From Thermoanaerobacterales bacterium (GTDB lineage Bacteria; Bacillota; Desulfotomaculia; Desulfotomaculales; JASEER01): a DNA stretch of 64,000 nucleotides. Location of the stretch: assembly GCA_030019475.1 (NCBI GenBank), contig JASEER010000001.1, positions 3,606-67,605 of the forward strand, read 5' to 3'. Position numbers and translations under genes: made by a program. Within the stretch, counting starts at the first letter, position 1; each line of letters starts with the position of its first letter. This document shows, one piece after another, positions 1 to 64,000 of the stretch. Below the pieces are notes generated by a model, which had not been told where the DNA came from, made no database searches, and worked only from the letters and a program-made list of their open reading frames with translations.

Positions 1-240
1 TGCAGGCCGGTCACGTCCGCACGTAGGGCGTCCTGGCCCTTCTCCAGGCGGGCCTGCCCTTCCTGCAGGCCGGTCACGTCCGCACGTAGGGCGTCCTGGC
101 CCTTCTCCAGGCGGGCCTGCCCTTCTTGCAGGCCGGTCACGTCCGCACGTAGGGCGTCCTGGCCCTTCTCCAGGCGGGCCTGCCCTTCTTGCAGGCCGGT
201 CACGTCCGCACATAGGGCATCCTGGCCCTGGCGCATCTCC
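1..240. repeat. 63-base tandem repeat inside a coding region
   Basis: Units begin with tgcaggccggtcacgtccgc at 1, 64, 127 and 190, a strict 63-base period. The first three units differ only at the last base, and the fourth diverges after about 40 bases, near the start of the gene. The period is a multiple of three, so copy-number change keeps the reading frame. The array continues beyond the window edge. Confidence 0.95.
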
Positions 241-278
241 TTCAGTTCAGCCAGAATCTGCTGTAAAACCTTTTCCAC
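1..278 (-). CDS. Coiled-coil repeat protein, C-terminus outside window
   Basis: Reading the minus strand from a GTG at 278, preceded by a GAGGGAGG-like ribosome site, gives MEKVLQQILAELKEMRQGQD followed by repeats of 21 residues (core GQDALRADVTGLQEGQ). The gene runs off the left edge, so only about 92 residues are visible. The 21-residue unit equals three heptads, with L, V and L at spacings expected for a long coiled coil. The DNA units are almost identical, which suggests recent expansion by slippage or unequal recombination. No enzymatic motif is visible. Similar proteins in Clostridia are usually annotated only as coiled-coil or hypothetical, so no function is assigned. Confidence 0.7.
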   Translation of the reverse strand, partial: MEKVLQQILAELKEMRQGQDALCADVTGLQEGQARLEKGQDALRADVTGLQEGQARLEKGQDALRADVTGLQEGQARLEKGQDALRADVTGL

Positions 279-302
279 GGACGGGCCTCCCTCGGGTGGT
301 CT

Positions 303-614
303 ACGAAGCTATGCTATCACAAAAGGGGTGAGATGGAAAGGGTTTCCGGACGGGGAGCCGTGGCTTTCGCCACTGTTCCCCGTCTTTCAAGGCCGGACAG
401 CCGGGCCTTCGGCCACGGCGGACCAGCCACGGGGCGGCGCCACCCGGCGCCGCCCTTGCCGCTGATCAGACTGATCAGGCTGATGTACTGGCACCTCCTG
501 CGACCGAAAGGGGCCAAGCTGGCGGGAGCACCCTTGCCGATTGGCTTGGCCGCCGAGTCATCGACAACAAAAGGCTTCCGGGGATATCCCTGGAAGCCTT
601 CATTAATCTTGCTA
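303..614. other. Gene-free stretch with two hairpins
   Basis: No credible gene is seen. It holds an imperfect hairpin at 349-384 (GACGGGGA arms, CTTTCG loop) followed by only TTT, and a perfect 10-base inverted repeat GGGCGGCGCC/GGCGCCGCCC at 432-455 with a four-base loop. Next to it is a short direct repeat, ctgatcag, at about 462-480. Small reading frames here lack ribosome sites and are judged spurious. Confidence 0.6.
566..600 (-). terminator. Terminator after tRNA-Ala
   Basis: On the minus strand AAGGCTTCC and GGAAGCCTT pair around GGGATATCCC (571-600) and are followed by TTTTGTTG. It lies just downstream of the minus-strand tRNA and is a good intrinsic terminator. Confidence 0.75.
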
Positions 615-689
615 TGGTGGACCTGGTGGGAATCGAACCCACGACCTCTTGAATGCGAGTCAAGCGCTCTCCCTCTGAGCTACAGGCCC
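615..689 (-). tRNA. tRNA-Ala (CGC anticodon)
   Basis: The minus strand folds into a full cloverleaf. The acceptor arm is GGGCCTG/CAGGTCC with discriminator A and an encoded CCA. The anticodon stem is CTTGA/TCAAG with loop CTCGCAT, giving anticodon CGC that reads the alanine codon GCG. The T arm is GTGGG-TTCGATT-CCCAC. Confidence 0.95.
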
Positions 690-733
690 GGCAAGGTTCA
701 TTGTAGCATATCGCCGGCGCGCATGCAAGGCAG

Positions 734-1414
734 TCAGCGGGCGAAGACATGGTTTCCGATCTGCATGTGGACCGGGCGCGACCACACCCACGGGTTGACC
801 CGCTTGTAGGGGTTCCAGTAGTAGACGGCCCCCTTGGTCGGGTCGCGGCCGGCCAGAGCGTCTTCGGCGGCGCGTACAGATTCGGTGCTCAGCGGACGCC
901 AAATCTGGCCGTTGTCAACAGCCTCAAAGGCGTTCGGCTGGTAGACCACACCCCGGATGGTGCGCGGGAAGCGGGGGTCCTCGGTACGGTTGACGATCAC
1001 CGCGCCCACGGCGACCTTGCCCCGGTAGGGCTCGTCGGCCGCCTCGCCCTCGATAACCCGGGCCATCAGGATCACGTCTCCACGGCTTGCCTTGTAGCCG
1101 ACGGCTGTTCCGGCCGTCTCCCCGCCGCGGGATGCGGCGGCGGAATGTATGGCCGCCCTCTCCTTCTCGGTCTGACGCACGTTGCTCTCGGCCGCGAGGA
1201 TTACCTGTGCCTGCAGAGCAATCGCCAGAACGAAGAGCAGGCCCGAGACGGCCAGCCGGCGGTACCCGAAGCGCGACCACCAGCGGCACAGGTCCGGCCA
1301 AAGGCGCTGGATTCCTGATGTTGACCGGCTTTGTGCACGTGTTAAGGCCCACCGGCGGCGGAAGTCAGACCATAGGCGCTGAAGTTGACGACAGGTTTTC
1401 TTCAGGTCAGCCAC
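734..1414 (-). CDS. Cell wall hydrolase, SleB/CwlJ family
   Basis: A 226-residue protein with a basic, Trp/Arg-rich N-terminus, one membrane or signal segment at about 54-75, a short linker, and a C-terminal Hydrolase_2 domain (about 108-226). Seen motifs are IEGEA near residue 121 (the likely catalytic glutamate region), VAVGAVIVNR and YYWNP, all typical of SleB/CwlJ spore-cortex lytic enzymes. It lacks the N-terminal peptidoglycan-binding domain of classical SleB. The GTG start at 1414 has an AAAGGAGTGAG ribosome site. By family it cleaves cortex muramic-lactam peptidoglycan at germination or acts in sporulation wall turnover. The exact substrate is inferred. Confidence 0.85.
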   Translation of the reverse strand: MADLKKTCRQLQRLWSDFRRRWALTRAQSRSTSGIQRLWPDLCRWWSRFGYRRLAVSGLLFVLAIALQAQVILAAESNVRQTEKERAAIHSAAASRGGETAGTAVGYKASRGDVILMARVIEGEAADEPYRGKVAVGAVIVNRTEDPRFPRTIRGVVYQPNAFEAVDNGQIWRPLSTESVRAAEDALAGRDPTKGAVYYWNPYKRVNPWVWSRPVHMQIGNHVFAR

Positions 1415-1595
1415 CGTTCTCTCACTCCTTTCGGTGTGCAGGGGACGGCGCTAGCCAGTATAACGAAGGGCAGATAAAGAGGTCAATGGCAGGAGATGCC
1501 GGGGGGTTGGCGGCGGGATACCATAAACCCTTGGGGCTGTAAGGTCAGCACCACCTGCCCGGGCGGGAGAAGGTAATTTCTGGCGTGCGAAAGAT

Positions 1596-1626
1596 GAAGG
1601 CCGGAGGATGCCATCCTTCGGCCTTC
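1596..1626 (-). terminator. Hairpin after nitroreductase gene
   Basis: GAAGGCCGAAGGATG pairs with CATCCTCCGGCCTTC on the minus strand with one mismatch. It sits 23 bases past the nitroreductase stop and is followed by ATCTTTC, so the U tract is weak. It is a plausible terminator. Confidence 0.5.
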
Positions 1627-1648
1627 AACAGTCTTATCCTGGCGGTAT

Positions 1649-2233
1649 TTACGGAATTCTCCTCAGCTTTCCCGCGGCCGGCTCGCGCGGCGGCGGGGGA
1701 CCGACCCGCTCGGGGTACCCCAGGACCAGCGTGGCGATGACGGTGTAACCCTCCGGAAGGGCGAGGATCTCCCGGGCAGCCGGCAGCCGCCCGATGGAGA
1801 GCCAAGCCGATCCCAGCCCGCAGTCGTGAGCGGCGAGCATAATATTCTGCACTGCAGCCGCCGTGCCCATCAGATACTCCTCGTGGTCCACGGCCATCTC
1901 GGGGGGGCGGGAGACGACGGCCATGACAACGGGTGCGCCGCCGAAGTCCACCATGAAATCGCTGATGATCTTCTTCTTAAACTCCGGGAAAATGGGGCTG
2001 GGCAGTATCCTTTCCCGGACAAAGGCCTGGTAAAGATCCCGCAGGGCGGCCCTGCCCTGCGGCCCCACGAGGATGAACTCCCAGGGTTGGGCGTTACGCA
2101 GGGACGGCGCCCACGTGGCCGCTTCCAGAAGGCCCATAAGCACCTCTTCACTTACCGGGAGGGGCTTGTAGTAGTACGTTGTGCGCCGTTCCCGAATGGC
2201 CTCCATCAATTCCACCGGTATGCCTCCCTTCAT
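1649..2233 (-). CDS. Nitroreductase family flavoprotein
   Basis: A 194-residue protein that opens with the family signature ELMEAIRERRTTYYYKPLPV, corresponding to the FMN-binding RRS-R-F-PV motif. It continues with APSLRNAQPWEFILV, the second FMN-contact region, and ends with the GLGSAWLSIG and LPEGY-V-A-LVLGYP motifs. Length and order match small FMN-dependent nitroreductases (PF00881). These are usually homodimers that reduce nitro groups, quinones or flavins with NAD(P)H. The ATG start at 2233 has weak purine-rich upstream sequence. It appears monocistronic. The physiological substrate cannot be told from sequence. Confidence 0.9.
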   Translation of the reverse strand: MKGGIPVELMEAIRERRTTYYYKPLPVSEEVLMGLLEAATWAPSLRNAQPWEFILVGPQGRAALRDLYQAFVRERILPSPIFPEFKKKIISDFMVDFGGAPVVMAVVSRPPEMAVDHEEYLMGTAAAVQNIMLAAHDCGLGSAWLSIGRLPAAREILALPEGYTVIATLVLGYPERVGPPPPREPAAGKLRRIP

Positions 2234-2343
2234 TAATGCTTAATCCACCTATAACATGGTCAGGGAAGCCCGGACAAATGCCCGGCGACCCCCGCGCGAC
2301 CGCGAGGGATGAAGCGGGGGCGGGGCTACCCCGGAACAAGGCC

Positions 2344-2598
2344 TTAGCCGATCTTTTGCGCCGCTTGATCCGGTTGCTGGCTTGCCTTTTTTTGCCGGAT
2401 CAGCGCTTCTTCGGCGTAATCGCTGGAGATCAGGTAAAGGTGGACCCACAGCTCGTGCTCGTTGGCCTTCCCGGCTAACTCCTGCGCCAGGTCACGGAAC
2501 TTCTTCTCTACCCGGTCCTTGAAATGGGAAAAGTCGACAAGGGTTTCGATAACCTCGCGTTGGCTGTAAGATGTGCCTTCGCGCAACACCTTGGGCAC
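2344..2598 (-). CDS. Hypothetical protein, helical, 84 residues
   Basis: A longer reading frame extends upstream to 2694 but crosses the terminator at 2664-2688. The GTG at 2598, six bases after GGGGGGTG, is therefore chosen. The product begins MPKVLREGTSYSQREVIETL and is mostly charged and helical, ending in a Gln/Lys-rich tail. I recognise no family. It is unrelated in composition to the low-complexity gene upstream and is probably transcribed separately. Confidence 0.6.
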   Translation of the reverse strand: MPKVLREGTSYSQREVIETLVDFSHFKDRVEKKFRDLAQELAGKANEHELWVHLYLISSDYAEEALIRQKKASQQPDQAAQKIG

Positions 2599-2663
2599 GC
2601 TTTTCACCCCCCACAAGGGTATTATAGCGTGCCTGCCATTAAATGGGAATAGGGCGGCGCCAT

Positions 2664-2688
2664 AAAAAGGGGCCCCTTTAGGGGCCCC
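2664..2688 (-). terminator. Terminator after the low-complexity gene
   Basis: A perfect GGGGCCCC/GGGGCCCC hairpin with a TAAA loop is followed on the minus strand by TTTTTATG. It lies 22 bases after the stop of the minus-strand gene at 2710 and fits an intrinsic terminator well. Confidence 0.85.
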
Positions 2689-2709
2689 CGACACCTGGCT
2701 GCTCGTGAA

Positions 2710-3393
2710 CTAGAAGTTCAAGTTGCCGGCACCGTAGAGATTAGCGCCATAGCCGGTACCAAAGAGGTTGGCGCCATAAGAAGCGGACGGCATTTGGATG
2801 TTGCTGCCGGAGAGACCCCAGGACCGGTTAATGTTACCCGGGTTTTGGCCCAGGTTGGCCTGGTTCATGGCGTTGAAAGCATTGACATTGCCGAGGTTGC
2901 CGAAGTTGCCGGCGGTGCCGATGTTGCCGCCGAAGCCGAACTGCTGTGAGCCGACGTTCCAGGAGGGCTGGAAGCTGCTACCCTGCGCCGACCAGGACGG
3001 CTGGAAGCTTGTGCCGTACTGGCCTACGTTCCAGGACGGCTGGCCGGTGAACCCGGTGCCGAGCTGGGCGCCGTAACCGCTGTACAGGTTGGCGCCGGGG
3101 ATGTTCTGGCCCCACTGGGCGCCGCCGAAGGCCTGGTAAGGCTGCTGGCCGGTGGCGGAGTACTGCTGCGCCAGGCTGGAGATCTGGTTCAGGCTCTGGT
3201 TGAGGGCGCCGGCCATCTGGTTGATGCGCTGCAGTTGCTGGGCGGCGGTGGCCTCCATCTGCTGCATCTGGGCCAGCTTGGCCGCGTTCGACTGCTCGTC
3301 GCGGGCCAGGTTGGTAGCCATGTTGGCAATGTTGTTCAGGTCTTGGCGCAAGTTATTGATCTGCTGCTGGAGCTGCTGGAAACGATAGGGCAT
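2710..3393 (-). CDS. Low-complexity protein: coiled coil plus Gly/Asn/Tyr-rich tail
   Basis: A 227-residue protein with a sharply two-part structure. Residues 1-80 are Gln/Asn/Leu-rich and predicted coiled coil (LQQQINNLRQDLNNIANMAT). From about 85 to the end it is rich in Gly, Asn, Gln, Tyr, Phe, Trp and Ser and nearly free of charge. The tail carries imperfect repeats FQPSWSAQG/FQPSWNVG and YGANLFGTG/YGANLYGAG. No signal peptide is seen. The ATG at 3393 has a clear AAAGGAGG site and a strong terminator follows. The composition recalls spore-coat, adhesive or prion-like proteins. No family is recognised and no function is assigned. Confidence 0.85.
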   Translation of the reverse strand: MPYRFQQLQQQINNLRQDLNNIANMATNLARDEQSNAAKLAQMQQMEATAAQQLQRINQMAGALNQSLNQISSLAQQYSATGQQPYQAFGGAQWGQNIPGANLYSGYGAQLGTGFTGQPSWNVGQYGTSFQPSWSAQGSSFQPSWNVGSQQFGFGGNIGTAGNFGNLGNVNAFNAMNQANLGQNPGNINRSWGLSGSNIQMPSASYGANLFGTGYGANLYGAGNLNF

Positions 3394-3458
3394 GGTGAAG
3401 AACCTCCTTTGTCATTTTCCCTTATTATTCACAGGGCTGCCAAGTTTATTAGTGGCAG

Positions 3459-4985
3459 TTAACGGTTTGACTGGCGGTAAACGGCACCCAGGGGGAAGCC
3501 CGGGGAGGGGGTGGCCAGGCCTTGAAGGTTACGACTCAAGGCCACGGATTCGACCCCGTGGGTGAGGGGAATCCAGGGGGTGTCGGCAAGGATGATCTGC
3601 TGCGCCTGCCGGTAAAGCTCAGAGCGCCGCTTCTCGTCTTGTTCCCTCTGTGCGCGGGCCAGGAGCAGGTCCGCCCGGGGGTTGCTGTAACGGCTGATGT
3701 TCTGGCCGCACGGGATCTGTGACGTGGCCAGCAGATTATAAAGGAAGTTATCCGGATCTCCGTTGTCTCCCACCCACCCATAGAGAAAAGCGTCCCCCTC
3801 CTGACGCCGGAGGGCTTCTTTGAAGGCCTCCCAGGGGTAACTGCGTACCTGTACGCGGATACCGGCCATAGCAAGCCGTTCAGCGACGGCCCGGGCGAGG
3901 GCGGTCCCGCCGGTCGGCGCATAGGGCCTGGCGTCCCGGTAGGTGACCAGGGTGAAGGAGAGCCCCGAAGCGGTTCCTGCGGGCGTTGGCCGTTCAGCTG
4001 CCTCCATGGGCCCGGTTCCCCCGCCGGAACCGAGGATGCCGGGCGGCAGCAGCCCGGATGCGGGAAGAGCCAGTCCATCCGGAAATACCTCGGCGACCAG
4101 GGCGGAAACGTCCAGCGCCTCCGCGACGGCACGGCGCAGGGATGGATTGCCAAAGGGCGGCTTGTTCGTATAGAATCCCATGTAACACAGGTTCTGGCCC
4201 GGCGCGGCCAGTATCCGGTACGGCGCCCCCGTAGGGGCGCCGGCCACGCCGGGGTCATCGGCGGCGTCGATGCACCCGGAGGCCAGCTCCGCGAGGCGCT
4301 GTTCGCGCCTGGGGATAACAACGAACCGGAGTTCCCGTGTCCGCGGCTGTGGTCCCCAGTAGTGCGGTACCCGCTGAAGGGTTATGCGGCTTGCGGTCCA
4401 AGCGGTGATTTGGTATGGGCCGGTTCCGGCGGGGATGCCGTCCGCTCCGGGGTCGCCTGTAACGGCGGCCTGCAGCATGGCCAGGTTGCGGATGAAGGGC
4501 GCATAGGGATAGCGTAGGCGGAAGCGAACCCGCCGCTCGTCCAGGGCCTCGACCGTGTCGACCGGAGCGTAGATGAAGCCGGCGTACGGCGAACGTTCTC
4601 TCCGCTGGGCCTCGATGGCATGGACCACGGCGGCGGCGTCGCATGGGACGCCGCCGTGGAACCGAACGCCGGGGCGGATCTCAAAGGTCCAGGTCAGGCC
4701 GTCGTCGGAAACATCCCAGCGGCGTGCCAGGGCGGGCTCGATTTCACCCGGGCTCCCGGGCCGGAAACGGACCAGACCCTCGAAGACATTACCCAGAACG
4801 CGGCGGGACGGATCGTCCAAAGCCAGCGCGGGGTTGATGGCCCGGGGTGCGGCGGCCAGGCCCCAGACAATGCGGCCGGAAGGCGGGGCCGGCTCCCGGC
4901 GCGCTTGAACGGCCAGCAAGAGGATCCCGGCCAGTAAGAGAAGGACGAACCCCAAAGACAGGCGGAACGGTAAGCGGAAAACCAT
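3459..4985 (-). CDS. ABC transporter substrate-binding protein, family 5
   Basis: A 508-residue protein with an N-terminal hydrophobic segment (about 8-27) and no lipobox cysteine, so it may be secreted or membrane-anchored. The body matches peptide/nickel-type solute-binding proteins (SBP_bac_5): NVFEGLVRF, LARRWDVSDDGLTWTFEIRPGVRFHGG, GTGPYQI and NPSLRRAVAEALD. The ATG at 4985 has a GGGAGG site. No permease or ATPase genes are adjacent, so it is an orphan. By family it would bind oligopeptides, dipeptides or metal chelates. The ligand is unknown. Confidence 0.88.
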   Translation of the reverse strand: MVFRLPFRLSLGFVLLLLAGILLLAVQARREPAPPSGRIVWGLAAAPRAINPALALDDPSRRVLGNVFEGLVRFRPGSPGEIEPALARRWDVSDDGLTWTFEIRPGVRFHGGVPCDAAAVVHAIEAQRRERSPYAGFIYAPVDTVEALDERRVRFRLRYPYAPFIRNLAMLQAAVTGDPGADGIPAGTGPYQITAWTASRITLQRVPHYWGPQPRTRELRFVVIPRREQRLAELASGCIDAADDPGVAGAPTGAPYRILAAPGQNLCYMGFYTNKPPFGNPSLRRAVAEALDVSALVAEVFPDGLALPASGLLPPGILGSGGGTGPMEAAERPTPAGTASGLSFTLVTYRDARPYAPTGGTALARAVAERLAMAGIRVQVRSYPWEAFKEALRRQEGDAFLYGWVGDNGDPDNFLYNLLATSQIPCGQNISRYSNPRADLLLARAQREQDEKRRSELYRQAQQIILADTPWIPLTHGVESVALSRNLQGLATPSPGFPLGAVYRQSNR

Positions 4986-5113
4986 TCCCGGCCTCCCTGC
5001 TGTGCTAATAAATGGATATTCTTGATGCTAATTACTAAATCCTGCTTGGTTCCAAGCATGTAATGGTTAAAGGCCCAGGTTACGGGTCATTGCTAGAAAA
5101 AAGAGGAGTGGGG

Positions 5114-5971
5114 ATGGGGATGCGTTTCGGTCCGGCGGGGAACGCCGCTTCGTTTTATGAACAGGGCCATAAGTCTTCGGTCGATGCCCCGGGATGGCTC
5201 CGGAAACTGGGATTGGACGCCTACGAGTATCAGTGTGTGCGGGGCGTGAACGTCGGCGAGGTCACCGCGCGGGCCATCGGGCGGCAAGCCGTCGCACACG
5301 ATATCGCCCTCAGTATCCATGCGCCGTACTACATTAACTTCGGGAGTGAAAAACCGGAGCATATCGCCAAGAGCAAGCGTTATCTCCTGGATTCGCTGCG
5401 GGCGGCGCGGTGGATGGGAGCGACGCGGGTGGTGTTTCATGCGGGGAGTGCCGGAGCGGACCGCGCCCGGGCCCTGGCCCGGGCCAGGGAAGCCCTGCGT
5501 GAGGTGCTGGCCGAGGCCGGGGAGGAGGGCCTGGATGGTATCTTCATCTGTCCCGAAACCCTGGGGAAGCTGAGTTCTCTCGGCCTGCTGGACGAGGTCC
5601 TGGCCCTGTGTGACCTGGACGAGCGTATGCTGCCCGCCATCGACTTTGCACACGTCCATGCCATCACCGGGGGAATGCTCACCGATCGTGCGGCCTTCGC
5701 CGCCGTCCTCGACCGGGTGGCCGCGGCCGTTGGAACGGAACGCCTGCGGCGGCTGCACATCCATTTCAGTCCGGTGGAGTTCACGGAGTCCGGGGAGCGC
5801 CGCCACCGCACGTTGAAAGAGGAAGGTTTCGGGCCCGATTTCCCCCCGCTGGCCGAGGAAATCGTCGCCCGCGGGATGTCTCCGGTCCTGATCTGCGAGT
5901 CCGACGGCACCCAGGCGGAGGATGCGCTGGCATACCAGAAAATGTTCCGGCAGCTGGTGGAAAAATCTTAA
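5114..5971 (+). CDS. Endonuclease IV-like TIM-barrel protein
   Basis: A 285-residue protein starting at the ATG after AAGAGGAG. The fold motifs follow endonuclease IV (Nfo): SIHAPYYINF (first His ligand), VVFHAGS (second His), CPETLGK (Glu), AIDFAHVHA (Asp and His), LHIHFSP (His) and LICESDG (final Glu). The usual DRH zinc-ligand motif appears as RRH near residue 235, so the Asp is replaced while the His is kept. By family it is an AP endonuclease of base excision repair, or a related metal-dependent isomerase-like enzyme. It lies just upstream of, but separated by a promoter from, the polyamine operon. Confidence 0.8.
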   Translation: MGMRFGPAGNAASFYEQGHKSSVDAPGWLRKLGLDAYEYQCVRGVNVGEVTARAIGRQAVAHDIALSIHAPYYINFGSEKPEHIAKSKRYLLDSLRAARWMGATRVVFHAGSAGADRARALARAREALREVLAEAGEEGLDGIFICPETLGKLSSLGLLDEVLALCDLDERMLPAIDFAHVHAITGGMLTDRAAFAAVLDRVAAAVGTERLRRLHIHFSPVEFTESGERRHRTLKEEGFGPDFPPLAEEIVARGMSPVLICESDGTQAEDALAYQKMFRQLVEKS

Positions 5972-5985
5972 ATTAGCAAAAACCA

Positions 5986-6014
5986 TTTACATTTCGTATC
6001 CTGTTCTATAAAAT
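5986..6014 (+). promoter_or_regulatory. Promoter of polyamine operon
   Basis: TTTACA at 5986 and TAAAAT at 6009 are spaced by 17 bases, a good SigA-type promoter 39 bases ahead of the decarboxylase ATG. Confidence 0.6.
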
Positions 6015-6052
6015 TATCTGCGTGCGACGAATCCCGCCGCTGCGGAGAGGGG

Positions 6053-6520
6053 ATGGCTGCCTTGCTGCCGGTGCCGCAAAAATACTTCCTTACGGCTGCT
6101 TGCGCCGAAGGGGAAAGCCGTCTGAACGCTTTTGATAACGCGCTTTTGGCCGGGCGTATCGGCAATGTAAACCTGATCCGGGTCTCGAGCATCCTGCCGC
6201 CGGGGGCGGTATACGATCCCGGCCTGGAACTGCCGCCGGGGGTGCTGGTGCCGACCGCCTACGGATCGATCATCAGCGAGACCCCGGGGGAACTCATCGC
6301 CGCCGCGGTCGGAGTAGGATTATCCGAGGATACCTTCGGGGTGATTATGGAATTCTCGGGGAAGTGCAGCCGTGAAGAGGCCTACGAGAAGATCGACCGC
6401 ATGCTGGAGGAGGCCTTCAGCCGGCGGGGGATGAAGCTTGTCGAAAAGAAGATCGCCGCCTGCGAACACCGCGTGGTGCGGATCGGGTGCTGCCTGGCCG
6501 CCGTGCCGCTCTGGTATTAG
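6053..6520 (+). CDS. pdaD: Pyruvoyl-dependent arginine decarboxylase
   Basis: A 155-residue proenzyme. The self-cleavage region NVNLIRVSSILPPG is present with Ser45-Ser46. In this family the chain is cut between the serines and the second becomes the pyruvoyl cofactor. GVLVPTAYGSI and GVIMEFSGKC fit the rest of the PvlArgDC fold. It decarboxylates arginine to agmatine, the first step of the pathway completed by the next two genes. The ATG follows GGAGAGGGG. It is the first gene of a three-gene operon. The archaeal/chlamydial-type enzyme replaces the PLP-type SpeA common in other bacteria. Confidence 0.92.
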   Translation: MAALLPVPQKYFLTAACAEGESRLNAFDNALLAGRIGNVNLIRVSSILPPGAVYDPGLELPPGVLVPTAYGSIISETPGELIAAAVGVGLSEDTFGVIMEFSGKCSREEAYEKIDRMLEEAFSRRGMKLVEKKIAACEHRVVRIGCCLAAVPLWY

Positions 6521-6548
6521 GCGATAAACAGCAAAGGGGGACCGGCCA

Positions 6549-7397
6549 TTGCCTATCTGGTACAGTGAACAGCAGAACGAAAACCTCTTGCTGAGCTGTC
6601 GGATCCGACAGACGCTGCACGTGGAGAAGACGCCCTTTCAGGATCTGGCAGTGGTCGACACCGTCCAGTTTGGGCGCATGCTCGTTTTGGACGGGGTGGT
6701 TCAGACGGCCATTGCCGACGAGTTTGCGTACCACGAAATGCTGGCCCATGTCCCGCTGAACGCTCACCCGGCGCCGCGCCGTGTTTTGATCATCGGCGGC
6801 GGTGACGGCGGATTAATGCGCGAAGTGGTAAAGCATAAAGCCGTGGAGCGGGCGACCCTGTGTGAGATCGACGAGCGCGTGGTGGAGGTATCCAAGCAGT
6901 ATCTCCCCGAACTTGCCGTAGGCTTCGAACACCCTAAGGCCGAGGTTTTTATCGGGGACGGCATCAGGTATGTGTCCGAGCGCAAGGACACCTTTGACGT
7001 GATTCTTTGCGACTCGACCGATCCGATCGGTCCCTCGGTGGGCCTCTTCAGCCGGGAGTTCTACCAGGCGGTGTATGAGGCGCTGCGGCCCGACGGGATC
7101 TTCGTCGCCCAGACGGAATCGCCGTACTTCCATACCGGTATGTTCGCCCGCATCCTGAACGACCTGCGGGGTATCTTCCCCGTCGCCCGGGGTTACTGGA
7201 CCTTGGTGCCCAGCTACCCCAGCGCGGCGTGGAGTTTTTCCCTCGGTTCAAAGAAGTACGATCCCCTGGCGGTTGAGGTGGAGCAGATCCCGGACCTTGG
7301 CACCCGGTACTATACGCCGGAGATCCACAAGGCCGCCTTCGCCCTGCCGCGGTTCGTCCTAAACGAAATTGAGGAGCAGGCCAAGAAGGGTGCATAA
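6549..7397 (+). CDS. speE: Spermidine synthase
   Basis: A 282-residue aminopropyltransferase. It has the N-terminal strand region IRQTLHVEKTPFQDLAVVDT, the decarboxy-SAM binding motif IIGGGDGGLMREV at about 81-93, and CDSTDPIGPS holding the catalytic Asp. Length and order match SpeE. It transfers the aminopropyl group from decarboxylated SAM to putrescine. The TTG start at 6549 follows AAAGGGGG. It is the second gene of the polyamine operon and overlaps the presumed agmatinase start by a few bases. No SAM decarboxylase gene is in this window. Confidence 0.95.
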   Translation: MPIWYSEQQNENLLLSCRIRQTLHVEKTPFQDLAVVDTVQFGRMLVLDGVVQTAIADEFAYHEMLAHVPLNAHPAPRRVLIIGGGDGGLMREVVKHKAVERATLCEIDERVVEVSKQYLPELAVGFEHPKAEVFIGDGIRYVSERKDTFDVILCDSTDPIGPSVGLFSREFYQAVYEALRPDGIFVAQTESPYFHTGMFARILNDLRGIFPVARGYWTLVPSYPSAAWSFSLGSKKYDPLAVEVEQIPDLGTRYYTPEIHKAAFALPRFVLNEIEEQAKKGA

Positions 7398-8316
7398 CTA
7401 CATTCGCAAGGACCACGGTTTCATCGCCGCCATCTCCGAATACAACCCGGCTTCGGTGGTGATGGTCGGCGCGCCGCTGGACATTACGGTCACCTTTCGG
7501 CCGGGCACGCGGGACGGCCCCACGGCCATCAGGGTTATGTCCCAGAGCCTGGAGGATTACAGCCTGGAATTGGGGCGGGAGTTGAACAGTGTCCCCGTGT
7601 ATGATGCCGGGGACCTTGTCCTGCCCGCCGGCGACTTGGCGGCGAGCCTGGGCCGTATTGAGGATGCGGTCGATGCCGTCATGGGCGACGGCAAACTCCC
7701 CCTTCTCCTTGGCGGCGAACACCTCCTTACCCTGCCCGCCGTGAAGGCCGCGGCGCGGCGCTACCCCGACCTGATCGTTGTCCAGTTTGACGCCCATGCC
7801 GACCTCCTCGACAGCTATGAAGGCGCCACCCTGTCCCATGCCACCGTGATGCGCCGGGTGGCGGAGATCGTGGGTGAGGAGAACGTCGTCCAGTTGGGGA
7901 TCCGCTCCGCGACGAGGGATGAGGTCGCCTTCGCCAGGGACAACACCCTGATGTATTGTTACGACGTGATCCCCGCCCTGGACGAGATCCTGCAGGCCAT
8001 CAAGGGGCGCCCGGTCTACGTCACCGTGGACATCGACGTCGTAGACCCGGCCTTTGCCCCGGGGGTGGGAACGCCTGAGCCCGGCGGAATCGACGCGCGG
8101 GAGTTCATCCAGGCGGCCTACTACCTGTATGACATGAACGTCATCGGCATGGACCTGGTCGAGGTCAACCCGGCTTTTGACCGCGCCAACCTTACCGCGC
8201 TCCTGGCCGCCAAGTTTCTGCGGGAGGCCATCCTCTGCCTGGGCCGTGCCGGCCGCGCGAAGATCAAGGTCGTCGACAGCCGCCTGGCCGAGCGCAAGAA
8301 CGTCAACAGGAGTTGA
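7390..8316 (+). CDS. speB: Agmatinase
   Basis: A ureohydrolase of about 308 residues. The manganese-ligand motifs are all visible: LLGGEHLL (His), QFDAHADL (Asp-His-Asp) and TVDIDVVDPAFAPG (two Asp). It hydrolyses agmatine to putrescine and urea, linking the decarboxylase to spermidine synthase. The start is uncertain. GTG at 7390 overlaps the speE stop and lies directly after AAGAAGG, while TTG at 7369 is an alternative with a poor ribosome site. It is the last gene of the operon and a tRNA cluster follows 40 bases on. Confidence 0.93.
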   Translation: MHNYIRKDHGFIAAISEYNPASVVMVGAPLDITVTFRPGTRDGPTAIRVMSQSLEDYSLELGRELNSVPVYDAGDLVLPAGDLAASLGRIEDAVDAVMGDGKLPLLLGGEHLLTLPAVKAAARRYPDLIVVQFDAHADLLDSYEGATLSHATVMRRVAEIVGEENVVQLGIRSATRDEVAFARDNTLMYCYDVIPALDEILQAIKGRPVYVTVDIDVVDPAFAPGVGTPEPGGIDAREFIQAAYYLYDMNVIGMDLVEVNPAFDRANLTALLAAKFLREAILCLGRAGRAKIKVVDSRLAERKNVNRS

Positions 8317-8355
8317 CACGCGCGCCCGTTTTTTATATACTGAGAATGTCGCCGC

Positions 8356-8434
8356 GGAGCCGTGGTGTAGCCTGGTTTAACATACTGGCCTGTCAAGCCA
8401 GAGATCGCGGGTTCAAATCCCGTCGGCTCCGCCA
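8356..8434 (+). tRNA. tRNA-Asp (GTC)
   Basis: Acceptor GGAGCCG/CGGCTCC, anticodon stem CTGGC/GCCAG with loop CTGTCAA (anticodon GTC), T arm GCGGG-TTCAAAT-CCCGT and encoded CCA. It is the first of a three-tRNA cluster. Confidence 0.95.
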
Positions 8435-8452
8435 TAAATAAGGTTACAATAT

Positions 8453-8528
8453 GCCAAGGTAGCTCAGTAGGTAGAGCAGGGGACTGAAAATCCCCGTGTC
8501 GGCGGTTCGATTCCGTCCCTTGGCACCA
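8453..8528 (+). tRNA. tRNA-Phe (GAA)
   Basis: Acceptor GCCAAGG/CCTTGGC, anticodon stem GGGGA/TCCCC with loop CTGAAAA (anticodon GAA), discriminator A and encoded CCA. It is 18 bases after tRNA-Asp. Confidence 0.95.
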
Positions 8529-8544
8529 GTTCGGAAGTTCATAC

Positions 8545-8619
8545 GCGGAAGTGGCTCAGCGGTAGAGCATCGCCTTGCCAAGGCGAGGGTCGCGGGTTCG
8601 AATCCCGTCTTCCGCTCCA
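8545..8619 (+). tRNA. tRNA-Gly (GCC)
   Basis: Acceptor GCGGAAG/CTTCCGC, anticodon stem TCGCC/GGCGA with loop TTGCCAA (anticodon GCC) and encoded CCA. It is the last tRNA of the cluster and is followed by a terminator. Confidence 0.95.
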
Positions 8620-8625
8620 TAAGAT

Positions 8626-8658
8626 AAAAAACCCTTTGCCGAGAGGCAAAGGGTTTTT
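8626..8658 (+). terminator. Terminator of tRNA cluster
   Basis: AAACCCTTTGCC-gaga-GGCAAAGGGTTTTT is a strong stem with a run of five Ts, directly after tRNA-Gly. Confidence 0.9.
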
Positions 8659-8689
8659 GAATCTGTGATAAACTTTAAGCATAAATTAG

Positions 8690-9406
8690 TTGAAGTGGTG
8701 CTGGCTTTTGCTGATATTGGTCATTGACGATGAACCCCACATCCTGGAACTGGTCAGGTTCAACCTTGAGAAGGAGGGTTTTGAGACGGCCCTCGCGGCC
8801 GATGGGTTGCAGGGGCTGGAAATGGCCCGCGGGCTCAAGCCGGACCTGGTCATTCTCGACCTTATGCTCCCGGAAATGGACGGGTACCAGGTCTGCCGGG
8901 AGTTGCGGAGCGATCCTCAGTTGACCGGCGTGCCGGTGATCATGCTTACGGCCCGGGATCAGGAACTGGACAAGGTCCTGGGATTTGAACTCGGCGCCGA
9001 CGACTACGTCACGAAGCCCTTCAGTCCCCGGGAACTGTTGGCCCGGGTGAAGGCGCAGCTGCGGCGCCGGACAGCGGCGGCGCTGCCGGCGGAGAGGCGG
9101 CCGGAGAGCGAGATCCGTATCGCGGACCTGGTAATCAGGCCGTCCCGCTTCGAGGTCGAGGTTCGGGGCGAGCCGGTGCGGCTCTCCCGTAAGGAGTTTA
9201 ATCTCCTGCTCCTCATGGCCTCCCACCCCGGGCAGGTGTTCACCCGGGACCAATTACTGGAGCGTATCTGGGGTTATGACGCCGTCGATGGAACCCGTAC
9301 CGTGGATGTGCACGTCCGTTACTTGCGGCGCAAGATTGAGGAAGACCCGGCACACCCCCGGTATATCGAGACGGTCCGTGGCCTCGGCTACCGCATGAAA
9401 GGTTAG
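8690..9406 (+). CDS. OmpR/PhoB-family response regulator
   Basis: A receiver domain (about 8-120) with the acidic pair in LVIDDEPH, the phospho-acceptor Asp57 in VILDLMLPEMDG, the Thr in MLTARD and the Lys in TKPFSPRE. It is joined to a winged-helix DNA-binding domain (about 140-238) with LSRKEFNLLLLMASHPGQV and RTVDVHVRYLRRKIE. The TTG at 8690 lacks a good ribosome site. A TTG at 8708, giving a more typical short N-terminus, is an alternative. No histidine kinase is adjacent. The pst operon with Pho-box-like repeats 2.7 kb downstream makes a PhoB/PhoP role plausible, but that is inference. Confidence 0.9.
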   Translation: MKWCWLLLILVIDDEPHILELVRFNLEKEGFETALAADGLQGLEMARGLKPDLVILDLMLPEMDGYQVCRELRSDPQLTGVPVIMLTARDQELDKVLGFELGADDYVTKPFSPRELLARVKAQLRRRTAAALPAERRPESEIRIADLVIRPSRFEVEVRGEPVRLSRKEFNLLLLMASHPGQVFTRDQLLERIWGYDAVDGTRTVDVHVRYLRRKIEEDPAHPRYIETVRGLGYRMKG

Positions 9407-9446
9407 GCCGCGGGGTAAGATATAAGATAGAGGAGGTGATAAATGG

Positions 9447-9659
9447 GTGCAGCGTTACAGGAGCGCAATGGCCGAAATGCTCCGGGAGCGGCGGCGGCTG
9501 TTGGAACAACTCCACGGGACAGGGGAGAGCCGCGAAGAGGTCTTGAACCGCCTGCGCCAGGTGGAGGAGCGGATCAAGGCCGAGGAACGCCGGGGTCCGC
9601 GGTCCTACCTGGATCACATTATGGAACGCTCGGGGCAGCATGAAGAAGACAGAGGCTAA
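9447..9659 (+). CDS. Small charged helical protein
   Basis: A 70-residue protein starting at GTG 9447, about nine bases after GGAGGTG. A competing ATG at 9443 has closer spacing but gives a Pro/Gly/Arg-rich frame typical of a shadow. The GTG frame gives a charged helix (REEVLNRLRQVEERIKAEER) and sensible codon use. No family is recognised. It lies 40 bases after the response regulator and may be co-transcribed. The stop overlaps the terminator stem. Confidence 0.65.
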   Translation: MQRYRSAMAEMLRERRRLLEQLHGTGESREEVLNRLRQVEERIKAEERRGPRSYLDHIMERSGQHEEDRG

Positions 9660-9674
9660 TCAGGCCTCTTTTTT
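9651..9674 (+). terminator. Terminator
   Basis: GAGGC-(ctaatca)-GCCTC followed by TTTTTT, overlapping the stop of the small gene. It separates the regulator from the HgdB-like pair. Confidence 0.75.
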
Positions 9675-9699
9675 CATGCCGTGCCCGGGGCCTTTGAAT

Positions 9700-9728
9700 T
9701 TGACAGTGCCAATTACAGGAAATATGCT
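9700..9728 (+). promoter_or_regulatory. Promoter of HgdB-like pair
   Basis: A perfect TTGACA at 9700 and TATGCT at 9723 are spaced by exactly 17 bases. They lie 34 bases ahead of the chosen TTG start and just after the previous terminator. Confidence 0.7.
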
Positions 9729-9761
9729 AAAATTACTTGCACAACGAGGAGGCACTCCTTT

Positions 9762-10712
9762 TTGCCCGTGCGGGTAGGTTGGTACTGCGTTTATACCCCT
9801 GAAGAGATCATCGCCGCCGCGGGGTGTGAGCCTTACCGGCTGGTCCCCCCCGATGGTATCGAGGGAAACACTCCGCTTTTGCCGTCTACTCTCTGCCCCC
9901 TTGTGCGTTGCCTCGTCACCGGCCTTGAACAGGGCGCTTTTCCGCCCCTCAACGGAGTCATCATCGTCAACTCCTGTCACGCCATGTTACACCTTTATAA
10001 CGCCCTCGCCCACCGCTTTACCGAAGAGCCGTTTGTCTTTCTTCTCGATATGCCCCGCCGGGACGGCCCCGCGGCGACGACGCGGCTGGCCGCGGAACTG
10101 CGGGTCCTGGCGGCCTTTCTCGGCACACGGTCGGGACGTTCGGTCACTACGGAACGCTTATGGGCGACCATCCGTGAACAGGGCAATGCCCTTCTTGCGG
10201 CAGAAGGCCCTGGGGCGCCCGGCGTCCGGGGGATGCGGAAGGCAGGACCGCGGGTCGCCCTGGCCGGTTCCTTGCCGCCCCCCGGTCTGGCGGCCCTGGT
10301 TGAGGAGGCCGGAGGGGCGGTGGTTACGGATGATCTTTGCGGCGGCCGGCGCTACCGGTCCGGCCGGGGGGCGGTCCTGGAAGAAGCCCTGGCCGCGGAA
10401 CGGGATGGGGAAGATCCCTTTGCCGTTCTTGCCCGGAGCCACCTGCGCCGCTCGCCTCCCTGCCCCCGGTTCGTGACGCGGGGGGATGGGCGCCGGCGGG
10501 AGCTGCTGAAGCTGGTGGAAACGCACGACCTGCGGGGCTTGATTTACCATACCTTGAAGTTCTGCGACCTCAGCCATTATGACTACCTGTGGGTCCGGGA
10601 AGCCCTGCGGGAAAAGGGCGTGCCGGTATTGCACCTGGAAACCGAACTGGGCACTCGCGACCTGGGCCGTTTACGCACCCGCGTTGAGGCCTTCCTGGAG
10701 ATGCTGCTATGA
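9762..10712 (+). CDS. 2-hydroxyacyl-CoA dehydratase-type Fe-S protein
   Basis: A 316-residue protein starting at TTG 9762, nine bases after GAGGAGG. Upstream codons to 9681 cross the promoter and are excluded. It resembles the HgdB/BcrC (HGD-D) superfamily: GWYCVYTPEEIIAAAGC near the N-terminus, STLCPLVRC, NSCHAM and a late KFCDLSHYDY. These supply cysteines for a [4Fe-4S] cluster as in hydroxyglutaryl-CoA dehydratase and benzoyl-CoA reductase subunits. It ends with the family tail LETELG-RDLGRLRTRVEAFLEMLL. It overlaps the next gene by ATGA, so the two probably form one complex. No ATP-dependent activator (HgdC type) is adjacent. Substrate unknown. Confidence 0.8.
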   Translation: MPVRVGWYCVYTPEEIIAAAGCEPYRLVPPDGIEGNTPLLPSTLCPLVRCLVTGLEQGAFPPLNGVIIVNSCHAMLHLYNALAHRFTEEPFVFLLDMPRRDGPAATTRLAAELRVLAAFLGTRSGRSVTTERLWATIREQGNALLAAEGPGAPGVRGMRKAGPRVALAGSLPPPGLAALVEEAGGAVVTDDLCGGRRYRSGRGAVLEEALAAERDGEDPFAVLARSHLRRSPPCPRFVTRGDGRRRELLKLVETHDLRGLIYHTLKFCDLSHYDYLWVREALREKGVPVLHLETELGTRDLGRLRTRVEAFLEMLL

Positions 10713-11995
10713 GAGAGGGGGGCGGCTTGGTAACAAAACTGCGGACCTTACTGGGCGAGGACCTCAGGCGCCACGCGCTCGCCTCGCCTGTCACGTACCG
10801 TCTCGCCAGGGAGTTGGTCGTATGCCGCAAGACGTATACTTGGAAAGCGACGAGGATGGCGGCGGCTTTCGGCCTGGATCTTACCGCGGCCGCCTACCGC
10901 CGGAAGAACCCGGTGGCATGGACGAGCGCCTTCTTCCCGACCGAACTGCTCTACGCGATGGGCATCGTCCCCTTTGCCCCGGAGACCGCATCGGCCGCGG
11001 CGGCCTCTTTGGGCGTGGCGGAGGCCGCGCTGGATCTGGCGGACCGGGCAGGGGTGGCCAGGGATACTTGCTCATTTCACCGTGTTACCGCCGGGTGTGC
11101 CCTGGGGGGCTACTTCCCCCCGCCGGATTTCCTGCTGGCCACAACCCACCTTTGCGATGGGGCCCCACAGCTTTTTCGCTATCTGGCGGACTACTACGGC
11201 CGGTCCTTCTTTGTAGTGGACGTGCCTGTTTCCTGGACGCCCGCAACCCAGACCTACGTGGCGGCGCAGCTGGAGGAGCTGATCCGTTTCCTGCGGAAGC
11301 ACACCGGAAAAGACCTGGACCCGGAGCGCCTTCGAAAGGCCTTCGCCGCATCCAACCGGGCGCGGGAGGCCTTGCGCCAGGTCAACGCGGCCCGGCAGGC
11401 CGCTCCCGCCCCTTTGGGCACCGGCCCAAACCTGGACTTCCTTTACCTGCTTTTTGTGGGGTTCGGCCACCCCCAGACGGCCACCGTTTTTGCGACCCTG
11501 GCCGGGGAGTTAAGGGAGCGCCGTCCTTCCGCGGCGGATGAACACCCCGAACGAGTTCGCCTTTTGTGGCTGCACCTGAAGCCCTATTTCCCCAACCCCC
11601 TTCTTGAGCGCCTCGCGGCATTCCCGGGCGTGGCGGTGGCCTTTGAGGAGATGAACCACGTTTACTGGCCGGCCCTGGACCCGGCAAGGCCTTTTTGGAG
11701 TCTGGCGGCGAAGGTTCTCAGCCACTTCGGGGTCGGTCCGGTCACGCGGCGGGTCGCAACCCTGCGTTACCTGGCCAAGACGTATAGAGCCCGGGGCATA
11801 GTCCATTTTAATCACTGGGGCTGCCGGCAGGGCAACGGGGGAGCGCTTGTCATGCGGGACACCTTGCGCGACTCCGGCTTACCGGTACTCATTCTGGAAG
11901 GAGACTGCGTGGACCGCTCTAACTTCGCGGAAGGGCCGGCCTGCACGCGCCTTGAGGGGTTCATTGAAATGTTTTTGGCCAACGGGATGGGTTAA
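10709..11995 (+). CDS. 2-hydroxyacyl-CoA dehydratase-type protein, larger partner
   Basis: A 428-residue HGD-D family protein whose ATG overlaps the previous stop. Features are AWTSAFFPTELLYAMGIVPF (the common N-terminal motif of the family), DTCSFHRVTAGC, FNHWGCRQGNGG and the C-terminal LILEGDCVDRSNFAEGPACT. Cysteines at these places match cluster-ligand positions in HgdA/HgdB-like subunits. With the preceding gene it forms a translationally coupled pair like the two subunits of hydroxyacyl-CoA dehydratases or benzoyl-CoA reductases. Without neighbouring CoA-transferase or activator genes the reaction cannot be named. Confidence 0.8.
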   Translation: MREGGGLVTKLRTLLGEDLRRHALASPVTYRLARELVVCRKTYTWKATRMAAAFGLDLTAAAYRRKNPVAWTSAFFPTELLYAMGIVPFAPETASAAAASLGVAEAALDLADRAGVARDTCSFHRVTAGCALGGYFPPPDFLLATTHLCDGAPQLFRYLADYYGRSFFVVDVPVSWTPATQTYVAAQLEELIRFLRKHTGKDLDPERLRKAFAASNRAREALRQVNAARQAAPAPLGTGPNLDFLYLLFVGFGHPQTATVFATLAGELRERRPSAADEHPERVRLLWLHLKPYFPNPLLERLAAFPGVAVAFEEMNHVYWPALDPARPFWSLAAKVLSHFGVGPVTRRVATLRYLAKTYRARGIVHFNHWGCRQGNGGALVMRDTLRDSGLPVLILEGDCVDRSNFAEGPACTRLEGFIEMFLANGMG

Positions 11996-12021
11996 CCTGT
12001 GAAAATCCCGGCCGCAATTTT

Positions 12022-12060
12022 TTAACGTTTTCTTAATAAGAGAATAATCGGCACTTAACA
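12022..12060 (+). promoter_or_regulatory. Pho-box-like direct repeat array
   Basis: TTAACG (12022), TTAATA (12033), ATAATC (12044, degenerate) and TTAACA (12055) recur with an exact 11-base period, about 95 bases upstream of pstS. PhoP/PhoB boxes in Firmicutes are direct TTAACA-like repeats with 11-base spacing, so this is a strong candidate operator for the pst operon. Confidence 0.7.
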
Positions 12061-12154
12061 TGTTTGCGGTATTGTTACCTTGGCCATACATGACAAGCTC
12101 CGGTATTAAGCCCTTCTTCTTTGCGGCGATGAAGGGGAGGGAGGAGACCTTCGC

Positions 12155-13024
12155 ATGACGCACGGATCTAAATGGCTTGGCGTGCTGGCCGCCGCCGTCC
12201 TGGCCATGGCCCTGGCAGTGGCCGGTTGCGGCCCGAAATCCGGCACGGGGGGTCTTTCCGGCAATGTCACGGCGGTCGGCTCCACCGCCCTGCAACCCCT
12301 CGTTGAAGAGGCGGCGTACCTGTTTATGGCGAAGAACCCGGGTATCCGGATCTCCGTCCAGGGCGGCGGGAGCGGCACCGGCCTGAGCCAGGTCTTCGGC
12401 GGCGGGGCGGACATCGGCAACTCCGACATTTTCGCCGAGGAAAAGGACGGCATCGACGCCGGCCAGTTGGTGGACCACAAGGTATGTGTCACCGGCTTCG
12501 CCCTGATCACCCACCCGGAGAACAAGGTGGACAACCTGACGAGGCAGCAGATCAAAGACATCTTTACCGGCAAGATCAAGAACTGGAGCGAGGTCGGCGG
12601 GGACGACCGGAAGATCGTTCTCATAAATAGGGCAAAAGGCTCCGGCACCCGGGCGACCTTTAAGAAATACGTTATGGACGGCCTGGAAGAGGCTCCGGGT
12701 GACGCCGAGCAGGAGTCGTCCGGGACCGTGCGCAAGGTCGTCTCCGAAACCCCGGGCGCGATCAGCTACCTGGCCCTGCCCTACGTAGACAGCAGCATGG
12801 TCAAGGCCCTGAAGATCGACGGCGTGGATGCGGGTCTTGAAAGCATCGCGAGCGGCAGGTACCCCTTCTGGTCATACGAGCATATGTACACCAAGGGTGA
12901 ACCACAGGGGGCGGTCAAGGTCTTCCTCGACTACATGTCCGGCGAAGAGGTGCAGGCCGGCCTGGTTGAGAAGTTCGGCTTCATTCCCATCGGAGCCATG
13001 AAGGTGGAGCGTAGCGCGGATTAA
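12155..13024 (+). CDS. pstS: Phosphate ABC transporter, binding lipoprotein
   Basis: A 289-residue lipoprotein. The signal peptide ends in a lipobox AVAGC with Cys25. The mature part has the phosphate-binding signatures VTAVGSTALQPL, GGGSGTGLSQV, ADIGNSD and RAKGSGTRATF. It captures inorganic phosphate outside the membrane for PstCA. The ATG follows GGGAGGGAGGAG. It is first of pstS-pstC-pstA. No pstB or phoU gene is in the following DNA, so the ATPase must be encoded elsewhere. The upstream 11-base repeats suggest phosphate-starvation control. Confidence 0.95.
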   Translation: MTHGSKWLGVLAAAVLAMALAVAGCGPKSGTGGLSGNVTAVGSTALQPLVEEAAYLFMAKNPGIRISVQGGGSGTGLSQVFGGGADIGNSDIFAEEKDGIDAGQLVDHKVCVTGFALITHPENKVDNLTRQQIKDIFTGKIKNWSEVGGDDRKIVLINRAKGSGTRATFKKYVMDGLEEAPGDAEQESSGTVRKVVSETPGAISYLALPYVDSSMVKALKIDGVDAGLESIASGRYPFWSYEHMYTKGEPQGAVKVFLDYMSGEEVQAGLVEKFGFIPIGAMKVERSAD

Positions 13025-13071
13025 GGCATCATCCCTGCAATTGTTGATCGCCAAGGGTGGGAGGAGAGAAC

Positions 13072-14031
13072 GTGTCGGACGTGCCGGGCCGTGTCAACGG
13101 CCTTGAACAGGAATCGCCCGCAGCCCCTGACTCGCCAGGTCTTCGACGTCGGCGGCTCCGCGCGCGGCTGGGCTTTGCCGCCACGGCCGCCTGCGCCGCC
13201 CTGGTCATTGTCCTCACGGCGGCCATCGCGCTCTTTATCGGCAGTAAGGGCCTAGCCACCTTCTTCGTGCACGGCGCGGACCCGTTACAGTTCTTTTTCA
13301 GTACCCAATGGTGGCCCGACCGTCCGCTGGAGGACGGGGGGCCGCTGATCGGCGCCCTGAGCTTCATCGTCGGATCGGTGATCATTTCAGTGCTGGCGGT
13401 CCTGGTCAGCGCCCCTCTCGGCGTAACCTGTGCCGTCTTCATGACGGAGATTTCTGCCAAGTGGGGTCTGCGCCTGCTGCAACCTACGGTTGAACTCCTG
13501 GCCGGTATCCCTTCGGTCGTTTACGGCTATATCGGACTGAGCCTGCTGGTGCCCTTTATACGGGGTAACCTTGGCGGCACCGGTTTCAGCGTCCTGGCCG
13601 GCTTCCTGGTCCTTTCAGTGATGATCCTGCCCACCATCACCAGCGTGGCCACGGACGTCCTGCGGGGCCTGCCGCGGGAATACAAGGAGGCCGCCCTGGC
13701 CCTCGGTTCCACGCGTTGGCAGGCCATCAGACTGGTTCTTCTCCCGGCGGGGCTCTCCGGGATAATGACCGGCGTGGTCCTGGGCCTGGCGCGGGCCTTC
13801 GGCGAAGCCCTGGCGGTCCAGATGGTCATCGGCAACAAGAGGGAACTGCCCCATTCGATCCTGGACCCGCTGATCACCCTGACCAGCGGGATCACCATGG
13901 ACATGGGCAACACGGTGCAGGGCTCGCTCTGGAACAGCGCGCTCTGGTCGATGGCGATGGTACTGCTGGCGATGTCGTTTGCCTTCATCCTGCTTATTCG
14001 CTTCTTCACCCGAAGGGAGGCCCTGCGGTGA
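13072..14031 (+). CDS. pstC: Phosphate ABC transporter permease PstC
   Basis: A 319-residue integral membrane protein. GTG at 13072 is chosen because GGGAGGAGAG lies just upstream, and this start trims five residues from the longest frame. A basic cytoplasmic N-terminus is followed by about six membrane segments. The inner-membrane ABC permease (EAA) loop YKEAALALGSTRWQAI is clear, and the sequence AFGEALAVQMVIGN fits PstC. It forms the channel with PstA. Its TGA overlaps the pstA GTG. Confidence 0.94.
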   Translation: MSDVPGRVNGLEQESPAAPDSPGLRRRRLRARLGFAATAACAALVIVLTAAIALFIGSKGLATFFVHGADPLQFFFSTQWWPDRPLEDGGPLIGALSFIVGSVIISVLAVLVSAPLGVTCAVFMTEISAKWGLRLLQPTVELLAGIPSVVYGYIGLSLLVPFIRGNLGGTGFSVLAGFLVLSVMILPTITSVATDVLRGLPREYKEAALALGSTRWQAIRLVLLPAGLSGIMTGVVLGLARAFGEALAVQMVIGNKRELPHSILDPLITLTSGITMDMGNTVQGSLWNSALWSMAMVLLAMSFAFILLIRFFTRREALR

Positions 14032-14915
14032 ACAACAAGGTCAAGGACCGCCTGGCCACCGCCAGCTTCTGGGCCGGAGCGGGACTGGTCATCTGCGTTT
14101 TGGGCGGCCTCCTGGGCTACATCCTGTACCATGGCGCCGGAGCCCTGGACTGGCACTTCATCACCGCTCCCCCGGAGACATTCCGGTCCGGCGGCGGGGT
14201 GGGGCCGCAGCTGTTCAACTCCTTCTATATGCTCGTGCTGACCATGCTGCTTACCGTGCCCATCGGGCTTCTCGCCGGGATCTACATGGCAGAATACTCC
14301 CACCCCGGGAAGATCACCGATACCGTCCGCTTGAGCATCGAAGCCCTGACATCCCTCCCGTCCATCGTGGTCGGCCTCTTCGGACTTTTGATCTTTGTCA
14401 ACATGACCGGTTGGGGTTACACCTTGCTTTCCGGCGCCCTGGCCCTCACGGTGATCAACCTCCCTCTGGTGGTGCGTATCTCGGAAGAGGCCCTGCGCAG
14501 CGTGCCGCACGAGCTGCGCGAGGCCAGCCTCGCCCTCGGAGCCGACCGCTGGCAGACGATCTGCTTCGTCATCCTCCCCTCGGCGTTACCGGGCCTCATC
14601 ACGGGCATCATTATCGCCGCGGGCCGGGTCTTCGGTGAGGCGGCGGCCCTGCTTTTCACCGCCGGCATGTCCAGCCCGGCCCTTGACTGGTCACAGTGGT
14701 GGAACCTGTTCCACCCCGGCAGCCCCTTAAACCCCTTCCGCCCGGCGGAAACCCTGGCGGTGCACATCTGGAAGGTTAATTCCGAGGCTGTCATCCCGGA
14801 TATCCGACGCGTGGCCGACGGCGCATCCGCCCTCCTGGTTTTCGTCGTTATCACCTTTAACGTTGCCGCCCGCGCCCTGGCGCGGGCCGTGTCGCGACGC
14901 CTGCAGGGGACGTAG
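14028..14915 (+). CDS. pstA: Phosphate ABC transporter permease PstA
   Basis: A 295-residue permease starting at GTG 14028, overlapping the pstC stop as GTGA. It has about six membrane segments, the EAA loop LREASLALGADRWQTI, and the PstA-like C-terminal part AGRVFGEAAALLFTAG. The longest frame extends upstream inside pstC but that part is a shadow. It is the last gene of the operon in this window. A tRNA gene with its own promoter follows instead of the expected pstB. Confidence 0.94.
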   Translation: MNNKVKDRLATASFWAGAGLVICVLGGLLGYILYHGAGALDWHFITAPPETFRSGGGVGPQLFNSFYMLVLTMLLTVPIGLLAGIYMAEYSHPGKITDTVRLSIEALTSLPSIVVGLFGLLIFVNMTGWGYTLLSGALALTVINLPLVVRISEEALRSVPHELREASLALGADRWQTICFVILPSALPGLITGIIIAAGRVFGEAAALLFTAGMSSPALDWSQWWNLFHPGSPLNPFRPAETLAVHIWKVNSEAVIPDIRRVADGASALLVFVVITFNVAARALARAVSRRLQGT

Positions 14916-14941
14916 GGCGGCCCGGCGCGCAAAACTGCGCC

Positions 14942-14970
14942 TTGCAGGCCACCGCGGATTACGCTATAAT
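14942..14970 (+). promoter_or_regulatory. Promoter of tRNA-Cys
   Basis: TTGCAG at 14942 and a perfect TATAAT at 14965 with a 17-base spacer, 18 bases upstream of the tRNA. Confidence 0.8.
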
Positions 14971-14987
14971 TTGATATGTAACTATAA

Positions 14988-15063
14988 GGCGGCATAGCCA
15001 AGTGGTTAAGGCGACGGTCTGCAAAACCGTTATTCTCCGGTTCGACTCCGGATGCCGCCTCCA
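14988..15063 (+). tRNA. tRNA-Cys (GCA)
   Basis: Acceptor GGCGGCA/TGCCGCC, anticodon stem ACGGT/ACCGT with loop CTGCAAA (anticodon GCA), T arm CTCCGG-TTCGACT-CCGGA and encoded CCA. Confidence 0.95.
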
Positions 15064-15105
15064 TAAAAGCTAGTAATGGCAAGGGTTTTGCGTTGCCCAT
15101 ATAAT

Positions 15106-15134
15106 AAGATCCCCTACCTGAGGTAGGGGATCTT
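15106..15134 (+). terminator. Hairpin after tRNA-Cys
   Basis: AAGATCCCCTACCT pairs perfectly with AGGTAGGGGATCTT around a single base. The tract after it (gcttac) is poor in T, so it may work with the internal TCTT. It lies 43 bases past the tRNA. Confidence 0.6.
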
Positions 15135-15210
15135 GCTTACAAACCAGGCAGACCTTAGCAAGAATTTGGGCTCATTCCCGCACCGGCCTGCCTGTTTTCA
15201 GCACCAAGAC

Positions 15211-15400
15211 CGGTTACCTTTGGGCTTCCCTTACGGTTCCTTTGGGGTTACCTCCGGGTTGGCTTTGGGCCACCTTTCGGCCTCCACAGGTTCCTTTCGG
15301 GTTGCCTTCAGGTACTTTGAGGCATTGCCTCCGGGTGCTTTATTGCACCCTTTTGGTTACCTTTTGTCGCCTTTGGACGTTCCGGATCACCTATCGGTTC
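15211..15400. repeat. Degenerate, roughly 11-base phased repeat tract
   Basis: About a dozen imperfect units of the form GGTTACCTTTG recur every 10-12 bases: GGTTACCTTT, GGTTCCTTTG, GGTTACCTCC, GGTTGGCTTT, GGCCACCTTT, GGTTCCTTTC, GGTTGCCTTC, GGTACTTTGA. One strand is pyrimidine-rich. The only long frame across it has no ribosome site and unlikely composition. It lies between the tRNA-Cys terminator and a small gene. Confidence 0.6.
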
Positions 15401-15694
15401 TCAGGGAGCCCTCCGGCTTCCGATCTTGTGCTTGTGATAACATTCTCGCATGGTTAAAGTCTGATGTCAATACCTTTTTCCAAAAAAATTTTAAACGGAG
15501 CATACAAAGGCCGGCCGCAACCCGTGGCGGCCCTCCTGCCGTTGAGGGGACATTCACTCGATGGGCGTTGACCGGTCGGCGGCCGGAGGAACCGTTCACC
15601 CGTCCCATCGCCCTTTTAGAGAACGGGTCTTTCCTGGACGGGCCGGGAGGGGGTATCCTCTGTAATCATCAGGACGGGAAACGGAGGGATTCAC
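15401..15694. other. Gene-free stretch
   Basis: I see no gene or clear terminator here. It contains an A/T-rich patch at about 15465-15500 and otherwise GC-rich non-repeating sequence up to the ribosome site of the next gene. Promoter assignment is not convincing. Confidence 0.4.
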
Positions 15695-15889
15695 ATGTTG
15701 ACACTGATGGTTCCGGGGCATTCAAGGAAGGTGAGGTGCCTGTGCGGGCACCCGCTGCCCACCTATTGGCTTCGTGGCTCCGTGGCCGTGCAACTCCGTT
15801 GCCCGTACTGCGGATCGATGTTCGTCGCGCGAATGGGGAAGGGGAAGGCCGGCGACCCGGACACAGGTGAAACGCGGGCAAGGGGTTAA
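15695..15889 (+). CDS. Small Com-like zinc-ribbon protein
   Basis: A 64-residue protein starting at ATG 15695 after AACGGAGGG. Two cysteine pairs, RCLCGHPLP and RCPYCGSMF, are separated by about 20 residues, as in Com-type zinc ribbons (RC-C-LL then CPRCGT). It probably binds one zinc and may contact nucleic acid or protein. The C-terminus is Gly/Arg/Lys-rich. A weak stem, GTCCC/GGGAC with TTTTC, follows the stop at about 15910-15935. It stands alone. Confidence 0.65.
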   Translation: MLTLMVPGHSRKVRCLCGHPLPTYWLRGSVAVQLRCPYCGSMFVARMGKGKAGDPDTGETRARG

Positions 15890-16014
15890 GAGATCGTCCC
15901 GGAAGGGTCCCGTTTCCAATGGGACTTTTCGCTTATTTCTCCGCGTTACCCCCAAAAAAGACAAATTCCCCTCCGAAAAACAAAGTAACCAGATTTTAAG
16001 GAGGGGAAAAGAAA

Positions 16015-16788
16015 ATGGTGAAGCGGTTTTTAGTTTTAGTCTTGGCGGGGCTTTTCATCCTGGCCCTGGCCGGCCCGGCCGCGGCCGCTCCGGGGGCCCC
16101 GGGGGTCCCCGCATCGAAGAATAAGGAATATGTCCCGCCCTATGACGGCATACCGGACCGTGACCGGGATAAGGATCGCCTGCGCGACCGGACCGGTCAG
16201 CTGGATGAGGACGAAACGGTCATTGATGATGGGGCGGGGGACGAGACCTTGCAGTACCAGGAGCAGGAGCGGGAGCGTCTCGGCAAGGGCCAGGGCAACG
16301 GCTGGGGCCACCGCCTGCTGGTAAACAGTAAGGAGCACAAGTTCGGGGATGTCCCTCCGGTTATCAAGGACGGCAGGGTGCTGATTCCCGTACGGGCGGT
16401 CACCGTCGCGCTCGGGGGACAGGTGGATTGGGATCCGGAGGCCCGGACCGTTACGGTCACCCTCGGCGATACCGTATTGAAAATCGCCGTTGACGACCTG
16501 AAGGCCACGGTCAACGGGGCCGTCTATGACCTCGACGTGCCGGCCAAGGCCGAGCAAGGACGGGTAGTGGTTCCTTTACGCTTCATCGCGCAGGCCCTGG
16601 GCTACGAGGTGGGATACGACAGTTCCACCGGCGACGTGACGGTGGATGAGGACGAGGACGAAGATGAAGCGGTAGAGGAAGAGGACCAAGAGGGCGAAGT
16701 TGAAGACGAGGATCAGTCCGGGGATGAGGAACAAGATCAGGAAAACGATGAGGGCGAAAACCAGGATCAGGTTGAGGGAGAGGAGTAG
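16015..16788 (+). CDS. Secreted copper amine oxidase N-terminal domain protein
   Basis: A 257-residue protein with a signal peptide (1-25, ending AAAAAPG), a charged spacer, and a CuAO_N1 domain at about 105-215. That domain has the typical repeats DGRVLIPVRAVTVALGGQVDWD and GRVVVPLRFIAQALGYEVGYD. An extreme Asp/Glu tail covers the last 45 residues. CuAO_N domains in Clostridia are extracellular modules of unclear role, not enzymes by themselves. The acidic tail could bind cations. The ATG has an AAGGAGGGG site and a terminator follows. Monocistronic. Confidence 0.85.
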   Translation: MVKRFLVLVLAGLFILALAGPAAAAPGAPGVPASKNKEYVPPYDGIPDRDRDKDRLRDRTGQLDEDETVIDDGAGDETLQYQEQERERLGKGQGNGWGHRLLVNSKEHKFGDVPPVIKDGRVLIPVRAVTVALGGQVDWDPEARTVTVTLGDTVLKIAVDDLKATVNGAVYDLDVPAKAEQGRVVVPLRFIAQALGYEVGYDSSTGDVTVDEDEDEDEAVEEEDQEGEVEDEDQSGDEEQDQENDEGENQDQVEGEE

Positions 16789-16821
16789 CGCACCGGAAGA
16801 CGTAACTGGGGAACCCGCTTT

Positions 16822-16855
16822 GGGCGGCTTCAGCAAAGAGGCCGCCCGTTTTGTT
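16822..16855 (+). terminator. Terminator after CuAO_N gene
   Basis: GGGCGGC-(ttcagcaaagag)-GCCGCCC followed by GTTTTGTT, 34 bases past the stop. Confidence 0.7.
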
Positions 16856-16948
16856 CATTGAACGTTCGTTATTGTTCATTATTAAAGGAACTGCACTTTG
16901 AGATGTCGAATGCACAAGAAGAACGACGGACAAAGGGGGTGATGAGGT

Positions 16949-17785
16949 TTGCCGACCGTGTCCTTTAATTGGCTCGACATCCTGCGCTATGTTGTTGACG
17001 CCACCCTCGTCAGCCTCATCGCCTACAAGATCTTCACTTACCTCCGGGGCACCCGCGCCGTGCAATTGATCAAAGGGATATTCGTCATCGGGCTCCTGGC
17101 CGCCCTGGCCTGGGGCTTTAACCTGACTATAATGAAGTGGGTGCTGCAGCAGCTTCAGGTTATGGCCGTCGTCGCCGTGGTGGTCGTCTTCCAGCCGGAA
17201 CTCCGGAGTATGCTGGAGCGCCTCGGGCGGGACAGTCCCTTCGGCCGGCGCCTGCTGCACGGGCAGGAACACGTGCGTCTGGTGATCAGCGAGATCATCC
17301 GCGCGGTGCAGGAAATGTCCGAAAAGCGCATCGGGGCCCTGATCGCCGTTGAGCGGGCCACCGGACTGAAGGAATACGTCGAAACCGGGACACAGTTGGA
17401 CGCTCTGCTTTCACACTCCCTTTTACTGCAGATCTTTGAGCCGAATACGCCGCTGCACGACGGGGCGGTTATTGTCCGGGACAACCGTGTCCTGGCGGCC
17501 GGCTGCTACCTGCCGTTGAGCAGCAACAAGTACCTATCCAAGGAACTGGGAACGCGCCACCGGGCCGCCGTCGGGCTTAGCGAGCTTTCGGACGCCGTGG
17601 TCGTCGTGGTTTCGGAGGAGACGGGGGCGGTTTCCGTGGCGGAGGAGGGCAAGCTTCTCCGCTACCTGGATCCCCCGGGATTGGAACAGCTTCTCGAAAG
17701 CCGGCTGATGGCAGGCAATCAGGCGAACCGCGGGACGCAGGAAAAGACCCCGGAGGCGGATCAGGCAAAGACCCTCGGGGCGTAA
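16949..17785 (+). CDS. cdaA: Diadenylate cyclase CdaA
   Basis: A 278-residue membrane enzyme that makes c-di-AMP from two ATP. Three membrane helices span about 10-80, followed by a DisA_N/DAC domain at about 95-245 with the catalytic motifs DGA (171-173) and RHR (203-205). The C-terminal 30 residues are a variable charged tail. The TTG start lies after GGGGGTGATGAGG. In most Firmicutes cdaA is followed by cdaR and glmM, but here a terminator follows at once and the next gene is unrelated. A ydaO-type riboswitch at 33.5 kb is a likely reader of its product. Confidence 0.95.
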   Translation: MPTVSFNWLDILRYVVDATLVSLIAYKIFTYLRGTRAVQLIKGIFVIGLLAALAWGFNLTIMKWVLQQLQVMAVVAVVVVFQPELRSMLERLGRDSPFGRRLLHGQEHVRLVISEIIRAVQEMSEKRIGALIAVERATGLKEYVETGTQLDALLSHSLLLQIFEPNTPLHDGAVIVRDNRVLAAGCYLPLSSNKYLSKELGTRHRAAVGLSELSDAVVVVVSEETGAVSVAEEGKLLRYLDPPGLEQLLESRLMAGNQANRGTQEKTPEADQAKTLGA

Positions 17786-17814
17786 ATTCAGTGACCGTTA
17801 CTTTTTACCCTTCC

Positions 17815-17843
17815 CCCGGGCTCTTTGGGCTCGGGTTTTTAAT
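17815..17843 (+). terminator. Terminator after cdaA
   Basis: CCCGGGC and GCTCGGG pair with one mismatch around TCTTTGG and are followed by TTTTTAATTT. Confidence 0.7.
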
Positions 17844-17930
17844 TTCCGTAATAATAACAAAAAGGAATTGGACCAATAACCCCAAAGCATATAACATTAA
17901 GGCAAAAGCCTAGGGGGAGTGAGGGTGACG

Positions 17931-19235
17931 ATGGCCGATTATACGAAGATGTGGGACGAACTGGGCCTGGATCTCGAAGCGCACGAGCAGCTCCTTAAAG
18001 CTCTGCCTCCGACGTATTACGACGTTTACCTTACACAGGCGAACCGTCCCCGGGGGATGGAATACTTTGACTTCGTGGTGAACGAGATCCATGGCCTGCG
18101 GGTGCAGGAACTGCAAGAGTTCCGCCGGGGCGGGGGCAAGGTCGTCGGCACCTTCTGCGTCTTCGTCCCGGAGGAATTGATCCTTGCCGCCGGGGGCGTC
18201 TGCGTGGGCCTTTGTTCCGGCATTGACATCGGTACGGCGCAGGCCGAGGCCGTCCTGCCGCGCAACATCTGCCCGCTGATCAAGTCTTTTATGGGTTTCA
18301 AGCTGGCCCGCGTCTGCCCGTACATGGAGTCCTGCGACCTGCTGGTCGGGGAGACCACCTGTGACGGTAAGAAGAAGGCCTTTGAGGTGCTGGCGGATTT
18401 CGCGCCGGTCTACGTCATGGAGACCCCGCAGAAAAAAGGCCCGGCGGGTCGCGCCCTCTGGCTGGAGGAGGTGCGGGCGCTGGCCGGCAGGCTGGAGGAA
18501 CTGACCGGGCGCAAAATTACGCGAGACGCGCTGGCCGAGACCATGCGCCGCGTGAATGGCAAGCGGCGTGCCCTGCAGCGGCTCGACGCCCTGCGCAAGG
18601 CCGACCCGGCCCCCATCTCGGGCCGCGACGCCCTGCTCATCAACCAGATCGCCTTTTACGATGACGTGGAACGGTTCACCGGCCAGGTCAACGCCCTCTG
18701 CGACGAACTCGAGGAGCGCGTGCGGGAGGGGGTCGGGGTCGCTCCGGCCGGGGCGCCGCGCCTCGTGGTTACGGGAACCCCCATGGCCGTCCCGAACTGG
18801 AAGGTGCCTTATGTCATTGAATCCGCGGGGGCGGTGATCGTGGGCGAGGAGATGTGTACCGGCTCCCGCTACTTCGAGGCCCTTACCGAAGAATCCGAAG
18901 GGGCCGGGCTGGAGGAGATGCTGGCCGCCATCGCCGACCGGCACCTGGAGCCGGACTGCGCCTGCTTTACCCCCAACATCCGCCGGATGGAAAAACTGGT
19001 AGATATGGCACGGGAACGCGGGGCGGACGGGGTAGTCAGTTACATTCTGTCTTTCTGCGATCCTTACGCCGTGGAGTCTCACCAGGTGGAGAAGGCCTTG
19101 CGCCGGGCGGGTATCCCGTCCTTGAAGATAGAAACGGATTATGGGCAGCAGGACGCCGGGCAGATCCGGACGCGGGTCGAGGCCTTCCTGGAGATGCTCC
19201 TCGCCGGGAGAGGCCGGGCCGATAAGGCCATCTGA
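17931..19235 (+). CDS. Double-cubane-cluster-type protein, HGD-D family
   Basis: A 434-residue protein of the 2-hydroxyacyl-CoA dehydratase superfamily, closest in layout to the YjiM/double-cubane cluster proteins. Cysteine motifs are GTFCVFVPEELILAAGG, LPRNICPLIKS, CPYMESCDLLVGETTCDGKK, GEEMCTGSRYF, DCACFTPN and SFCDPYAVE, ending in IETDYGQQDAGQIRTRVEAF. Double-cubane proteins carry an [8Fe-9S] cluster and reduce small molecules after ATP-driven activation. ATG at 17931 is preferred, six bases after GAGGGTG, with GTG at 17919 possible. No activase gene is adjacent. Substrate unknown. Confidence 0.8.
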   Translation: MADYTKMWDELGLDLEAHEQLLKALPPTYYDVYLTQANRPRGMEYFDFVVNEIHGLRVQELQEFRRGGGKVVGTFCVFVPEELILAAGGVCVGLCSGIDIGTAQAEAVLPRNICPLIKSFMGFKLARVCPYMESCDLLVGETTCDGKKKAFEVLADFAPVYVMETPQKKGPAGRALWLEEVRALAGRLEELTGRKITRDALAETMRRVNGKRRALQRLDALRKADPAPISGRDALLINQIAFYDDVERFTGQVNALCDELEERVREGVGVAPAGAPRLVVTGTPMAVPNWKVPYVIESAGAVIVGEEMCTGSRYFEALTEESEGAGLEEMLAAIADRHLEPDCACFTPNIRRMEKLVDMARERGADGVVSYILSFCDPYAVESHQVEKALRRAGIPSLKIETDYGQQDAGQIRTRVEAFLEMLLAGRGRADKAI

Positions 19236-19311
19236 GGAAATATTCCCCGTATGGGTCTCACCCGCGTATGGGAGCAGGGGACCTGCACGGTGGTAAAGGA
19301 GAAAAAGATAC

Positions 19312-19350
19312 AGGATAAAGGGGCGCCCGGAGAGGGCGCCCCTTTATCCT
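19312..19350. terminator. Strong hairpin downstream of the double-cubane gene
   Basis: AGGATAAAGGGGCGCCC pairs perfectly with GGGCGCCCCTTTATCCT around GGAGA. The plus side lacks a T run after it, while the minus side continues TATCTTTTTC. It probably terminates or insulates between the two operons. Confidence 0.65.
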
Positions 19351-19372
19351 GCATTCTAAGAGATGTTTATAC

Positions 19373-19402
19373 TTGACGGAGCCATTTTTTAACCGGTATA
19401 AT
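19373..19402 (+). promoter_or_regulatory. Promoter of suf operon
   Basis: TTGACG at 19373 and a perfect TATAAT at 19397 with an 18-base spacer, 86 bases ahead of sufC. Confidence 0.75.
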
Positions 19403-19405
19403 CCG

Positions 19406-19430
19406 AGTAACCTGATCATTCTAGTAACCT
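19406..19430 (+). promoter_or_regulatory. Direct repeat next to suf promoter, candidate operator
   Basis: AGTAACCT occurs at 19406-19413 and again at 19423-19430, 17 bases apart, starting four bases after the -10 box. Its place over the expected transcription start suits a repressor site. The Rrf2 regulator encoded at 22293 is an obvious but unproven candidate. Confidence 0.4.
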
Positions 19431-19487
19431 TTATCCACCATTGCCCCAAGGTCTGTACCTGCCGGTCAAATAATGGGAGGTCTGTTG

Positions 19488-20264
19488 ATGTTAAAGGTTG
19501 AGGGTTTGACTGTGGCGGTAGGCGAACGCATCATCCTCCGGGATGTCAACCTGGAGGTCCGGATGGGGGAAACACACGTCCTCTTTGGGCCCAACGGTTC
19601 CGGCAAGTCAACGCTCCTTGGGACCCTGATGGGCTTTCCGCGCTACAAGGTTCTGGACGGGCGGATTCTTTTCAAGGGCGAGGACGTTACGCGCCTGCCG
19701 GTGCACGAAAGGGCACTGCGGGGAATCGGGCTGTCCCTCCAGCGGCCGCCGACGATCCGGGGCCTGTCAATGCGCGATATGGTCCGGATCTGTGCGCGGG
19801 GCCGCGAGGTATTGCGTGACCTGCCCACGGAGTTGAATTTTAGGGCCTTTATGGAGCGCGAGGTCAACCACGGGTTTTCCGGTGGGGAGATGAAGCGCTC
19901 AGAACTTCTGCAACTGATCGCTCAAGACCCGGATCTGGTCCTCCTGGACGAACCGGAGTCGGGAGTGGACCTGGAGAATATCAACCTTATCGGTACGACA
20001 ATCAACCGCCTGCTGGATCGTAAAATACCCGGAGAGTGCGGCAAGGGCGGCCGGCGGCATAACAAATCGGGCCTTCTCATCACCCATACCGGGCACATCC
20101 TGCAGTATGTGAATGCCGATATCGGGCATGTGATGTTTGAAGGCCGGCTGGGGTGCAGCGGAAACCCGCTCGAATTACTTAACTGCATCCGGCGAGGGGG
20201 GTACGGCGCCTGTATTCGCTCTGACACGCCCACTTTTATGCAGAGGGACGGGGAGAGACCATGA
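19488..20264 (+). CDS. sufC: Fe-S cluster assembly ATPase SufC
   Basis: A 258-residue ABC ATPase starting at ATG 19488 after GGGAGG. It shows the Walker A FGPNGSGKST, a Q-loop LQRPPT, the signature FSGGEMKRSE, Walker B LVLLDEPESGVD and the switch THTG. The HGFSGGEMKR form and the E-S-G-V-D box are typical of SufC rather than transporter ATPases. It powers the SufBC(D) scaffold. The stop overlaps the next ATG, so the two are coupled. An insertion after the D-loop (KIPGECGKGGRRHNKSG) is slightly longer than usual. Confidence 0.93.
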   Translation: MLKVEGLTVAVGERIILRDVNLEVRMGETHVLFGPNGSGKSTLLGTLMGFPRYKVLDGRILFKGEDVTRLPVHERALRGIGLSLQRPPTIRGLSMRDMVRICARGREVLRDLPTELNFRAFMEREVNHGFSGGEMKRSELLQLIAQDPDLVLLDEPESGVDLENINLIGTTINRLLDRKIPGECGKGGRRHNKSGLLITHTGHILQYVNADIGHVMFEGRLGCSGNPLELLNCIRRGGYGACIRSDTPTFMQRDGERP

Positions 20265-21430
20265 GGAAAGACGAGCGTATCAGCCCGCATGCCTTCAAGA
20301 GCGAGGCGCCGCGGCGGGTCTACTTGGACGACCCGCGCGTTTTACGCCCAGAAGATTCCCGGCGGATGCTAAGCACCGGGGTGGACGTAACCGAAGAGGG
20401 ACGTATCGGCACGTATATCCAGATGGACCATTCGGTCGTCCACTGTCACGTCAAGCAGGACGGGCTGGATGTTATGAGCACGACGGAGGCGGCCGAGCGT
20501 TACCCCTGGCTGGTGGAATACCGGTGGCGGCTGGTTCAGGCCGACAGGGATGAGTATAACGCCTATGCCCGCGACTATGCCCGGCACGGCTACTTCATCC
20601 GTGCCCTGCCCGGTATGAAAGTGACCTGCCCCCTTCAGGCCTGCCTGTACATCGCCGCGGACGGGATTACGCAGGCCGTCCATAATATCGTGGTTGTGGA
20701 GGAGGGCGCCGAACTGAACCTGGTTTCGGGTTGCGCCAGTGCCCACGACGTGCGGACGGGGATGCACATCGGCATCTCGGAGTTCTATGTCAAGAGGGGC
20801 GCCAAGCTGACCTTTACCATGATCCACAACTGGGGAGAGAAGATGCAGGTACGGCCACGGAGCGCCGCCCTGGTGGAGGCCGGCGGGGTCTTCTTGTCCA
20901 ACTACGTCTGCCTGCAGGCGGTGGACACCTTGCAGATGTACCCCATGGCCTATCTGGACGGGCCGGGGGCCACCGCCCGCTTCCACTCGATCCTGGCGGC
21001 GCCGCCCGGGAGCTTGATGGACGTCGGCGCGGGCGTCGTGCTACGCGCCCCGGACACGCGGGCGGAGTCAATCGCGCGGGCCATCACGACCGGGGGGGAC
21101 GTCATCAGCCGCGGGCGCCTGGTCGGCGAGGTGGCAGGGGTGAAGGCCCACCTGGAATGTCGCGGCCTGATCCTTGCCGAGCGGGGCCTCATTCACGCCA
21201 TCCCGGAGTTGGAGGCCAGGGTGGCGGGGGCCGAAATGTCCCACGAGGCGGCGGTCGGGAAGATCGCGCCGGAGGAGATCGAATACCTGACGGCCCGCGG
21301 GCTGAACGAAGAAGAGGCCACGGCGACGATCGTCCGCGGTTTCTTGAACGTACGGATCGAGGGACTGCCGCGGGAGTTACAGGACGAGATCGACCGGGCC
21401 ATCGCGGCCGGCCGGGAGAGCATCGTGTAG
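20261..21430 (+). CDS. sufB: SufB/SufD-family scaffold protein
   Basis: A 389-residue SufB/SufD-fold protein. Its right-handed beta-helix region contains IVVVEEGAELNLVSGC, EFYVKRGAKLTFTMIHNWG, and the family end ARVAGAEMSHEAAVGKIAPEEIEYLTARGL. The latter holds the conserved His and the SufC-contact helix. With sufC it forms a two-gene minimal system, with no sufD, sufS, sufU or sufA nearby. Such SufBC-only (SMS-like) loci occur in archaea and strict anaerobes and are thought to be an ancestral Fe-S assembly machine. The cysteine source is not encoded here. Confidence 0.9.
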   Translation: MRKDERISPHAFKSEAPRRVYLDDPRVLRPEDSRRMLSTGVDVTEEGRIGTYIQMDHSVVHCHVKQDGLDVMSTTEAAERYPWLVEYRWRLVQADRDEYNAYARDYARHGYFIRALPGMKVTCPLQACLYIAADGITQAVHNIVVVEEGAELNLVSGCASAHDVRTGMHIGISEFYVKRGAKLTFTMIHNWGEKMQVRPRSAALVEAGGVFLSNYVCLQAVDTLQMYPMAYLDGPGATARFHSILAAPPGSLMDVGAGVVLRAPDTRAESIARAITTGGDVISRGRLVGEVAGVKAHLECRGLILAERGLIHAIPELEARVAGAEMSHEAAVGKIAPEEIEYLTARGLNEEEATATIVRGFLNVRIEGLPRELQDEIDRAIAAGRESIV

Positions 21431-21445
21431 CGGGGTGACGAGGGC

Positions 21446-22231
21446 ATGGTGGAAGGCGTCGAAAGCCTCCGCATCCAAAGGCTGGATGGGGGAGAAAGAC
21501 ACGAGTTTATCGATGCTTTGGCGGTGGAGTCAGCGGCTACGATCGTCCTCAACGGGCAGGAAATAGCCACAATGGCCTGCAGCCCTTCGTATCTCCGGTG
21601 CCTGGGGGCAGGCTATCTGTTGTCCGAGGGGATGGTCAGCGGTAAAGAAATGATCCGAGAGATTACCGTTGGTGAAGGGCAGATACCCATACGTATCAAG
21701 CTGGTGGCCGACGTGTCATTTACGGTGGACCCCTCCGGCGGGAAAACACAGGTTGTTTCCGGCTGCGGGAAAGGAACGGCCCTTGTCTGCCGCGGCATCG
21801 ACCTGCCCAAGGGCGTGGAAAGCAATATTCGTGTATCGTTTGAACAAGTCCTGCTGGCTGTGCGGGCGTTTCATCAGCTTTCTGACATTTATCGCGAGAC
21901 GGGCGGCGTGCATAGCGCGGCCCTGTCGGACGGCAACGAACCTCTTGTTTTCATGGAAGACATAAGCCGGCACAGCGCTGTTGACAAGGTCTTCGGGGCC
22001 TGTGTTTTAGGGGACATATGTACATCCGATAAGCTGCTACTGACGAGCGGCAGAATCTCTTCCGACCTGGTAATTAAGGCAGCCCGGATGGGAGTGCCCA
22101 TTATAGTCTCCCGGTCAGCGCCGACCACGCTGGCTGTCAAGACGGCCTGTGATCTTGGGGTTACGCTTGCCGGGTTCGTGAGGGGGAAGAGAATGAATGT
22201 CTACTCTCATGCCTGGCGCGTAACCGCATGA
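21446..22231 (+). CDS. fdhD: FdhD-like formate dehydrogenase sulfurtransferase
   Basis: A 261-residue FdhD family protein. Visible motifs are VESAATIVLNGQEIATMACSP near the N-terminus, LGAGYLLSEGMV, ETGGVHSAALSDG, EDISRHSAVDKVFG and LTSGRISSDLV. In E. coli FdhD a CxxC pair passes sulfur from IscS to the molybdenum cofactor of formate dehydrogenase. Here that place reads VVSGCGKGTA with a single Cys, so the persulfide would rest on one cysteine. It starts 15 bases after sufB and probably belongs to the same operon. No formate dehydrogenase gene is in the window. Confidence 0.9.
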   Translation: MVEGVESLRIQRLDGGERHEFIDALAVESAATIVLNGQEIATMACSPSYLRCLGAGYLLSEGMVSGKEMIREITVGEGQIPIRIKLVADVSFTVDPSGGKTQVVSGCGKGTALVCRGIDLPKGVESNIRVSFEQVLLAVRAFHQLSDIYRETGGVHSAALSDGNEPLVFMEDISRHSAVDKVFGACVLGDICTSDKLLLTSGRISSDLVIKAARMGVPIIVSRSAPTTLAVKTACDLGVTLAGFVRGKRMNVYSHAWRVTA

Positions 22232-22292
22232 CCAAAAGCGAGCATGACCGGTTTTGGTGGTAATTTGAAAACGACAAGCGGGATGGTGAGCG

Positions 22293-22730
22293 ATGAAGCT
22301 TAACACAAGGGTGCGTTACGGGATGCGCGCGCTGCTGGACATCGCGTGCCATGGCACGCAGGAGCCGGTTCGCCTGCGTGATGTGGCGAAGCGGCAAGGG
22401 ATTTCGGAACAGTATCTTGAACAGCTTATCCTCCCCTTAAAGGGGGCGGGTATCGTACGTAGCATGCGCGGCGCTCGCGGGGGGTTTACCCTGGGAAAGG
22501 ACCCGTCCGAGATTAAGGTCAGCGCTGTGTTCGAAGCCCTGGGAGGGGCCGTCAGCTTGACCGACTGTCTTACCGATAGCATGGTCTGCAGCCGGACAGA
22601 AGACTGTGTCACCCGTGAACTCTGGCGGGAGATCAATGCCGCGATCAAGGGTGTGCTGGCGTCAAAGACGCTGCAGGACCTCCTGGAACGTGAGTTGCGC
22701 AGGAACCAGCAACCGGAAAGGGCGGGGTAG
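22293..22730 (+). CDS. Rrf2-family regulator, IscR-like
   Basis: A 145-residue regulator with an N-terminal winged helix (MKLNTRVRYGMRALLDIA, VAKRQGISEQYLEQLILPLK, MRGARGGFTLGKDP) and three cysteines at 92, 99 and 105. E. coli IscR uses Cys92, Cys98 and Cys104 to hold its [2Fe-2S] cluster, so the spacing suggests a cluster-sensing Rrf2 protein. Its place in a suf-fdhD cluster supports a role in Fe-S homeostasis. The ATG has weak purine-rich upstream sequence (GATGGTGAGCG). Confidence 0.92.
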   Translation: MKLNTRVRYGMRALLDIACHGTQEPVRLRDVAKRQGISEQYLEQLILPLKGAGIVRSMRGARGGFTLGKDPSEIKVSAVFEALGGAVSLTDCLTDSMVCSRTEDCVTRELWREINAAIKGVLASKTLQDLLERELRRNQQPERAG

Positions 22731-22734
22731 AGTG

Positions 22735-23814
22735 ATGCCTGGTTTGCCCACCATTGGCAAGATCTCGCCGGATGTCTTTAGAGACCTGATCTACCCGCGT
22801 TTGGGGGCCCCGGCCGGAGACGTGCTTGTGGGACCTCAGAGCGGCGTTGACGTGGGAATCGTGGAGATTGGAGATCGGGCGGTCTCCTTCACTTCCGACC
22901 CCGTCTTTGTGGTGCCGGCGTTCGGCTGGGAAAAGGCCGCCTGGTTCGCCGTGCACATTCTCCTCTCCGATGCCGTAACCTGTGGACTACGCCCAAGGTT
23001 CTTGTCTATTGATCTCAATCTGCCGATGGAAATGGGCGAAGACGATTTGGCGGTCCTCTGGGATACTATCCACTGTGAATGCGTAAAGTACGGCGTCTCC
23101 ATCATTTGCGGCCATACGGGGCGCTATGAGGGATGCCATTACCCGATGGTCGGCGGGGCGACTGTAATCGGCATCGGTGGTAAGGACGAATACGTTACCC
23201 CGCGGCTGGCGAGGCCGGGCGATATGGTGATCGTCACCAAGGGGCCGGCCATTGAGGCGGCGGGTATCCTGGCCACGGTTTTCCCGGATATTCTGGAGCG
23301 AAAATACAGCCACGGCTTCAGAAATATGGCTTCAGATCTCTTCTTCAAAATGTCCGTTGTCGAGGATGCCTTTACCGCGGTGGGGGTTGGGCTGCGCGAC
23401 GACGGGGTCAGCGCCATGCACGACGCAACTGAATGCGGGGTGCTTGGCGGGCTGTACGAATTGGCCCAGGCCGCGGGCTTGGGACTACGGGTAGACAAAG
23501 AGCGCATCGTAATTGAGCCGGCGGCGATTGAGATTTGCCGTTTCTTTGGGATTGATCCCTATATAGCCATCAGCGAGGGCACGTTGATCATCGCCTGCCG
23601 GGAGTATGCGGCCCGGGCCATCGTCGAGGCCCTCTCTCGTAAGGGGATCACATCCTCCGTAGTGGGCGAGTTGACCGAGCCGGAGAAAGGGATGGCCGTC
23701 ATTGACGGGACAAGGGTGAGAGAACTGGAACACCCCGTGGTCGACCCGTTTTGGCAGGCGTTCGATAAGGCCTTGGGAGAACAGGGGAGGGTGGTGACGG
23801 AATGCCGGGGATGA
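22735..23814 (+). CDS. AIR synthase/HypE-like protein
   Basis: A 359-residue protein starting at ATG 22735, four bases after the regulator stop. It has an N-terminal AIRS domain (VGPQSGVDVGIVEIGDRAVSFTSDPVF) and a C-terminal AIRS_C domain (GDMVIVTKGPAIEAAGIL, DDGVSAMHDATECGVLGGLYE, ISEGTLIIAC). The fold is shared by PurM, SelD, ThiL and HypE. It lacks the C-terminal Cys of HypE that carries the hydrogenase cyanide group, so it is not a canonical HypE. The context (suf, fdhD) suggests a cofactor or metalloenzyme maturation role, by inference only. Confidence 0.8.
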   Translation: MPGLPTIGKISPDVFRDLIYPRLGAPAGDVLVGPQSGVDVGIVEIGDRAVSFTSDPVFVVPAFGWEKAAWFAVHILLSDAVTCGLRPRFLSIDLNLPMEMGEDDLAVLWDTIHCECVKYGVSIICGHTGRYEGCHYPMVGGATVIGIGGKDEYVTPRLARPGDMVIVTKGPAIEAAGILATVFPDILERKYSHGFRNMASDLFFKMSVVEDAFTAVGVGLRDDGVSAMHDATECGVLGGLYELAQAAGLGLRVDKERIVIEPAAIEICRFFGIDPYIAISEGTLIIACREYAARAIVEALSRKGITSSVVGELTEPEKGMAVIDGTRVRELEHPVVDPFWQAFDKALGEQGRVVTECRG

Positions 23815-23821
23815 CGGTTGG

Positions 23822-23938
23822 ATTGTTCTCTGCCTCCACTGCGGCGAAGTAATCTCTCTTCTTGGCAATGACCTTATGCAGGTATGCCCGTATTGCCTTA
23901 CTACTCAACTCAAGCGACCGACGTCGAGTTGGTTTTGA
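23822..23938 (+). pseudogene. Zinc-ribbon mini-ORF without a canonical start
   Basis: In the frame ending at TGA 23938 the translation is IVLCLHCGEVISLLGNDL followed by MQVCPYCLTTQLKRPTSSWF. It has two CxxC pairs in a Com-like zinc-ribbon arrangement. No ATG, GTG or TTG precedes the first pair in frame before the stop at 23801. Either an ATT is used, or this is a gene remnant. It sits directly behind the AIR-synthase-like gene. Confidence 0.35.
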
Positions 23939-23955
23939 TCGGTACAATAACGGTA

Positions 23956-23984
23956 AAACGGGAGTCCTTCGGGACTCCCGTTTG
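23956..23984 (+). terminator. Terminator of suf-fdhD-rrf2 cluster
   Basis: AAACGGGAGTCC-ttc-GGGACTCCCGTTT is a perfect stem followed by TGTT. Its symmetry lets it serve convergent ppdK transcription too. Confidence 0.8.
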
Positions 23985-24074
23985 TTACAGGAAAACAGAA
24001 TCCTTGGCTTTGCTGATTGGTGGGGCCAAGCGCTGACGAGCTTGGTAGCCGCTACACTGAACGGTAACCGGCGC

Positions 24075-26744
<2,670 letters not shown>

Positions 26745-26955
26745 GGCTCCTCTCCCCTTCCTTGGATATACCCCTGATCAGTTTCTTATGTTCACGGTAC
26801 GCACCGGGCCGGGCCCTGATGCCTGCTTTGGGGTGGATGGGGTAAGGAATTCTTCATCACATAGGGGAACTCCTGCTGCATTGGGCCACACTATTTGAGA
26901 TTTTGTCATACTGTTTTGGGGGCGCTACAGATTGTCCGGGGATTGGCGTATAATG

Positions 26956-28077
26956 TTAATTACGCGGGCCTTTGCCATTTTTCGCAGGGTCTTTCGCTCC
27001 GTGGCCGGTATTGTCTCCCTGGGTGCCGTCCCGGGCCGGTGCGGGCGGTGACGGCGCCAAACCGCTTTCCTTGCCCGCCTGTCCAGGCGGGGCGCCGTCG
27101 GGAGCAGCCCGGCCACGGTCCTCGCGGCCCTTGTCCGTTCCGGGCGTGTCATCGGTGGTTTTACCGTTTGCCTTCGGGGGAGCATCGCCTGAACGGGGGT
27201 GATTGCCCTGCGGCCCATCAGGTTTGCCGGCCTCTTTGCCGGCCGGTCCCCCCGGGGCGGCATCCTTCCCGTCCCTGCCGGGCGGAACAGCGGGTTTGTC
27301 GCCTTGGACCGCTGAACAGGCGCCCGGGAACAGGTCTTCGGCCTTCAGCCGGTGCCGGTCGAGGATCGCGGGCAGGCTGGCCTTTTCCAGGTCGTCCTTG
27401 GAGAGGGTGGTCCCCTGCTTGCGCCCGTGCTGGGCCACCAGCCAGCGGCCCGTGGACAGGCCCTGGCGGTGGGCCTCCCGGTACTGATCGGGCGTGGCGG
27501 GCAGCACCAGGACCCGGCCGTCGAGGCCCCGGCCGGCAAGGGACGCCGTAATCCATGCCCGGATGTCCGTGACATCCACCGGCGGGTCATCGCCGGCCGC
27601 CGGTACCAGGGTCGCCATCACAAGGGCGGGATCGCCGGGTTTCAGGGTATCGGCCGTCACCGCGCCTTCGACGAGGCGCGCCAGGGCCTGCTCCAGGCTT
27701 GGGCGGGAACCCACGTTGCTGGCCCTCAGAATGGCCCTCCCGGCCTCATCCAGGGCCTCAACCCGGCGCAGGTGTCCGTCGCGGTCCAGGGTGAGGCTGA
27801 GGCTGCCGCCGAGTTCCAGGTCGACGTGGGCGGCGGCCGGCTGGATGACCGCCGGGCCGTAGAGGACGGCGGAAAGGCATAACAAAAGGGCGGCGACCGC
27901 GGCTAGAGCCGCCGGCCAGGGCCGGCGGCGCCGCGACGGGAGGGAAACGACCGCGCCCGGTTGGGCCGCGCCGGTACGAGGCAGCCGGACGAAGTCTCCC
28001 TCGCCGGTCATGACGATCATTGATCGTCCCTTTACTTCCATGACCACCGCCTTACGGTCGACCATCGGTCGTTTCAC
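26956..28077 (-). CDS. rsgI: Anti-sigma factor RsgI-like
   Basis: A 373-residue membrane protein. The cytoplasmic N-terminus (VVMEVKGRSMIVMTGEGDFVRLP) matches the RsgI anti-sigma domain that binds SigI. One membrane helix lies at about 55-80 (AALAAVAALLLCLSAVLYG), then a periplasmic-type domain (VDLELGGSLSLTLDRDGHL) and a long Pro/Gly/Lys/Asp-rich disordered C-terminus from about 260. It overlaps the sigI end by 26 bases, so the pair is coupled. GTG at 28077 or ATG at 28065 may be used. In clostridia such proteins sense extracellular signals. No carbohydrate-binding module is visible here. Confidence 0.85.
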   Translation of the reverse strand: MKRPMVDRKAVVMEVKGRSMIVMTGEGDFVRLPRTGAAQPGAVVSLPSRRRRPWPAALAAVAALLLCLSAVLYGPAVIQPAAAHVDLELGGSLSLTLDRDGHLRRVEALDEAGRAILRASNVGSRPSLEQALARLVEGAVTADTLKPGDPALVMATLVPAAGDDPPVDVTDIRAWITASLAGRGLDGRVLVLPATPDQYREAHRQGLSTGRWLVAQHGRKQGTTLSKDDLEKASLPAILDRHRLKAEDLFPGACSAVQGDKPAVPPGRDGKDAAPGGPAGKEAGKPDGPQGNHPRSGDAPPKANGKTTDDTPGTDKGREDRGRAAPDGAPPGQAGKESGLAPSPPAPARDGTQGDNTGHGAKDPAKNGKGPRN

Positions 28078-28780
28078 CTTCCTTTCCGCCCGACGGATCC
28101 CGGTTCAACCCGGCGAAGGTACGCAGGGGGTAAAGCTCCGGCCGGGATAGGACGAGCGCCAAGGCGACGATATACCGCCGGCCGCGCTCGAGCACCCGCC
28201 GGCTCAGCCCGGTTTTCGCAGCCAACTCCCGCAGGGGCAGCCGCCGTTGCGTCTCCAGGACCTGTCGCAGGTCCGGGTCGCCCGCCACGCTGCGGGCGGC
28301 GCGGATCAACGCCTCGCGGGTATCGCGGTGTTTGGGCGAGGCGGCCACCAGGTCGGCAAAGTCCAGACCGTAAAGCCCCAACTGCCGCCGCAGGGCCTCG
28401 ACGGCCAGGGGCAGGTCGCCGGGTTCGGCGGGCACCGGTTCGGCGGGATCTACGCTGAGTTCCTCCAGGCTGACCATACCCTGGCGGTGACGCATCTCCC
28501 GCCGGTGGTGGTCGATCAGGCGCCGGCGAATGACCTGCGCGGCAAAAGACTGGAACCCGGCCCCTGCCGCGGGGTCGTAGGCGTCGATGGCCTCGTTGAG
28601 GGCGCAAAGGGCCACCCCGAGTTCGTCATCGTTCTCCCAGGCCAGATGCCGTCCCGTGACACGGGCGGCGACCTGGGCGGCAAAAGGCTTGAGCCGGCCG
28701 AGAATGGTTTCGCGTGCTTCGGCATTGCCCGCGCGGGCCTGTAAGAGCAGTTCGTTCAGTCCGACCCCGGTCTGAGGCAC
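28052..28780 (-). CDS. sigI: RNA polymerase sigma factor SigI
   Basis: A 242-residue sigma-70-family factor. The N-terminal region LLLQARAGNAEARETILGRLKPF, the NDDELGVALCALNEAIDAYDP segment and FQSFAAQVIRRRLIDHHRRE correspond to region 2. The C-terminal helix-turn-helix, RELAAKTGLSRRVLERGRRYI, is the SigI-type domain. The pairing with rsgI is diagnostic. The GTG start has AAAGGAG nine bases upstream. Bacillus SigI responds to heat and envelope stress. The signal here is not known. Confidence 0.92.
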   Translation of the reverse strand: MPQTGVGLNELLLQARAGNAEARETILGRLKPFAAQVAARVTGRHLAWENDDELGVALCALNEAIDAYDPAAGAGFQSFAAQVIRRRLIDHHRREMRHRQGMVSLEELSVDPAEPVPAEPGDLPLAVEALRRQLGLYGLDFADLVAASPKHRDTREALIRAARSVAGDPDLRQVLETQRRLPLRELAAKTGLSRRVLERGRRYIVALALVLSRPELYPLRTFAGLNRDPSGGKEGETTDGRP

Positions 28781-28881
28781 CTGGGTATACTCCTTTTAGT
28801 GTTTGATTCACGGTGGTCTTCCTTCCTCTTCGCCGGGGGCTCGTAACTTCCTTTTTTATGGCTTCGCAAAGGAAAGCGGGC

Positions 28882-28910
28882 TTTAGGTGGGTAGGCAAAA
28901 TTCGTATAAC
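28882..28910 (+). promoter_or_regulatory. Candidate promoter of P-type ATPase
   Basis: TTTAGG at 28882 and TATAAC at 28905 with a 17-base spacer. The -35 is weak. It lies 33 bases ahead of the ATG. Confidence 0.4.
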
Positions 28911-28942
28911 CTGAGGGTCAACATTAACAGGCTAGGAGCAGG

Positions 28943-31726
28943 ATGGTGAAGACCTTGAACAACGACTGGCACAGGGAGACGGCGGCCCGGGTGGGCGCGC
29001 ACCTGGGGACCGACCTGGCGGAGGGGCTGACGCAGACCCAGGTTCAGGCGCGCCTGGCCCAATACGGCCCCAACCGTTTACCGGAGAGAAAGGGGCCCTC
29101 GGCGTGGGTCATCTTTCTGGCCCAGTTTAAGAGCGTCATCGTCCTGCTCTTGATTGCCGCCGCGGCCGTTTCGGCGGCTCTGGGTGATCTGCTGGAGGCC
29201 GGGGCGATTGCCGTGGTCATCCTGCTGAACGCTGTAACAGGCTTCATTATGGAGTTCCGGGCGGCCAAGGCGATGGACGTCCTGCGGCGGATGGTCACCG
29301 TGCGGGCGAGGGTCATCCGCGACGGCCGGCTGCACGAGGTGGACGCCGCGATGCTGGTGCCCGGCGACCTGATCGTCTTTGAGGAGGGGGACCGCGTTCC
29401 GGCCGACGCCCGCCTGGTGAGCGCCGAGAACCTGGCCACCGTCGAGGCTTCGTTGACCGGGGAATCGGAGCCGGTGGAAAAGGATACCGCTCCCCTGGAT
29501 GAGCCTGGGGCACCCCCGGGGGACCGGATAAACATGGTGTTCTCCGGAACCAGCGTCGCCCGGGGAACAGGGCGGGCGGTGGTCGTCGCGACCGGGGAAC
29601 GGACGGAGATCGGCCGCATCTCCGCTCTGCTGGAGGAGACGGAAGATGAGCACACCCCCCTTGAGAAACGGATGGGCCGTTTGGGCCGTACCCTGGCCCT
29701 GGCCAGCCTGGGGATCGCCCTGGTGGTCGGGGTGGTCGGGGTCCTCACCGGAAAACCGCCGGCCCTCATGTTGACCACGGCCATCGCCCTCGCCGTCGCC
29801 GCCGTGCCCGAAGGCCTGCCGGCCGTGGCGACCATCACCCTGGCCATCGGCATGCGGCGCATGGCGCGCCAGCAGGCCATCATCCGGCGCCTGCCGGCGG
29901 TCGAAACCCTGGGGTCGACGACCGTGATCTGCACCGACAAGACCGGCACCCTGACCGAAAACCAGATGACCGTGGAACGGATCTGGCAGGGGGGACGGGA
30001 GACGGTGGTCACGGGCCTCGGCTACGTGCCGGAGGGGGAGTTCCGGCAGGACGAAGTCACCGTTGCTCCCCAGGGCGACCTCTCCCTCCTGTTGCAGGCG
30101 GGGGCGCTGGCCAACCGGGCGGCGATAGGGCGCGACGAGCGGACCGGGGAGTGGAAGGTGATCGGCGACCCCACCGAGGGGGCCCTGGTGGTGGCGGCGA
30201 GAAAGGCCGGCTTCAGCCGGGAGGAGGCCGAGGACCTGGGGTTCGTTCGCCGGCGGGAGATCCCGTTCTCATCCGAGGAAAAGCGGATGGCGGTGTACTA
30301 TGACCTCCCGGACGGGTCGACGGCGGTCTTCGCCAAAGGTGCCCCGGCGGCGATTCTGGAGGTGGCGACGCATCTGCGCGTGGACGGCCGGGACGATCCG
30401 CTGGGGGAGGATGCACGCGCGCGGGTTCAGGCGGCCAACGACGCGCTGGCCTCCGAGGGCCTGCGGGTTCTGGCCCTGGCCTACCGGCCGGGGGCAACTA
30501 CTTCGGAGGAGACACCGTACCATGGCCTGGTCTTGCTCGGCCTGGTCGGCCTGGCGGACCCCCCGCGGAAGGAGGTGCCCGCGGCAATCGCCGAGGCGCG
30601 CCGGGCGGGAGTACGGACGATAATGATCACCGGCGACCAGCCGGCCACGGCGAAGGCCATTGCCCGCCGCATCGGCCTGGGCGGGGACGACCAGGCGGTG
30701 GTGCACGGGCGCGACCTGGGGCGGGCCACACCTGACGAATTGCGTTCACTGGTTGCGCAGACGGCGGTTTTTGCCCGCGTTTCCCCGGAGCACAAGCTGG
30801 CCCTGGTCCGGGCGCTGCAAGATCGGGGGGAAGTGGTGGCCATGACCGGGGACGGGGTCAATGACGCCCCGGCCTTGCGGCGGGCCGATATAGGGGTGGC
30901 GATGGGTATCCAGGGGACGGCGGTGGCCAGGGAGGCGGCGGACATGGTCCTGGCCGACGACAACTTCGCCACGATTATCCGCGCCGTAAAGCAGGGGCGT
31001 GTGATTTTCGACAACATCCAGAAGTTCATCCATTATCTTTTCTCCTGCAACCTTTCCGAGATCCTCGTAATCTTTATCGCCATCGTCGCCGGGCTGCCGA
31101 TACCCCTTGTTGTGCTCCAGATCCTCTGGCTTAACATGCTCACCGATGTCTTCCCGGCTCTCGCCCTGGGCTGGGAACCGGCTGAGCCGGGTGTCATGCG
31201 GCGGCCGCCCCGCAGTCCCCGTGCCGAGCTTGTAGACACCCCTTTCTTCGGCCTCATCTCCGCCCAGGGGCTGTTCCTCGCCATCGGCACCCTTGGAGCC
31301 TACTACTATGTCCTCGCCTCCGGCGGGGATATCGCCACGGCGAGAACGGTGGCGTTTGTTACCATCGCCCTGGTACAGGTCGCGCACGTCTTCAACGTAC
31401 GGCGGCACGACCGTTTTGGGGTGGAAGGTTCCCTCCTGGCCAACCCCTTTATGCTCGGCGCTCTGGGCATGACCCTGGGGTTGCAGATCCTCGCGGTGTA
31501 CCTGCCGGGCTTGAACCTTGTTCTGGATACGGTACCTCTCACAGGAGGAGAATGGCTGGTGGTGGCAGGGGGTGTCATCGGCCCCGTGGCTGCGGTCTGG
31601 GCGCTGAAGCGGGTGATCCTGGGCCGGCGACAGGCGGTGCGTCGGAAAGGACGGGCCCCGGGCGCCGAAGACGCGCCGCGGGGCCGCGAAGACTGGACTG
31701 TTGTGACGGGAAAAAGGAAAGTCTGA
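28943..31726 (+). CDS. Cation P-type ATPase, calcium-type (PacL-like)
   Basis: A 927-residue P2-type ATPase. It shows an N-terminal cation ATPase domain (GLTQTQVQARLAQYGPNRLPE), TGES in the actuator at 172-175, PEGLP in membrane helix 4 at about 289-293, DKTGTLT with phosphorylated Asp332, FSSEEKRM in the nucleotide domain, and TGDGVNDAPAL in the hinge. About ten membrane helices are seen, with a basic C-terminal tail. PEGLP rather than CPC marks a calcium or similar divalent pump instead of a heavy-metal pump. The ATG follows AGGAGCAGG. It is divergent from sigI and appears monocistronic. Confidence 0.93.
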   Translation: MVKTLNNDWHRETAARVGAHLGTDLAEGLTQTQVQARLAQYGPNRLPERKGPSAWVIFLAQFKSVIVLLLIAAAAVSAALGDLLEAGAIAVVILLNAVTGFIMEFRAAKAMDVLRRMVTVRARVIRDGRLHEVDAAMLVPGDLIVFEEGDRVPADARLVSAENLATVEASLTGESEPVEKDTAPLDEPGAPPGDRINMVFSGTSVARGTGRAVVVATGERTEIGRISALLEETEDEHTPLEKRMGRLGRTLALASLGIALVVGVVGVLTGKPPALMLTTAIALAVAAVPEGLPAVATITLAIGMRRMARQQAIIRRLPAVETLGSTTVICTDKTGTLTENQMTVERIWQGGRETVVTGLGYVPEGEFRQDEVTVAPQGDLSLLLQAGALANRAAIGRDERTGEWKVIGDPTEGALVVAARKAGFSREEAEDLGFVRRREIPFSSEEKRMAVYYDLPDGSTAVFAKGAPAAILEVATHLRVDGRDDPLGEDARARVQAANDALASEGLRVLALAYRPGATTSEETPYHGLVLLGLVGLADPPRKEVPAAIAEARRAGVRTIMITGDQPATAKAIARRIGLGGDDQAVVHGRDLGRATPDELRSLVAQTAVFARVSPEHKLALVRALQDRGEVVAMTGDGVNDAPALRRADIGVAMGIQGTAVAREAADMVLADDNFATIIRAVKQGRVIFDNIQKFIHYLFSCNLSEILVIFIAIVAGLPIPLVVLQILWLNMLTDVFPALALGWEPAEPGVMRRPPRSPRAELVDTPFFGLISAQGLFLAIGTLGAYYYVLASGGDIATARTVAFVTIALVQVAHVFNVRRHDRFGVEGSLLANPFMLGALGMTLGLQILAVYLPGLNLVLDTVPLTGGEWLVVAGGVIGPVAAVWALKRVILGRRQAVRRKGRAPGAEDAPRGREDWTVVTGKRKV

Positions 31727-31746
31727 CGCCTTTGCCTTAAGCTGTT

Positions 31747-31950
31747 TCAGCCGGAGCGGATGTGGAACCGGGACCCGCGCCGGCCCGCCCGGATGCCCGG
31801 GCCGAGCAGATAGACCGGCCGCTCCGGGTCGTGGAAAGGCACCACGGCACTGACCGTGCCGGCGTCGAAGCTGTCCTCTGCCGAGTAGGGCTGCACGATG
31901 CTCCCGGCATCTCCGGCATCCCCGGTATCTTCGTTGTCCACCGCCGCCAA
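31747..31950 (-). CDS. Small hypothetical protein downstream of histidine kinase
   Basis: A 67-residue product starting at TTG 31950 after AAAGGGAGGGAG. It reads MAAVDNEDTGDAGDAGSI then VQPYSAEDSFDAGTV, and ends in a basic tail. It is acidic at the front and basic at the end, with no membrane segment or known motif. It follows the kinase gene by 40 bases in the same direction and is likely co-transcribed. Function unknown. Confidence 0.55.
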   Translation of the reverse strand: MAAVDNEDTGDAGDAGSIVQPYSAEDSFDAGTVSAVVPFHDPERPVYLLGPGIRAGRRGSRFHIRSG

Positions 31951-31990
31951 AGCGCTCCCTCCCTTTCTCCTTGATCGCGCGATTTCGGCC

Positions 31991-33211
31991 TTAGTTTGGC
32001 CCGGGTGCGGAGTCGCTATCCGGCCGCCGGCCGGGGGTGGGAACATCCTCAGGGGCGGGTAGGGGCAAGGTCAGCCTGACCGTCGTTCCGATGCCATCCC
32101 TGCTTTCAACGGTGAGGTTTCCCCCATGCTGGTGGACAATGCTGCGCGAAATAGGAAGACCGAGGCCCGTTCCGCCGTGGGTCGTAAAGTACAGGTCGAA
32201 GATCTTGGGCATCACGGCGGGCTTGATACCGTGGCCGTTATCCCGTACTTCGATGTACAGGGTCCGGTCATCCCGGCGGGTGGCGATAACCACCGTCCCC
32301 CCGGGCGGGGTCGCGTCAATCGCGTTCTTGATCAGGTTTACAAGCACCTGTTTGAGTTGATCCGGGTCGCCCTGGATGGCGGTCCCCGTCGCCTGGAGGT
32401 CGGTCTGCAGGTCAATGCCGTTAAGAAAGGTGTAGCCTTGCATCAGGGCAACGACGTCCTCCACCAGGCCGTCGGGGTCGACCGCCGTCATCCCTGCGCC
32501 GTCGTTCCTGCTCAGGCTGATGAAGCCGCGAATCAGGTCGTTGACCCGGTCTACCTCTTCGAGGATCAGGTTCAGGTAAGTGGAGGGGTCCTGCGTGGCC
32601 CGGCCCTCCAGGAGGAGTTGAACGAAGCCGCGGATAGCCGCTATCGGATTACGGACCTCGTGGGCGAAGCCGGCAATGATTTTGCTCGTTACGCCCAGCC
32701 GTTCGTAGTGCCGCAGGCGGCGTTCCTGATCGCGCATTTCGGTGAGGTCGGTGAGGACGCAGAGCCTCCCGATGGGCTGGTGGTTCTGGTTCCGCAGGAC
32801 GCGGATATCCACCAGCAAAGTGACCGGCTTGCCCCGGCAGAGGGCCTTAACCTCCACCCCAGAAAATTCGACACCGTGATCCAGCGACTGCAGGAGGGTG
32901 TGCAGGAAGTCGCCGGGGGTAAGGACCTGGCGGATATCCCGGTGGAGAACGGACGAGCGCGGTTGGCCGAACAGCTTCTCCGCGGCGAAATTCCACACGA
33001 AAAGGCCCCCGTTGCGATCCACCGCGAAAACCGCCTGGCCCATGGTGTCCAGCAGGCGCTTGAGGTTGGCAGAGGTCAGCATGGGTTCCAGTGCGCTGGT
33101 ATCAGATCCTGCAGTCATTTCCCCCGCCTCGTGAAGCGCCGGTTCAAACGCGGGTATCGCGTCGCGCCAGACGATCATTATTTGTTTAGCAATCCCCGTG
33201 TTGGAAGGCAA
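31991..33211 (-). CDS. PAS-domain sensor histidine kinase, sporulation-kinase type
   Basis: A 406-residue soluble kinase. A PAS domain covers about 47-160 (LDTMGQAVFAVDRNGGLFVWN). The dimerisation/phosphoacceptor helix has His184 in GFAHEVRNPIAAIRGFVQLL. The HATPase domain has N box LVNLIKNAIDATP, G1 DNGHGI and G2 GGTGLGL. No membrane segment is seen, so it senses an internal signal. The layout resembles KinA/KinE-type sporulation kinases and NtrB-like kinases. No response regulator gene is next to it. The TTG start has GGGGGTG upstream. Confidence 0.9.
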   Translation of the reverse strand: MPSNTGIAKQIMIVWRDAIPAFEPALHEAGEMTAGSDTSALEPMLTSANLKRLLDTMGQAVFAVDRNGGLFVWNFAAEKLFGQPRSSVLHRDIRQVLTPGDFLHTLLQSLDHGVEFSGVEVKALCRGKPVTLLVDIRVLRNQNHQPIGRLCVLTDLTEMRDQERRLRHYERLGVTSKIIAGFAHEVRNPIAAIRGFVQLLLEGRATQDPSTYLNLILEEVDRVNDLIRGFISLSRNDGAGMTAVDPDGLVEDVVALMQGYTFLNGIDLQTDLQATGTAIQGDPDQLKQVLVNLIKNAIDATPPGGTVVIATRRDDRTLYIEVRDNGHGIKPAVMPKIFDLYFTTHGGTGLGLPISRSIVHQHGGNLTVESRDGIGTTVRLTLPLPAPEDVPTPGRRPDSDSAPGPN

Positions 33212-33477
33212 AGTGACACCCCCGCAAAACCCATCTTCTTTATTCTATTTACGAAAGGAAGGATACAAAAGGCTGTATCGATCGCCTTATTCCCCCACCA
33301 AACGACATCCATCGCTGTCGAAAACCTTAAACCCGGGTTTGACGTCCATCTTTAAAAGGGCGGGGATGGCAGCATATCGCCCGCCACGCGGGTATGCTCC
33401 GGCGGATCAAGACATAGGAGGCCAGAGCGAGGTTGACAGAGAGAGCGGCGATTGTTTATAGTACCTACACAACTTCA

Positions 33478-33628
33478 TACCCCCAGCGCTGAATCCCCGG
33501 TGCGACCGGGGAGCGGAGGAACCGGTTCCCTTTGGGGTGAATCGCCGGGCGGGTCAGGGCCCGCCTGGGTAGGGTTACTCTTCGACCCGAACCCGTCAGC
33601 TAACTTCGCAAGCGTCGAAAGAGGAGTC
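33478..33628 (+). promoter_or_regulatory. c-di-AMP riboswitch (ydaO/yuaA type)
   Basis: The conserved ydaO core is present in order: CGCTGAATCC, GGAGCGGAGGAACCGG, TTTGGGGTGAAT, GTAGGGTTACTC, CCCGAACCCGTCAGCTAA and CGCAAGCGT-AAAGAG. Boundaries are approximate. It lies about 150 bases ahead of an amino-acid ABC transporter operon and is followed by a terminator at 33670-33697, fitting an off-switch on c-di-AMP binding. cdaA in the same window could supply the ligand. Confidence 0.9.
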
Positions 33629-33669
33629 GGCGGCCGTCTGCCGGCCGTGGTCTTTTGTTTTGGCTGTTT

Positions 33670-33697
33670 GCCCCAGGGGAATTTCCCTTGGGGCTTT
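33670..33697 (+). terminator. Terminator of riboswitch expression platform
   Basis: GCCCCAGGGG pairs with CCCTTGGGGC around AATTT, followed by TTTGTG, between the riboswitch and the binding-protein gene. Confidence 0.65.
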
Positions 33698-33777
33698 GTG
33701 CTTCGCTGCGGCCGGGGGAGGTGGAAGCAAAGGCCGTCGCGGACGATCAGTGCCGAATGGGAAAAGGAGGTATCCAG

Positions 33778-34584
33778 GTGGCCAGAAAGATGCTAGTGGT
33801 CCTTATGGTGTTGGCTTCCATAACGCTTATCGTGGCGGGTTGCACCGGTTCCCTAACCGGTTCCGTAAAAGAGGAAGACACTCCGGCGGCGGGTGAACCG
33901 GCCAAGGAGGCCTTCAACTGGGCCTGCTCCGGGCAGTACCGGCCCTTTAACTTCTACGACGAGAAAAACAACCTGACCGGCTTCGATGTGGAGATCGGCA
34001 GGGCCCTTTGCGAAAAGATGGGAATGGAGCCCAAACCGGTGACGGCGCCCTGGGACAGCCTGATCAACGGCCTGCAGGCGAAACGCTACGACGCGATCCT
34101 CGGCAGCATGACGATCACCGAGGAGCGCAAGCAGCAGGTGGACTTTTCGGACCCCTACTACGTTTCGGGGGCCCAGCTTTTCGTCCGCAAGGAGGAAACG
34201 GGGATCAAGAGCGCGGCCGACTTGAAGCAGGATACGAAAATCGGTGTGCTCACCAACAGCACCTACGATAAGGAGGCCCGGAAATACTCCAAGAACATCG
34301 TCAACTACCAGAGCGACGAGACAGCGCTGCGTGACCTCAACGCCGGGCGTGTGGATGCGGTCATCACCGACCGCTTCGTAGGCAAACTGGCTATTGACGA
34401 GACCGGCCTGAAGAACATCGAAATGGTGGGGGATCTCCTGTTCGTCGAGGAAGTCGGTATCGCCTTCCGTAAGGGCGACGATGCCCTGCGGGAAAAGGTG
34501 AACGCCGCCTTGAAGGCCATCAAGGACGACGGGACCTACCTGAAGATCAGTAACAAGTACTTCGGGCAAGACATCAGTAAGTAA
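33778..34584 (+). CDS. Polar amino-acid ABC transporter, binding lipoprotein
   Basis: A 268-residue SBP_bac_3 protein. GTG at 33778 follows AAAGGAGG, and upstream codons to 33655 overlap the riboswitch terminator and are excluded. The signal ends in a lipobox IVAGC. The mature protein has RPFNFYDEKNNLTGFDVEIG, DAILGSMTITEERKQQVDFS and GRVDAVITDR, typical of glutamine/arginine/cystine-type binding proteins. It heads a three-gene operon under a c-di-AMP riboswitch. Family-wise such operons import amino acids that may act as osmolytes. The ligand is not determined. Confidence 0.92.
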   Translation: MARKMLVVLMVLASITLIVAGCTGSLTGSVKEEDTPAAGEPAKEAFNWACSGQYRPFNFYDEKNNLTGFDVEIGRALCEKMGMEPKPVTAPWDSLINGLQAKRYDAILGSMTITEERKQQVDFSDPYYVSGAQLFVRKEETGIKSAADLKQDTKIGVLTNSTYDKEARKYSKNIVNYQSDETALRDLNAGRVDAVITDRFVGKLAIDETGLKNIEMVGDLLFVEEVGIAFRKGDDALREKVNAALKAIKDDGTYLKISNKYFGQDISK

Positions 34585-34663
34585 AGAAAACACCACTGTA
34601 TCCGCCGGTGCAGGGCCGGCCCCGGGGGCCGGCCCCCAGCCGGGGCGGAAGGGAGATGGATAT

Positions 34664-35317
34664 TTGCAGTTCCTTGAAGACCTGATCAAATACGCACCAT
34701 ATTTCCTGCAGGCCTTACAGGTCACCCTGGCCTTGACCGCGGCCTCAATGGCCATTGGTGTGGCCATCGGCCTCTTTTTCGCTATGCTTAAGATTTCCAA
34801 ACGACGGGTCTTAAACCTCTTTGCCGACTTTTATATCGGCATCATCAGGGGGACCCCACTGATTGTCCAGATTTTCTTCGTCTATTACGGCCTGGTTGAG
34901 ATTGTCGACTTCGGGCAGTTCTGGTCGGCATCCATCGCGCTCGCCGTACACAGCGGCGCATACATCGCGGAGATCTTCCGCGCCGGCATCCAGTCCATCA
35001 ACCGCGGCCAGATGGAGGCCGCCCGTTCCCTGGGCATGAGTTACGCGCTCGCCATGCGGCGCATTATCCTGCCCCAGGCCTTCAGGCGCGTCGTTCCGCC
35101 CCTGGGGAACCAGTTCATTATCGGGCTCAAGGATTCATCCCTGGCTTCTTTCATCGCCATGGATGAGCTGTTTCACATCGCCCAGCGGTTTGCGGCCTCA
35201 ACCTTCCGGTCGATGGAGTTCTATGTCATGGGAGGCCTGTACTACCTGGCGCTGGTCATTATCTTCACCCTGATGGTCAACGCCCTGGAGCGGCGGCTGC
35301 AGGTGGATAAGGCATAA
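34664..35317 (+). CDS. Polar amino-acid ABC transporter permease
   Basis: A 217-residue permease of the HisM/GlnP type with about five membrane helices. [16 protein letters not shown] and the EAA loop [20 protein letters not shown] are diagnostic. The TTG start at 34664 follows GGAAGGGAGATGG. It pairs with the binding protein upstream and the ATPase 13 bases downstream. Confidence 0.93.
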
Positions 35318-35330
35318 GGAGGCTCGTCCT

Positions 35331-36158
35331 TTGATTAGAGTCAAGAACCTGAACAAATACTTCGGTGCCCTGCGGGTTTTGCATGATATCAACCTGGAGG
35401 TGGCGCGGAGTGAAGTGGTGGTGCTGATCGGCGCCAGCGGTTCCGGCAAGAGCACACTCCTGCGGTGCCTCAATTTCCTGGAGGAGGCCGACAGCGGGGA
35501 GATCTGGATCGAAGGGAGAAAGGTGGATCGGGTAAAGGACAACCTGAACCTTATCCGGCGCGAGGTCGGAATGGTCTTTCAGCTCTTTAACCTTTTCCCT
35601 CACTTTACCGTGCTGGGGAACGTGATGGAGGCCCCGGTCCAGGTTAAACGCATCGACCCGCGACAGGCGCGCGAAGAGGCCATGGCCCTCCTGGAGAAAG
35701 TGGGCCTGGCGGACAAGGCCGGCGCCTACCCCGCCCAGCTCTCGGGGGGGCAGAAACAGCGGGTGGCCATCGCCCGCGCCCTCGCTATGCGCCCCAAGGT
35801 TATGCTCTTCGACGAGCCGACCTCCGCCCTGGACCCCGAGCTGGTGGGGGAGGTGTTGACGGTGATGAAGCAACTGGCCGCCGAGGGCATGACGATGATC
35901 GTCGTTACCCATGAGATGGCCTTTGCCCGGGAAGTCGGGGACTGGGTGGTCTACATGGACGAAGGGCGGGTCGTCGAGGTCGGGCGGCCCGAGCATGTCT
36001 TCGAGTCGCCGCAGCACGAGCGCACGCGGTCCTTCCTCAGCCGCGTGCGGGAGCCCAGGGAAGCCCACCGGAGTTCCGGGCGCCGGTTGTGGAGCGCTCC
36101 GTCGCCGCGCGCCGCGTCACTGGCGGAGAGGATCGGCTCCACGGCCAGCGCCGGGTAG
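35331..36158 (+). CDS. Polar amino-acid ABC transporter ATP-binding protein
   Basis: A 275-residue GlnQ/HisP-type ATPase. Walker [17 protein letters not shown]-loop [17 protein letters not shown], signature [17 protein letters not shown], Walker [18 protein letters not shown] and switch VTHEM are all intact. Beyond residue 240 there is an Arg/Ser/Ala-rich extension of about 35 residues that is not part of the usual domain. The TTG start follows AAGGAGG. Last gene of the operon. Confidence 0.94.
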
Positions 36159-36183
36159 ATCGGGACACTGTGTTAAAGACGGC

Positions 36184-36206
36184 GGGAGCCCCCGCCGGGG
36201 GCTCCC
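36184..36206 (+). terminator. Hairpin after amino-acid transporter operon
   Basis: GGGAGCCCCCG pairs with CGGGGGCTCCC around one base, 25 bases past the stop. Only TTGG follows, so termination strength is uncertain. Confidence 0.55.
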
Positions 36207-36362
36207 TTGGCCGCTATACTCATTCACCCGCGCCGCCGGCGCGGTTCGTGGAGGGGGCTCTCACGGCTCTCCACCTCCGGCAGGAGACATGTTGAAGCGA
36301 CGCCCGGGCTTCACCCCCTGTCAATTGAAATGGGGCCGGGCGCCCGGCCCGATCTGTGGTGA

Positions 36363-37019
36363 TTAAATGCGTCTGGCGGCCACCTGGGCCCGGTGGTAGA
36401 CCCCGCCGAACACGGCGGCCAGGATGACGGTGCTGTAGAAGGCGCCGAGGACCACCAGTGGCGGGCCGACCGTGGGCAAATGCGCGAGCAGGGAAACAGC
36501 GAAAAAGAGAAAAATGGCGGACACGTACGCTCCAAGGTAGCCGGCGGGGTTGCGCACGATGTGGCGGATCAATGTTCCCAGGCGAAAGGCGGCGGCGATG
36601 TCCCCGGTTGCAGCGTAATGGGCCAGGGCCATGGGGAGTACAAAACCCAGGGCCATGGCCAGCCCGACCGCCCAGAGAAGGTTCCCGCCCAGGCCGGCCA
36701 GTGCGAACGGGTTCAGGCCGGACGCGGAGGTGGTGGCGGCCACGGTTCCCCAGAGGCCGCCGAAGGTCGTGACCAGCGCCGGAATCCCGAGGTAGGCCAC
36801 GATAACCAGCATCCACCCCAGTCCCCGGGCGAACTTGGCGCCGGGCTCGGACCAGGATGGCAGGTCGGACTGCCCCCTCACCCCCCGTTCCATGACTTCG
36901 GCGGCGTAGCCCAGGCTGACAAGGTTGACAACGGGTACGACTCCCAGGACGGCGCCCAGTACAAGCCGTCCCAGTCCCCGAAACGCGAAGGGCATTTTGA
37001 ACGCCCTCTCAACAAGCAT
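36363..37019 (-). CDS. DUF4013 membrane protein
   Basis: A 218-residue protein starting at ATG 37019 after AAAGGAGGGAG. Codons upstream to 37088 lack a site. It has about five to six membrane helices, with the DUF4013 signature YAAEVMERGVRGQSDLPSW followed by AKFARGLGWMLV. The role of the family is unknown. It is divergent from mscS, and the two promoters share the 37.0-37.2 kb interval. Confidence 0.8.
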   Translation of the reverse strand: MLVERAFKMPFAFRGLGRLVLGAVLGVVPVVNLVSLGYAAEVMERGVRGQSDLPSWSEPGAKFARGLGWMLVIVAYLGIPALVTTFGGLWGTVAATTSASGLNPFALAGLGGNLLWAVGLAMALGFVLPMALAHYAATGDIAAAFRLGTLIRHIVRNPAGYLGAYVSAIFLFFAVSLLAHLPTVGPPLVVLGAFYSTVILAAVFGGVYHRAQVAARRI

Positions 37020-37123
37020 CTTCTCCCTCCTTTCGATGGCCGCCAGGGTCCTGGCCTTGGTAATTGTTACGTACCATCGGCCGGTCATATCTCACCTTTC
37101 CGGCGCTTACCGGAGGGTAATTT

Positions 37124-37153
37124 TTGCCCTTAAAGGGCGGATTCTGTTAAAAT
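37124..37153 (+). promoter_or_regulatory. Promoter of mscS-nuoEF operon
   Basis: TTGCCC at 37124 and TAAAAT at 37148 with an 18-base spacer, 32 bases ahead of the mscS start. Confidence 0.5.
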
Positions 37154-37184
37154 AGGGTGAACTTCCCTCACCGGAGGCGAGACA

Positions 37185-38084
37185 GTGCTGAACCACCTTA
37201 CCACTCTTCTGGCTAATCTGAGCCCCGCCCTGGTCCTGGACCGGGGGGCGCGGGTCCTCCTGATCCTCTTCGGCGGCTGGCTGCTCCTGAACCTTGGGGG
37301 CCGGATTATCAGGCGCGCCTTCGCCGTGGCGCGGGTGGAGCCCGGCAAACGGGAGACATTGGTGACCCTGGTCAGCTCCCTGGTCCGGTACCTGGTCTAT
37401 GCCGTGGCCGCCCTGCTCTTGATCAAGGTTTTCGTGCCGGACTTTGACCTGGCCCCCATCCTCGCCGGCGCGGGGGTCCTGGGCCTGGCGGTGGGGTTCG
37501 GGGCCCAGAGCCTCATTAAGGATGTCGTCACCGGCTTTTTCATTAACTTCGAAGACCAGCTACACGTCGGTGATTACGTGCAACTGAACGACGGCGTGAC
37601 CGGCACGGTCGAGGAAGTGGGTCTACGGATGACGACCATCAGGGAGTGGGGCGGTCAGAAGTACTACATCGCCAACTCGGAGATCCGTACGGTGCGCAAC
37701 TACAACCGGCGGGAACTGCGGGCCATCGTCGCCGCGACCTTCCCCTTTGAAGAGGATCCCCGGCGGGTGCACGAGCTTCTGGACGAAGTCTGCGCCGTCA
37801 TCCGCGAGCGCCATGCCGACGGTCTCCTGCGCGACGAAAACGGGGAATTCGTTGAACCGCCGCAGGTCTACGGGGTGACGGATATAAGCCGGGATGAGCG
37901 CGGCGGTGAGTTCACGATAATCGCCAAGACCACCCCGGAAGCCTATTGGGCGGTACAGCGGGCGATCCGGGAAGAGATCTGGGTGCGCGCCCGCGAAAGG
38001 GGGATCGCTCTCGCCTATCCTCGCCGGGTGCTTGAGGACCGTTGCATAAAACCCTCGGGGCGCAGGCAGAATGAGGATGGGTGA
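37185..38084 (+). CDS. mscS: Small-conductance mechanosensitive channel (MscS family)
   Basis: A 299-residue channel protein with two N-terminal helices, the pore helix AGAGVLGLAVGFGAQSLIKDVVTGFFI (shown in part by GLAVGFGAQSLIKD), and the beta domain QLHVGDYVQLNDGVTGTVEEVGLRMTTIREW. The C-terminal alpha/beta domain runs to about 285. It opens on membrane tension to release solutes in osmotic downshock. The GTG start lacks a strong ribosome site. It lies nine bases ahead of nuoE, an unusual operon partner. Confidence 0.92.
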   Translation: MLNHLTTLLANLSPALVLDRGARVLLILFGGWLLLNLGGRIIRRAFAVARVEPGKRETLVTLVSSLVRYLVYAVAALLLIKVFVPDFDLAPILAGAGVLGLAVGFGAQSLIKDVVTGFFINFEDQLHVGDYVQLNDGVTGTVEEVGLRMTTIREWGGQKYYIANSEIRTVRNYNRRELRAIVAATFPFEEDPRRVHELLDEVCAVIRERHADGLLRDENGEFVEPPQVYGVTDISRDERGGEFTIIAKTTPEAYWAVQRAIREEIWVRARERGIALAYPRRVLEDRCIKPSGRRQNEDG

Positions 38085-38093
38085 TAAGCAGTA

Positions 38094-38684
38094 ATGGCCG
38101 AGGGTAAAAGGGGAAAAGCCTCCCCCGCGGAGATGCGGTACCGCGCCCTGGACAAGTTCATCGAGCGCTACGGTTCCCGTCCGGGAGGCCTGGTACGTGT
38201 ACTGCAGAAGGCGCAAGACCTCTTCGGTTACCTGACCCCCGAGGTGCAGGTATATGTCGCCGACCGGATGTGCCTGCCCATTGGTCACGTCAACGGCGTG
38301 GCCACTTTTTATGCCGGTTTTGTCACCGCCCCCCGGGGAAGGTATACGATCAGCGTCTGTCGGGGAACGGCTTGTTACGTCAAGGGTGCCCAGGACATCT
38401 TTGAGCGGTTTAAGGAACTGCTGGGGGTCGATGACGACGGCACCACGGCGGACGGTCTCTTCACCCTGCGCTCCACGCGATGCCTCGGGGCGTGCGGCCT
38501 GTCCCCGGTAATCACGGTCAACGAGGATGTTCACGGCAACCTCACCGCCGACATGATCACTCCCCTTCTGGACCGCTACCGGCGGGAGGCCGAGGAAGGC
38601 GAGCGAGAGGGGGTGGTGACCGATGTCCCTCACCAGCCTGACCGACCTGGAAGGGATCCGCGCGCGACACCTCCCCCGTATTGA
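38094..38684 (+). CDS. nuoE: NuoE-like [2Fe-2S] subunit
   Basis: A 196-residue thioredoxin-like [2Fe-2S] protein of the 24-kDa/NuoE/HydC family. Four cluster ligands are visible: Cys89 and Cys94 (CRGTACYVKGA), Cys130 and Cys134 (RCLGACG). The N-terminal helical region LVRVLQKAQDLFGYLTPEV is typical. The last 25 residues are a Pro/Arg-rich tail that overlaps the start of nuoF by 62 bases, an unusually long overlap. It would pass electrons between NAD(P)H-oxidising NuoF and a catalytic partner that is not encoded nearby. Confidence 0.92.
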   Translation: MAEGKRGKASPAEMRYRALDKFIERYGSRPGGLVRVLQKAQDLFGYLTPEVQVYVADRMCLPIGHVNGVATFYAGFVTAPRGRYTISVCRGTACYVKGAQDIFERFKELLGVDDDGTTADGLFTLRSTRCLGACGLSPVITVNEDVHGNLTADMITPLLDRYRREAEEGEREGVVTDVPHQPDRPGRDPRATPPPY

Positions 38685-40317
38685 GGAACGGCTGCGGCCG
38701 GGAGAGCTTGCCCGGCCGTCCCAGGTCCTGGTCTGCACCGGTACCGGTTGCGCTTCTTCGGGCAGTGTGGAGATCTACAACGCCCTGCGGCAAGAGGTCC
38801 GGGAGCGCGGCCTGGACGTCACGGTCACGCGCACCGGCTGTTTCGGTTTTTGCGGGGCGGGGCCGATCGTGGTCGTCCACCCCGGCGCGGTGCTTTATTG
38901 CGGGGTGAAGGAGGACCAGGTCCGGCACCTGGCGGAACGGCACCTGGAGAAGGGCCGGGTGGTGCCCGAGCTGCTTTACAGGGAGGGGGAGACGGCCAGG
39001 AGCTTCCTTTTCGAGGTGCCGTTCTTCGCCCGGCAGCACCGGGTGGTGCTGGAGAACTCCGGTCTGATCGACCCCGAGGACATCGAGGAATACATCGCCC
39101 GCGACGGTTACTTCGCCCTGGCCCACGTCCTGTCCGGCATGACTCCGGAAGAGGTCACGCGGACCGTGTCCGCCTCCGGGCTGCGGGGACGGGGCGGGGC
39201 CGGCTTCCCCACCGGGCGGAAATGGGCCTTCGCCGCGGTCGAGCCCGGGCCCAAAAAGTATATCGTCTGCAACGCTGACGAGGGGGATCCGGGCGCCTTC
39301 ATGGACCGCAGCATCCTGGAAGGAAACCCGCACGCCGTCCTGGAGGGGATGGCCATCGCCGCCTACGCCGTCGGCGCGGACGAGGGGTTCGTCTACGCCC
39401 GTATCGAGTACCCTTTGGCCGTCAAGCGGCTGGAGATCGCCATCCGCCAGGCGCGAAAGCTGGGTCTTTTGGGCAAGGACATCCTCGGTTCGGAATTCTC
39501 CTTTGACGTCGACATCGCGCTGGGGGCGGGGGCCTTCGTCTGCGGCGAGGAAACGGCCCTCTTAAACTCTGCCATGGGCCTGCGGGGCGAGCCCCGGGTG
39601 CGCCCCCCGTTCCCGGCGCAGGCCGGGCTTTACGGCAAGCCGACGGTGATTAACAACGTTGAAACCCTGGCCAACGTACCGGCCATCATCCGCCGCGGCG
39701 CCGCCTGGTACGCCGCCATGGGCACGGAGCGCAGCAAGGGGACCAAGATCTTCTCCCTGGCCGGGAAAATCCGGAACACCGGCCTGGTTGAGGTGCCGAT
39801 GGGGATGCCCCTGGGTTCCCTGGTCTACGACATCGGCGGCGGGCCTCCGCCCGGCCGCAGGATTAAGGCCGTCCAGACCGGCGGCCCGTCCGGGGGGGCG
39901 GTGCCGGCCGACCGGCTGGATGTCCCGATTGACTACGAATCATTCCGTGAACTCGGTACGATCGTCGGATCCGGCGGCTTGATCGTCCTCGATGACCGTG
40001 ACTGCATGGTTGACCTGGCGAAGTTCTACATGCAGTTCGCCCGGGACGAGTCCTGCGGCCGCTGCACCCCTTGCCGAGTGGGAACGGCCCAGATGGTCGA
40101 GATCCTGGAACGGATCACGGCCGGCGCGGGGACACTGGAGGACCTGGACGAACTGGATGCGCTGGCCGGGGACGTCCAGGAAGCCTCGCTCTGCGGGCTG
40201 GGGCAAACGGCCGCCAACCCGGTCCTTTCCACGCTCCGGTACTTCCGGGGCGAGTACCTGGCCCACATCAAGGATCATTATTGCCCCGCAGGCGTCTGCA
40301 ACCTGCGGGTGCATTGA
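38623..40317 (+). CDS. nuoF: NuoF-like NAD(P)H-binding flavoprotein subunit
   Basis: A 564-residue protein with an N-terminal thioredoxin-like [2Fe-2S] domain (CTGTGCASSG, TGCFGFCGAGP), then the FMN/NADH domain (GLRGRGGAGFPTGRKW, CNADEGDPGAFMDR, GAGAFVCGEETAL), the SLBB region and the [4Fe-4S] motif DESCGRCTPCRVG. It stops at HYCPAGVCNLRVH, so the C-terminal 2[4Fe-4S] ferredoxin domain found in HydB or HndC is absent. Such E/F pairs serve bifurcating hydrogenases or formate dehydrogenases. Which partner is used here is unknown. Confidence 0.94.
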   Translation: MSLTSLTDLEGIRARHLPRIEERLRPGELARPSQVLVCTGTGCASSGSVEIYNALRQEVRERGLDVTVTRTGCFGFCGAGPIVVVHPGAVLYCGVKEDQVRHLAERHLEKGRVVPELLYREGETARSFLFEVPFFARQHRVVLENSGLIDPEDIEEYIARDGYFALAHVLSGMTPEEVTRTVSASGLRGRGGAGFPTGRKWAFAAVEPGPKKYIVCNADEGDPGAFMDRSILEGNPHAVLEGMAIAAYAVGADEGFVYARIEYPLAVKRLEIAIRQARKLGLLGKDILGSEFSFDVDIALGAGAFVCGEETALLNSAMGLRGEPRVRPPFPAQAGLYGKPTVINNVETLANVPAIIRRGAAWYAAMGTERSKGTKIFSLAGKIRNTGLVEVPMGMPLGSLVYDIGGGPPPGRRIKAVQTGGPSGGAVPADRLDVPIDYESFRELGTIVGSGGLIVLDDRDCMVDLAKFYMQFARDESCGRCTPCRVGTAQMVEILERITAGAGTLEDLDELDALAGDVQEASLCGLGQTAANPVLSTLRYFRGEYLAHIKDHYCPAGVCNLRVH

Positions 40318-40333
40318 AAAGGAGGCCGTGTCC

Positions 40334-40672
40334 GTGAGCGAGATCCCCAGCTTTGTAGAAGAGTATAACCGTATTGTCGCCGACGCCCCCGGGCCGGCCG
40401 AGCTGTTCGGCCAATTCCCCGGGCTCCACCAGTACCTGGCCAAGGCAGCCGGCGAACTGGTGGAAAGCCACCTCATCCCCTGCCTGGCCGCTTCCCCTCC
40501 CGAGGGATGCTATGACGCCCGCATTCAGAGGATGAGCCATATCCTTTGCCGTGCCTTCGGCGGCTGCGTAGCCCTTGGGGTGGAGCTGGGCTACAACGAA
40601 CGGGCCACGGAGTTTATTCACAGGCTGCTGCAAGAGGGCCCAAAAGGAGAGGAGGACGGAAAAGAAAAATAG
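40334..40672 (+). CDS. Hypothetical protein downstream of nuoF
   Basis: A 112-residue helical protein starting at GTG 40334, eight bases after AAAAGGAGG. GTG at 40328 is too close to the site. It has four cysteines (IPCLAASPPEGC, ILCRAFGGC) and no membrane segment. It directly follows nuoF, so it may be an accessory of the NuoEF complex. No family is recognised. Confidence 0.65.
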   Translation: MSEIPSFVEEYNRIVADAPGPAELFGQFPGLHQYLAKAAGELVESHLIPCLAASPPEGCYDARIQRMSHILCRAFGGCVALGVELGYNERATEFIHRLLQEGPKGEEDGKEK

Positions 40673-40748
40673 GTTGCCCTTTTAGCACAGTGATCGGCGT
40701 CGGCCTCCCCCGCTGCGGGAGGGTTTCTTTTTTTCCATCGTTGGTTGA

Positions 40749-40778
40749 TTGACATGTGTTACGCAATTAACATATATT
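40749..40778 (+). promoter_or_regulatory. Promoter of dsrE-arsR-CDF cluster
   Basis: A perfect TTGACA at 40749 and TATATT at 40773 with an 18-base spacer. Just downstream are ATCTAGAT (40785) and ATTTAAAT (40793), A/T-rich palindromes of the sort bound by ArsR-family repressors. One such protein is encoded two genes on. Confidence 0.65.
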
Positions 40779-40819
40779 CTAAACATCTAGATATTTAAAT
40801 AAAGGGAGAGAGGGTATGC

Positions 40820-41275
40820 ATGGCTGAAGCGGCCAAGGAGACCAAGAAGGTGCTTCTAATCTGTTCCCGCAACACCCTCGACGGGGTCTATCCACCGCTT
40901 ATCCTGGGCCTCCAGGGGGTCCGGGCCGGGGCTGAAACGGCGGTCTTTTTCACATTTAACGGCCTGGACGTTATCCGCAGGGGCGGGATAAAGAAAGTTA
41001 AGTACTACATGCCGGGTCTCCTCGGGGCGGTCCCGGGCATGGCGGCCCTGGCGACGCGGATGATGCTCAGCATGGCGGAGAAGAAGGCCAATGTGCCGCC
41101 GCCGGCCGAGCTGCTGGAAATGGCCCGGCTGGAAGGGGTCAGGTTCTACGGCTGCCTTATGACCATGCAGATGATGGGGGTGACGAAGGACGACCTCATC
41201 GAAGGCGTGGAGGTCATCGACGCCGCCGGCTACATGCGGATGGCGCTGGATGCCGACGTCGAGCTATTCATTTAG
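40820..41275 (+). CDS. DsrE/DsrF-like sulfur-relay family protein
   Basis: A 151-residue protein with the DsrE-like fold: KVLLICSRNTLDGVYPPLILG, AETAVFFTFNGLDVIRRGG and the late GVRFYGCLMTMQMMGVTKDDLIEGVEVI. The conserved Cys in FYGCLMTM is the probable sulfur carrier. Proteins of this type bind or transfer persulfide sulfur. Its neighbours are an ArsR-type regulator and a CDF transporter. The ATG follows GGGAGAGAGGG. Confidence 0.82.
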   Translation: MAEAAKETKKVLLICSRNTLDGVYPPLILGLQGVRAGAETAVFFTFNGLDVIRRGGIKKVKYYMPGLLGAVPGMAALATRMMLSMAEKKANVPPPAELLEMARLEGVRFYGCLMTMQMMGVTKDDLIEGVEVIDAAGYMRMALDADVELFI

Positions 41276-41295
41276 TTGCCGGGGAGGCTGATGCG

Positions 41296-41619
41296 GTGAG
41301 CGGGGAAGACATTCGGCGTTACCGCAGGGACGCGGATCTGCTCAAGGCCCTGGCCCACCCGGCGCGCCTCTGCATCCTGCATGGGCTTCTCAGGGAGGAC
41401 GCCTGCCGGGTCGGCCGGATCAGGGAATGCCTGGGCCTGCCGCAGTCCACGGTTTCCCAGCACCTGGCCGTCCTGCGCGCCCACGGGATTGTAGATGGGG
41501 AGCGCCAGGGGACCGCGGTCTGCTACCGGGTCGCCGACCGGCGGGTCCGCCGCCTGGCGGAGGCCCTTTGGGGCGGGGAGGACGCCGCGGAAGGAAAGGC
41601 GCCGCCGCCGGCGAAATAA
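41296..41619 (+). CDS. ArsR-family transcriptional regulator
   Basis: A 107-residue winged-helix repressor: LLKALAHPARLCILHGLL, LPQSTVSQHLAVLRAHGIVDGERQGTAVCYRV. Cysteines lie at 26, 37, 45 and 76. The CxC metal box of classical ArsR is missing. With DsrE next door, a thiol- or persulfide-sensing role like SqrR is possible but unproven. It starts at GTG 41296, about ten bases after GGGGAGG. Confidence 0.88.
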   Translation: MSGEDIRRYRRDADLLKALAHPARLCILHGLLREDACRVGRIRECLGLPQSTVSQHLAVLRAHGIVDGERQGTAVCYRVADRRVRRLAEALWGGEDAAEGKAPPPAK

Positions 41620-41678
41620 CAGGAAAAGGCATCGGGTGTATCCGGAGACAGGCCACGGTTTGAGGGAGCGAGGCATTC

Positions 41679-42710
41679 TTGACCCATAACAGCGAGTCGG
41701 CGATTAAGGCCGCCCTGGTTGCCAACGGCGCCATCGCGGTGATCAAACTGGTCGCGGCGATCTTCAGCGGCTCAAGCGCCATGGCCGCCGAGTTCAAACA
41801 CTCCGTCGCCGACTGGGCGAACAGCTTCTTTCTTCTGTACGGGGTCCGGAGCGCGAACCGTCCCCGGGACCAGCATTACAACTTCGGTTACGGTAAGCGG
41901 GTCTTCTTCTTTTCTTTCCTGGCGGCCCTGGGGATGATCACGATCGGCGGTGCCCTTTCCATTTACGGCGGCGTCAGCAAGATCCTGCATCCCGAGCCGC
42001 TGGTGTATGTCGCCCTTAACCTGGGTGTTCTCGGCGCCAGCATCCTTTTTGAAAGCTATTCGCTCACCATGGCTTTGAAGGCCCTTTGCGCCGAGGCCGG
42101 GGTCGCCGCTTCGGGGCCGGCCCTGCTGGTCAAGGGGGCCCGCGCCCTGGTACGGGCCACCCCGTCGACCCGCTTCATCTTTTTCGAGGACTCCATCGCC
42201 CTCCTGGGCCTGTTAATCGCCGCCGCCGCTGTGCTCCTGGTGCACTTCACCGGACAGGTCTGGTTTGACGGCGCGGCCTCGATTATCATCGGCCTGATCC
42301 TCTTCTACGTGGGGATCAACCTGGCCAAAGACAACGCCGACATCATCACGGGGGAGTCCATCGGACCCGAGATGACCCGTGCCATTGGCGACTTTGTGAT
42401 GGAGATGGCCGGGGTCACTGACATCCATGCCCTGCGCACCATGGCCATCGGCCCCAACGCCTACCTGTTGGAGATCATCATCGAGGCCAACGGGGAACTG
42501 CCCCTGGAAACCTCCGATGACCTCGGGTTTACGGTGAAGAAGGAGATCAAGAAACGGTTCCCCCAGATCAAGCATGCCTCGGTGACGGTGATGGCCGACA
42601 ACCGCAACCGGAACTGGCCGACGGCTTTCTGCGCCGCCCTGCCGGAGGATGCGGCCGCGGGGACCTGTCCGGTGGATGCTCCCAAGGGACGCCCGGCCGG
42701 TACGGAGTAG
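41679..42710 (+). CDS. Cation diffusion facilitator transporter
   Basis: A 343-residue CDF-family protein. The N-terminal membrane domain has SSAMAAEFKHSVADWANSFFLLYG (the H-x3-D metal site), the middle part has FEDSIALLGLLIA and WFDGAASIIIGLILF (the second metal site), and the C-terminal cytoplasmic domain has DIITGESIGPEM and VTDIHALRTMAIGPNAYLLEI. A loop at about 140-165 is longer than usual. It exports divalent metals such as zinc, iron or manganese by proton exchange. TTG start at 41679. It is probably in the same unit as the ArsR gene. Confidence 0.9.
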   Translation: MTHNSESAIKAALVANGAIAVIKLVAAIFSGSSAMAAEFKHSVADWANSFFLLYGVRSANRPRDQHYNFGYGKRVFFFSFLAALGMITIGGALSIYGGVSKILHPEPLVYVALNLGVLGASILFESYSLTMALKALCAEAGVAASGPALLVKGARALVRATPSTRFIFFEDSIALLGLLIAAAAVLLVHFTGQVWFDGAASIIIGLILFYVGINLAKDNADIITGESIGPEMTRAIGDFVMEMAGVTDIHALRTMAIGPNAYLLEIIIEANGELPLETSDDLGFTVKKEIKKRFPQIKHASVTVMADNRNRNWPTAFCAALPEDAAAGTCPVDAPKGRPAGTE

Positions 42711-42780
42711 GGCCTCGTCGGCGGGGGTACCGGTGATTCATCCGCGGCCCGGTTTTTACAGCGCGTCCCGCGCCGGCCGG

Positions 42781-42810
42781 TTGTGCCCGCCCCCGTGTCC
42801 GATGTATAAT
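42781..42810 (+). promoter_or_regulatory. Promoter of tRNA-Leu
   Basis: A perfect TATAAT at 42805 with a weak TTGTGC at 42781, spacer 18 bases. It ends ten bases before the tRNA. Confidence 0.55.
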
Positions 42811-42820
42811 TAAGTTTAGA

Positions 42821-42909
42821 GCCGGAGTGGCGGAACAGGCAGACGCACGGGACTTAAAATCCCGGGGGCGGCGACGCCCGTGGGGGTTCGATCCCCCCCT
42901 CCGGCACCA
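42821..42909 (+). tRNA. tRNA-Leu (TAA)
   Basis: A class II tRNA with acceptor GCCGGAG/CTCCGGC, anticodon stem CGGGA/TCCCG with loop CTTAAAA (anticodon TAA), a long variable arm GGGCGGCGACGCCC and encoded CCA. Confidence 0.95.
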
Positions 42910-42938
42910 TATATAATAAAACACCCCGGACTTATACT

Positions 42939-42974
42939 CCTCTTCGGTGTCGCCGAAGGGGTTTTGTTTTATTG
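42939..42974 (+). terminator. Terminator after tRNA-Leu
   Basis: CCTCTTCGG-tgtcg-CCGAAGGGG with TTTTGTTTTATT following. Confidence 0.8.
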
Positions 42975-42987
42975 CCCGCGAGAGAGT

Positions 42988-43107
42988 CTATTGCCGTAAA
43001 CGAGTAAATATGTAGGGAGCGACCGTGATCCAAACCAGAACCAAGAGCCACAGGTGCCCGGCAAGTATGTTGTAGTCGGCGAAGAGCCGCTCCCAGGGGT
43101 GTCCCAT
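42988..43107 (-). CDS. Possible small membrane protein, 39 residues
   Basis: The frame from ATG 43107 gives MGHPWERLFADYNILAGHL then WLLVLVWITVAPYIFTRLRQ, one clear hydrophobic helix with a basic end. GGAGAGGAG lies about 20 bases upstream, which is far for a ribosome site, so confidence is moderate. It resembles the other tiny one-helix proteins of this window. Function unknown. Confidence 0.4.
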   Translation of the reverse strand: MGHPWERLFADYNILAGHLWLLVLVWITVAPYIFTRLRQ

Positions 43108-43193
43108 AACGTAATGCCCGACCCGCTCCTCTCCAAGACAGCCTTGTTGTAAGCCACATGCTTTCCACCCGGGCCGGGCCGCTTGGAAATATA

Positions 43194-43216
43194 GCCCCTT
43201 CGGCATGCGAAGGGGC
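43194..43216 (-). terminator. Terminator after PilZ gene
   Basis: GCCCCTTCG-catgc-CGAAGGGGC is a perfect stem 41 bases past the PilZ stop, followed on the minus strand by TATATTTCC. Confidence 0.65.
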
Positions 43217-43257
43217 GCTAGGGGTTTGTATCAGAAGAGTTGCAGGGGTGTTTCCTT

Positions 43258-43878
43258 CTACTGGCCCTGGGGCTGCTTCAGGAGACACAGCTCGGCCATT
43301 TTCAACCGCAAGGCGGGCGGGATCTGCAGGAACTGAAAGCCGGCGAAGGGGACATGATCGTAGCTCTTCTGCCATACGTTGTGCACCGGGAGGTCGAAGG
43401 CGGCGTTGTCCACACTGAATTTGACGCGCATCTTCCCGCCGGACTGGATGATCCTTTGCAGGTCGGGGACCAGATAGACCATCAGCCCCCCCGCCGAGAC
43501 GTTGACCAGCACGGTCCGCGCCTGCAGTTCCCCGGCGGTGAAGAGGGCGTCGGTTACGGTCGACAGGCGCATAAACTGCCGGTGCTGCGTCCGAACCAGC
43601 TCTGCCGGTTTGGCGAGGCCGTAAAACTTATCCCCGCCGTCCCCCACCGCCTTCACCTCGGTCTCGGCGGTGTAAAAGCCGTCGTTCAGGGAGACGCCCA
43701 TCCTCACCCTGTCGTTCTCCTGCAGGACCAGGACCTGGCCCGCTTCCCGGGGAAGGGTGGTCCAGAAGACGTCTTCTTCCACGGCGGTGACAACCGCCGG
43801 CAGGGCCGCCTGGAAGGATGTCTGCAGCCAGACCCGGCGTTTCTCGGTGATGACATCTTTCGTTCCCATCGTCGCCAC
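43258..43878 (-). CDS. PilZ-domain c-di-GMP-binding protein, YcgR-like
   Basis: A 206-residue protein with an N-terminal YcgR-like domain (about 10-95) and a C-terminal PilZ domain with both c-di-GMP motifs. These are RQFMR (RxxxR) at the domain junction and NVSAGGL (N/DxSxxG) about 30 residues later. By family it binds c-di-GMP and may brake flagella or control surface behaviour. The GTG start at 43878 has AAGGAGAG about ten bases upstream. It is alone between the tRNA-Leu region and the CBS protein. Confidence 0.88.
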   Translation of the reverse strand: MATMGTKDVITEKRRVWLQTSFQAALPAVVTAVEEDVFWTTLPREAGQVLVLQENDRVRMGVSLNDGFYTAETEVKAVGDGGDKFYGLAKPAELVRTQHRQFMRLSTVTDALFTAGELQARTVLVNVSAGGLMVYLVPDLQRIIQSGGKMRVKFSVDNAAFDLPVHNVWQKSYDHVPFAGFQFLQIPPALRLKMAELCLLKQPQGQ

Positions 43879-43965
43879 GAGCCGACCACTCTCCTTGTCC
43901 TTTGTCGCCGGACCTTAACCCTGACCATCCGTTTTCTGCTCGGCGCCGGGCTACCGGACTGAACC

Positions 43966-45915
43966 TTATGTAGTGAGATAATCACGCCAGAACTCGTTGA
44001 AGTGGCTGGCGGTCAGCTTTTGCAGGCGGCCGATGACCGAAAGGGCCTCGCGGAGGGCGGCCTGCTCGCGCTTGCTGAGGCGGTGGGGGTTGATATAGTC
44101 GTCGGGCTCCAGCCCCTGCTGGTATTTCCGCAGGTTCTCCCGGATGCGGAACATCATGATCGTCTCGTAGGAAGCCTGGATAAACTCGGCGTCCTCCCGG
44201 TCGATGACGTCCTGAGCGACCAGTTCCTGCAGCCGGCCCAGGGTGGATGTTTTGGTGATCCCGTGCTTAATGGCGAAGATCCGGATGCAATTGACGATGT
44301 GCACCGCGGCCGAACTCTTGAGGTTGATTTCGTCCCGGTGCGGGCCGGATTTTTCGGTGATGAAACTGCCACGGAGCCCGAGCGGCGCCTTGTAACGGAC
44401 CTCGTCCTGGGTAAGGAGATGGGATGCCGGCGTCGGCTCCTGGAAAGACCGGAAAACCTGTTTCCACAGCGCCTGTGCCAGGGCGGCTTCGCCGTATACG
44501 TGGCGAAAGTCCAGGAAGATGGTCAGCATCCGCACGCCGGAGGGGTCCACCCGGCGGATCCAGTCGTCCAGCACGCGGCACCAATCCCCGAGCGGACGGC
44601 ACCACTTGGGGTTGGAGGCCGTTGTATCCCCTTTGCACTTCGTAAAGCCGGTGCGTGCCAGTCCTTCGACGACCTTTTCCCCCAGGCGGTGGAAGTAGTC
44701 GGCGGCGGCCGCGGCCTGGTCCGGCGGCGGGTCGGCGTAGACGACGGCGTTGTCCTGGTCGGTCCGCAGGGTCTGCTCGCGCCGCCCGGCGCTTCCGAGG
44801 CTGAGCCAGCAGTAAGGCTGAGGAGGCGGGCCGTAGCCCTCGTCAACCATCTCCTGCTCGCAGAGGGCGATGACCTGTCGCGTCAGGCGGTCGTGCAGCT
44901 CGGACATGATCTCAAACAGGGCGGGTACGGGCGCCTTTTCCGCGACGAGCGCGCTCAGGAGAAGGTCGACCTCGCGGCCCGTTTCCTCCAGGCCGGCCAG
45001 GCTGTGCTGGGCCTCAATGCGGTGAGCCACCCAGAGCGTGCCGGTGCTGCGCGCCTTGACCAGGTCGACGAGGGTGACGATGCCCACGAGCATTCCCCGG
45101 TCGACGACCGCCAGATGTTTCACGCCCTGCTTGATCACGGCGAGCAGAGCCTGGTGGAGAAAAGCCTGCGGCGTCAGGGTCACCAGGTTGCGGTTCATGA
45201 CCTCCCCGGCGGGGGAGTGTGCGACGTCAAGGCACGTGGCCACCGCCTTGGCGACGAGGTCCTTCTCCGTGATCAGGCCGACCGGCTGGCCGATATCGTC
45301 GATAACGACGATGGCGCTGATGTTGCTCTCGCTCATCACCCGGGCGACGCCCATCACCGGATCCGATGGACGGCAGGTGATGACCGGGCTGGACATCACT
45401 TCCCCGACCTGCCGCCGGAAAAGGGTCGCGTCCGAGCGCCCGTAGGCCTCGTACGACTGCTCGGCCACGATCTCCTCGTAAAGCGCCCGCATGCGGTCGA
45501 TGACACCCCGGCTGAAATAGACGGCCGCGTTTGGATCGTGGTAGATCAGCTTCTCGAAGGCGCTGCGGGGAATCAACAGGCAGGTTAGAGGCTCCTTCGC
45601 CAGGACCGAGCCGGAGTATGTTCCCCCGGAGAGGATGACGGTTTCCCCGAAGAAGTCGTTCAGCCGGCGGTAGCCGACTACGTTTTCCGCGCCGCGCTCG
45701 TTGGTTACCGAGACCTCCGCCAGGCCTTCCACGACGATGAAGAGGACGCCCAGGCTCGGCGACCCCTGCCGGAAGACATACTCCCCTTCGGCGTAGGTCT
45801 TAAAGTACATTTCGCCGCTGACCTCGTCGAGGAATGCCTGGTCCAGCGTTTGAAACGGGGCCAGGCGCCGCAGGACCTCCTGGACGGTTACATTGACGGC
45901 CACTCTTGCATGCAC
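43966..45915 (-). CDS. CAP-CBS-DUF294 nucleotidyltransferase-like protein
   Basis: A 649-residue protein with four modules. A cyclic-nucleotide-binding-like domain covers about 15-135 (EGEYVFRQGSPSLGVLFIVVEG). A CBS pair covers about 170-290 (VMSSPVITCRPSDPVMGVARVM). A DUF294 nucleotidyltransferase-like domain covers about 310-450 (WLSLGSAGRREQTLRTDQDNA), and DUF294_C runs to the end. The set is typical of a signal-transduction family (YtfN/GlnD-like putative uridylyltransferases) that binds adenine nucleotides in the CBS pair. Substrate protein unknown. GTG start at 45915. Confidence 0.9.
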   Translation of the reverse strand: MHARVAVNVTVQEVLRRLAPFQTLDQAFLDEVSGEMYFKTYAEGEYVFRQGSPSLGVLFIVVEGLAEVSVTNERGAENVVGYRRLNDFFGETVILSGGTYSGSVLAKEPLTCLLIPRSAFEKLIYHDPNAAVYFSRGVIDRMRALYEEIVAEQSYEAYGRSDATLFRRQVGEVMSSPVITCRPSDPVMGVARVMSESNISAIVVIDDIGQPVGLITEKDLVAKAVATCLDVAHSPAGEVMNRNLVTLTPQAFLHQALLAVIKQGVKHLAVVDRGMLVGIVTLVDLVKARSTGTLWVAHRIEAQHSLAGLEETGREVDLLLSALVAEKAPVPALFEIMSELHDRLTRQVIALCEQEMVDEGYGPPPQPYCWLSLGSAGRREQTLRTDQDNAVVYADPPPDQAAAAADYFHRLGEKVVEGLARTGFTKCKGDTTASNPKWCRPLGDWCRVLDDWIRRVDPSGVRMLTIFLDFRHVYGEAALAQALWKQVFRSFQEPTPASHLLTQDEVRYKAPLGLRGSFITEKSGPHRDEINLKSSAAVHIVNCIRIFAIKHGITKTSTLGRLQELVAQDVIDREDAEFIQASYETIMMFRIRENLRKYQQGLEPDDYINPHRLSKREQAALREALSVIGRLQKLTASHFNEFWRDYLTT

Positions 45916-46060
45916 CCCCTTGGGAGGATAATAATTCCTACCGCTTTTCGGCGTGAGGGTTTACTTTTCCTTCAGCCTCACCGTGGTCTTTTGTAAGGAA
46001 GGGGTGATTTGGGGTGTGGTGAAGAGGGCGGGCCGGGAGCGTGCATACAGCCCGGCCGAC

Positions 46061-47128
46061 TCAGTGCACCAAGGGCAGGCGGGCACGGAAGTAGCCGTAG
46101 ACGAGGGCGCCCAGGAGCAGGAATCCTGCGATGCCGACCCCCGCGTAAAGGAAACGGACCAGGACGGTGAAACCGAGTTGGCCGGCTCCCAGGGCGGCCA
46201 GACCCGCTCCTGCGGCGATCAGGCGGAAACGGCCGGTTCCCGGAGCGGCGAAGCGGGAGGTGAAGCCGAAGAGGTCGCCGACGGCGGTGGTGTAGATCGC
46301 GGCCAGGAGGACGCCGGCGTAGGCCGCCTGGGCGAACGGCGCGACGACCCCGGCGGCGTAGGCCATGGGGATGGGAAAAGCGGCGGCGTCAGGGAGACTC
46401 AGGAGAACGAGATTGATGGCCAGCACCCCGACCCCCACGCCGACCCCGCCGGCAATGGCGCCGCGGGTCAGGAAGCGCCGTCGCTCGGCGAGGGCGCCCA
46501 GAGGCCCCAGGACGGCAACGGCGATAACGATGTTGTAGGACACGTAGGTCAGTGCCGAGACCGGCCAGGACGGGACGGCCGCCGCCCAGGGCTGGCGGGC
46601 GAGCTGGATCAGGGCCGGGCTCGGAGGATACAGGAAAAGGATCACGGCGGCCAGGGCGACCACCCCCAGGATCAGGACCGGGACGAGGAAGCTGAAGGAG
46701 CAAAGGATGCCGGTGAGGCCCAGGAGGACGGTGCCCAGGGTGACGGTCAGCATCGCTACGCTGCCGGTCCAGGGAGCGAGACCGAACTGCTGGCCGACGG
46801 TGGCGCCCGCGCCGGCGAGCATGGCTGCCAGGCCGCCGAACAGGAAGAAGGTCACGACGACATCCATCGCCGCGCCCATGAGCGGCCCGCCGGCGTGGCG
46901 GATGATCTCCAGGTGGGAGCGGGCCCCCAACTCGTGACCGAACTGCAGGATGACCGCGCCAAAGAAGATGAAGAGAACGGTGGCCAGGATCACGGCGGAG
47001 AACGAATCCGGGCCGAAGAAGGCGAAGAACTGCAGCACCTCCTGGCCGGAGGCGAAACCGGCGCCGATGGTCACGGCGATGTAGGCGGCGGCGATTTGAA
47101 AAGCCGTAAGACCATGTTTCCTTGCCAT
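46061..47128 (-). CDS. YkvI-family membrane transporter
   Basis: A 355-residue protein with about ten membrane helices. The N-terminal AAAYIAVTIGAGFASGQEVLQFF is the hallmark of the YkvI family, related to the amino acid-polyamine-choline/LeuT superfamily. Substrate unknown. The ATG start at 47128 lies 33 bases after the MoaD-like stop, suggesting a shared transcript from 47.5 kb leftward. Confidence 0.85.
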   Translation of the reverse strand: MARKHGLTAFQIAAAYIAVTIGAGFASGQEVLQFFAFFGPDSFSAVILATVLFIFFGAVILQFGHELGARSHLEIIRHAGGPLMGAAMDVVVTFFLFGGLAAMLAGAGATVGQQFGLAPWTGSVAMLTVTLGTVLLGLTGILCSFSFLVPVLILGVVALAAVILFLYPPSPALIQLARQPWAAAVPSWPVSALTYVSYNIVIAVAVLGPLGALAERRRFLTRGAIAGGVGVGVGVLAINLVLLSLPDAAAFPIPMAYAAGVVAPFAQAAYAGVLLAAIYTTAVGDLFGFTSRFAAPGTGRFRLIAAGAGLAALGAGQLGFTVLVRFLYAGVGIAGFLLLGALVYGYFRARLPLVH

Positions 47129-47161
47129 ACGGTTAGTATGGGTTGCGCCGGCGGCTTCTAT

Positions 47162-47443
47162 TTAGGTCCGGGCCGTAAACCCCAGGAGCAGGCGGTAGGG
47201 CCCCGGAGTGCCCGGCGGCACGAAGGCCACCCGGTCACCGGCCTGGATCGGATGATCTACGCCCACGGCCCTTCCGTTGAGAAAGACGGCCTCGATCTTG
47301 TCGAGAGGTATGTTTAGTTTTATGGCGAGTTCCTCCGCCGTCATCGGCTCCGGCAGGTTCACCAGTAACGGAAAAGGCCAGCCTCTTTCATTGAATAGTC
47401 CCTGTAAGTCACCAAAGGCCCGCACTTCGATAGGGTTCATCAT
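47162..47443 (-). CDS. MoaD/ThiS-like ubiquitin-fold protein
   Basis: A 93-residue beta-grasp protein: IEVRAFGDLQGLF, LPEPMTAEELAIKLNIP, IEAVFLNGRAVGVDHPIQAGDRVAFVPPGTPG. It lacks the C-terminal Gly-Gly used by MoaD and ThiS as sulfur carriers and instead ends in YRLLLGFTART. This matches the Mut7-C-type ubiquitin-like subgroup. A carrier function is therefore doubtful. It precedes the YkvI gene in the same direction. Confidence 0.8.
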   Translation of the reverse strand: MMNPIEVRAFGDLQGLFNERGWPFPLLVNLPEPMTAEELAIKLNIPLDKIEAVFLNGRAVGVDHPIQAGDRVAFVPPGTPGPYRLLLGFTART

Positions 47444-47482
47444 CTGCGTGACGCCGGACTAGCGTCGGTTGCGCCGGGGGCT

Positions 47483-47551
47483 TCAAGGCATGCAAAAGTA
47501 CCAGAAGGCGAACGCCCCCAGGCCGAGGATGACCAGAATGACCGCCCACAT
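47483..47551 (-). CDS. Tiny membrane peptide, 22 residues
   Basis: From ATG 47551 the product is MWAVILVILGLGAFAFWYFC ending MP, almost wholly one hydrophobic helix. AAGGAGGCGCC lies five bases upstream, a near-perfect ribosome site, which argues that it is translated. No known family. It sits upstream of the MoaD-like and YkvI genes. Confidence 0.6.
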   Translation of the reverse strand: MWAVILVILGLGAFAFWYFCMP

Positions 47552-47887
47552 ATTCGGCGCCTCCTTGTATCGTGCGCTCTCATACCCGTTCCGTAAAAAA
47601 AGTTCGTCAGGGGGGTTTTGAATCCTCTTCGGAAACCGGCGGGGAAAACTTGGGGAAGGGGGCCGCAACCGGACACCTAGCCGCCTGTCAGGGCACCTTG
47701 ACGATCTTTTGGCGTAGCGGACTTGACAGGCTACTTGGCTTCTTGTGGGGGTGGACAAGATTTCGGTGCCGTTGGGCCTCGAACTCCCTCTCGTTACAAA
47801 GACTTCGACAAAGGGATGAGTTTTCCTTCTCTACTTGTTAAACTTTTAACGTTCTTTTGTTAAAAAAGTATGACAATCGTTGCAAGT
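47552..47887. other. Gene-free stretch between two minus-strand units
   Basis: No supported gene. It contains an A/T-rich part at 47836-47880 with GTTAAACTTTTAAC and TTTTGTTAAAAAAG, which could form weak hairpins ending the germination operon. The rest should hold the promoter of the 22-residue peptide gene, but I see no clear -35/-10 pair. Confidence 0.4.
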
Positions 47888-48067
47888 TCAAGTCAGACGG
47901 GCATAGTGCCACCATACGAGAAACGGCGCCACCAGGTCCAGCCAGGCGATGAGCCATGTGCCAACCGCGCCGCGGCGATAGCCCCGCCGCCAGGCCCAGA
48001 GGCCGAAGCTGGCGGTGCGGATAGCGATGGCCAGGACGGCAACCATGATCAAGGTTTTGAAGATCAC
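47888..48067 (-). CDS. Small membrane protein at the end of the ger operon
   Basis: A 59-residue protein starting at GTG 48067 after GAGGAGGTAGC, immediately following gerC. It reads MIFKTLIMVAVLAIAIRTAS, FGLWAWRRGYRRGAVGTWLI and AWLDLVAPFLVWWHYARLT, two hydrophobic helices separated by an Arg/Gly loop. Small two-helix proteins in germinant receptor operons of other spore formers (GerD-independent D subunits) modulate germination. Here that role is inferred from position. Confidence 0.7.
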   Translation of the reverse strand: MIFKTLIMVAVLAIAIRTASFGLWAWRRGYRRGAVGTWLIAWLDLVAPFLVWWHYARLT

Positions 48068-48073
48068 TTGCAG

Positions 48074-49327
48074 CTACCTCCTCACCGGTACCGTTTCGTG
48101 CAGCAGCCCGATCCGGCGGACCTTGAAGTCGATGATCACGCTGATTTCGGCCTCCGGAAAGCGGTTATGCCAGTCGTAGCCGGTCCAGGCCTGCCAGGTG
48201 GGGAAGTGCTTTTTCGCCTTTTCCCCAAAGCCGAAGATATCGGCGCGGAAGTCCTGCTGCGCCCTGGTGATCACCCGGGCGGCGTCACGCTGCAGCATGG
48301 CTTCCACCGCGCGCTCCAGTTCCGGGATCCTCGCCGGGCTGTCATACTCCTCCCCGCTCTGGATACTCAGGATGTCCCCCTCCAGGCGGATGACGGCCGT
48401 GACGCGGGGGACCTCGGCGGGGTCGACCCGGACCTCGGCCGCCTGCCGGGGGGTGACCCGGACGACGATGAACTCGCGCGGATGCCGGGGGTCCTTAGCC
48501 GAAATAATGGTGTGCTTCATATCCCCCCGCAGCATCTTGACGATGCCCAGTTCGTCCCCGTTGATCGTCCCCGCCATGCGGTCGCCCCGGAAAACGGCGC
48601 CGCCCATCAGCTCCAGCTTTACGCCGCCGGTGCGCGGGATATGCCCGGCGATGTAGCTGCCCTTCGGCTTGTAGGTCGGATCGGGCGGCCCCTTCTCCTT
48701 CTCCTGCAGCCCGGCCAGGACGGCCACCGGCGAGATGCCGTAGGACTTGGAGTTGTTGTAGAGTTCGTAGAAGGTGTCGTAAGGGATGAACTCGGTGTAC
48801 TTCCAGCCGCCGGTGAGCAGTTCATAGAACTTGACCGGGTTGTCCTCCAGGATCGGGTTGATCTCTTTGATCAGCTTCTCCGCCCGCTCCTGGGCGATCA
48901 GGATGGCGGTCGTCCGCCGGAACTGGCGGAAGCGTGCCAGGGGAGCCAGGAGATCCCCCAGCCCTTCCTCGGCGAGATCCCTTGAGAAGACCACGATCTT
49001 GGCGTGTGAGAGGTCCGCCCGCCGGTCGAAAAAGGCGTTCAGCAGCTCCAGGGCGCTCAACAGGGTCGGGGCGTCCATGGAGACGGTGGAGACCGTCTGA
49101 TTGCCGCCGCCACCTCCGCCACCGCCCACGCCGCCGCCCCCGGCCCCGCCGGCGATGGCCTTCGGTACGGCGACCTGCGCCGTGACCGTGAGCAGGTTCT
49201 CCCGGCCCTTGTCGATCCCCAGGGCCATAACCCAGGCCGTTTCGTCCAGTTCGCGGTAGCTCCAGCAGCCGCCGAGCAGCAGGACGGCCAGGACCGTGAC
49301 GAGCAGTCTACGGATTTTGCGCGTCAT
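48074..49327 (-). CDS. gerC: Germinant receptor C subunit, lipoprotein
   Basis: A 417-residue Ger(x)C lipoprotein. The lipobox LLGGC is followed by WSYRELDETAWVMALGIDK, the typical start of GerAC-like proteins. FDRRADLSHAKIVVFSRDLAEEG and the C-terminal domain (HFPTWQAWTGYDWHNRFPEAEI) fit. A poly-Gly insertion of about 15 residues near residue 60 is unusual. It is the third gene of gerA-gerB-gerC and overlaps gerB by 20 bases. It is anchored to the outer face of the spore inner membrane. ATG with GGAAGGGAGGG upstream. Confidence 0.93.
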   Translation of the reverse strand: MTRKIRRLLVTVLAVLLLGGCWSYRELDETAWVMALGIDKGRENLLTVTAQVAVPKAIAGGAGGGGVGGGGGGGGNQTVSTVSMDAPTLLSALELLNAFFDRRADLSHAKIVVFSRDLAEEGLGDLLAPLARFRQFRRTTAILIAQERAEKLIKEINPILEDNPVKFYELLTGGWKYTEFIPYDTFYELYNNSKSYGISPVAVLAGLQEKEKGPPDPTYKPKGSYIAGHIPRTGGVKLELMGGAVFRGDRMAGTINGDELGIVKMLRGDMKHTIISAKDPRHPREFIVVRVTPRQAAEVRVDPAEVPRVTAVIRLEGDILSIQSGEEYDSPARIPELERAVEAMLQRDAARVITRAQQDFRADIFGFGEKAKKHFPTWQAWTGYDWHNRFPEAEISVIIDFKVRRIGLLHETVPVRR

Positions 49328-50420
49328 CCCGCGGCAGCCCTCCCTTCCTATTGCGCCACCAGGTGGCGAGGGTCAGCACCAGGGTGATGAGACCGATGGC
49401 CGGCATGCTCCACAGCCGCAGGAAACCGTTGTCGAGTTCGATGGCGCTGGCCACGTTGACGGGGTAAAAGCTGACGGCCGTGACCAGGACCGCCGCGGGC
49501 AGGATGAAGACCTTGCTGCAGGGCAGTCTCAGGCTGCGGGAGAGGACCGCCGTGACCGCCCAGAGCGCCACCGCGAGTTGCACCAGGGCCATCATGACCC
49601 ACATCGGCAGGAACAGGGCCTCGGCCCGCTGCAGGAAGCGCCCCAGCAGGACCAGGCGGGAGAGTTCGAAAACCGGCAGAGACAGCTCGCTGGTGACCGG
49701 ATAGGGAAAACAGAGGCTGACGATCAGCACGCCCAGGGTCAATACGCAACCCGCCAGGCCGATACTCCAGAAGCCGATGGTCCGCAGCGCCCCCCGGGGG
49801 ATGAAGGGGGTGAGGAAGAAGAGCAGGAAGATCTCGGCCACGACGCCGGAGGTCACCAATCCGCCACTCAGGAGGCGGCCGGGGCCGGACCCGCCCAGGG
49901 GCATGATGTTCTGGATGCTCCAGTAGGGCGTGGTCATGGCGAATAAAAGGGCCAATCCGAGGCCCAGGAAAAGACTGTAAACCCGGGCGACGCGGGCGAT
50001 GGTGTCGAACCCCAGGTAAACCACGACCACGATGGCGGCGACGTAAAAGAAGACCACCACGCCGATCGGCGTGTCCGGCAGGAAACCGGTCAGCAGCCAC
50101 TCGGAGAACTGCCGCAGGTTCAGGCCGGTGAGCAGCAGGATGATCATCAGGAAGAGGACGGAGACGGCCATGTTGACGTAAGGGCCGAGCAGCGCCTCTC
50201 CGGCCTCGATGATGGTGCGGCCGGGGAAGTGGTCCAGCACCCAGGCCAGGGCGAGGAAGATGACCAGGGCCACCAGCGTGTGCAGGACGGGCAGCAGCCA
50301 GGCCGCCGTGGTCCCCACATGGTAGAGGATGATCTGGTGCGAGAGGAACAGCTTCGCGATCAGGAAGATGACGGTGACCGTGACCGCCTCCTGCACGCCC
50401 AGGCGGGGTTCCCTAGCCAC
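49308..50420 (-). CDS. gerB: Germinant receptor B subunit, permease-like
   Basis: A 370-residue membrane protein of the GerAB/spore germination permease family with about ten helices. QEAVTVTVIFLIAKLFLS, DTIARVARVYSLFLGLGLAL and MWVMMALVQLAVALWAV fit the family. GTG 50420 is chosen because GGAAGGAGGAGG lies eight bases upstream, while the longer frame to 50468 has no site. It overlaps the gerA end by eight bases. By family it holds the germinant pocket. Confidence 0.92.
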   Translation of the reverse strand: MAREPRLGVQEAVTVTVIFLIAKLFLSHQIILYHVGTTAAWLLPVLHTLVALVIFLALAWVLDHFPGRTIIEAGEALLGPYVNMAVSVLFLMIILLLTGLNLRQFSEWLLTGFLPDTPIGVVVFFYVAAIVVVVYLGFDTIARVARVYSLFLGLGLALLFAMTTPYWSIQNIMPLGGSGPGRLLSGGLVTSGVVAEIFLLFFLTPFIPRGALRTIGFWSIGLAGCVLTLGVLIVSLCFPYPVTSELSLPVFELSRLVLLGRFLQRAEALFLPMWVMMALVQLAVALWAVTAVLSRSLRLPCSKVFILPAAVLVTAVSFYPVNVASAIELDNGFLRLWSMPAIGLITLVLTLATWWRNRKGGLPRDDAQNP

Positions 50421-52320
50421 GGCGATCGCCTCCTCCTTCCGGGCCGCCCCGGGGTTTCCGGCGGTCACGTATCAGCCAGCCGCGGCTGACCCGCGGCTGG
50501 CGCTCCCGGCGGAGGGGGTCGAGGTAGTCGGGCCGGCTCTCCTGTTCCCAGGCCGGCCCGCGCCAGAAGTAGTCCGGGCTGGAAGCCGTGACCGGGGCCA
50601 GCGGCGCCAGGTAGGGGACGCCGAAGGAGCGCATGTTGGCCAGGAGCGCCACGTGGAGGAAGAGGCCGACGACAATCCCGAAGAGGCCCAGGATGCTGCC
50701 GAGCAGGATGTAGGCAAAGCGCAGGGCGCGGATGCTCAGGCCCAGGCCGTAGTTGGGGATGGCGAAGCTTCCCAGCGCGGTCACGGCGACGACCACGATC
50801 AGGATCGGGCTGACGATGTTCGCGGCGACGGCGGCCTGGCCCAGGATCAGGGCGCCGACGATACCCAGGGTCGTGCCGACGGTGCCCGGGATGCGGATGC
50901 CGGCCTCGCGGATCAGCTCAAAGGAGACCTCCAGGAGCAGAAGTTCGACCACCGTGGGGAAGGGCACCCTCTCCCGGGCGCCGGTCATGGCCAGCATCAG
51001 GTCGGTCGGAATGAACTCCGGGTGGAAGGTGGTGATGGCCACATAGACGCCCGGGAGCAGGAGCGCCACCAGAAAGCCCAGGAAGCGGATCAGGCGCAGC
51101 ATCGTTCCGAAGGGAAAGCGGACGTAGGCGTCCTCCGCCGCTTGGAAGAGGGAGAAGAAGGTTGCCGGAACGATCAGGGCGAAGGGGTTGCCGTCGGGCA
51201 GGACGGCCACCTGCCCTTCCACCAGCGCCGCGGCGACGCGGTCCGGGCGCTCGGTGGCCAGGACCTGGGGCGCCAGCCCGTAGGGGGCGTCCTCGATGAG
51301 CTGCTCGATCAGCCCGCTCTCGCTCACCAGGTCGGAGCGGACCGATTGCAGCCGGCGCTTGACTTCAGTCACGATCTCCGGGTTGGCGATGGAGTCCATG
51401 TACATCACTGCGGCCTGGGCGGTGCTCATCTTCCCGATTTTGACGAACTCGGTGACCAGGGCCGGGTCGCGCAGGATCTTGCGCACCAGGGTGGTGTTGG
51501 TGCGGATATGCTCGACGAAGCTCTCCTGGGGACCGCGGATGACGGCCTCGATGCGGGGTGGGGAGACGCTGCGGTGCGCCCAGTTCTTGGTCTCGATGAG
51601 GAGCGCCTGGGCGCAGCCGTCGATGAGCAGGGCGGTGTCGGCGTTCATCACGCCGGCCACCACGTCCACGAAGGTCGCGGCGGGGGCGACCTGGTTCCCC
51701 GGCAGCAGGGTCTCCAGGACCTGGCGGAAGATCGGCGGAGCGGCGGCGACCTCGCGGTCCTTCTTCTCCTCCTTGTCCTTCTTGCCTCCCCGGTCGCCGT
51801 CCTCCGCGCCGGGACGGCGGTGATGGATCTTGAAGCTCGGCTTCTCCGGTCCCTTCCGGGGCTGTTCCGGGGCGGGGCGCAACCCGGCCAGGAGCATCAG
51901 CGGCTGCAGGATGAACTGGTCCTGGACGACGGTGCTCACCAGGCCGTCGTAGAAGATGATCATCGCCCGGACGGGGGGGTCGGTGTTGATGCTGAACTCG
52001 CGCAGGATGGCGTCGTTATTGACCTCGGCGCGGAAGAGGTTCTTTAAGACCTCCTTGTTGGCGTCCAGGCTGTCCGAGAGGCGGGCCCTTTCACGGATGA
52101 TGGAGTTTAATCGTTCGGCCTCGGCGAGGTGTTGGCGTCCCTTGCCGGTCAGCGCGTCTTCGTTGCCGTTATCCTGTGAAGGGGGCGTCCGGGAGCTTTG
52201 ACGGTCTTCGCCCCCGGATTCGAACCTGCCGGATGGTTCCTCCGGCTCTTTGAAAAGCAGCGTACGCTGCAGAAATCGCACAAGGCCCAAGGCGCAATCC
52301 CCCGCCCGTTCTATATCCAT
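50413..52320 (-). CDS. gerA: Germinant receptor A subunit
   Basis: A 635-residue GerA/SpoVAF-family protein. The N-terminal cytoplasmic part is long and charged (about 1-240) with a Lys/Glu-rich stretch KKDKEEKKDREVAA. Core motifs are DGCAQALLIETKNWAHRSVSPPR, GPQESFVEHIRTNTTLVRK, EDAPYGLAPQV and the four to five C-terminal helices. FPFGTMLRLIRFLGFLVALLLPGVYVAI is typical. With GerB and GerC it makes a nutrient-sensing receptor of the spore inner membrane. The ATG start at 52320 has no strong ribosome site. Confidence 0.94.
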   Translation of the reverse strand: MDIERAGDCALGLVRFLQRTLLFKEPEEPSGRFESGGEDRQSSRTPPSQDNGNEDALTGKGRQHLAEAERLNSIIRERARLSDSLDANKEVLKNLFRAEVNNDAILREFSINTDPPVRAMIIFYDGLVSTVVQDQFILQPLMLLAGLRPAPEQPRKGPEKPSFKIHHRRPGAEDGDRGGKKDKEEKKDREVAAAPPIFRQVLETLLPGNQVAPAATFVDVVAGVMNADTALLIDGCAQALLIETKNWAHRSVSPPRIEAVIRGPQESFVEHIRTNTTLVRKILRDPALVTEFVKIGKMSTAQAAVMYMDSIANPEIVTEVKRRLQSVRSDLVSESGLIEQLIEDAPYGLAPQVLATERPDRVAAALVEGQVAVLPDGNPFALIVPATFFSLFQAAEDAYVRFPFGTMLRLIRFLGFLVALLLPGVYVAITTFHPEFIPTDLMLAMTGARERVPFPTVVELLLLEVSFELIREAGIRIPGTVGTTLGIVGALILGQAAVAANIVSPILIVVVAVTALGSFAIPNYGLGLSIRALRFAYILLGSILGLFGIVVGLFLHVALLANMRSFGVPYLAPLAPVTASSPDYFWRGPAWEQESRPDYLDPLRRERQPRVSRGWLIRDRRKPRGGPEGGGDRRG

Positions 52321-52375
52321 GTCTAGCTTTTGAAGTCAGGGGGGGGATATGCGAGGGGATAAATGGCGGAGATAG

Positions 52376-52477
52376 CTACATCCGGAACATCTTCTTGAGG
52401 GCGACATAATAGATGGCCAGGCCCAGCAGGCCGCCGACGCCCGCCAGGATCAGCAGGCCGGCGAGCAAGCTCTTCAT
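52376..52477 (-). CDS. Tiny membrane protein, 33 residues, ahead of gerA
   Basis: From ATG 52477, after GGGAGGTGAC, the product is MKSLLAGLLILAGVGGLLGL then AIYYVALKKMFRM: one helix with a basic end. The ribosome site is strong. It lies 55 bases upstream of gerA in the same direction. No family is recognised. Confidence 0.65.
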   Translation of the reverse strand: MKSLLAGLLILAGVGGLLGLAIYYVALKKMFRM

Positions 52478-52539
52478 AGCGCGTCACCTCCCGCCCGGAC
52501 CTGGTGTTATTCTGTACCACATGATTTCCATCCACTCCG

Positions 52540-52620
52540 GACGACCGACGCCCGACAACCAATGGATCAGGGATTCACGCAGTGAATCCCTTCGAGTCTG
52601 ACGCCCGACGCCCGACGACT
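52540..52620. repeat. Palindrome flanked by CGCCCGAC repeats
   Basis: A perfect inverted repeat GGGATTCAC-gca-GTGAATCCC at 52570-52590 is flanked on both sides by copies of GACGCCCGAC (52543 area and twice at 52600-52618). A related palindrome, ATTCGC-gga-GCGAATCCC, occurs at 63915. It looks like a small dispersed intergenic element just past the ktrB stop. No U tract follows, so it is not a standard terminator. Confidence 0.55.
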
Positions 52621-52623
52621 GAC

Positions 52624-53970
52624 CTAGCCGACCAGGATTTTCTCCTCCGGCATCCGCAACAGGCCCCGCCGCGCCTTTTCGGCCAGGGCGTAGGCGGCGG
52701 TCAGCGGACCGATGCGGCCCAGGAACATAGTGAGGATGATCAGGATACGGCCGGCCGGGGAGAGGTCGGGGGTTACCCCGAGGGAGAGGCCGACGGTGCC
52801 GAACGCGGAGACGGTTTCAAAAAACAGGGCGAGGAAGTTCTTCCCGGGCTCGGTGACGGTGAGCAGGAGGGTTACCGTTATGACCAGGGTCGCGGCCAAA
52901 ACGGCCAGGGTCAGGGCGCGGGTTACCTGGCGATGGGGAAGACGCCGCCCGAAGACCTCGGGGCTCTCTTTGCCCTGGAGGGAAGCGACCACCGAGAGGG
53001 CGATGGCGGCGAAGGTCGTAGTCTTGATGCCACCCCCGGTGGAAGCCGGCGAGGCGCCGATGAACATCAGGATGATAATGAGGAACTGGGTCGCCACGTT
53101 CAGGCTCGTGAGGTCGACGGTATTGAACCCGGCCGTCCTGGGGGTGACGGACTGAAAGAAGGCAGCCAGGATTTGGGCGCCCGGGGTAAGCGACGCCAGG
53201 GCATGGTCGTGCTCCAGGGCCAGGAAGAGCACGGTGCCGAGGGCAAGCAGCAGCACCGTGGTGACGAGTACGAGCTTGGCGTGGAGAATCAGGGCGGCGA
53301 AGCTTCGCCGTTGGTAGATGTTCAGGATTACCGGGAATCCCAGCCCGCCCAGGATGATAAGAGCGGCGACCGAGAGGCTGACCGTCGGGTCGGCCGCATA
53401 CGCGGTCAGGGAACGGAACTCTCCGAAGAGGTCAAACCCGGCGTTGTTGAAGGCCGATACGGCATGGAACAGGCCGAACCAGGCTCCTTTGGGGAAGCCG
53501 AATTCCAGTGTCCAGCGTAGACCCAGGATGACGGCGAAGGAGAGTTCGATGGCCAGGGTTAAGAGGATGATGTAGCGTGCCAGGCGGACTACTCCGGCCA
53601 TGTCATTGACGTTCAGGCTTTCGCGGATCAGGATGCGTTGCCGCAGGCCGATGCGATAGCCCAGGAGGATATAGAGCAAGGCGGCCATGGTCATTATTCC
53701 CAGCCCGCCGATCTGGATCAGGGAAAGGATGACCACCTGGCCGAAGGTGGACCAGTGCGTCGCCGTGTCGACGACCACCAGCCCGGTGACGCAAACGGCC
53801 GATGTCGCGGTGAAGAGGGCTGTCAGGTACGTCGTCTCTTCGCCTGGGCGGGTGGCCCAGGGCAGGGAAAGGAGCAGGCTCCCGGCAAAGATGGCCGAGG
53901 CGAATCCGAGGGCGACGATTTGGGGAGGGGTGAGCCGCTGGAAAAGACCTTTACGCAACCCTGCGGTCAA
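52624..53970 (-). CDS. ktrB: Potassium transporter KtrB/TrkH family
   Basis: A 448-residue four-repeat potassium channel-like transporter. The filter turns are SAVCVTGLVV, SAFNNAGFDL, SVTPRTAGFNTV and SAFGTVGLSLG, and the intramembrane loop region MFIGASPASTGGGIKTTTF is present. Length fits KtrB rather than the longer TrkH. No KtrA/TrkA regulator is adjacent. Ktr systems in Firmicutes are controlled by c-di-AMP through KtrA or riboswitches. TTG start at 53970. Confidence 0.93.
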   Translation of the reverse strand: MTAGLRKGLFQRLTPPQIVALGFASAIFAGSLLLSLPWATRPGEETTYLTALFTATSAVCVTGLVVVDTATHWSTFGQVVILSLIQIGGLGIMTMAALLYILLGYRIGLRQRILIRESLNVNDMAGVVRLARYIILLTLAIELSFAVILGLRWTLEFGFPKGAWFGLFHAVSAFNNAGFDLFGEFRSLTAYAADPTVSLSVAALIILGGLGFPVILNIYQRRSFAALILHAKLVLVTTVLLLALGTVLFLALEHDHALASLTPGAQILAAFFQSVTPRTAGFNTVDLTSLNVATQFLIIILMFIGASPASTGGGIKTTTFAAIALSVVASLQGKESPEVFGRRLPHRQVTRALTLAVLAATLVITVTLLLTVTEPGKNFLALFFETVSAFGTVGLSLGVTPDLSPAGRILIILTMFLGRIGPLTAAYALAEKARRGLLRMPEEKILVG

Positions 53971-54062
53971 GTTTGTGCCCCCCGGCGATGATGGTAAAGC
54001 GGTTACCGTTCATTCTTACTTAGAATGGGTTAGAGCGAGAGGCGATTATGCCCTGGCGGCGC

Positions 54063-54497
54063 CTAAAGGTAGATTACCGTGTCCCCCTCGACTTCCGGGT
54101 TCCCCACCAGATCAAGAGGCACCCGCTCCAGCCAGTCCGGGCCGTACTCGATCTCCATCTGCAGCACCCGGGCGCGGCCGTCCTCGGTGATGGCCCGCTT
54201 GTCGTCGTCCAGGGAACGCAAACTCGGGCGCGTTCCGGTAAAGTAACCGGCGGCGCCCTTAGGGTTCTTGCCGTACTTGCGGCAGAACCAGGAAAGTTCG
54301 ACGGGTGTGACCAATCCCCCGGCGCGTGCGACCTCGGCCAGGGGAGCCACCCAGCGGATGGTCCCCACCAGGATCTCCTTGCCTCCCTCGCTGTAAAGGT
54401 TATGGATCTGGGTCTTGATGACCTTTAATTCCTGTTCCAGGACGGCCAGGCGGTCCACAAGGCTTTTCAGGAGATCGAGGTCGACTTCAACCTTCAC
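54063..54497 (-). CDS. Hypothetical protein, N-terminal coiled coil
   Basis: A 144-residue protein starting at GTG 54497 after AAGAGGGGAG. The longer frame to 54905 is a shadow of another gene. It opens with MKVEVDLDLLKSLVDRLAVL, a heptad-like helix continuing to about residue 40, followed by a compact domain (VTPVELSWFCRKYGKNPKGAAGYF). I recognise no family. Basic residues in the middle could allow nucleic-acid binding, but this is speculation. Confidence 0.65.
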   Translation of the reverse strand: MKVEVDLDLLKSLVDRLAVLEQELKVIKTQIHNLYSEGGKEILVGTIRWVAPLAEVARAGGLVTPVELSWFCRKYGKNPKGAAGYFTGTRPSLRSLDDDKRAITEDGRARVLQMEIEYGPDWLERVPLDLVGNPEVEGDTVIYL

Positions 54498-54577
54498 CGG
54501 GTGCGCTCCCCTCTTACAGTGCAAAACCTTATTCCCTATCATAACGAATCGCCGGGTAAAGATCCACAGTTGAGGGA

Positions 54578-54603
54578 AGGAAACGGCCACCCAAAGGGTG
54601 GCC
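54578..54603 (-). terminator. Terminator after the 87-residue membrane gene
   Basis: GGCCACC-ctttg-GGTGGCC stem at 54585-54603, followed on the minus strand by GTTTCCTTCC. Confidence 0.55.
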
Positions 54604-54652
54604 GGTCGATAACCAACGCCAAGTCTCTCCCGCCGTTTTTTAGGATCCCCGT

Positions 54653-54916
54653 TCAGGAACGGGCGCCGCCGGCCACCGACGGCGGCCGGTGGGGATCCCA
54701 CTCCAGGTGGCACTTGTCGCACTCCAGCAGGGGGTGTTTCAGGTACCAGCCCAGGCAGAGGAGCCACCAGAGGGGGATGATCGTCATAAAAATGAAGTAA
54801 GCGATACCGATCAGTCCCAGGAAGACGGTCCCGCCGAAACCCCAGCCCAGGAACTTGCCGTACTGCCCGATCTTGACCACCTTTGTCGAGCCGCACTTCG
54901 GACACTCCAGGAGCAT
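54653..54916 (-). CDS. Zinc-ribbon membrane protein, 87 residues
   Basis: ATG at 54916 follows GAGAGGAGG. The N-terminus MLLECPKCGSTKVVKIGQYG and the C-terminal CDKCHLEWDP provide two CxxC knuckles that would join into one zinc ribbon. Between them are two hydrophobic helices (GFGGTVFLGLIGIAYFIFM and PLWWLLCLGWYL). Both ends would lie on the same side of the membrane. Function unknown. Confidence 0.75.
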   Translation of the reverse strand: MLLECPKCGSTKVVKIGQYGKFLGWGFGGTVFLGLIGIAYFIFMTIIPLWWLLCLGWYLKHPLLECDKCHLEWDPHRPPSVAGGARS

Positions 54917-55036
54917 TGCCTAACCTCCTCTCTCTGTTCCCCGCGAAGAATTAGGACAGGCGTATCGCCTTTCATTATACCATTGTTGCGCCGTTGTTGC
55001 CGGGGCAACTTCATCCGCCGGCACCGGGAAAAACCC

Positions 55037-55066
55037 TTGACATGGACGGTCTCGTTCTGGTATCAT
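55037..55066 (+). promoter_or_regulatory. Promoter of aroF-pheA leader
   Basis: A perfect TTGACA at 55037 and TATCAT at 55061 with an 18-base spacer. It starts a leader of about 510 bases. Confidence 0.75.
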
Positions 55067-55072
55067 TTTTCT

Positions 55073-55441
55073 AATTTCAAAAAGGTAAAGACCGTGAAGG
55101 GGAAAAGTAGGCCCGCCCCAGCCTCACAGGGAGGGTGCGTCACCGACTGCGAGCGCGTCCAGGCATGACCGGCTGAAGTTCTCCCCGGAGTTGCCGGCTG
55201 AAAGAGAAGCCAGAGGCCGGAAGTCGGAGAGCAGAATGCTCTGATTCTTTCCACCTCTTTCGATAATGATCTCTTGCTTCTGACTTCTTTTGAGTAGGTC
55301 GCGCCGGAATCTCCCGCCGTTACCCGGGAGGGGGTATCGGATTCGTCCCGTACCTTGCCGAAGCGGGTCTTACGACCAACCAGGGTGGTACCGCGGAGGG
55401 CGCAATGCCTTTCGTCCCTTAGGACGGAAGGCTTTTTGTTT
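55073..55441 (+). promoter_or_regulatory. Full-length T-box leader, first of two
   Basis: The conserved T-box AGGGTGGTACCGCGG is at 55382-55396. It is followed by the terminator CCTTTCGTCC-ctta-GGACGGAAGG with TTTTTG (55407-55440). The T-box can pair with the 5 prime arm to form the antiterminator. About 300 bases upstream supply stems I-III, including AGGGAGGGTG near 55130 and the stem CCGGCTGAAGTTCTCC. A TTC there is a possible phenylalanine specifier, but the specifier loop is not certain. Confidence 0.85.
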
Positions 55442-55556
55442 GAGGGGACGGTTTCCCGTATCCTGTTGAGAGGGCCTTTTACGGCCAATTTGGGTGGTAC
55501 CGCGGAAGCTTAAAGCCCGGCTTTCGTCCCAGGCGACGGAAAGCCGGGCCTTTTTA
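55442..55556 (+). promoter_or_regulatory. Second, truncated T-box unit
   Basis: A second T-box TGGGTGGTACCGCGG at 55491-55505 is followed by a strong terminator GCCCGGCTTTCGTC/GACGGAAAGCCGGGC with TTTTT (55515-55555). Only about 50 bases separate it from the first terminator, too short for stem I with a specifier codon. It therefore keeps only a stem III-like region plus the antiterminator/terminator. Confidence 0.8.
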
Positions 55557-55585
55557 TTCCTTAATCACAGAGGAGGGGATGCTTC

Positions 55586-56452
55586 ATGCAGGTGATCACT
55601 TCCGGGGCCGCCGCTGCGGCGGCGCCCATCACCCCCGGTCCATACCCGCTGACCGGGCGGGGGGACCGGCCGGCGTCCGTCGTCCGCGTGGGGGCGCAGG
55701 TGGCTTTCGGTGAGCGCCGGGTGGTGGTTATCGCCGGGCCCTGTGCCGTCGAAGACCCGGTGCAAATGCGGGATGCGGCGCGGGCCGCGGCCGAGGCGGG
55801 AGCGATGATGCTCCGCGGGGGCGCCTACAAGCCGCGCACGTCGCCCTACAGTTTCCAGGGGCTGGAGCGGCGGGGGTATGAACTCCTGGCCGAAGCGGGG
55901 CGGGAGGCCGGGCTGCCTACGGTCAGCGAGGTCGTGGACGAGGAAAGCCTGGCCCTGGCCCTCGAATACGTGGATATGCTTCAGATCGGTTCCCGGAACA
56001 TGCAGAACTTCCGCCTTCTGCGCGCCGTCGGGCGGGCCGGAAAACCCGTGCTCTTGAAACGCGGCCTGGCGGCGACGGTTAAGGAGTGGCTGATGGCCGC
56101 CGAGTACATCCTCGCCGAGGGCAACGACCAGGTGGTGCTCTGCGAGCGGGGTATCAGGACCTTCGAGACCGCCACACGGAACACCCTGGACCTCTCCGCG
56201 GTGGCTCTCGTGAAGCGCCTCAGCCACCTGCCGGTGATCGCCGACCCGAGCCACGCCACGGGCAACCCGGACCTGATAGCCCCGATGTCCTGCGCGGCCG
56301 TCGCCGCCGGCGCCGACGGCCTGATCGTGGAGATGCACCCGCGGCCGGAGAAGGCGCTCTGCGACGGAAAACAGTCCCTGACGCCCGAGGCGTTGGCGGA
56401 CATGGTGCGCCAGGTGCGCGCCGTATGCCCCGCCGTGGGGCGCGAGCTGTGA
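55586..56452 (+). CDS. aroF: 3-deoxy-7-phosphoheptulonate synthase, type I-beta
   Basis: A 288-residue DAHP synthase: AGPCAVED, MLRGGAYKPRTSPYSFQGL, DMLQIGSRNMQNF, LLKRGLAAT, LCERGIRTFE, DPSHATGNPD and EMHPRPEKALCDGKQSL. It makes DAHP from PEP and erythrose 4-phosphate, the first step to aromatic amino acids. The N-terminal 35 residues are a short Ala/Pro-rich segment rather than the complete ferredoxin-like regulatory domain of Thermotoga-type enzymes, so direct feedback control may be reduced. It lies behind a tandem T-box. ATG after GAGGAGGGG. Followed by pheA. Confidence 0.94.
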   Translation: MQVITSGAAAAAAPITPGPYPLTGRGDRPASVVRVGAQVAFGERRVVVIAGPCAVEDPVQMRDAARAAAEAGAMMLRGGAYKPRTSPYSFQGLERRGYELLAEAGREAGLPTVSEVVDEESLALALEYVDMLQIGSRNMQNFRLLRAVGRAGKPVLLKRGLAATVKEWLMAAEYILAEGNDQVVLCERGIRTFETATRNTLDLSAVALVKRLSHLPVIADPSHATGNPDLIAPMSCAAVAAGADGLIVEMHPRPEKALCDGKQSLTPEALADMVRQVRAVCPAVGREL

Positions 56453-56469
56453 GAGGGGGGGATCGCCTG

Positions 56470-57636
56470 ATGACAGATCAGCCGCCCGTCCGGATCGGGT
56501 ACTTGGGTCCGGAGGGAACCTTTTCCGAGGAGGCGGCCCGCGGGCGCGCGCGCGCCTGGCCGGCCGCCGAACTGGTGCCGCTGCCGTCCCTGGAGGACGT
56601 TATCCGCGCCCTGCGCGCGGGCGACCTTGACGAGGCGGTGTTGCCGGCCGAGAACGCCGGGGAGGGAGCGGTGACCGCCACCCTGGATCTCCTGGTTTAC
56701 GAGACCGACGACCTGGGCATTCAGGCGGAGATGGTGCTCCCCGTCCGCCACTCCCTGGCCGCCCGCCCCGGGGTGCGGCTCGAGCAGGTCACCCGCGTAT
56801 TGTCGCACCCCCAGGCCCTGGGTCAATGCCGCGGCTGGCTTGCCCGTCACCTTCCGGGCGCCGTGCTGGAGGAGACGGCGAGCACGGCCCAGGCCGCGGC
56901 CCGGGTGGCGCGCTCCGGAGAAGCCTTGGCGGCCGTGGCCGCCCCCCGCGCCGCGGCGCTGCACGGCCTGACCGTCCTGGCCGGCGACATCGCCGACCTC
57001 TCCCGCAATGCCACCCGTTTCCTTGTCCTCGCGCGGGGGCCGGGAGCCGGCGGCGGCCGCAAGACCTCACTGGTGACCGCCCTTGCCGACCGCCCCGGCG
57101 CGCTCTACGACCTTCTCGGTGAGTTCGCCCGGCGGGGGATAAACCTCTCGCGCATCGAATCCCGTCCGGCCCGCACGCGCCTGGGGGAATACCTTTTCTT
57201 GATCGATATCGAGGGGAGCCCGGAGGCGCGGGCCCTGGCCCAGGCGCTGGACGGCGCACGGGCCCTTTGCACCAGCCTGCGCGTCCTCGGTTCATACGAT
57301 GTGTTTGAGCGGGGTTCATCACCGGACGCGGCCGTACCGAGCATCCCCGCCTTGCGGGAATCCATCGATGCTCTTGACGGCCGGCTGGTTGAGCTTCTGG
57401 CACGCCGGACGGCCCTCGCGCGGGAAATCGGGCGGCTCAAGCGGGGACCCGTGCGCGACCCGCGCCGGGAACGGGAGGTCATTGCCCGGGTACGCCGCCT
57501 GGCCGCCGGGTACGGCCTGGACCCCGAGACGACGGAGGGTGTCTTTCGCCTCATCCTGACCCACTCGGTCATGGTACAGACCGCACAGCGGGGCATATTC
57601 CTCCAGGCCTGTCCCAATCCGCCAGGAGCCCCATAA
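56470..57636 (+). CDS. pheA: Prephenate dehydratase-ACT-chorismate mutase fusion
   Basis: A 388-residue protein starting at ATG 56470 after GAGGGGGGGATCGCC. The prephenate dehydratase domain (about 5-185) starts RIGYLGPEGTFSEEAA and has the catalytic NATRFLVLAR. An ACT domain (about 195-275) carries the LSRIESRPARTRLGEYLFLID phenylalanine site. The last 90 residues (RESIDALDGRLVELLARRTALAREIGRLK) match an AroQ chorismate mutase. E. coli PheA has the mutase at the N-terminus, so the order here is reversed. It converts chorismate to phenylpyruvate and should be feedback-inhibited by phenylalanine. Confidence 0.93.
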   Translation: MTDQPPVRIGYLGPEGTFSEEAARGRARAWPAAELVPLPSLEDVIRALRAGDLDEAVLPAENAGEGAVTATLDLLVYETDDLGIQAEMVLPVRHSLAARPGVRLEQVTRVLSHPQALGQCRGWLARHLPGAVLEETASTAQAAARVARSGEALAAVAAPRAAALHGLTVLAGDIADLSRNATRFLVLARGPGAGGGRKTSLVTALADRPGALYDLLGEFARRGINLSRIESRPARTRLGEYLFLIDIEGSPEARALAQALDGARALCTSLRVLGSYDVFERGSSPDAAVPSIPALRESIDALDGRLVELLARRTALAREIGRLKRGPVRDPRREREVIARVRRLAAGYGLDPETTEGVFRLILTHSVMVQTAQRGIFLQACPNPPGAP

Positions 57637-57706
57637 CTTACAGGTTTCAAGGCTCATCTCCCCCGTGCTACGCTGTAGACAGCCAGACCAAGGGAGGAGG
57701 AGAGCT

Positions 57707-58519
57707 TTGAAGAACAAGAGGTTTTTGCGCGTTACACTGGCCTTGACGCTGGCACTTCTTCTGGCCGTATCGGTTGTTGCGCCGGCCTTGGCCGCGACGG
57801 ACGGCCGGGAGGCGAACAGCCTCACCGTCTATTACGTGAAGAAGGCCGCAAACGAGGTCTATCTTGTTCGTGAGACCCATCCCACGAACCACCGCATCCT
57901 GGGCTGGTTCGCCTTGGACGAGGTTATCCATGGCAAGGCCCGGACCCCGGGCGTTTTGCATCCGTTCAACCCCGACACCTGGGTGAAGAGCATCGTCACC
58001 GTCCAGGGGCGCACCACCGTGGACTTTACGGCGAAGATTCTCCGCGATGATGTTCCCTGGTCAGTTCGTCAACTGGCCGTGCAGGCGTTGGTCAACACCC
58101 TGACCGAGTTCCCCGAGACCAAACAGGTCCGCTTTACCGTCAACGGTGTGCAGTACCCCTGGCTGTACCAGTACCGCACGCGGGACCTCTCGCAGGTCCG
58201 GGGCGGGGAGCAGGGGCCGGTGGAGCCGTCCATTTCCGTCAACGTTCACGACTGGCAGTGGATCGGCTCGCCGCTCGCGGTCCGCGGAAAGACCGGGAAC
58301 TTCAGCGGCCTGGTGCTGGTCGAGCTGAAGGACTACGACGGTGACCTTGTTGCCCGCGGATGGGCGTGGGTCGGCGAGGGAGCCAACGGCTTCAGTACCT
58401 GCCTGACCTACGAGACGCCTCAGGACTGGGTCGGGAGCCTCACGGTGACCACCTGGAACGCCGGCGACTGGAGCAAGGGTCCGGGCCTCGAAGTGCCGGT
58501 TCTTTTCAGCCGCCCGTGA
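57707..58519 (+). CDS. GerMN and Gmad2 domain secreted protein
   Basis: A 270-residue protein starting at TTG 57707 after GGAGGAGAG. It has a signal peptide (1-30), a GerMN domain (about 35-140: LTVYYVKKAANEVYLVRETH, ALDEVIHGKARTPG, TVDFTAKIL), then an immunoglobulin-like Gmad2 domain (about 165-268: NVHDWQWIGSPLAVRGKTGNFSG and AWVGEGANGFSTCLTY). The pair is found in spore germination or sporulation-related cell-surface proteins. No lipobox is seen. Its stop overlaps the end of the convergent gntR gene by 14 bases. Confidence 0.85.
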   Translation: MKNKRFLRVTLALTLALLLAVSVVAPALAATDGREANSLTVYYVKKAANEVYLVRETHPTNHRILGWFALDEVIHGKARTPGVLHPFNPDTWVKSIVTVQGRTTVDFTAKILRDDVPWSVRQLAVQALVNTLTEFPETKQVRFTVNGVQYPWLYQYRTRDLSQVRGGEQGPVEPSISVNVHDWQWIGSPLAVRGKTGNFSGLVLVELKDYDGDLVARGWAWVGEGANGFSTCLTYETPQDWVGSLTVTTWNAGDWSKGPGLEVPVLFSRP

Positions 58520-59249
58520 GCAAGCATCGTTTTCCGCTTTTCCAATTTAACTTAATGATGGCCTTTTCGACCTTGTCCAGGTGGTCGTACATCGCTTGGC
58601 GTGCCTGTTCCATGTTCCCCTGGCGGATCTCCTCGAAAAGCGCCCGGTGCTCGCGCAACAGGCGCTGCGGGGTACCCGGCGTCAGGTAGAACTGCCGGCG
58701 CGCCGCGTACAGCATCTGGCGCATCGTTCCGGCGATGGTGTTCATCAGCCGCACCAGGAGCGGGTTCTGCGTCGCCACGGCGACGGCGTAATGGAAGCGC
58801 CAGTCGGCATCCTCGCCCAGGTCACCGCTGACGATGTCCCGCTCCATCTGGACCAGGGCCTGTTCCATTTGGTCCAGGTCCTGCTGCCCGTGCCGCAGGG
58901 CGGCCAGCCCGGCCGAGGCCACCTCGAGTACCTTGCGCAGTTCCAGCAGTTCACGGATCATGTCGCGCTCGGTCATCAGCACCAGGCCGATCGTCTCGAT
59001 CAGGGACCCCAGGTCGCACTTTCGGACGAAGGCCCCCTCCCCCTGCCGCACCTCGATAATACCCATCGCCTCCAGGGCGCGAAAGGCCTCTCGCACGGCG
59101 GCCCGGCCGACCTCCAGCCTGTTGGCCATCTCCCGCTCGGAGATCAGGCGGTCTCCCGGGTTCAGTGTCCCCATGGCGATCATGTGCTTGATCTGTTCGA
59201 TGATCTCTTCGTAAGTCTTGCGACGGCGAATCGGCTTGAATTCCGGCAC
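58506..59249 (-). CDS. GntR-family regulator, FadR/FCD subfamily
   Basis: A 247-residue regulator. GTG 59249 after GGGGGAGTGCAAC is chosen, and upstream codons are not FCD-like. The winged helix (LNPGDRLISEREMANRLEVGRAAVREAFRALEAMGIIEVRQGEGAFV) is followed by an all-helical FCD domain (LLELRKVLEVASAGLAA, FHYAVAVATQNPLL, LREHRALFEEIRQGNMEQAR). It is downstream of, and co-directional with, the hydroxyacid dehydrogenase, whose promoter region carries a consensus FadR-subfamily site. Ligand likely a small carboxylic acid, by inference. Confidence 0.92.
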   Translation of the reverse strand: MPEFKPIRRRKTYEEIIEQIKHMIAMGTLNPGDRLISEREMANRLEVGRAAVREAFRALEAMGIIEVRQGEGAFVRKCDLGSLIETIGLVLMTERDMIRELLELRKVLEVASAGLAALRHGQQDLDQMEQALVQMERDIVSGDLGEDADWRFHYAVAVATQNPLLVRLMNTIAGTMRQMLYAARRQFYLTPGTPQRLLREHRALFEEIRQGNMEQARQAMYDHLDKVEKAIIKLNWKSGKRCLLTGG

Positions 59250-59402
59250 GTTGCACTCCCCCTGGTCCAATGATTCGGGCGGCCCAAGGCGGACCGGGAC
59301 TGCTACCAGGATGGTCCGGATTACGGTCAAGACAGCGGCCGTATAGCCCTTTCATCTTTTGAAATGTCCAGCGCGTAAAATAGAGGAAGAGAATCGGATT
59401 GT

Positions 59403-60425
59403 TCAGTCGCCGCGGTAGAGGACCCGGGGACCGACCTCCGCCAGGTTTCGGCATCCGGTCAGGATCATGGCCTGTTTCAGTTCGGCGGTCATTTTTTCGA
59501 GGATCAAGCGCACGCCGTCGGCCCCGCCCCCGAAGGCGCCGATAACCAGCGGGCGGCCGACGAGCACCGCGCGGGCGCCGAGAGCGAGGAGCTTCAAGGC
59601 GTCCACTCCGGATCGCACGCCCCCGTCCGCCAGGACGGTAATGCGGTCGCCGACGGCGCGGACGATTTGCGGGAGGACGTCGGCCGCTCCGGGGGTATGG
59701 TCCAGGATGCGGCCTCCGTGGTTGGAGATCACGATGGCGGCCGCCCCGGCCTCCACGGCCAGTTCCGCCTCGTCGACCGTCATCACACCTTTAAGAATGA
59801 ACGGCAAGCGGGTGGCGGCGATAACCTCGCCCAGCTCCCCAAGGGTCTTCGGACCGACGGGCTGGCCCTTGAGGGCCATAGTGACCAAGCCGGCGCCGTC
59901 GATGTCGACCCCCGCCGCCCGTGCACCGGCCTCTTCGGCGCGGGCCAACCGTTGGCGGATCGCCTCCTGCGCCCGGGGCTTGATGATCGGCACCCCCCGC
60001 CCGTCCTCGGCGGCGACGGCCTCCAGACCGGAGTCGTACATCGCTGGGTCGGCGCCGTCCCCCGTAAAGCCGAGGGATCCGGCCATCCGGCTGCCGGTCA
60101 CGATCGCCCCGATAAACTCCCGCTCGGTCAGGGCCCCGCCCATGTTATACGGGGTGCCGGTGATCGGGGCGGCCAGGATGGGAGTTGCCAGCTCCTCCCC
60201 GAAGAGGGTGAGGCGGGTATCAGGATCGACCGCATCGTGGATGGTTCGCATGTTAAGGTGCAGACGCGCCAGGGCTTCAAGGTTGGCCTTGAAGCCGGCC
60301 CCTGTGCCGACACCCCCCATTCCCGGCACCTCGCCGGCGCAGACCCGCCCGTCACAGACGGGGCAGACCCGGCAGTAGCCCTGCATCCTCTCCCTGGCAA
60401 CCTTGCGCATTGCCTCCAGGTCCAT
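59403..60425 (-). CDS. FMN-dependent alpha-hydroxy-acid dehydrogenase
   Basis: A 340-residue TIM-barrel flavoenzyme of the lactate/glycolate oxidase family. LATPILAAPITGT (FMN contact), FILKGVMTVDEAELAVEAGA (Lys), ISNHGGR with the catalytic His, and LADGGVRSGVDALKLLALGARAVLVGRP are clear. It has an unusual N-terminal cysteine cluster CRVCPVCDGRVC (residues about 18-29) that could bind a metal or Fe-S centre. In anaerobes such proteins are dehydrogenases rather than oxidases. It is first in an operon with gntR. Confidence 0.9.
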   Translation of the reverse strand: MDLEAMRKVARERMQGYCRVCPVCDGRVCAGEVPGMGGVGTGAGFKANLEALARLHLNMRTIHDAVDPDTRLTLFGEELATPILAAPITGTPYNMGGALTEREFIGAIVTGSRMAGSLGFTGDGADPAMYDSGLEAVAAEDGRGVPIIKPRAQEAIRQRLARAEEAGARAAGVDIDGAGLVTMALKGQPVGPKTLGELGEVIAATRLPFILKGVMTVDEAELAVEAGAAAIVISNHGGRILDHTPGAADVLPQIVRAVGDRITVLADGGVRSGVDALKLLALGARAVLVGRPLVIGAFGGGADGVRLILEKMTAELKQAMILTGCRNLAEVGPRVLYRGD

Positions 60426-60508
60426 GCTCCAAATAGTCCTCCTTCGTGGCGTTTGAGGCGGGACCTTGACGAAGTTTCAACCTCCTTTCCGGCTTGTTTG
60501 TCCCGCCG

Positions 60509-60529
60509 GTGGTCTGACCAGTAGACCAC
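60509..60529 (-). promoter_or_regulatory. GntR (FadR-subfamily) operator
   Basis: TGGTCTGACCA at 60510-60520 fits the FadR-subfamily consensus TNGTNNNACNA exactly. It is nested in a larger perfect inverted repeat GTGGTCT-N7-AGACCAC (60509-60529). It lies about 85 bases upstream of the dehydrogenase start and next to a TATAC -10-like box (60530-60536 on the minus strand), so repressor binding would block this promoter. Confidence 0.75.
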
Positions 60530-60701
60530 TGTATAAGACACACTATTCAATCAATTCTGGCAATATCCTTCAGGGTAAGAAAAAAGGGAAGAAGAATTTT
60601 GTATTTTTTTCGGGGAAACCTGAGCCGCGGAAGCGGGGTGGCGGGTGGACCCGGCTGAAGACCGAAGAGCAGTGACAGACTGGAGGCTCGGCCGGGGTGT
60701 C

Positions 60702-60806
60702 CTAGATTTTACGGCGGAGGCGGTAAACGGCGCGGGCCAGAAACACGACCAGACCGGTACCGGCGGCAAAGATGAGAAACATGGCGATGGCTCCGAAGTC
60801 AATCAT
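60702..60806 (-). CDS. Tiny membrane protein, 34 residues
   Basis: From ATG 60806, after AAAGGGGGTC, the product is MIDFGAIAMFLIFAAGTGLV then VFLARAVYRLRRKI. It is one hydrophobic helix with an Arg/Lys-rich end that should face the cytoplasm. No family is recognised. It lies between the dehydrogenase operon and a second tiny gene. Confidence 0.6.
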   Translation of the reverse strand: MIDFGAIAMFLIFAAGTGLVVFLARAVYRLRRKI

Positions 60807-60863
60807 GGGCGTGTTGACCCCCTTTCCCCCAAAAGCTTCCCCGGGGCGGCGGGCCTTATGCGT

Positions 60864-60893
60864 AAAAAGACCGGCTTTTGTATGCCGGTCTTT
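60864..60893 (-). terminator. Terminator after the 35-residue gene
   Basis: AAAGACCGGC and GCCGGTCTTT pair around an eight-base loop. On the minus strand TTTTTACG follows. Confidence 0.75.
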
Positions 60894-60975
60894 CCCTGGG
60901 AGAGGTGCGTAATCCTACGCTATTCGGTTTTGCCACCATGATATGTCAGAGGCCGCCGGGATGTGCCTTCCCCAC

Positions 60976-61083
60976 TTACTCGCGGTCTTTCAGTGTGGGA
61001 CGGGCCATGCGTACGATATATAAATAGGCGGCCAGGCCGCCGACGACGATCGCCGCCAGGGCTACGAATCCTGCCGTGGTCAT
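60976..61083 (-). CDS. Tiny membrane protein, 35 residues
   Basis: From ATG 61083, after GGGGAGGTGC, the product is MTTAGFVALAAIVVGGLAAY then LYIVRMARPTLKDRE. One helix is followed by a charged tail. The strong ribosome site and downstream terminator support expression. No family is recognised. Confidence 0.65.
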   Translation of the reverse strand: MTTAGFVALAAIVVGGLAAYLYIVRMARPTLKDRE

Positions 61084-61158
61084 AGTGAGAGCACCTCCCC
61101 TCTTACGTTTCTTTTCCGCCGGGCCGGGCTTACGGCAGACATTTTCGCATGCGATGAT

Positions 61159-61854
61159 TTACGGTGCCGGCGGGAAAATGTCCCCGCTCTCGGATACCGT
61201 ATCGGGCGCCGGGGGCGGCGCCGTCCTCTGCTCCCGCAACCGGTTTTCCTCCTTCGCGGGCGGTCCCGGGGCGGGCTCCGCGGGAGCCCCGGGTTGCGGT
61301 GCGACCGGAAGCAGCAGAGAAGCAAGGCGCGGGTCGCGGGCCATGTCGCGTACCAGGTCACGCATCTCGGGCCGGGCCATCAGGTCGAGGGCTGACCGGC
61401 GGGCCTGCGGGTTGCCGAGGGTTTCGGCCAGAGCCTTCCGCATCCTGTCGTCGTCCAGCATGCGGATCATGGCCTCCCGCGCCTCCGGGAGACCGAGGAT
61501 GACTCCAAACGCTTCCTGCATCCGGACCGAACCCAGCCAGGAAGCGAAGGTGCGCTGCATGCGTTCGCTGGCGAAGATCTCGATCATCGGTCCCTGCACG
61601 CGTGGGGAACTCAGAATGTTGATCATCTCGCCCCGGTGACGGGGGTCGGTCAGGAAATCCTCCACCGCGCCCGCGGTCGGCGGCGGGAAGGCGGGACGCC
61701 GGGCGGCGTTGGGGCCGAAAACAAGGGTTCCCCAGACGCCGGCCGCGAGGGCCAGGATAGCCGTTCCCGTCAGTAACGCCCACCACCGGCGCGCCGGGTT
61801 TCCCGCCCGGTTACCCGTTCCCCCTCGAGGACCGTCCTGTTCCGTGCTGGGCAT
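61159..61854 (-). CDS. Membrane-anchored helical-repeat protein, GerD-like in style
   Basis: A 231-residue protein with a membrane helix at about 27-47 (LLTGTAILALAAGVWGTLVFG) and an extracytoplasmic part made of short helices with repeated M-x-x-(I/L)-x-x-x-P patterns (RHRGEMINILSSPRVQGPMI, RMRKALAETLGNPQARRSAL, MRDLVRDMARDPRLASLL). The C-terminus is Pro/Ala-rich. The helical-repeat style recalls the spore germination scaffold GerD, but there is no lipobox and similarity is weak. ATG after GGGAGGGAGGG. Confidence 0.6.
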   Translation of the reverse strand: MPSTEQDGPRGGTGNRAGNPARRWWALLTGTAILALAAGVWGTLVFGPNAARRPAFPPPTAGAVEDFLTDPRHRGEMINILSSPRVQGPMIEIFASERMQRTFASWLGSVRMQEAFGVILGLPEAREAMIRMLDDDRMRKALAETLGNPQARRSALDLMARPEMRDLVRDMARDPRLASLLLPVAPQPGAPAEPAPGPPAKEENRLREQRTAPPPAPDTVSESGDIFPPAP

Positions 61855-61887
61855 CGGGATTCCCTCCCTCCCCCCGTTTTTTTAGTT

Positions 61888-63285
61888 ATGCATCCTGAAT
61901 CACGGAGTTATCCGGGCGGCAGGAATCGAAGGAGCGTCTGGCAAAAAAAACAGACAAAACCCTGGGAGGTGTCGCTGCTGGGCCGTGCTAAGGCCTCGTA
62001 TCGGGGTATATGGTTAATCATGGCATTCTCCCTGGTCCTTCTGGCGGGGATTGTCCTTTTCCCGGTCGAGGAGGGTTCGCGTCCGTTAGAGCAAGGGCAG
62101 CTTGGCGGGAAGCAGATCCCCCTTGTGGTGCTGGGGGGCGGGGAGGGATCCCTGACCCAGTACGATGTACGGTCCGTCTGGCTTGGTGTGGGGCGTGGCG
62201 CGCCGCCCGGAGGGGATGAGACGGCGGAGATGCTGATCCTCGACGGGCGGGCCTTTCTGGCGGAACACGGGCGTAAGAGCCCCGCGCCCTCGCGGGCGCT
62301 GGTGGATGTGGAGCATGCCGTCGGCCTGGCGGACGCGGCCCGCCCGGCGGCCTTCCTGTCCCTTTCCCCGGGACGCCCGGTGACGTTGGCGGAGCTGAAC
62401 AACCAGATTATCAGCCGCCTGTCGGGCCCGGCCTTTGTCCTTGGGGTGGGCGAACTGGTCGACATCTCCTGGAGGGGGAAGGCCCGCGGGGTGCTGGCCG
62501 GGTACGTCGCACCGCCGGGCTCCCACCCTTTGGGCGGCGCCCGGGACGGCGCGGGGGAGGGGGAGATCCTCTGGCTGGAGACACCCGTACCCTTCCGGCC
62601 GGTGATGACTCCGCAGGAGACGGTGGCGGCGGCCCGCGACGGCTGCGCACGCACGTCTCCCGCGGCGCTCGGCCCCGGGGCGCGGTTCGTGTCCGCCGCC
62701 GTCTATGCCTGGCCGTCGCAAAAGACGAAGCCGGCGCAGGATATCGTGGATCCGCCGCTGGTCGACCTGAGCGTGTTCGCCCCGGACATCATGCAGGACG
62801 TCCGCTATGCCACGCCCTATAATTTCACCGGACAAACCATTTACCCGGCGGCCCGGTGTTACCTGGCACGACCGGTGGCGGAGCGGCTGTCGCGGGTCAA
62901 CCGGGCGTTGATGCGGCAGGGATACCGCCTTAAGGTCTTTGACGGCTACCGGCCCACCTCGGCCCACTGGCGGCTCTGGGAACTGGCCGAGAACAGGGAC
63001 TACCTGGCGAGCCCCTGGAGCGGGTCGCGGCACAGCCGCGGAGCCGCGGTTGATTTAACCCTGGTCACCCTGGACGGGCGCCCGTTGGAGATGCCCACCG
63101 AGTTTGACGCCTTTTCCGATAAGGCCCACCGGCAGGCGCCGATGCGGGAGACGGTCCGCCACAATCTGGAGATCCTGACGCGGGCGCTGGTCGCGGAGAA
63201 CTTCTATCCCCTGCCCAACGAGTGGTGGCATTTTGATTACCTGGGCTGGGCCGCTTTTCCCCTGCGTGACATCCCGCTCGATTAA
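61888..63285 (+). CDS. VanX-like D-Ala-D-Ala dipeptidase with long N-terminal region
   Basis: A 465-residue protein, more than twice the length of VanX. The C-terminal domain (about 285-465) has the zinc motifs SRHSRGAAVDLTLV (SxHxxGxAxD) and NEWWHFDYL (ExWH), and the family start DLSVFAPDIMQDVRYATPYNFTG. The N-terminal half has one membrane helix at about 40-60 and a domain of about 200 residues I do not recognise. The catalytic part should be outside the cell and may cleave D-Ala-containing peptides of cell-wall or spore-cortex precursors. The start is unclear. The ATG at 61888 has no ribosome site, and GTG at 61966 is possible. Confidence 0.88.
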   Translation: MHPESRSYPGGRNRRSVWQKKQTKPWEVSLLGRAKASYRGIWLIMAFSLVLLAGIVLFPVEEGSRPLEQGQLGGKQIPLVVLGGGEGSLTQYDVRSVWLGVGRGAPPGGDETAEMLILDGRAFLAEHGRKSPAPSRALVDVEHAVGLADAARPAAFLSLSPGRPVTLAELNNQIISRLSGPAFVLGVGELVDISWRGKARGVLAGYVAPPGSHPLGGARDGAGEGEILWLETPVPFRPVMTPQETVAAARDGCARTSPAALGPGARFVSAAVYAWPSQKTKPAQDIVDPPLVDLSVFAPDIMQDVRYATPYNFTGQTIYPAARCYLARPVAERLSRVNRALMRQGYRLKVFDGYRPTSAHWRLWELAENRDYLASPWSGSRHSRGAAVDLTLVTLDGRPLEMPTEFDAFSDKAHRQAPMRETVRHNLEILTRALVAENFYPLPNEWWHFDYLGWAAFPLRDIPLD

Positions 63286-63355
63286 ACCCCCCGGAGACCC
63301 GCGCTTGACTTGCGCCGCCGGTACATGGATACTGGGACGGGGAAGGGGATGAGGG

Positions 63356-63886
63356 ATGGGCGAGATCCTGCTGGGCTACCTTCTGATTTTCGGGGCACGG
63401 GTGGCCGACGTGTCTCTGGACGTTATCCGGATCCTGTTGCTGACCCGGGGGCGGCGGCTATGGGCCAGCCTCGTCGGATTCACCGAGGTGGGCATCTTTA
63501 TTATGGTCCTGAATTTTGTCCTCAGGGACGGACTGACCGATCCCGGCAAGATCATCGCCTATGCCGCGGGGTTTGCCACGGGGAACTATTTGGGCAGCCT
63601 GATCGAGGAGCGGCTGGCCATGGGTTACCTTTCCATCCAGGTTTTCCCGTCGGCCGGTATCGCGTCCACGGTCATCCAGTGCCTGCGGGACGCGGGCTTC
63701 GGGGTTACCGTCGTTACCGGCGAGGGGCGGAGCGGCCCGCGCCCGGTGCTGTTTGTCTTCATCAAGCGCCGGGACCTGCCCCGCGCGCTCGACATCCTGG
63801 AAAGCTGCGAACCGGACATTTTCTTTAACGTTTCGGATGCCCGCAGCATCCACGGCGGAGTCTTCCCGCAGAAGATGGCACGGTGA
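63356..63886 (+). CDS. UPF0316/DUF2179 membrane protein
   Basis: A 176-residue protein with three N-terminal helices (LLGYLLIFGARVADVSLDVIRILLLTRGRR; GFTEVGIFIMVLNFVL; IIAYAAGFATGNYLGSLIEERLAMGY) and a C-terminal soluble domain like DUF2179 (GFGVTVVTGEGRSGPRPVLFVFIKRRDLP). The layout matches the UPF0316 family (YebE-like). The domain is suspected to bind a small nucleotide or ligand but has no proven role. The ATG follows GGGGATGAGGG. Confidence 0.88.
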   Translation: MGEILLGYLLIFGARVADVSLDVIRILLLTRGRRLWASLVGFTEVGIFIMVLNFVLRDGLTDPGKIIAYAAGFATGNYLGSLIEERLAMGYLSIQVFPSAGIASTVIQCLRDAGFGVTVVTGEGRSGPRPVLFVFIKRRDLPRALDILESCEPDIFFNVSDARSIHGGVFPQKMAR

Positions 63887-63914
63887 AGTAGGTCGTCGGC
63901 CATGATACGGAGGT

Positions 63915-63932
63915 ATTCGCGGAGCGAATCCC
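63915..63932. repeat. Small palindrome related to the 52.57-kb element
   Basis: ATTCGC-gga-GCGAAT followed by CCCTTTT. The core AG(C/T)GAATCCCTT is shared with the palindrome at 52570-52590. It lies between convergent genes. Confidence 0.5.
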
Positions 63933-63948
63933 TTTTGGGGCCTCGCCT

Positions 63949-64000
63949 TTAGGCCTCTTCCCCCGAGGCGGCGGGGATGGTGAAGGAGAAGACCGACCCC
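63949..64000 (-). CDS. C-terminal tail of a histidine kinase (partial)
   Basis: Only the last 16 residues are visible: GSVFSFTIPAASGEEA and a TAA stop at 63949. The G-S-x-F-x-F-x-I-P ending is the usual last strand of a HATPase domain. The gene starts beyond the right edge, so identification is tentative. Confidence 0.5.
   Translation of the reverse strand, partial: GSVFSFTIPAASGEEA

Follow-up and report, generated by a model that had tools for sequence, protein, structure and literature searches.

How can a T-box unit that lacks stem I, and with it a specifier, take part in the specific control of an operon? The question is raised by the aroF-pheA leader in a 64,000-nucleotide stretch of a Thermoanaerobacterales genome (order Desulfotomaculales; contig JASEER010000001.1, hereafter the window), where one complete T-box is followed by a second unit with neither stem I nor stem II, a terminator hairpin and U-run standing behind each. 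The promoter, the parts of the first unit and the genes of the operon are as follows, numbered within the window:

55037..55066, + strand: promoter TTGACA-18-TATCAT of the sigma-70 type (11/12 matches)
55085..55422, + strand: unit 1, a complete T-box with stem I, stem II, stem IIA/B, linker, stem III and antiterminator (RF00230)
55179..55181, + strand: specifier UUC, a Phe codon, within the loop of stem I, GAAG-UUC-U (RF00230 alignment)
55317..55322, + strand: F-box CCGUUA in stem IIA/B (sequence and RF00230 alignment)
55330..55341, + strand: strand D, GGGGGUAUCGGA, the 5' half of the linker hairpin, occurring once per leader
55346..55354, + strand: strand R1, UCCCGUACC, the local partner of D, 5' of the unit-1 stem III (D:R1 -13.1 kcal/mol)
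55361..55379, + strand: discriminator 1, RRRxG (AAGCG), stem III (GGUC/GACC) and AA (motif as in PMC7583486)
55382..55395, + strand: T-box 1, AGGGUGGUACCGCG, with bulge UGGU (sequence and RF00230 alignment)
55407..55437, + strand: terminator 1, GCCUUUCGUCC/GGACGGAAGGC followed by UUUUU (consensus scan and folding)
55586..56452, + strand: aroF, 3-deoxy-7-phosphoheptulonate synthase (DAHP synthase; PRK08673 418 bits, TIGR01361 377 bits)
56449..57636, + strand, start codon not fixed: pheA, prephenate dehydratase carrying chorismate mutase as a C-terminal domain (PRK11898 284.7 bits; residues 416-499 of the product match chorismate mutase models below cut-off)

The initial annotation had seen two T-boxes and two terminators some 110 bases apart, with no room for a stem I in the second unit, and both observations stand. 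The T-boxes (55382-55395 and 55491-55504) are 109 nt apart, and terminator 1 ends only 53 nt before T-box 2; as this gap already holds the stem III of unit 2, an ordinary stem I cannot fit. The complete-plus-truncated architecture is borne out by a search with the Rfam T-box model RF00230, the check that the annotation itself had proposed: unit 1 matches at 55085-55422 over model positions 1-219 (76.1 bits, E 1.3e-16), complete over a span of 338 nt, and unit 2 matches at 55464-55531 over positions 155-216 only (31.8 bits, E 3.2e-5). Neither this search nor folding revealed a complete stem I overlapping terminator 1. Both scores fall under the gathering score of 93, so that the leader is missed by catalogues relying on Rfam cut-offs and standard annotation is blank here; matches of other Rfam families in the leader region were all below threshold and were disregarded. 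No promoter-like site lies between the units, the one at 55037-55066 being the only such site in 54950-55600 (mean of 0.1 in shuffled sequences). Unit 1 has all that is expected of a T-box riboswitch, namely stem I with its specifier, stem II and F-box, stem III, a T-box antiterminator and a terminator. Unit 2 alone does not qualify as one, having no stem I and specifier of its own, and the leader as a whole is a partially tandem T-box, in which a complete unit and an extra antiterminator-terminator lacking stem I precede one and the same gene.

The UUC specifier identifies the predicted ligand as tRNA-Phe and not tRNA-Trp, which had also been considered at first. GAAGTTC is conserved across the double aroF leaders of the order, and the UGGU of both T-boxes matches A73 of tRNA-Phe(GAA), whose gene lies in the window at 8453-8528 and whose sequence ends in GGCA with A73. 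The stem II of unit 1 carries an insert of about 90 nt at 55200-55290, with the hairpin AGAGCAGAAUGCUCU, which is absent from the relatives compared in family f6.

The second unit, which the initial annotation had described as a T-box plus a terminator, also contains a stem III and a linker strand, and its parts are these:

55440..55467, + strand: unit-2 linker, complementary to the unit-1 linker and paired with D in the joined fold
55454..55463, + strand: strand R2, UCCCGUAUCC, the second partner of D (D:R2 -11.5 kcal/mol)
55468..55488, + strand: discriminator 2, RRRxG (GAGAG), stem III (GGCC/GGCC) and AA (sequence, RF00230 155-216)
55491..55504, + strand: T-box 2, UGGGUGGUACCGCG, with A1 GGG/CCC, A2 GCGGAAGC/GCUUUCGU and a G.U pair at the base of A2 (folding)
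55515..55555, + strand: terminator 2, a hairpin at 55515-55549 and a U-run (folding)

All the elements that define a T-box discriminator are present in unit 2: RRRxG, stem III and AA in succession, a 7-nt bulge UGGNACC between A1 and A2 (here UGGUACC), and an A2 helix, 8 pairs long or more, that begins with the G.U pair by which charged tRNA is rejected. Unit 2 is a complete discriminator and terminator, missing the decoder alone. When the unit-2 transcript is cut at the 3' end of the antiterminator, its lowest-energy fold is the antiterminator (-21.5 kcal/mol), in keeping with the earlier suggestion that this unit could form a competing antiterminator. With the terminator included, the free fold reaches -38.2 kcal/mol, against -33.2 kcal/mol with the antiterminator enforced, so the terminator is favoured by about 5 kcal/mol. 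The consensus terminator scan lists terminator 1 only, owing to a bulge in the second stem, even though the terminator-2 region folds to -38 kcal/mol.

How widespread is such a leader? A strict pattern for paired T-boxes matched 32 of the 113 genomes of the order and none in a reversed-pattern control, and the paired pattern is therefore not due to chance; in a sample of the phylum a strict pattern matched 40 of 399 genomes. When T-box 1 is allowed to read GGUGGUAACGCG, a form that the strict T-box pattern misses, 63 aroF leaders with a complete unit and a second discriminator are counted in 13 families of the order, at spacings of 104-174 nt. The impression given by the strict pattern, that single aroF leaders predominate in the order, was rejected on inspection of the leaders, T-box 1 usually being GGUGGUAACGCG; f17 is the only family of the order with uniformly single aroF leaders. 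The same architecture precedes transporters and a phenylacetate-CoA-ligase-like gene in the order (gene names assigned by eye from translations), aroF in Syntrophomonas and amino-acid ABC transporters in many Lactobacillaceae, where 29 of 32 double leaders carry the His specifier CAC. The double-discriminator arrangement, thought at first to be uncommon as a complete-plus-minimal form, is ordinary in these groups and corresponds to the known 'partially tandem' class. Double leaders with a UUC specifier before other genes of the order suggest a Phe regulon. As separate observations, leaders L009-L028, mostly with UUC, stand before a phenylacetate-CoA-ligase-like gene, a sodium:solute symporter and LivK-like and TrpX-like binding proteins, and in L031-L141, CAC-specifier leaders of Lactobacillaceae ABC transporters, the second, stem-I-less discriminator pairs with the first unit.

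Conservation in the 63 aroF leaders shows what has been kept in each unit. A stem III of at least 4 bp with AA is present in 57 of the second units and 52 of the first, RRRxG in 53 and 57, the ACC bulge in 60 and 12, and the G.U pair at the base of A2 in 56 and 48. These figures bear on the reading of unit 2 as a redundant terminator whose T-box is vestigial and senses no tRNA, so that the unit would act as a fixed filter of leakage. Although terminator 2 is strong, and a recent partial duplication would give the same look, the unit is conserved across 13 families, most of its sensing elements being preserved to a degree similar to or higher than in unit 1, its antiterminator is the best fold of the truncated transcript, and the operon would be shut off by a strong terminator that had no antitermination; we regard this reading as very unlikely. 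The two discriminators may differ in strength. T-box 1 is GGUGGUAACGCG or similar, with the bulge ACC changed to AAC, in 51 of the 63 (L156-L219), T-box 2 keeping ACC, and in a few genomes of family f6 the opposite is seen, with T-box 2 rather than T-box 1 deviating from ACC. The base N of UGGN is the same in both units in 78 of 93 leaders (44 expected), an agreement that we set aside as evidence of one tRNA being read twice, since it is largely explained by ancestry and the leaders of Lactobacillaceae are of the His type. In His-type tRNA, C73 is paired.

The connection between the units appears to lie in their linkers. In the order, the hairpin between the F-box and the unit-1 stem III consists of D, GGGGGUAUCGGA, and R1, UUCCCGUACC, and unit 2 repeats R, as R2, directly before its own stem III with no second D. 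Across the 63 leaders R1 and R2 are equally good partners of D (medians of -11.9 and -12.0 kcal/mol). In many relatives the pairing extends further, from the bases 5' of R2 to the loop of the D:R1 hairpin, something that a simple duplication of R could not produce: in L171 the loop AAUGUUAUU faces AAUAACAUU on the R2 side, in Lactiplantibacillus the loop GGAGUUUAGUGAUAA pairs with UUAUCACUAAACUCC, and between L013 and L015 both sides have changed, from GAGUACG/CGUACUC to GAGUAUG/CAUACUC.

Because D is nearly invariant in the order, covariation in the core of the helix is limited there. In the distant Lactobacillaceae, D and the loop were compared with R2 over 15 positions, with 88.4% of cells paired against 33-52% in slid registers, changes on both sides in 12 of the 15 pairs, and a covariation score of 0.577, compared with no more than 0.188 after sliding and 0.179 after shuffling. 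Comparison of own with swapped unit-2 linkers gave z values of -12.5 for 31 Lactobacillaceae leaders, -11.8 for the 63 aroF leaders and -9.3 for 43 others, the p of 5e-5 in each of the three sets being the permutation floor; the effect stays significant when the sets are reduced to 12-32 dissimilar leaders (z 4.3-7.0), and swapping weakens the pairing also when the loop positions of the fixed register are counted alone. A fresh phylum set of 19 leaders, from outside the data in which the idea was formed, gave z -2.8 (p 0.004), with no pairing in the five leaders that have no linker hairpin. In dinucleotide shuffles within a leader, p fell below 0.05 for 97% of the Lactobacillaceae leaders, 54% of the aroF leaders of the order and 33% of the others, about half of the order aroF leaders thus not being significant when taken singly. 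In all 31 Lactobacillaceae leaders, each unit has 4 nt between R and the purine string of its discriminator. Joining the unit-2 linker to unit 1 brings a gain of about 12 kcal/mol on average, and 6 in the window, and the pairing of this linker often runs past D into R1 and on to the bases preceding discriminator 1; these folding energies ignore pseudoknots, tRNA and transcription kinetics, and as the energies with D:R2 forbidden are a constraint artefact, we used only free folds and pair probabilities.

Taken as sequence comparison, these results point with high confidence to a real D:R2 helix both in the Lactobacillaceae and across the whole order. The window leader has the core D:R2 pairing only, which does not stand out from shuffles of its own linker (0.16 of them doing as well in one comparison, z -0.6 and no significance in the dinucleotide test), and its unit-2 linker can alternatively form a local hairpin; the helix is predicted for it because the leader belongs to the conserved set and because in the joined fold D pairs with the unit-2 linker with P 0.87. 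The GGUAC of the T-box, tried in place of D, was rejected as the main partner of R: R2 variants such as UUCCCAUAC (L194, L195, L201) break that pairing and keep or improve the pairing with D, and the pairing of the loop beyond D is a further reason against it. Some partial tandem leaders (Alicyclobacillus-like, Veillonellales) have neither D nor R2, so the helix is not needed by every double-discriminator leader, and double T-boxes without a D:R1 hairpin must operate differently. Leaders L253-L257, L030, L049 and L087 (Alicyclobacillus-like, Veillonellales and Dialister) are without this hairpin, and no D:R2 pairing was found in them.

Unit 2 could instead be an independent, specifier-less sensor that binds any uncharged A73-bearing tRNA by its CCA end, which would make the leader an AND gate for Phe starvation and general uncharging. 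A discriminator suffices to sense aminoacylation (PMC7583486), that of unit 2 is intact without a stem I, and UGGU suits many tRNAs with A73; such a sensor would nevertheless leave the D:R2 helix, its covariation and the constant spacing from R to the discriminator unexplained, and with stem I described as obligate (PMC7583486) we think it quite unlikely. Part of what the initial annotation had proposed survives, for unit 2, having retained the entire discriminator, could plausibly sense the CCA end. The free-standing, specifier-less form of that sensor does not, as a unit-2 linker strand complementary to unit 1 argues against it and for a shared decoder.

The reading that we prefer, and consider probable, is that a single decoder serves two discriminator-terminator modules in series, with R2 taking D from R1 and the charging of tRNA-Phe being tested twice. 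Its parts, including two intact discriminators and the alternative helices D:R1 and D:R2, find direct support in sequence and comparison. As unit 1 is transcribed, D would pair with R1 and discriminator 1 would test the 3' end of the decoder-bound tRNA-Phe, a charged tRNA leading to termination at terminator 1 and an uncharged one to read-through; because D pairs with one R at a time and R1 is made first, discriminator 1 would be the first to work with the decoder. Once the polymerase had moved beyond terminator 1, R2 would be made, pair with D and displace R1, with the D:R1 loop, which R2 pairs in many relatives, serving as a toehold. The D:R2 helix would loop out discriminator 1 and terminator 1 and set discriminator 2 beside the decoder at the same short spacing, where it would test the 3' end of tRNA-Phe again, the decision falling at terminator 2. 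Expression would follow two consecutive 'uncharged' readings made via one decoder, and since both would be required, lower leakage and a sharper response are to be expected. We infer this order of events, the co-transcriptional strand exchange and the double testing of the same decoder-bound tRNA, or of its replacement on the same stem I.

A helix does not by itself imply that the tRNA is tested again, and a proofreading function is a real, if tentative, possibility: stem I would hold the tRNA while the exchange of R2 for R1 swapped the discriminators, and the charging of one tRNA would be read twice per transcription pass. For an ordinary T-box, kinetic proofreading before commitment has been described in a single-molecule study (PMC5951919), whereas here, as we propose, the leader itself would provide it in the form of a second station. 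The D:R2 helix might also be real and have another role, dismantling or insulating unit 1 after read-through or protecting the RNA, with discriminator 2 recruiting a second tRNA otherwise. Pairing of the unit-2 linker into R1 and the bases before discriminator 1 would indeed disrupt that discriminator, but insulation needs no repeat of the unit-1 spacing between R and stem III, which 31 of 31 Lactobacillaceae leaders repeat, and we consider such a role unlikely.

T-boxes with duplicated terminator-antiterminator elements were reportedly described by Vitreschak et al. in 2008 (RNA 14:717), and the architecture is already known; the long-range D:R2 helix is the new result, and the mechanism built on it is proposed with moderate confidence. 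In a literature search that excluded the 2008 paper on the class, no description of this exchange helix was found. Partially tandem T-boxes, the mode of action of which is given as unknown (PMC7583486), share with our leader a complete T-box followed by a repeated antiterminator-terminator, whereas our analysis defines the repeat as an entire discriminator together with a linker strand that is complementary to unit 1. Fully tandem T-boxes, as in trp, ilv and thrS leaders, likewise have two serial terminators under the control of uncharged tRNA and a proposed sharper response, but each unit has its own stem I, which our second unit lacks (PMC12452182). The Rfam model RF00230 is matched in full by unit 1, and its T-box bulge and stem III motif occur in both units, while the consensus has no counterpart of the D:R1 hairpin, an insert that follows the F-box and precedes stem III, and unit 2 covers only positions 155-216. 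Pseudo-cooperative tandem riboswitches also place expression platforms for the same ligand in series, but with one aptamer per platform (PMC9481103), in contrast to one decoder for two platforms here.

The D:R2 helix would account for how a specifier-less unit could stay specific, and makes the action of partially tandem T-boxes open to a simple mutational test. Many leaders counted as single may hide a second checkpoint below Rfam thresholds, as we suggest for the Lactobacillales histidine transporter leaders, an Rfam-based survey having found Lactobacillales his leaders to be mostly single T-boxes (PMC9413887). One decoder with two platforms would be a natural design, in which a single RNA sensor is reused for two successive outputs. 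Elsewhere in the window, a c-di-AMP riboswitch of the ydaO/yuaA type lies at 33477-33628 (88.3 bits).
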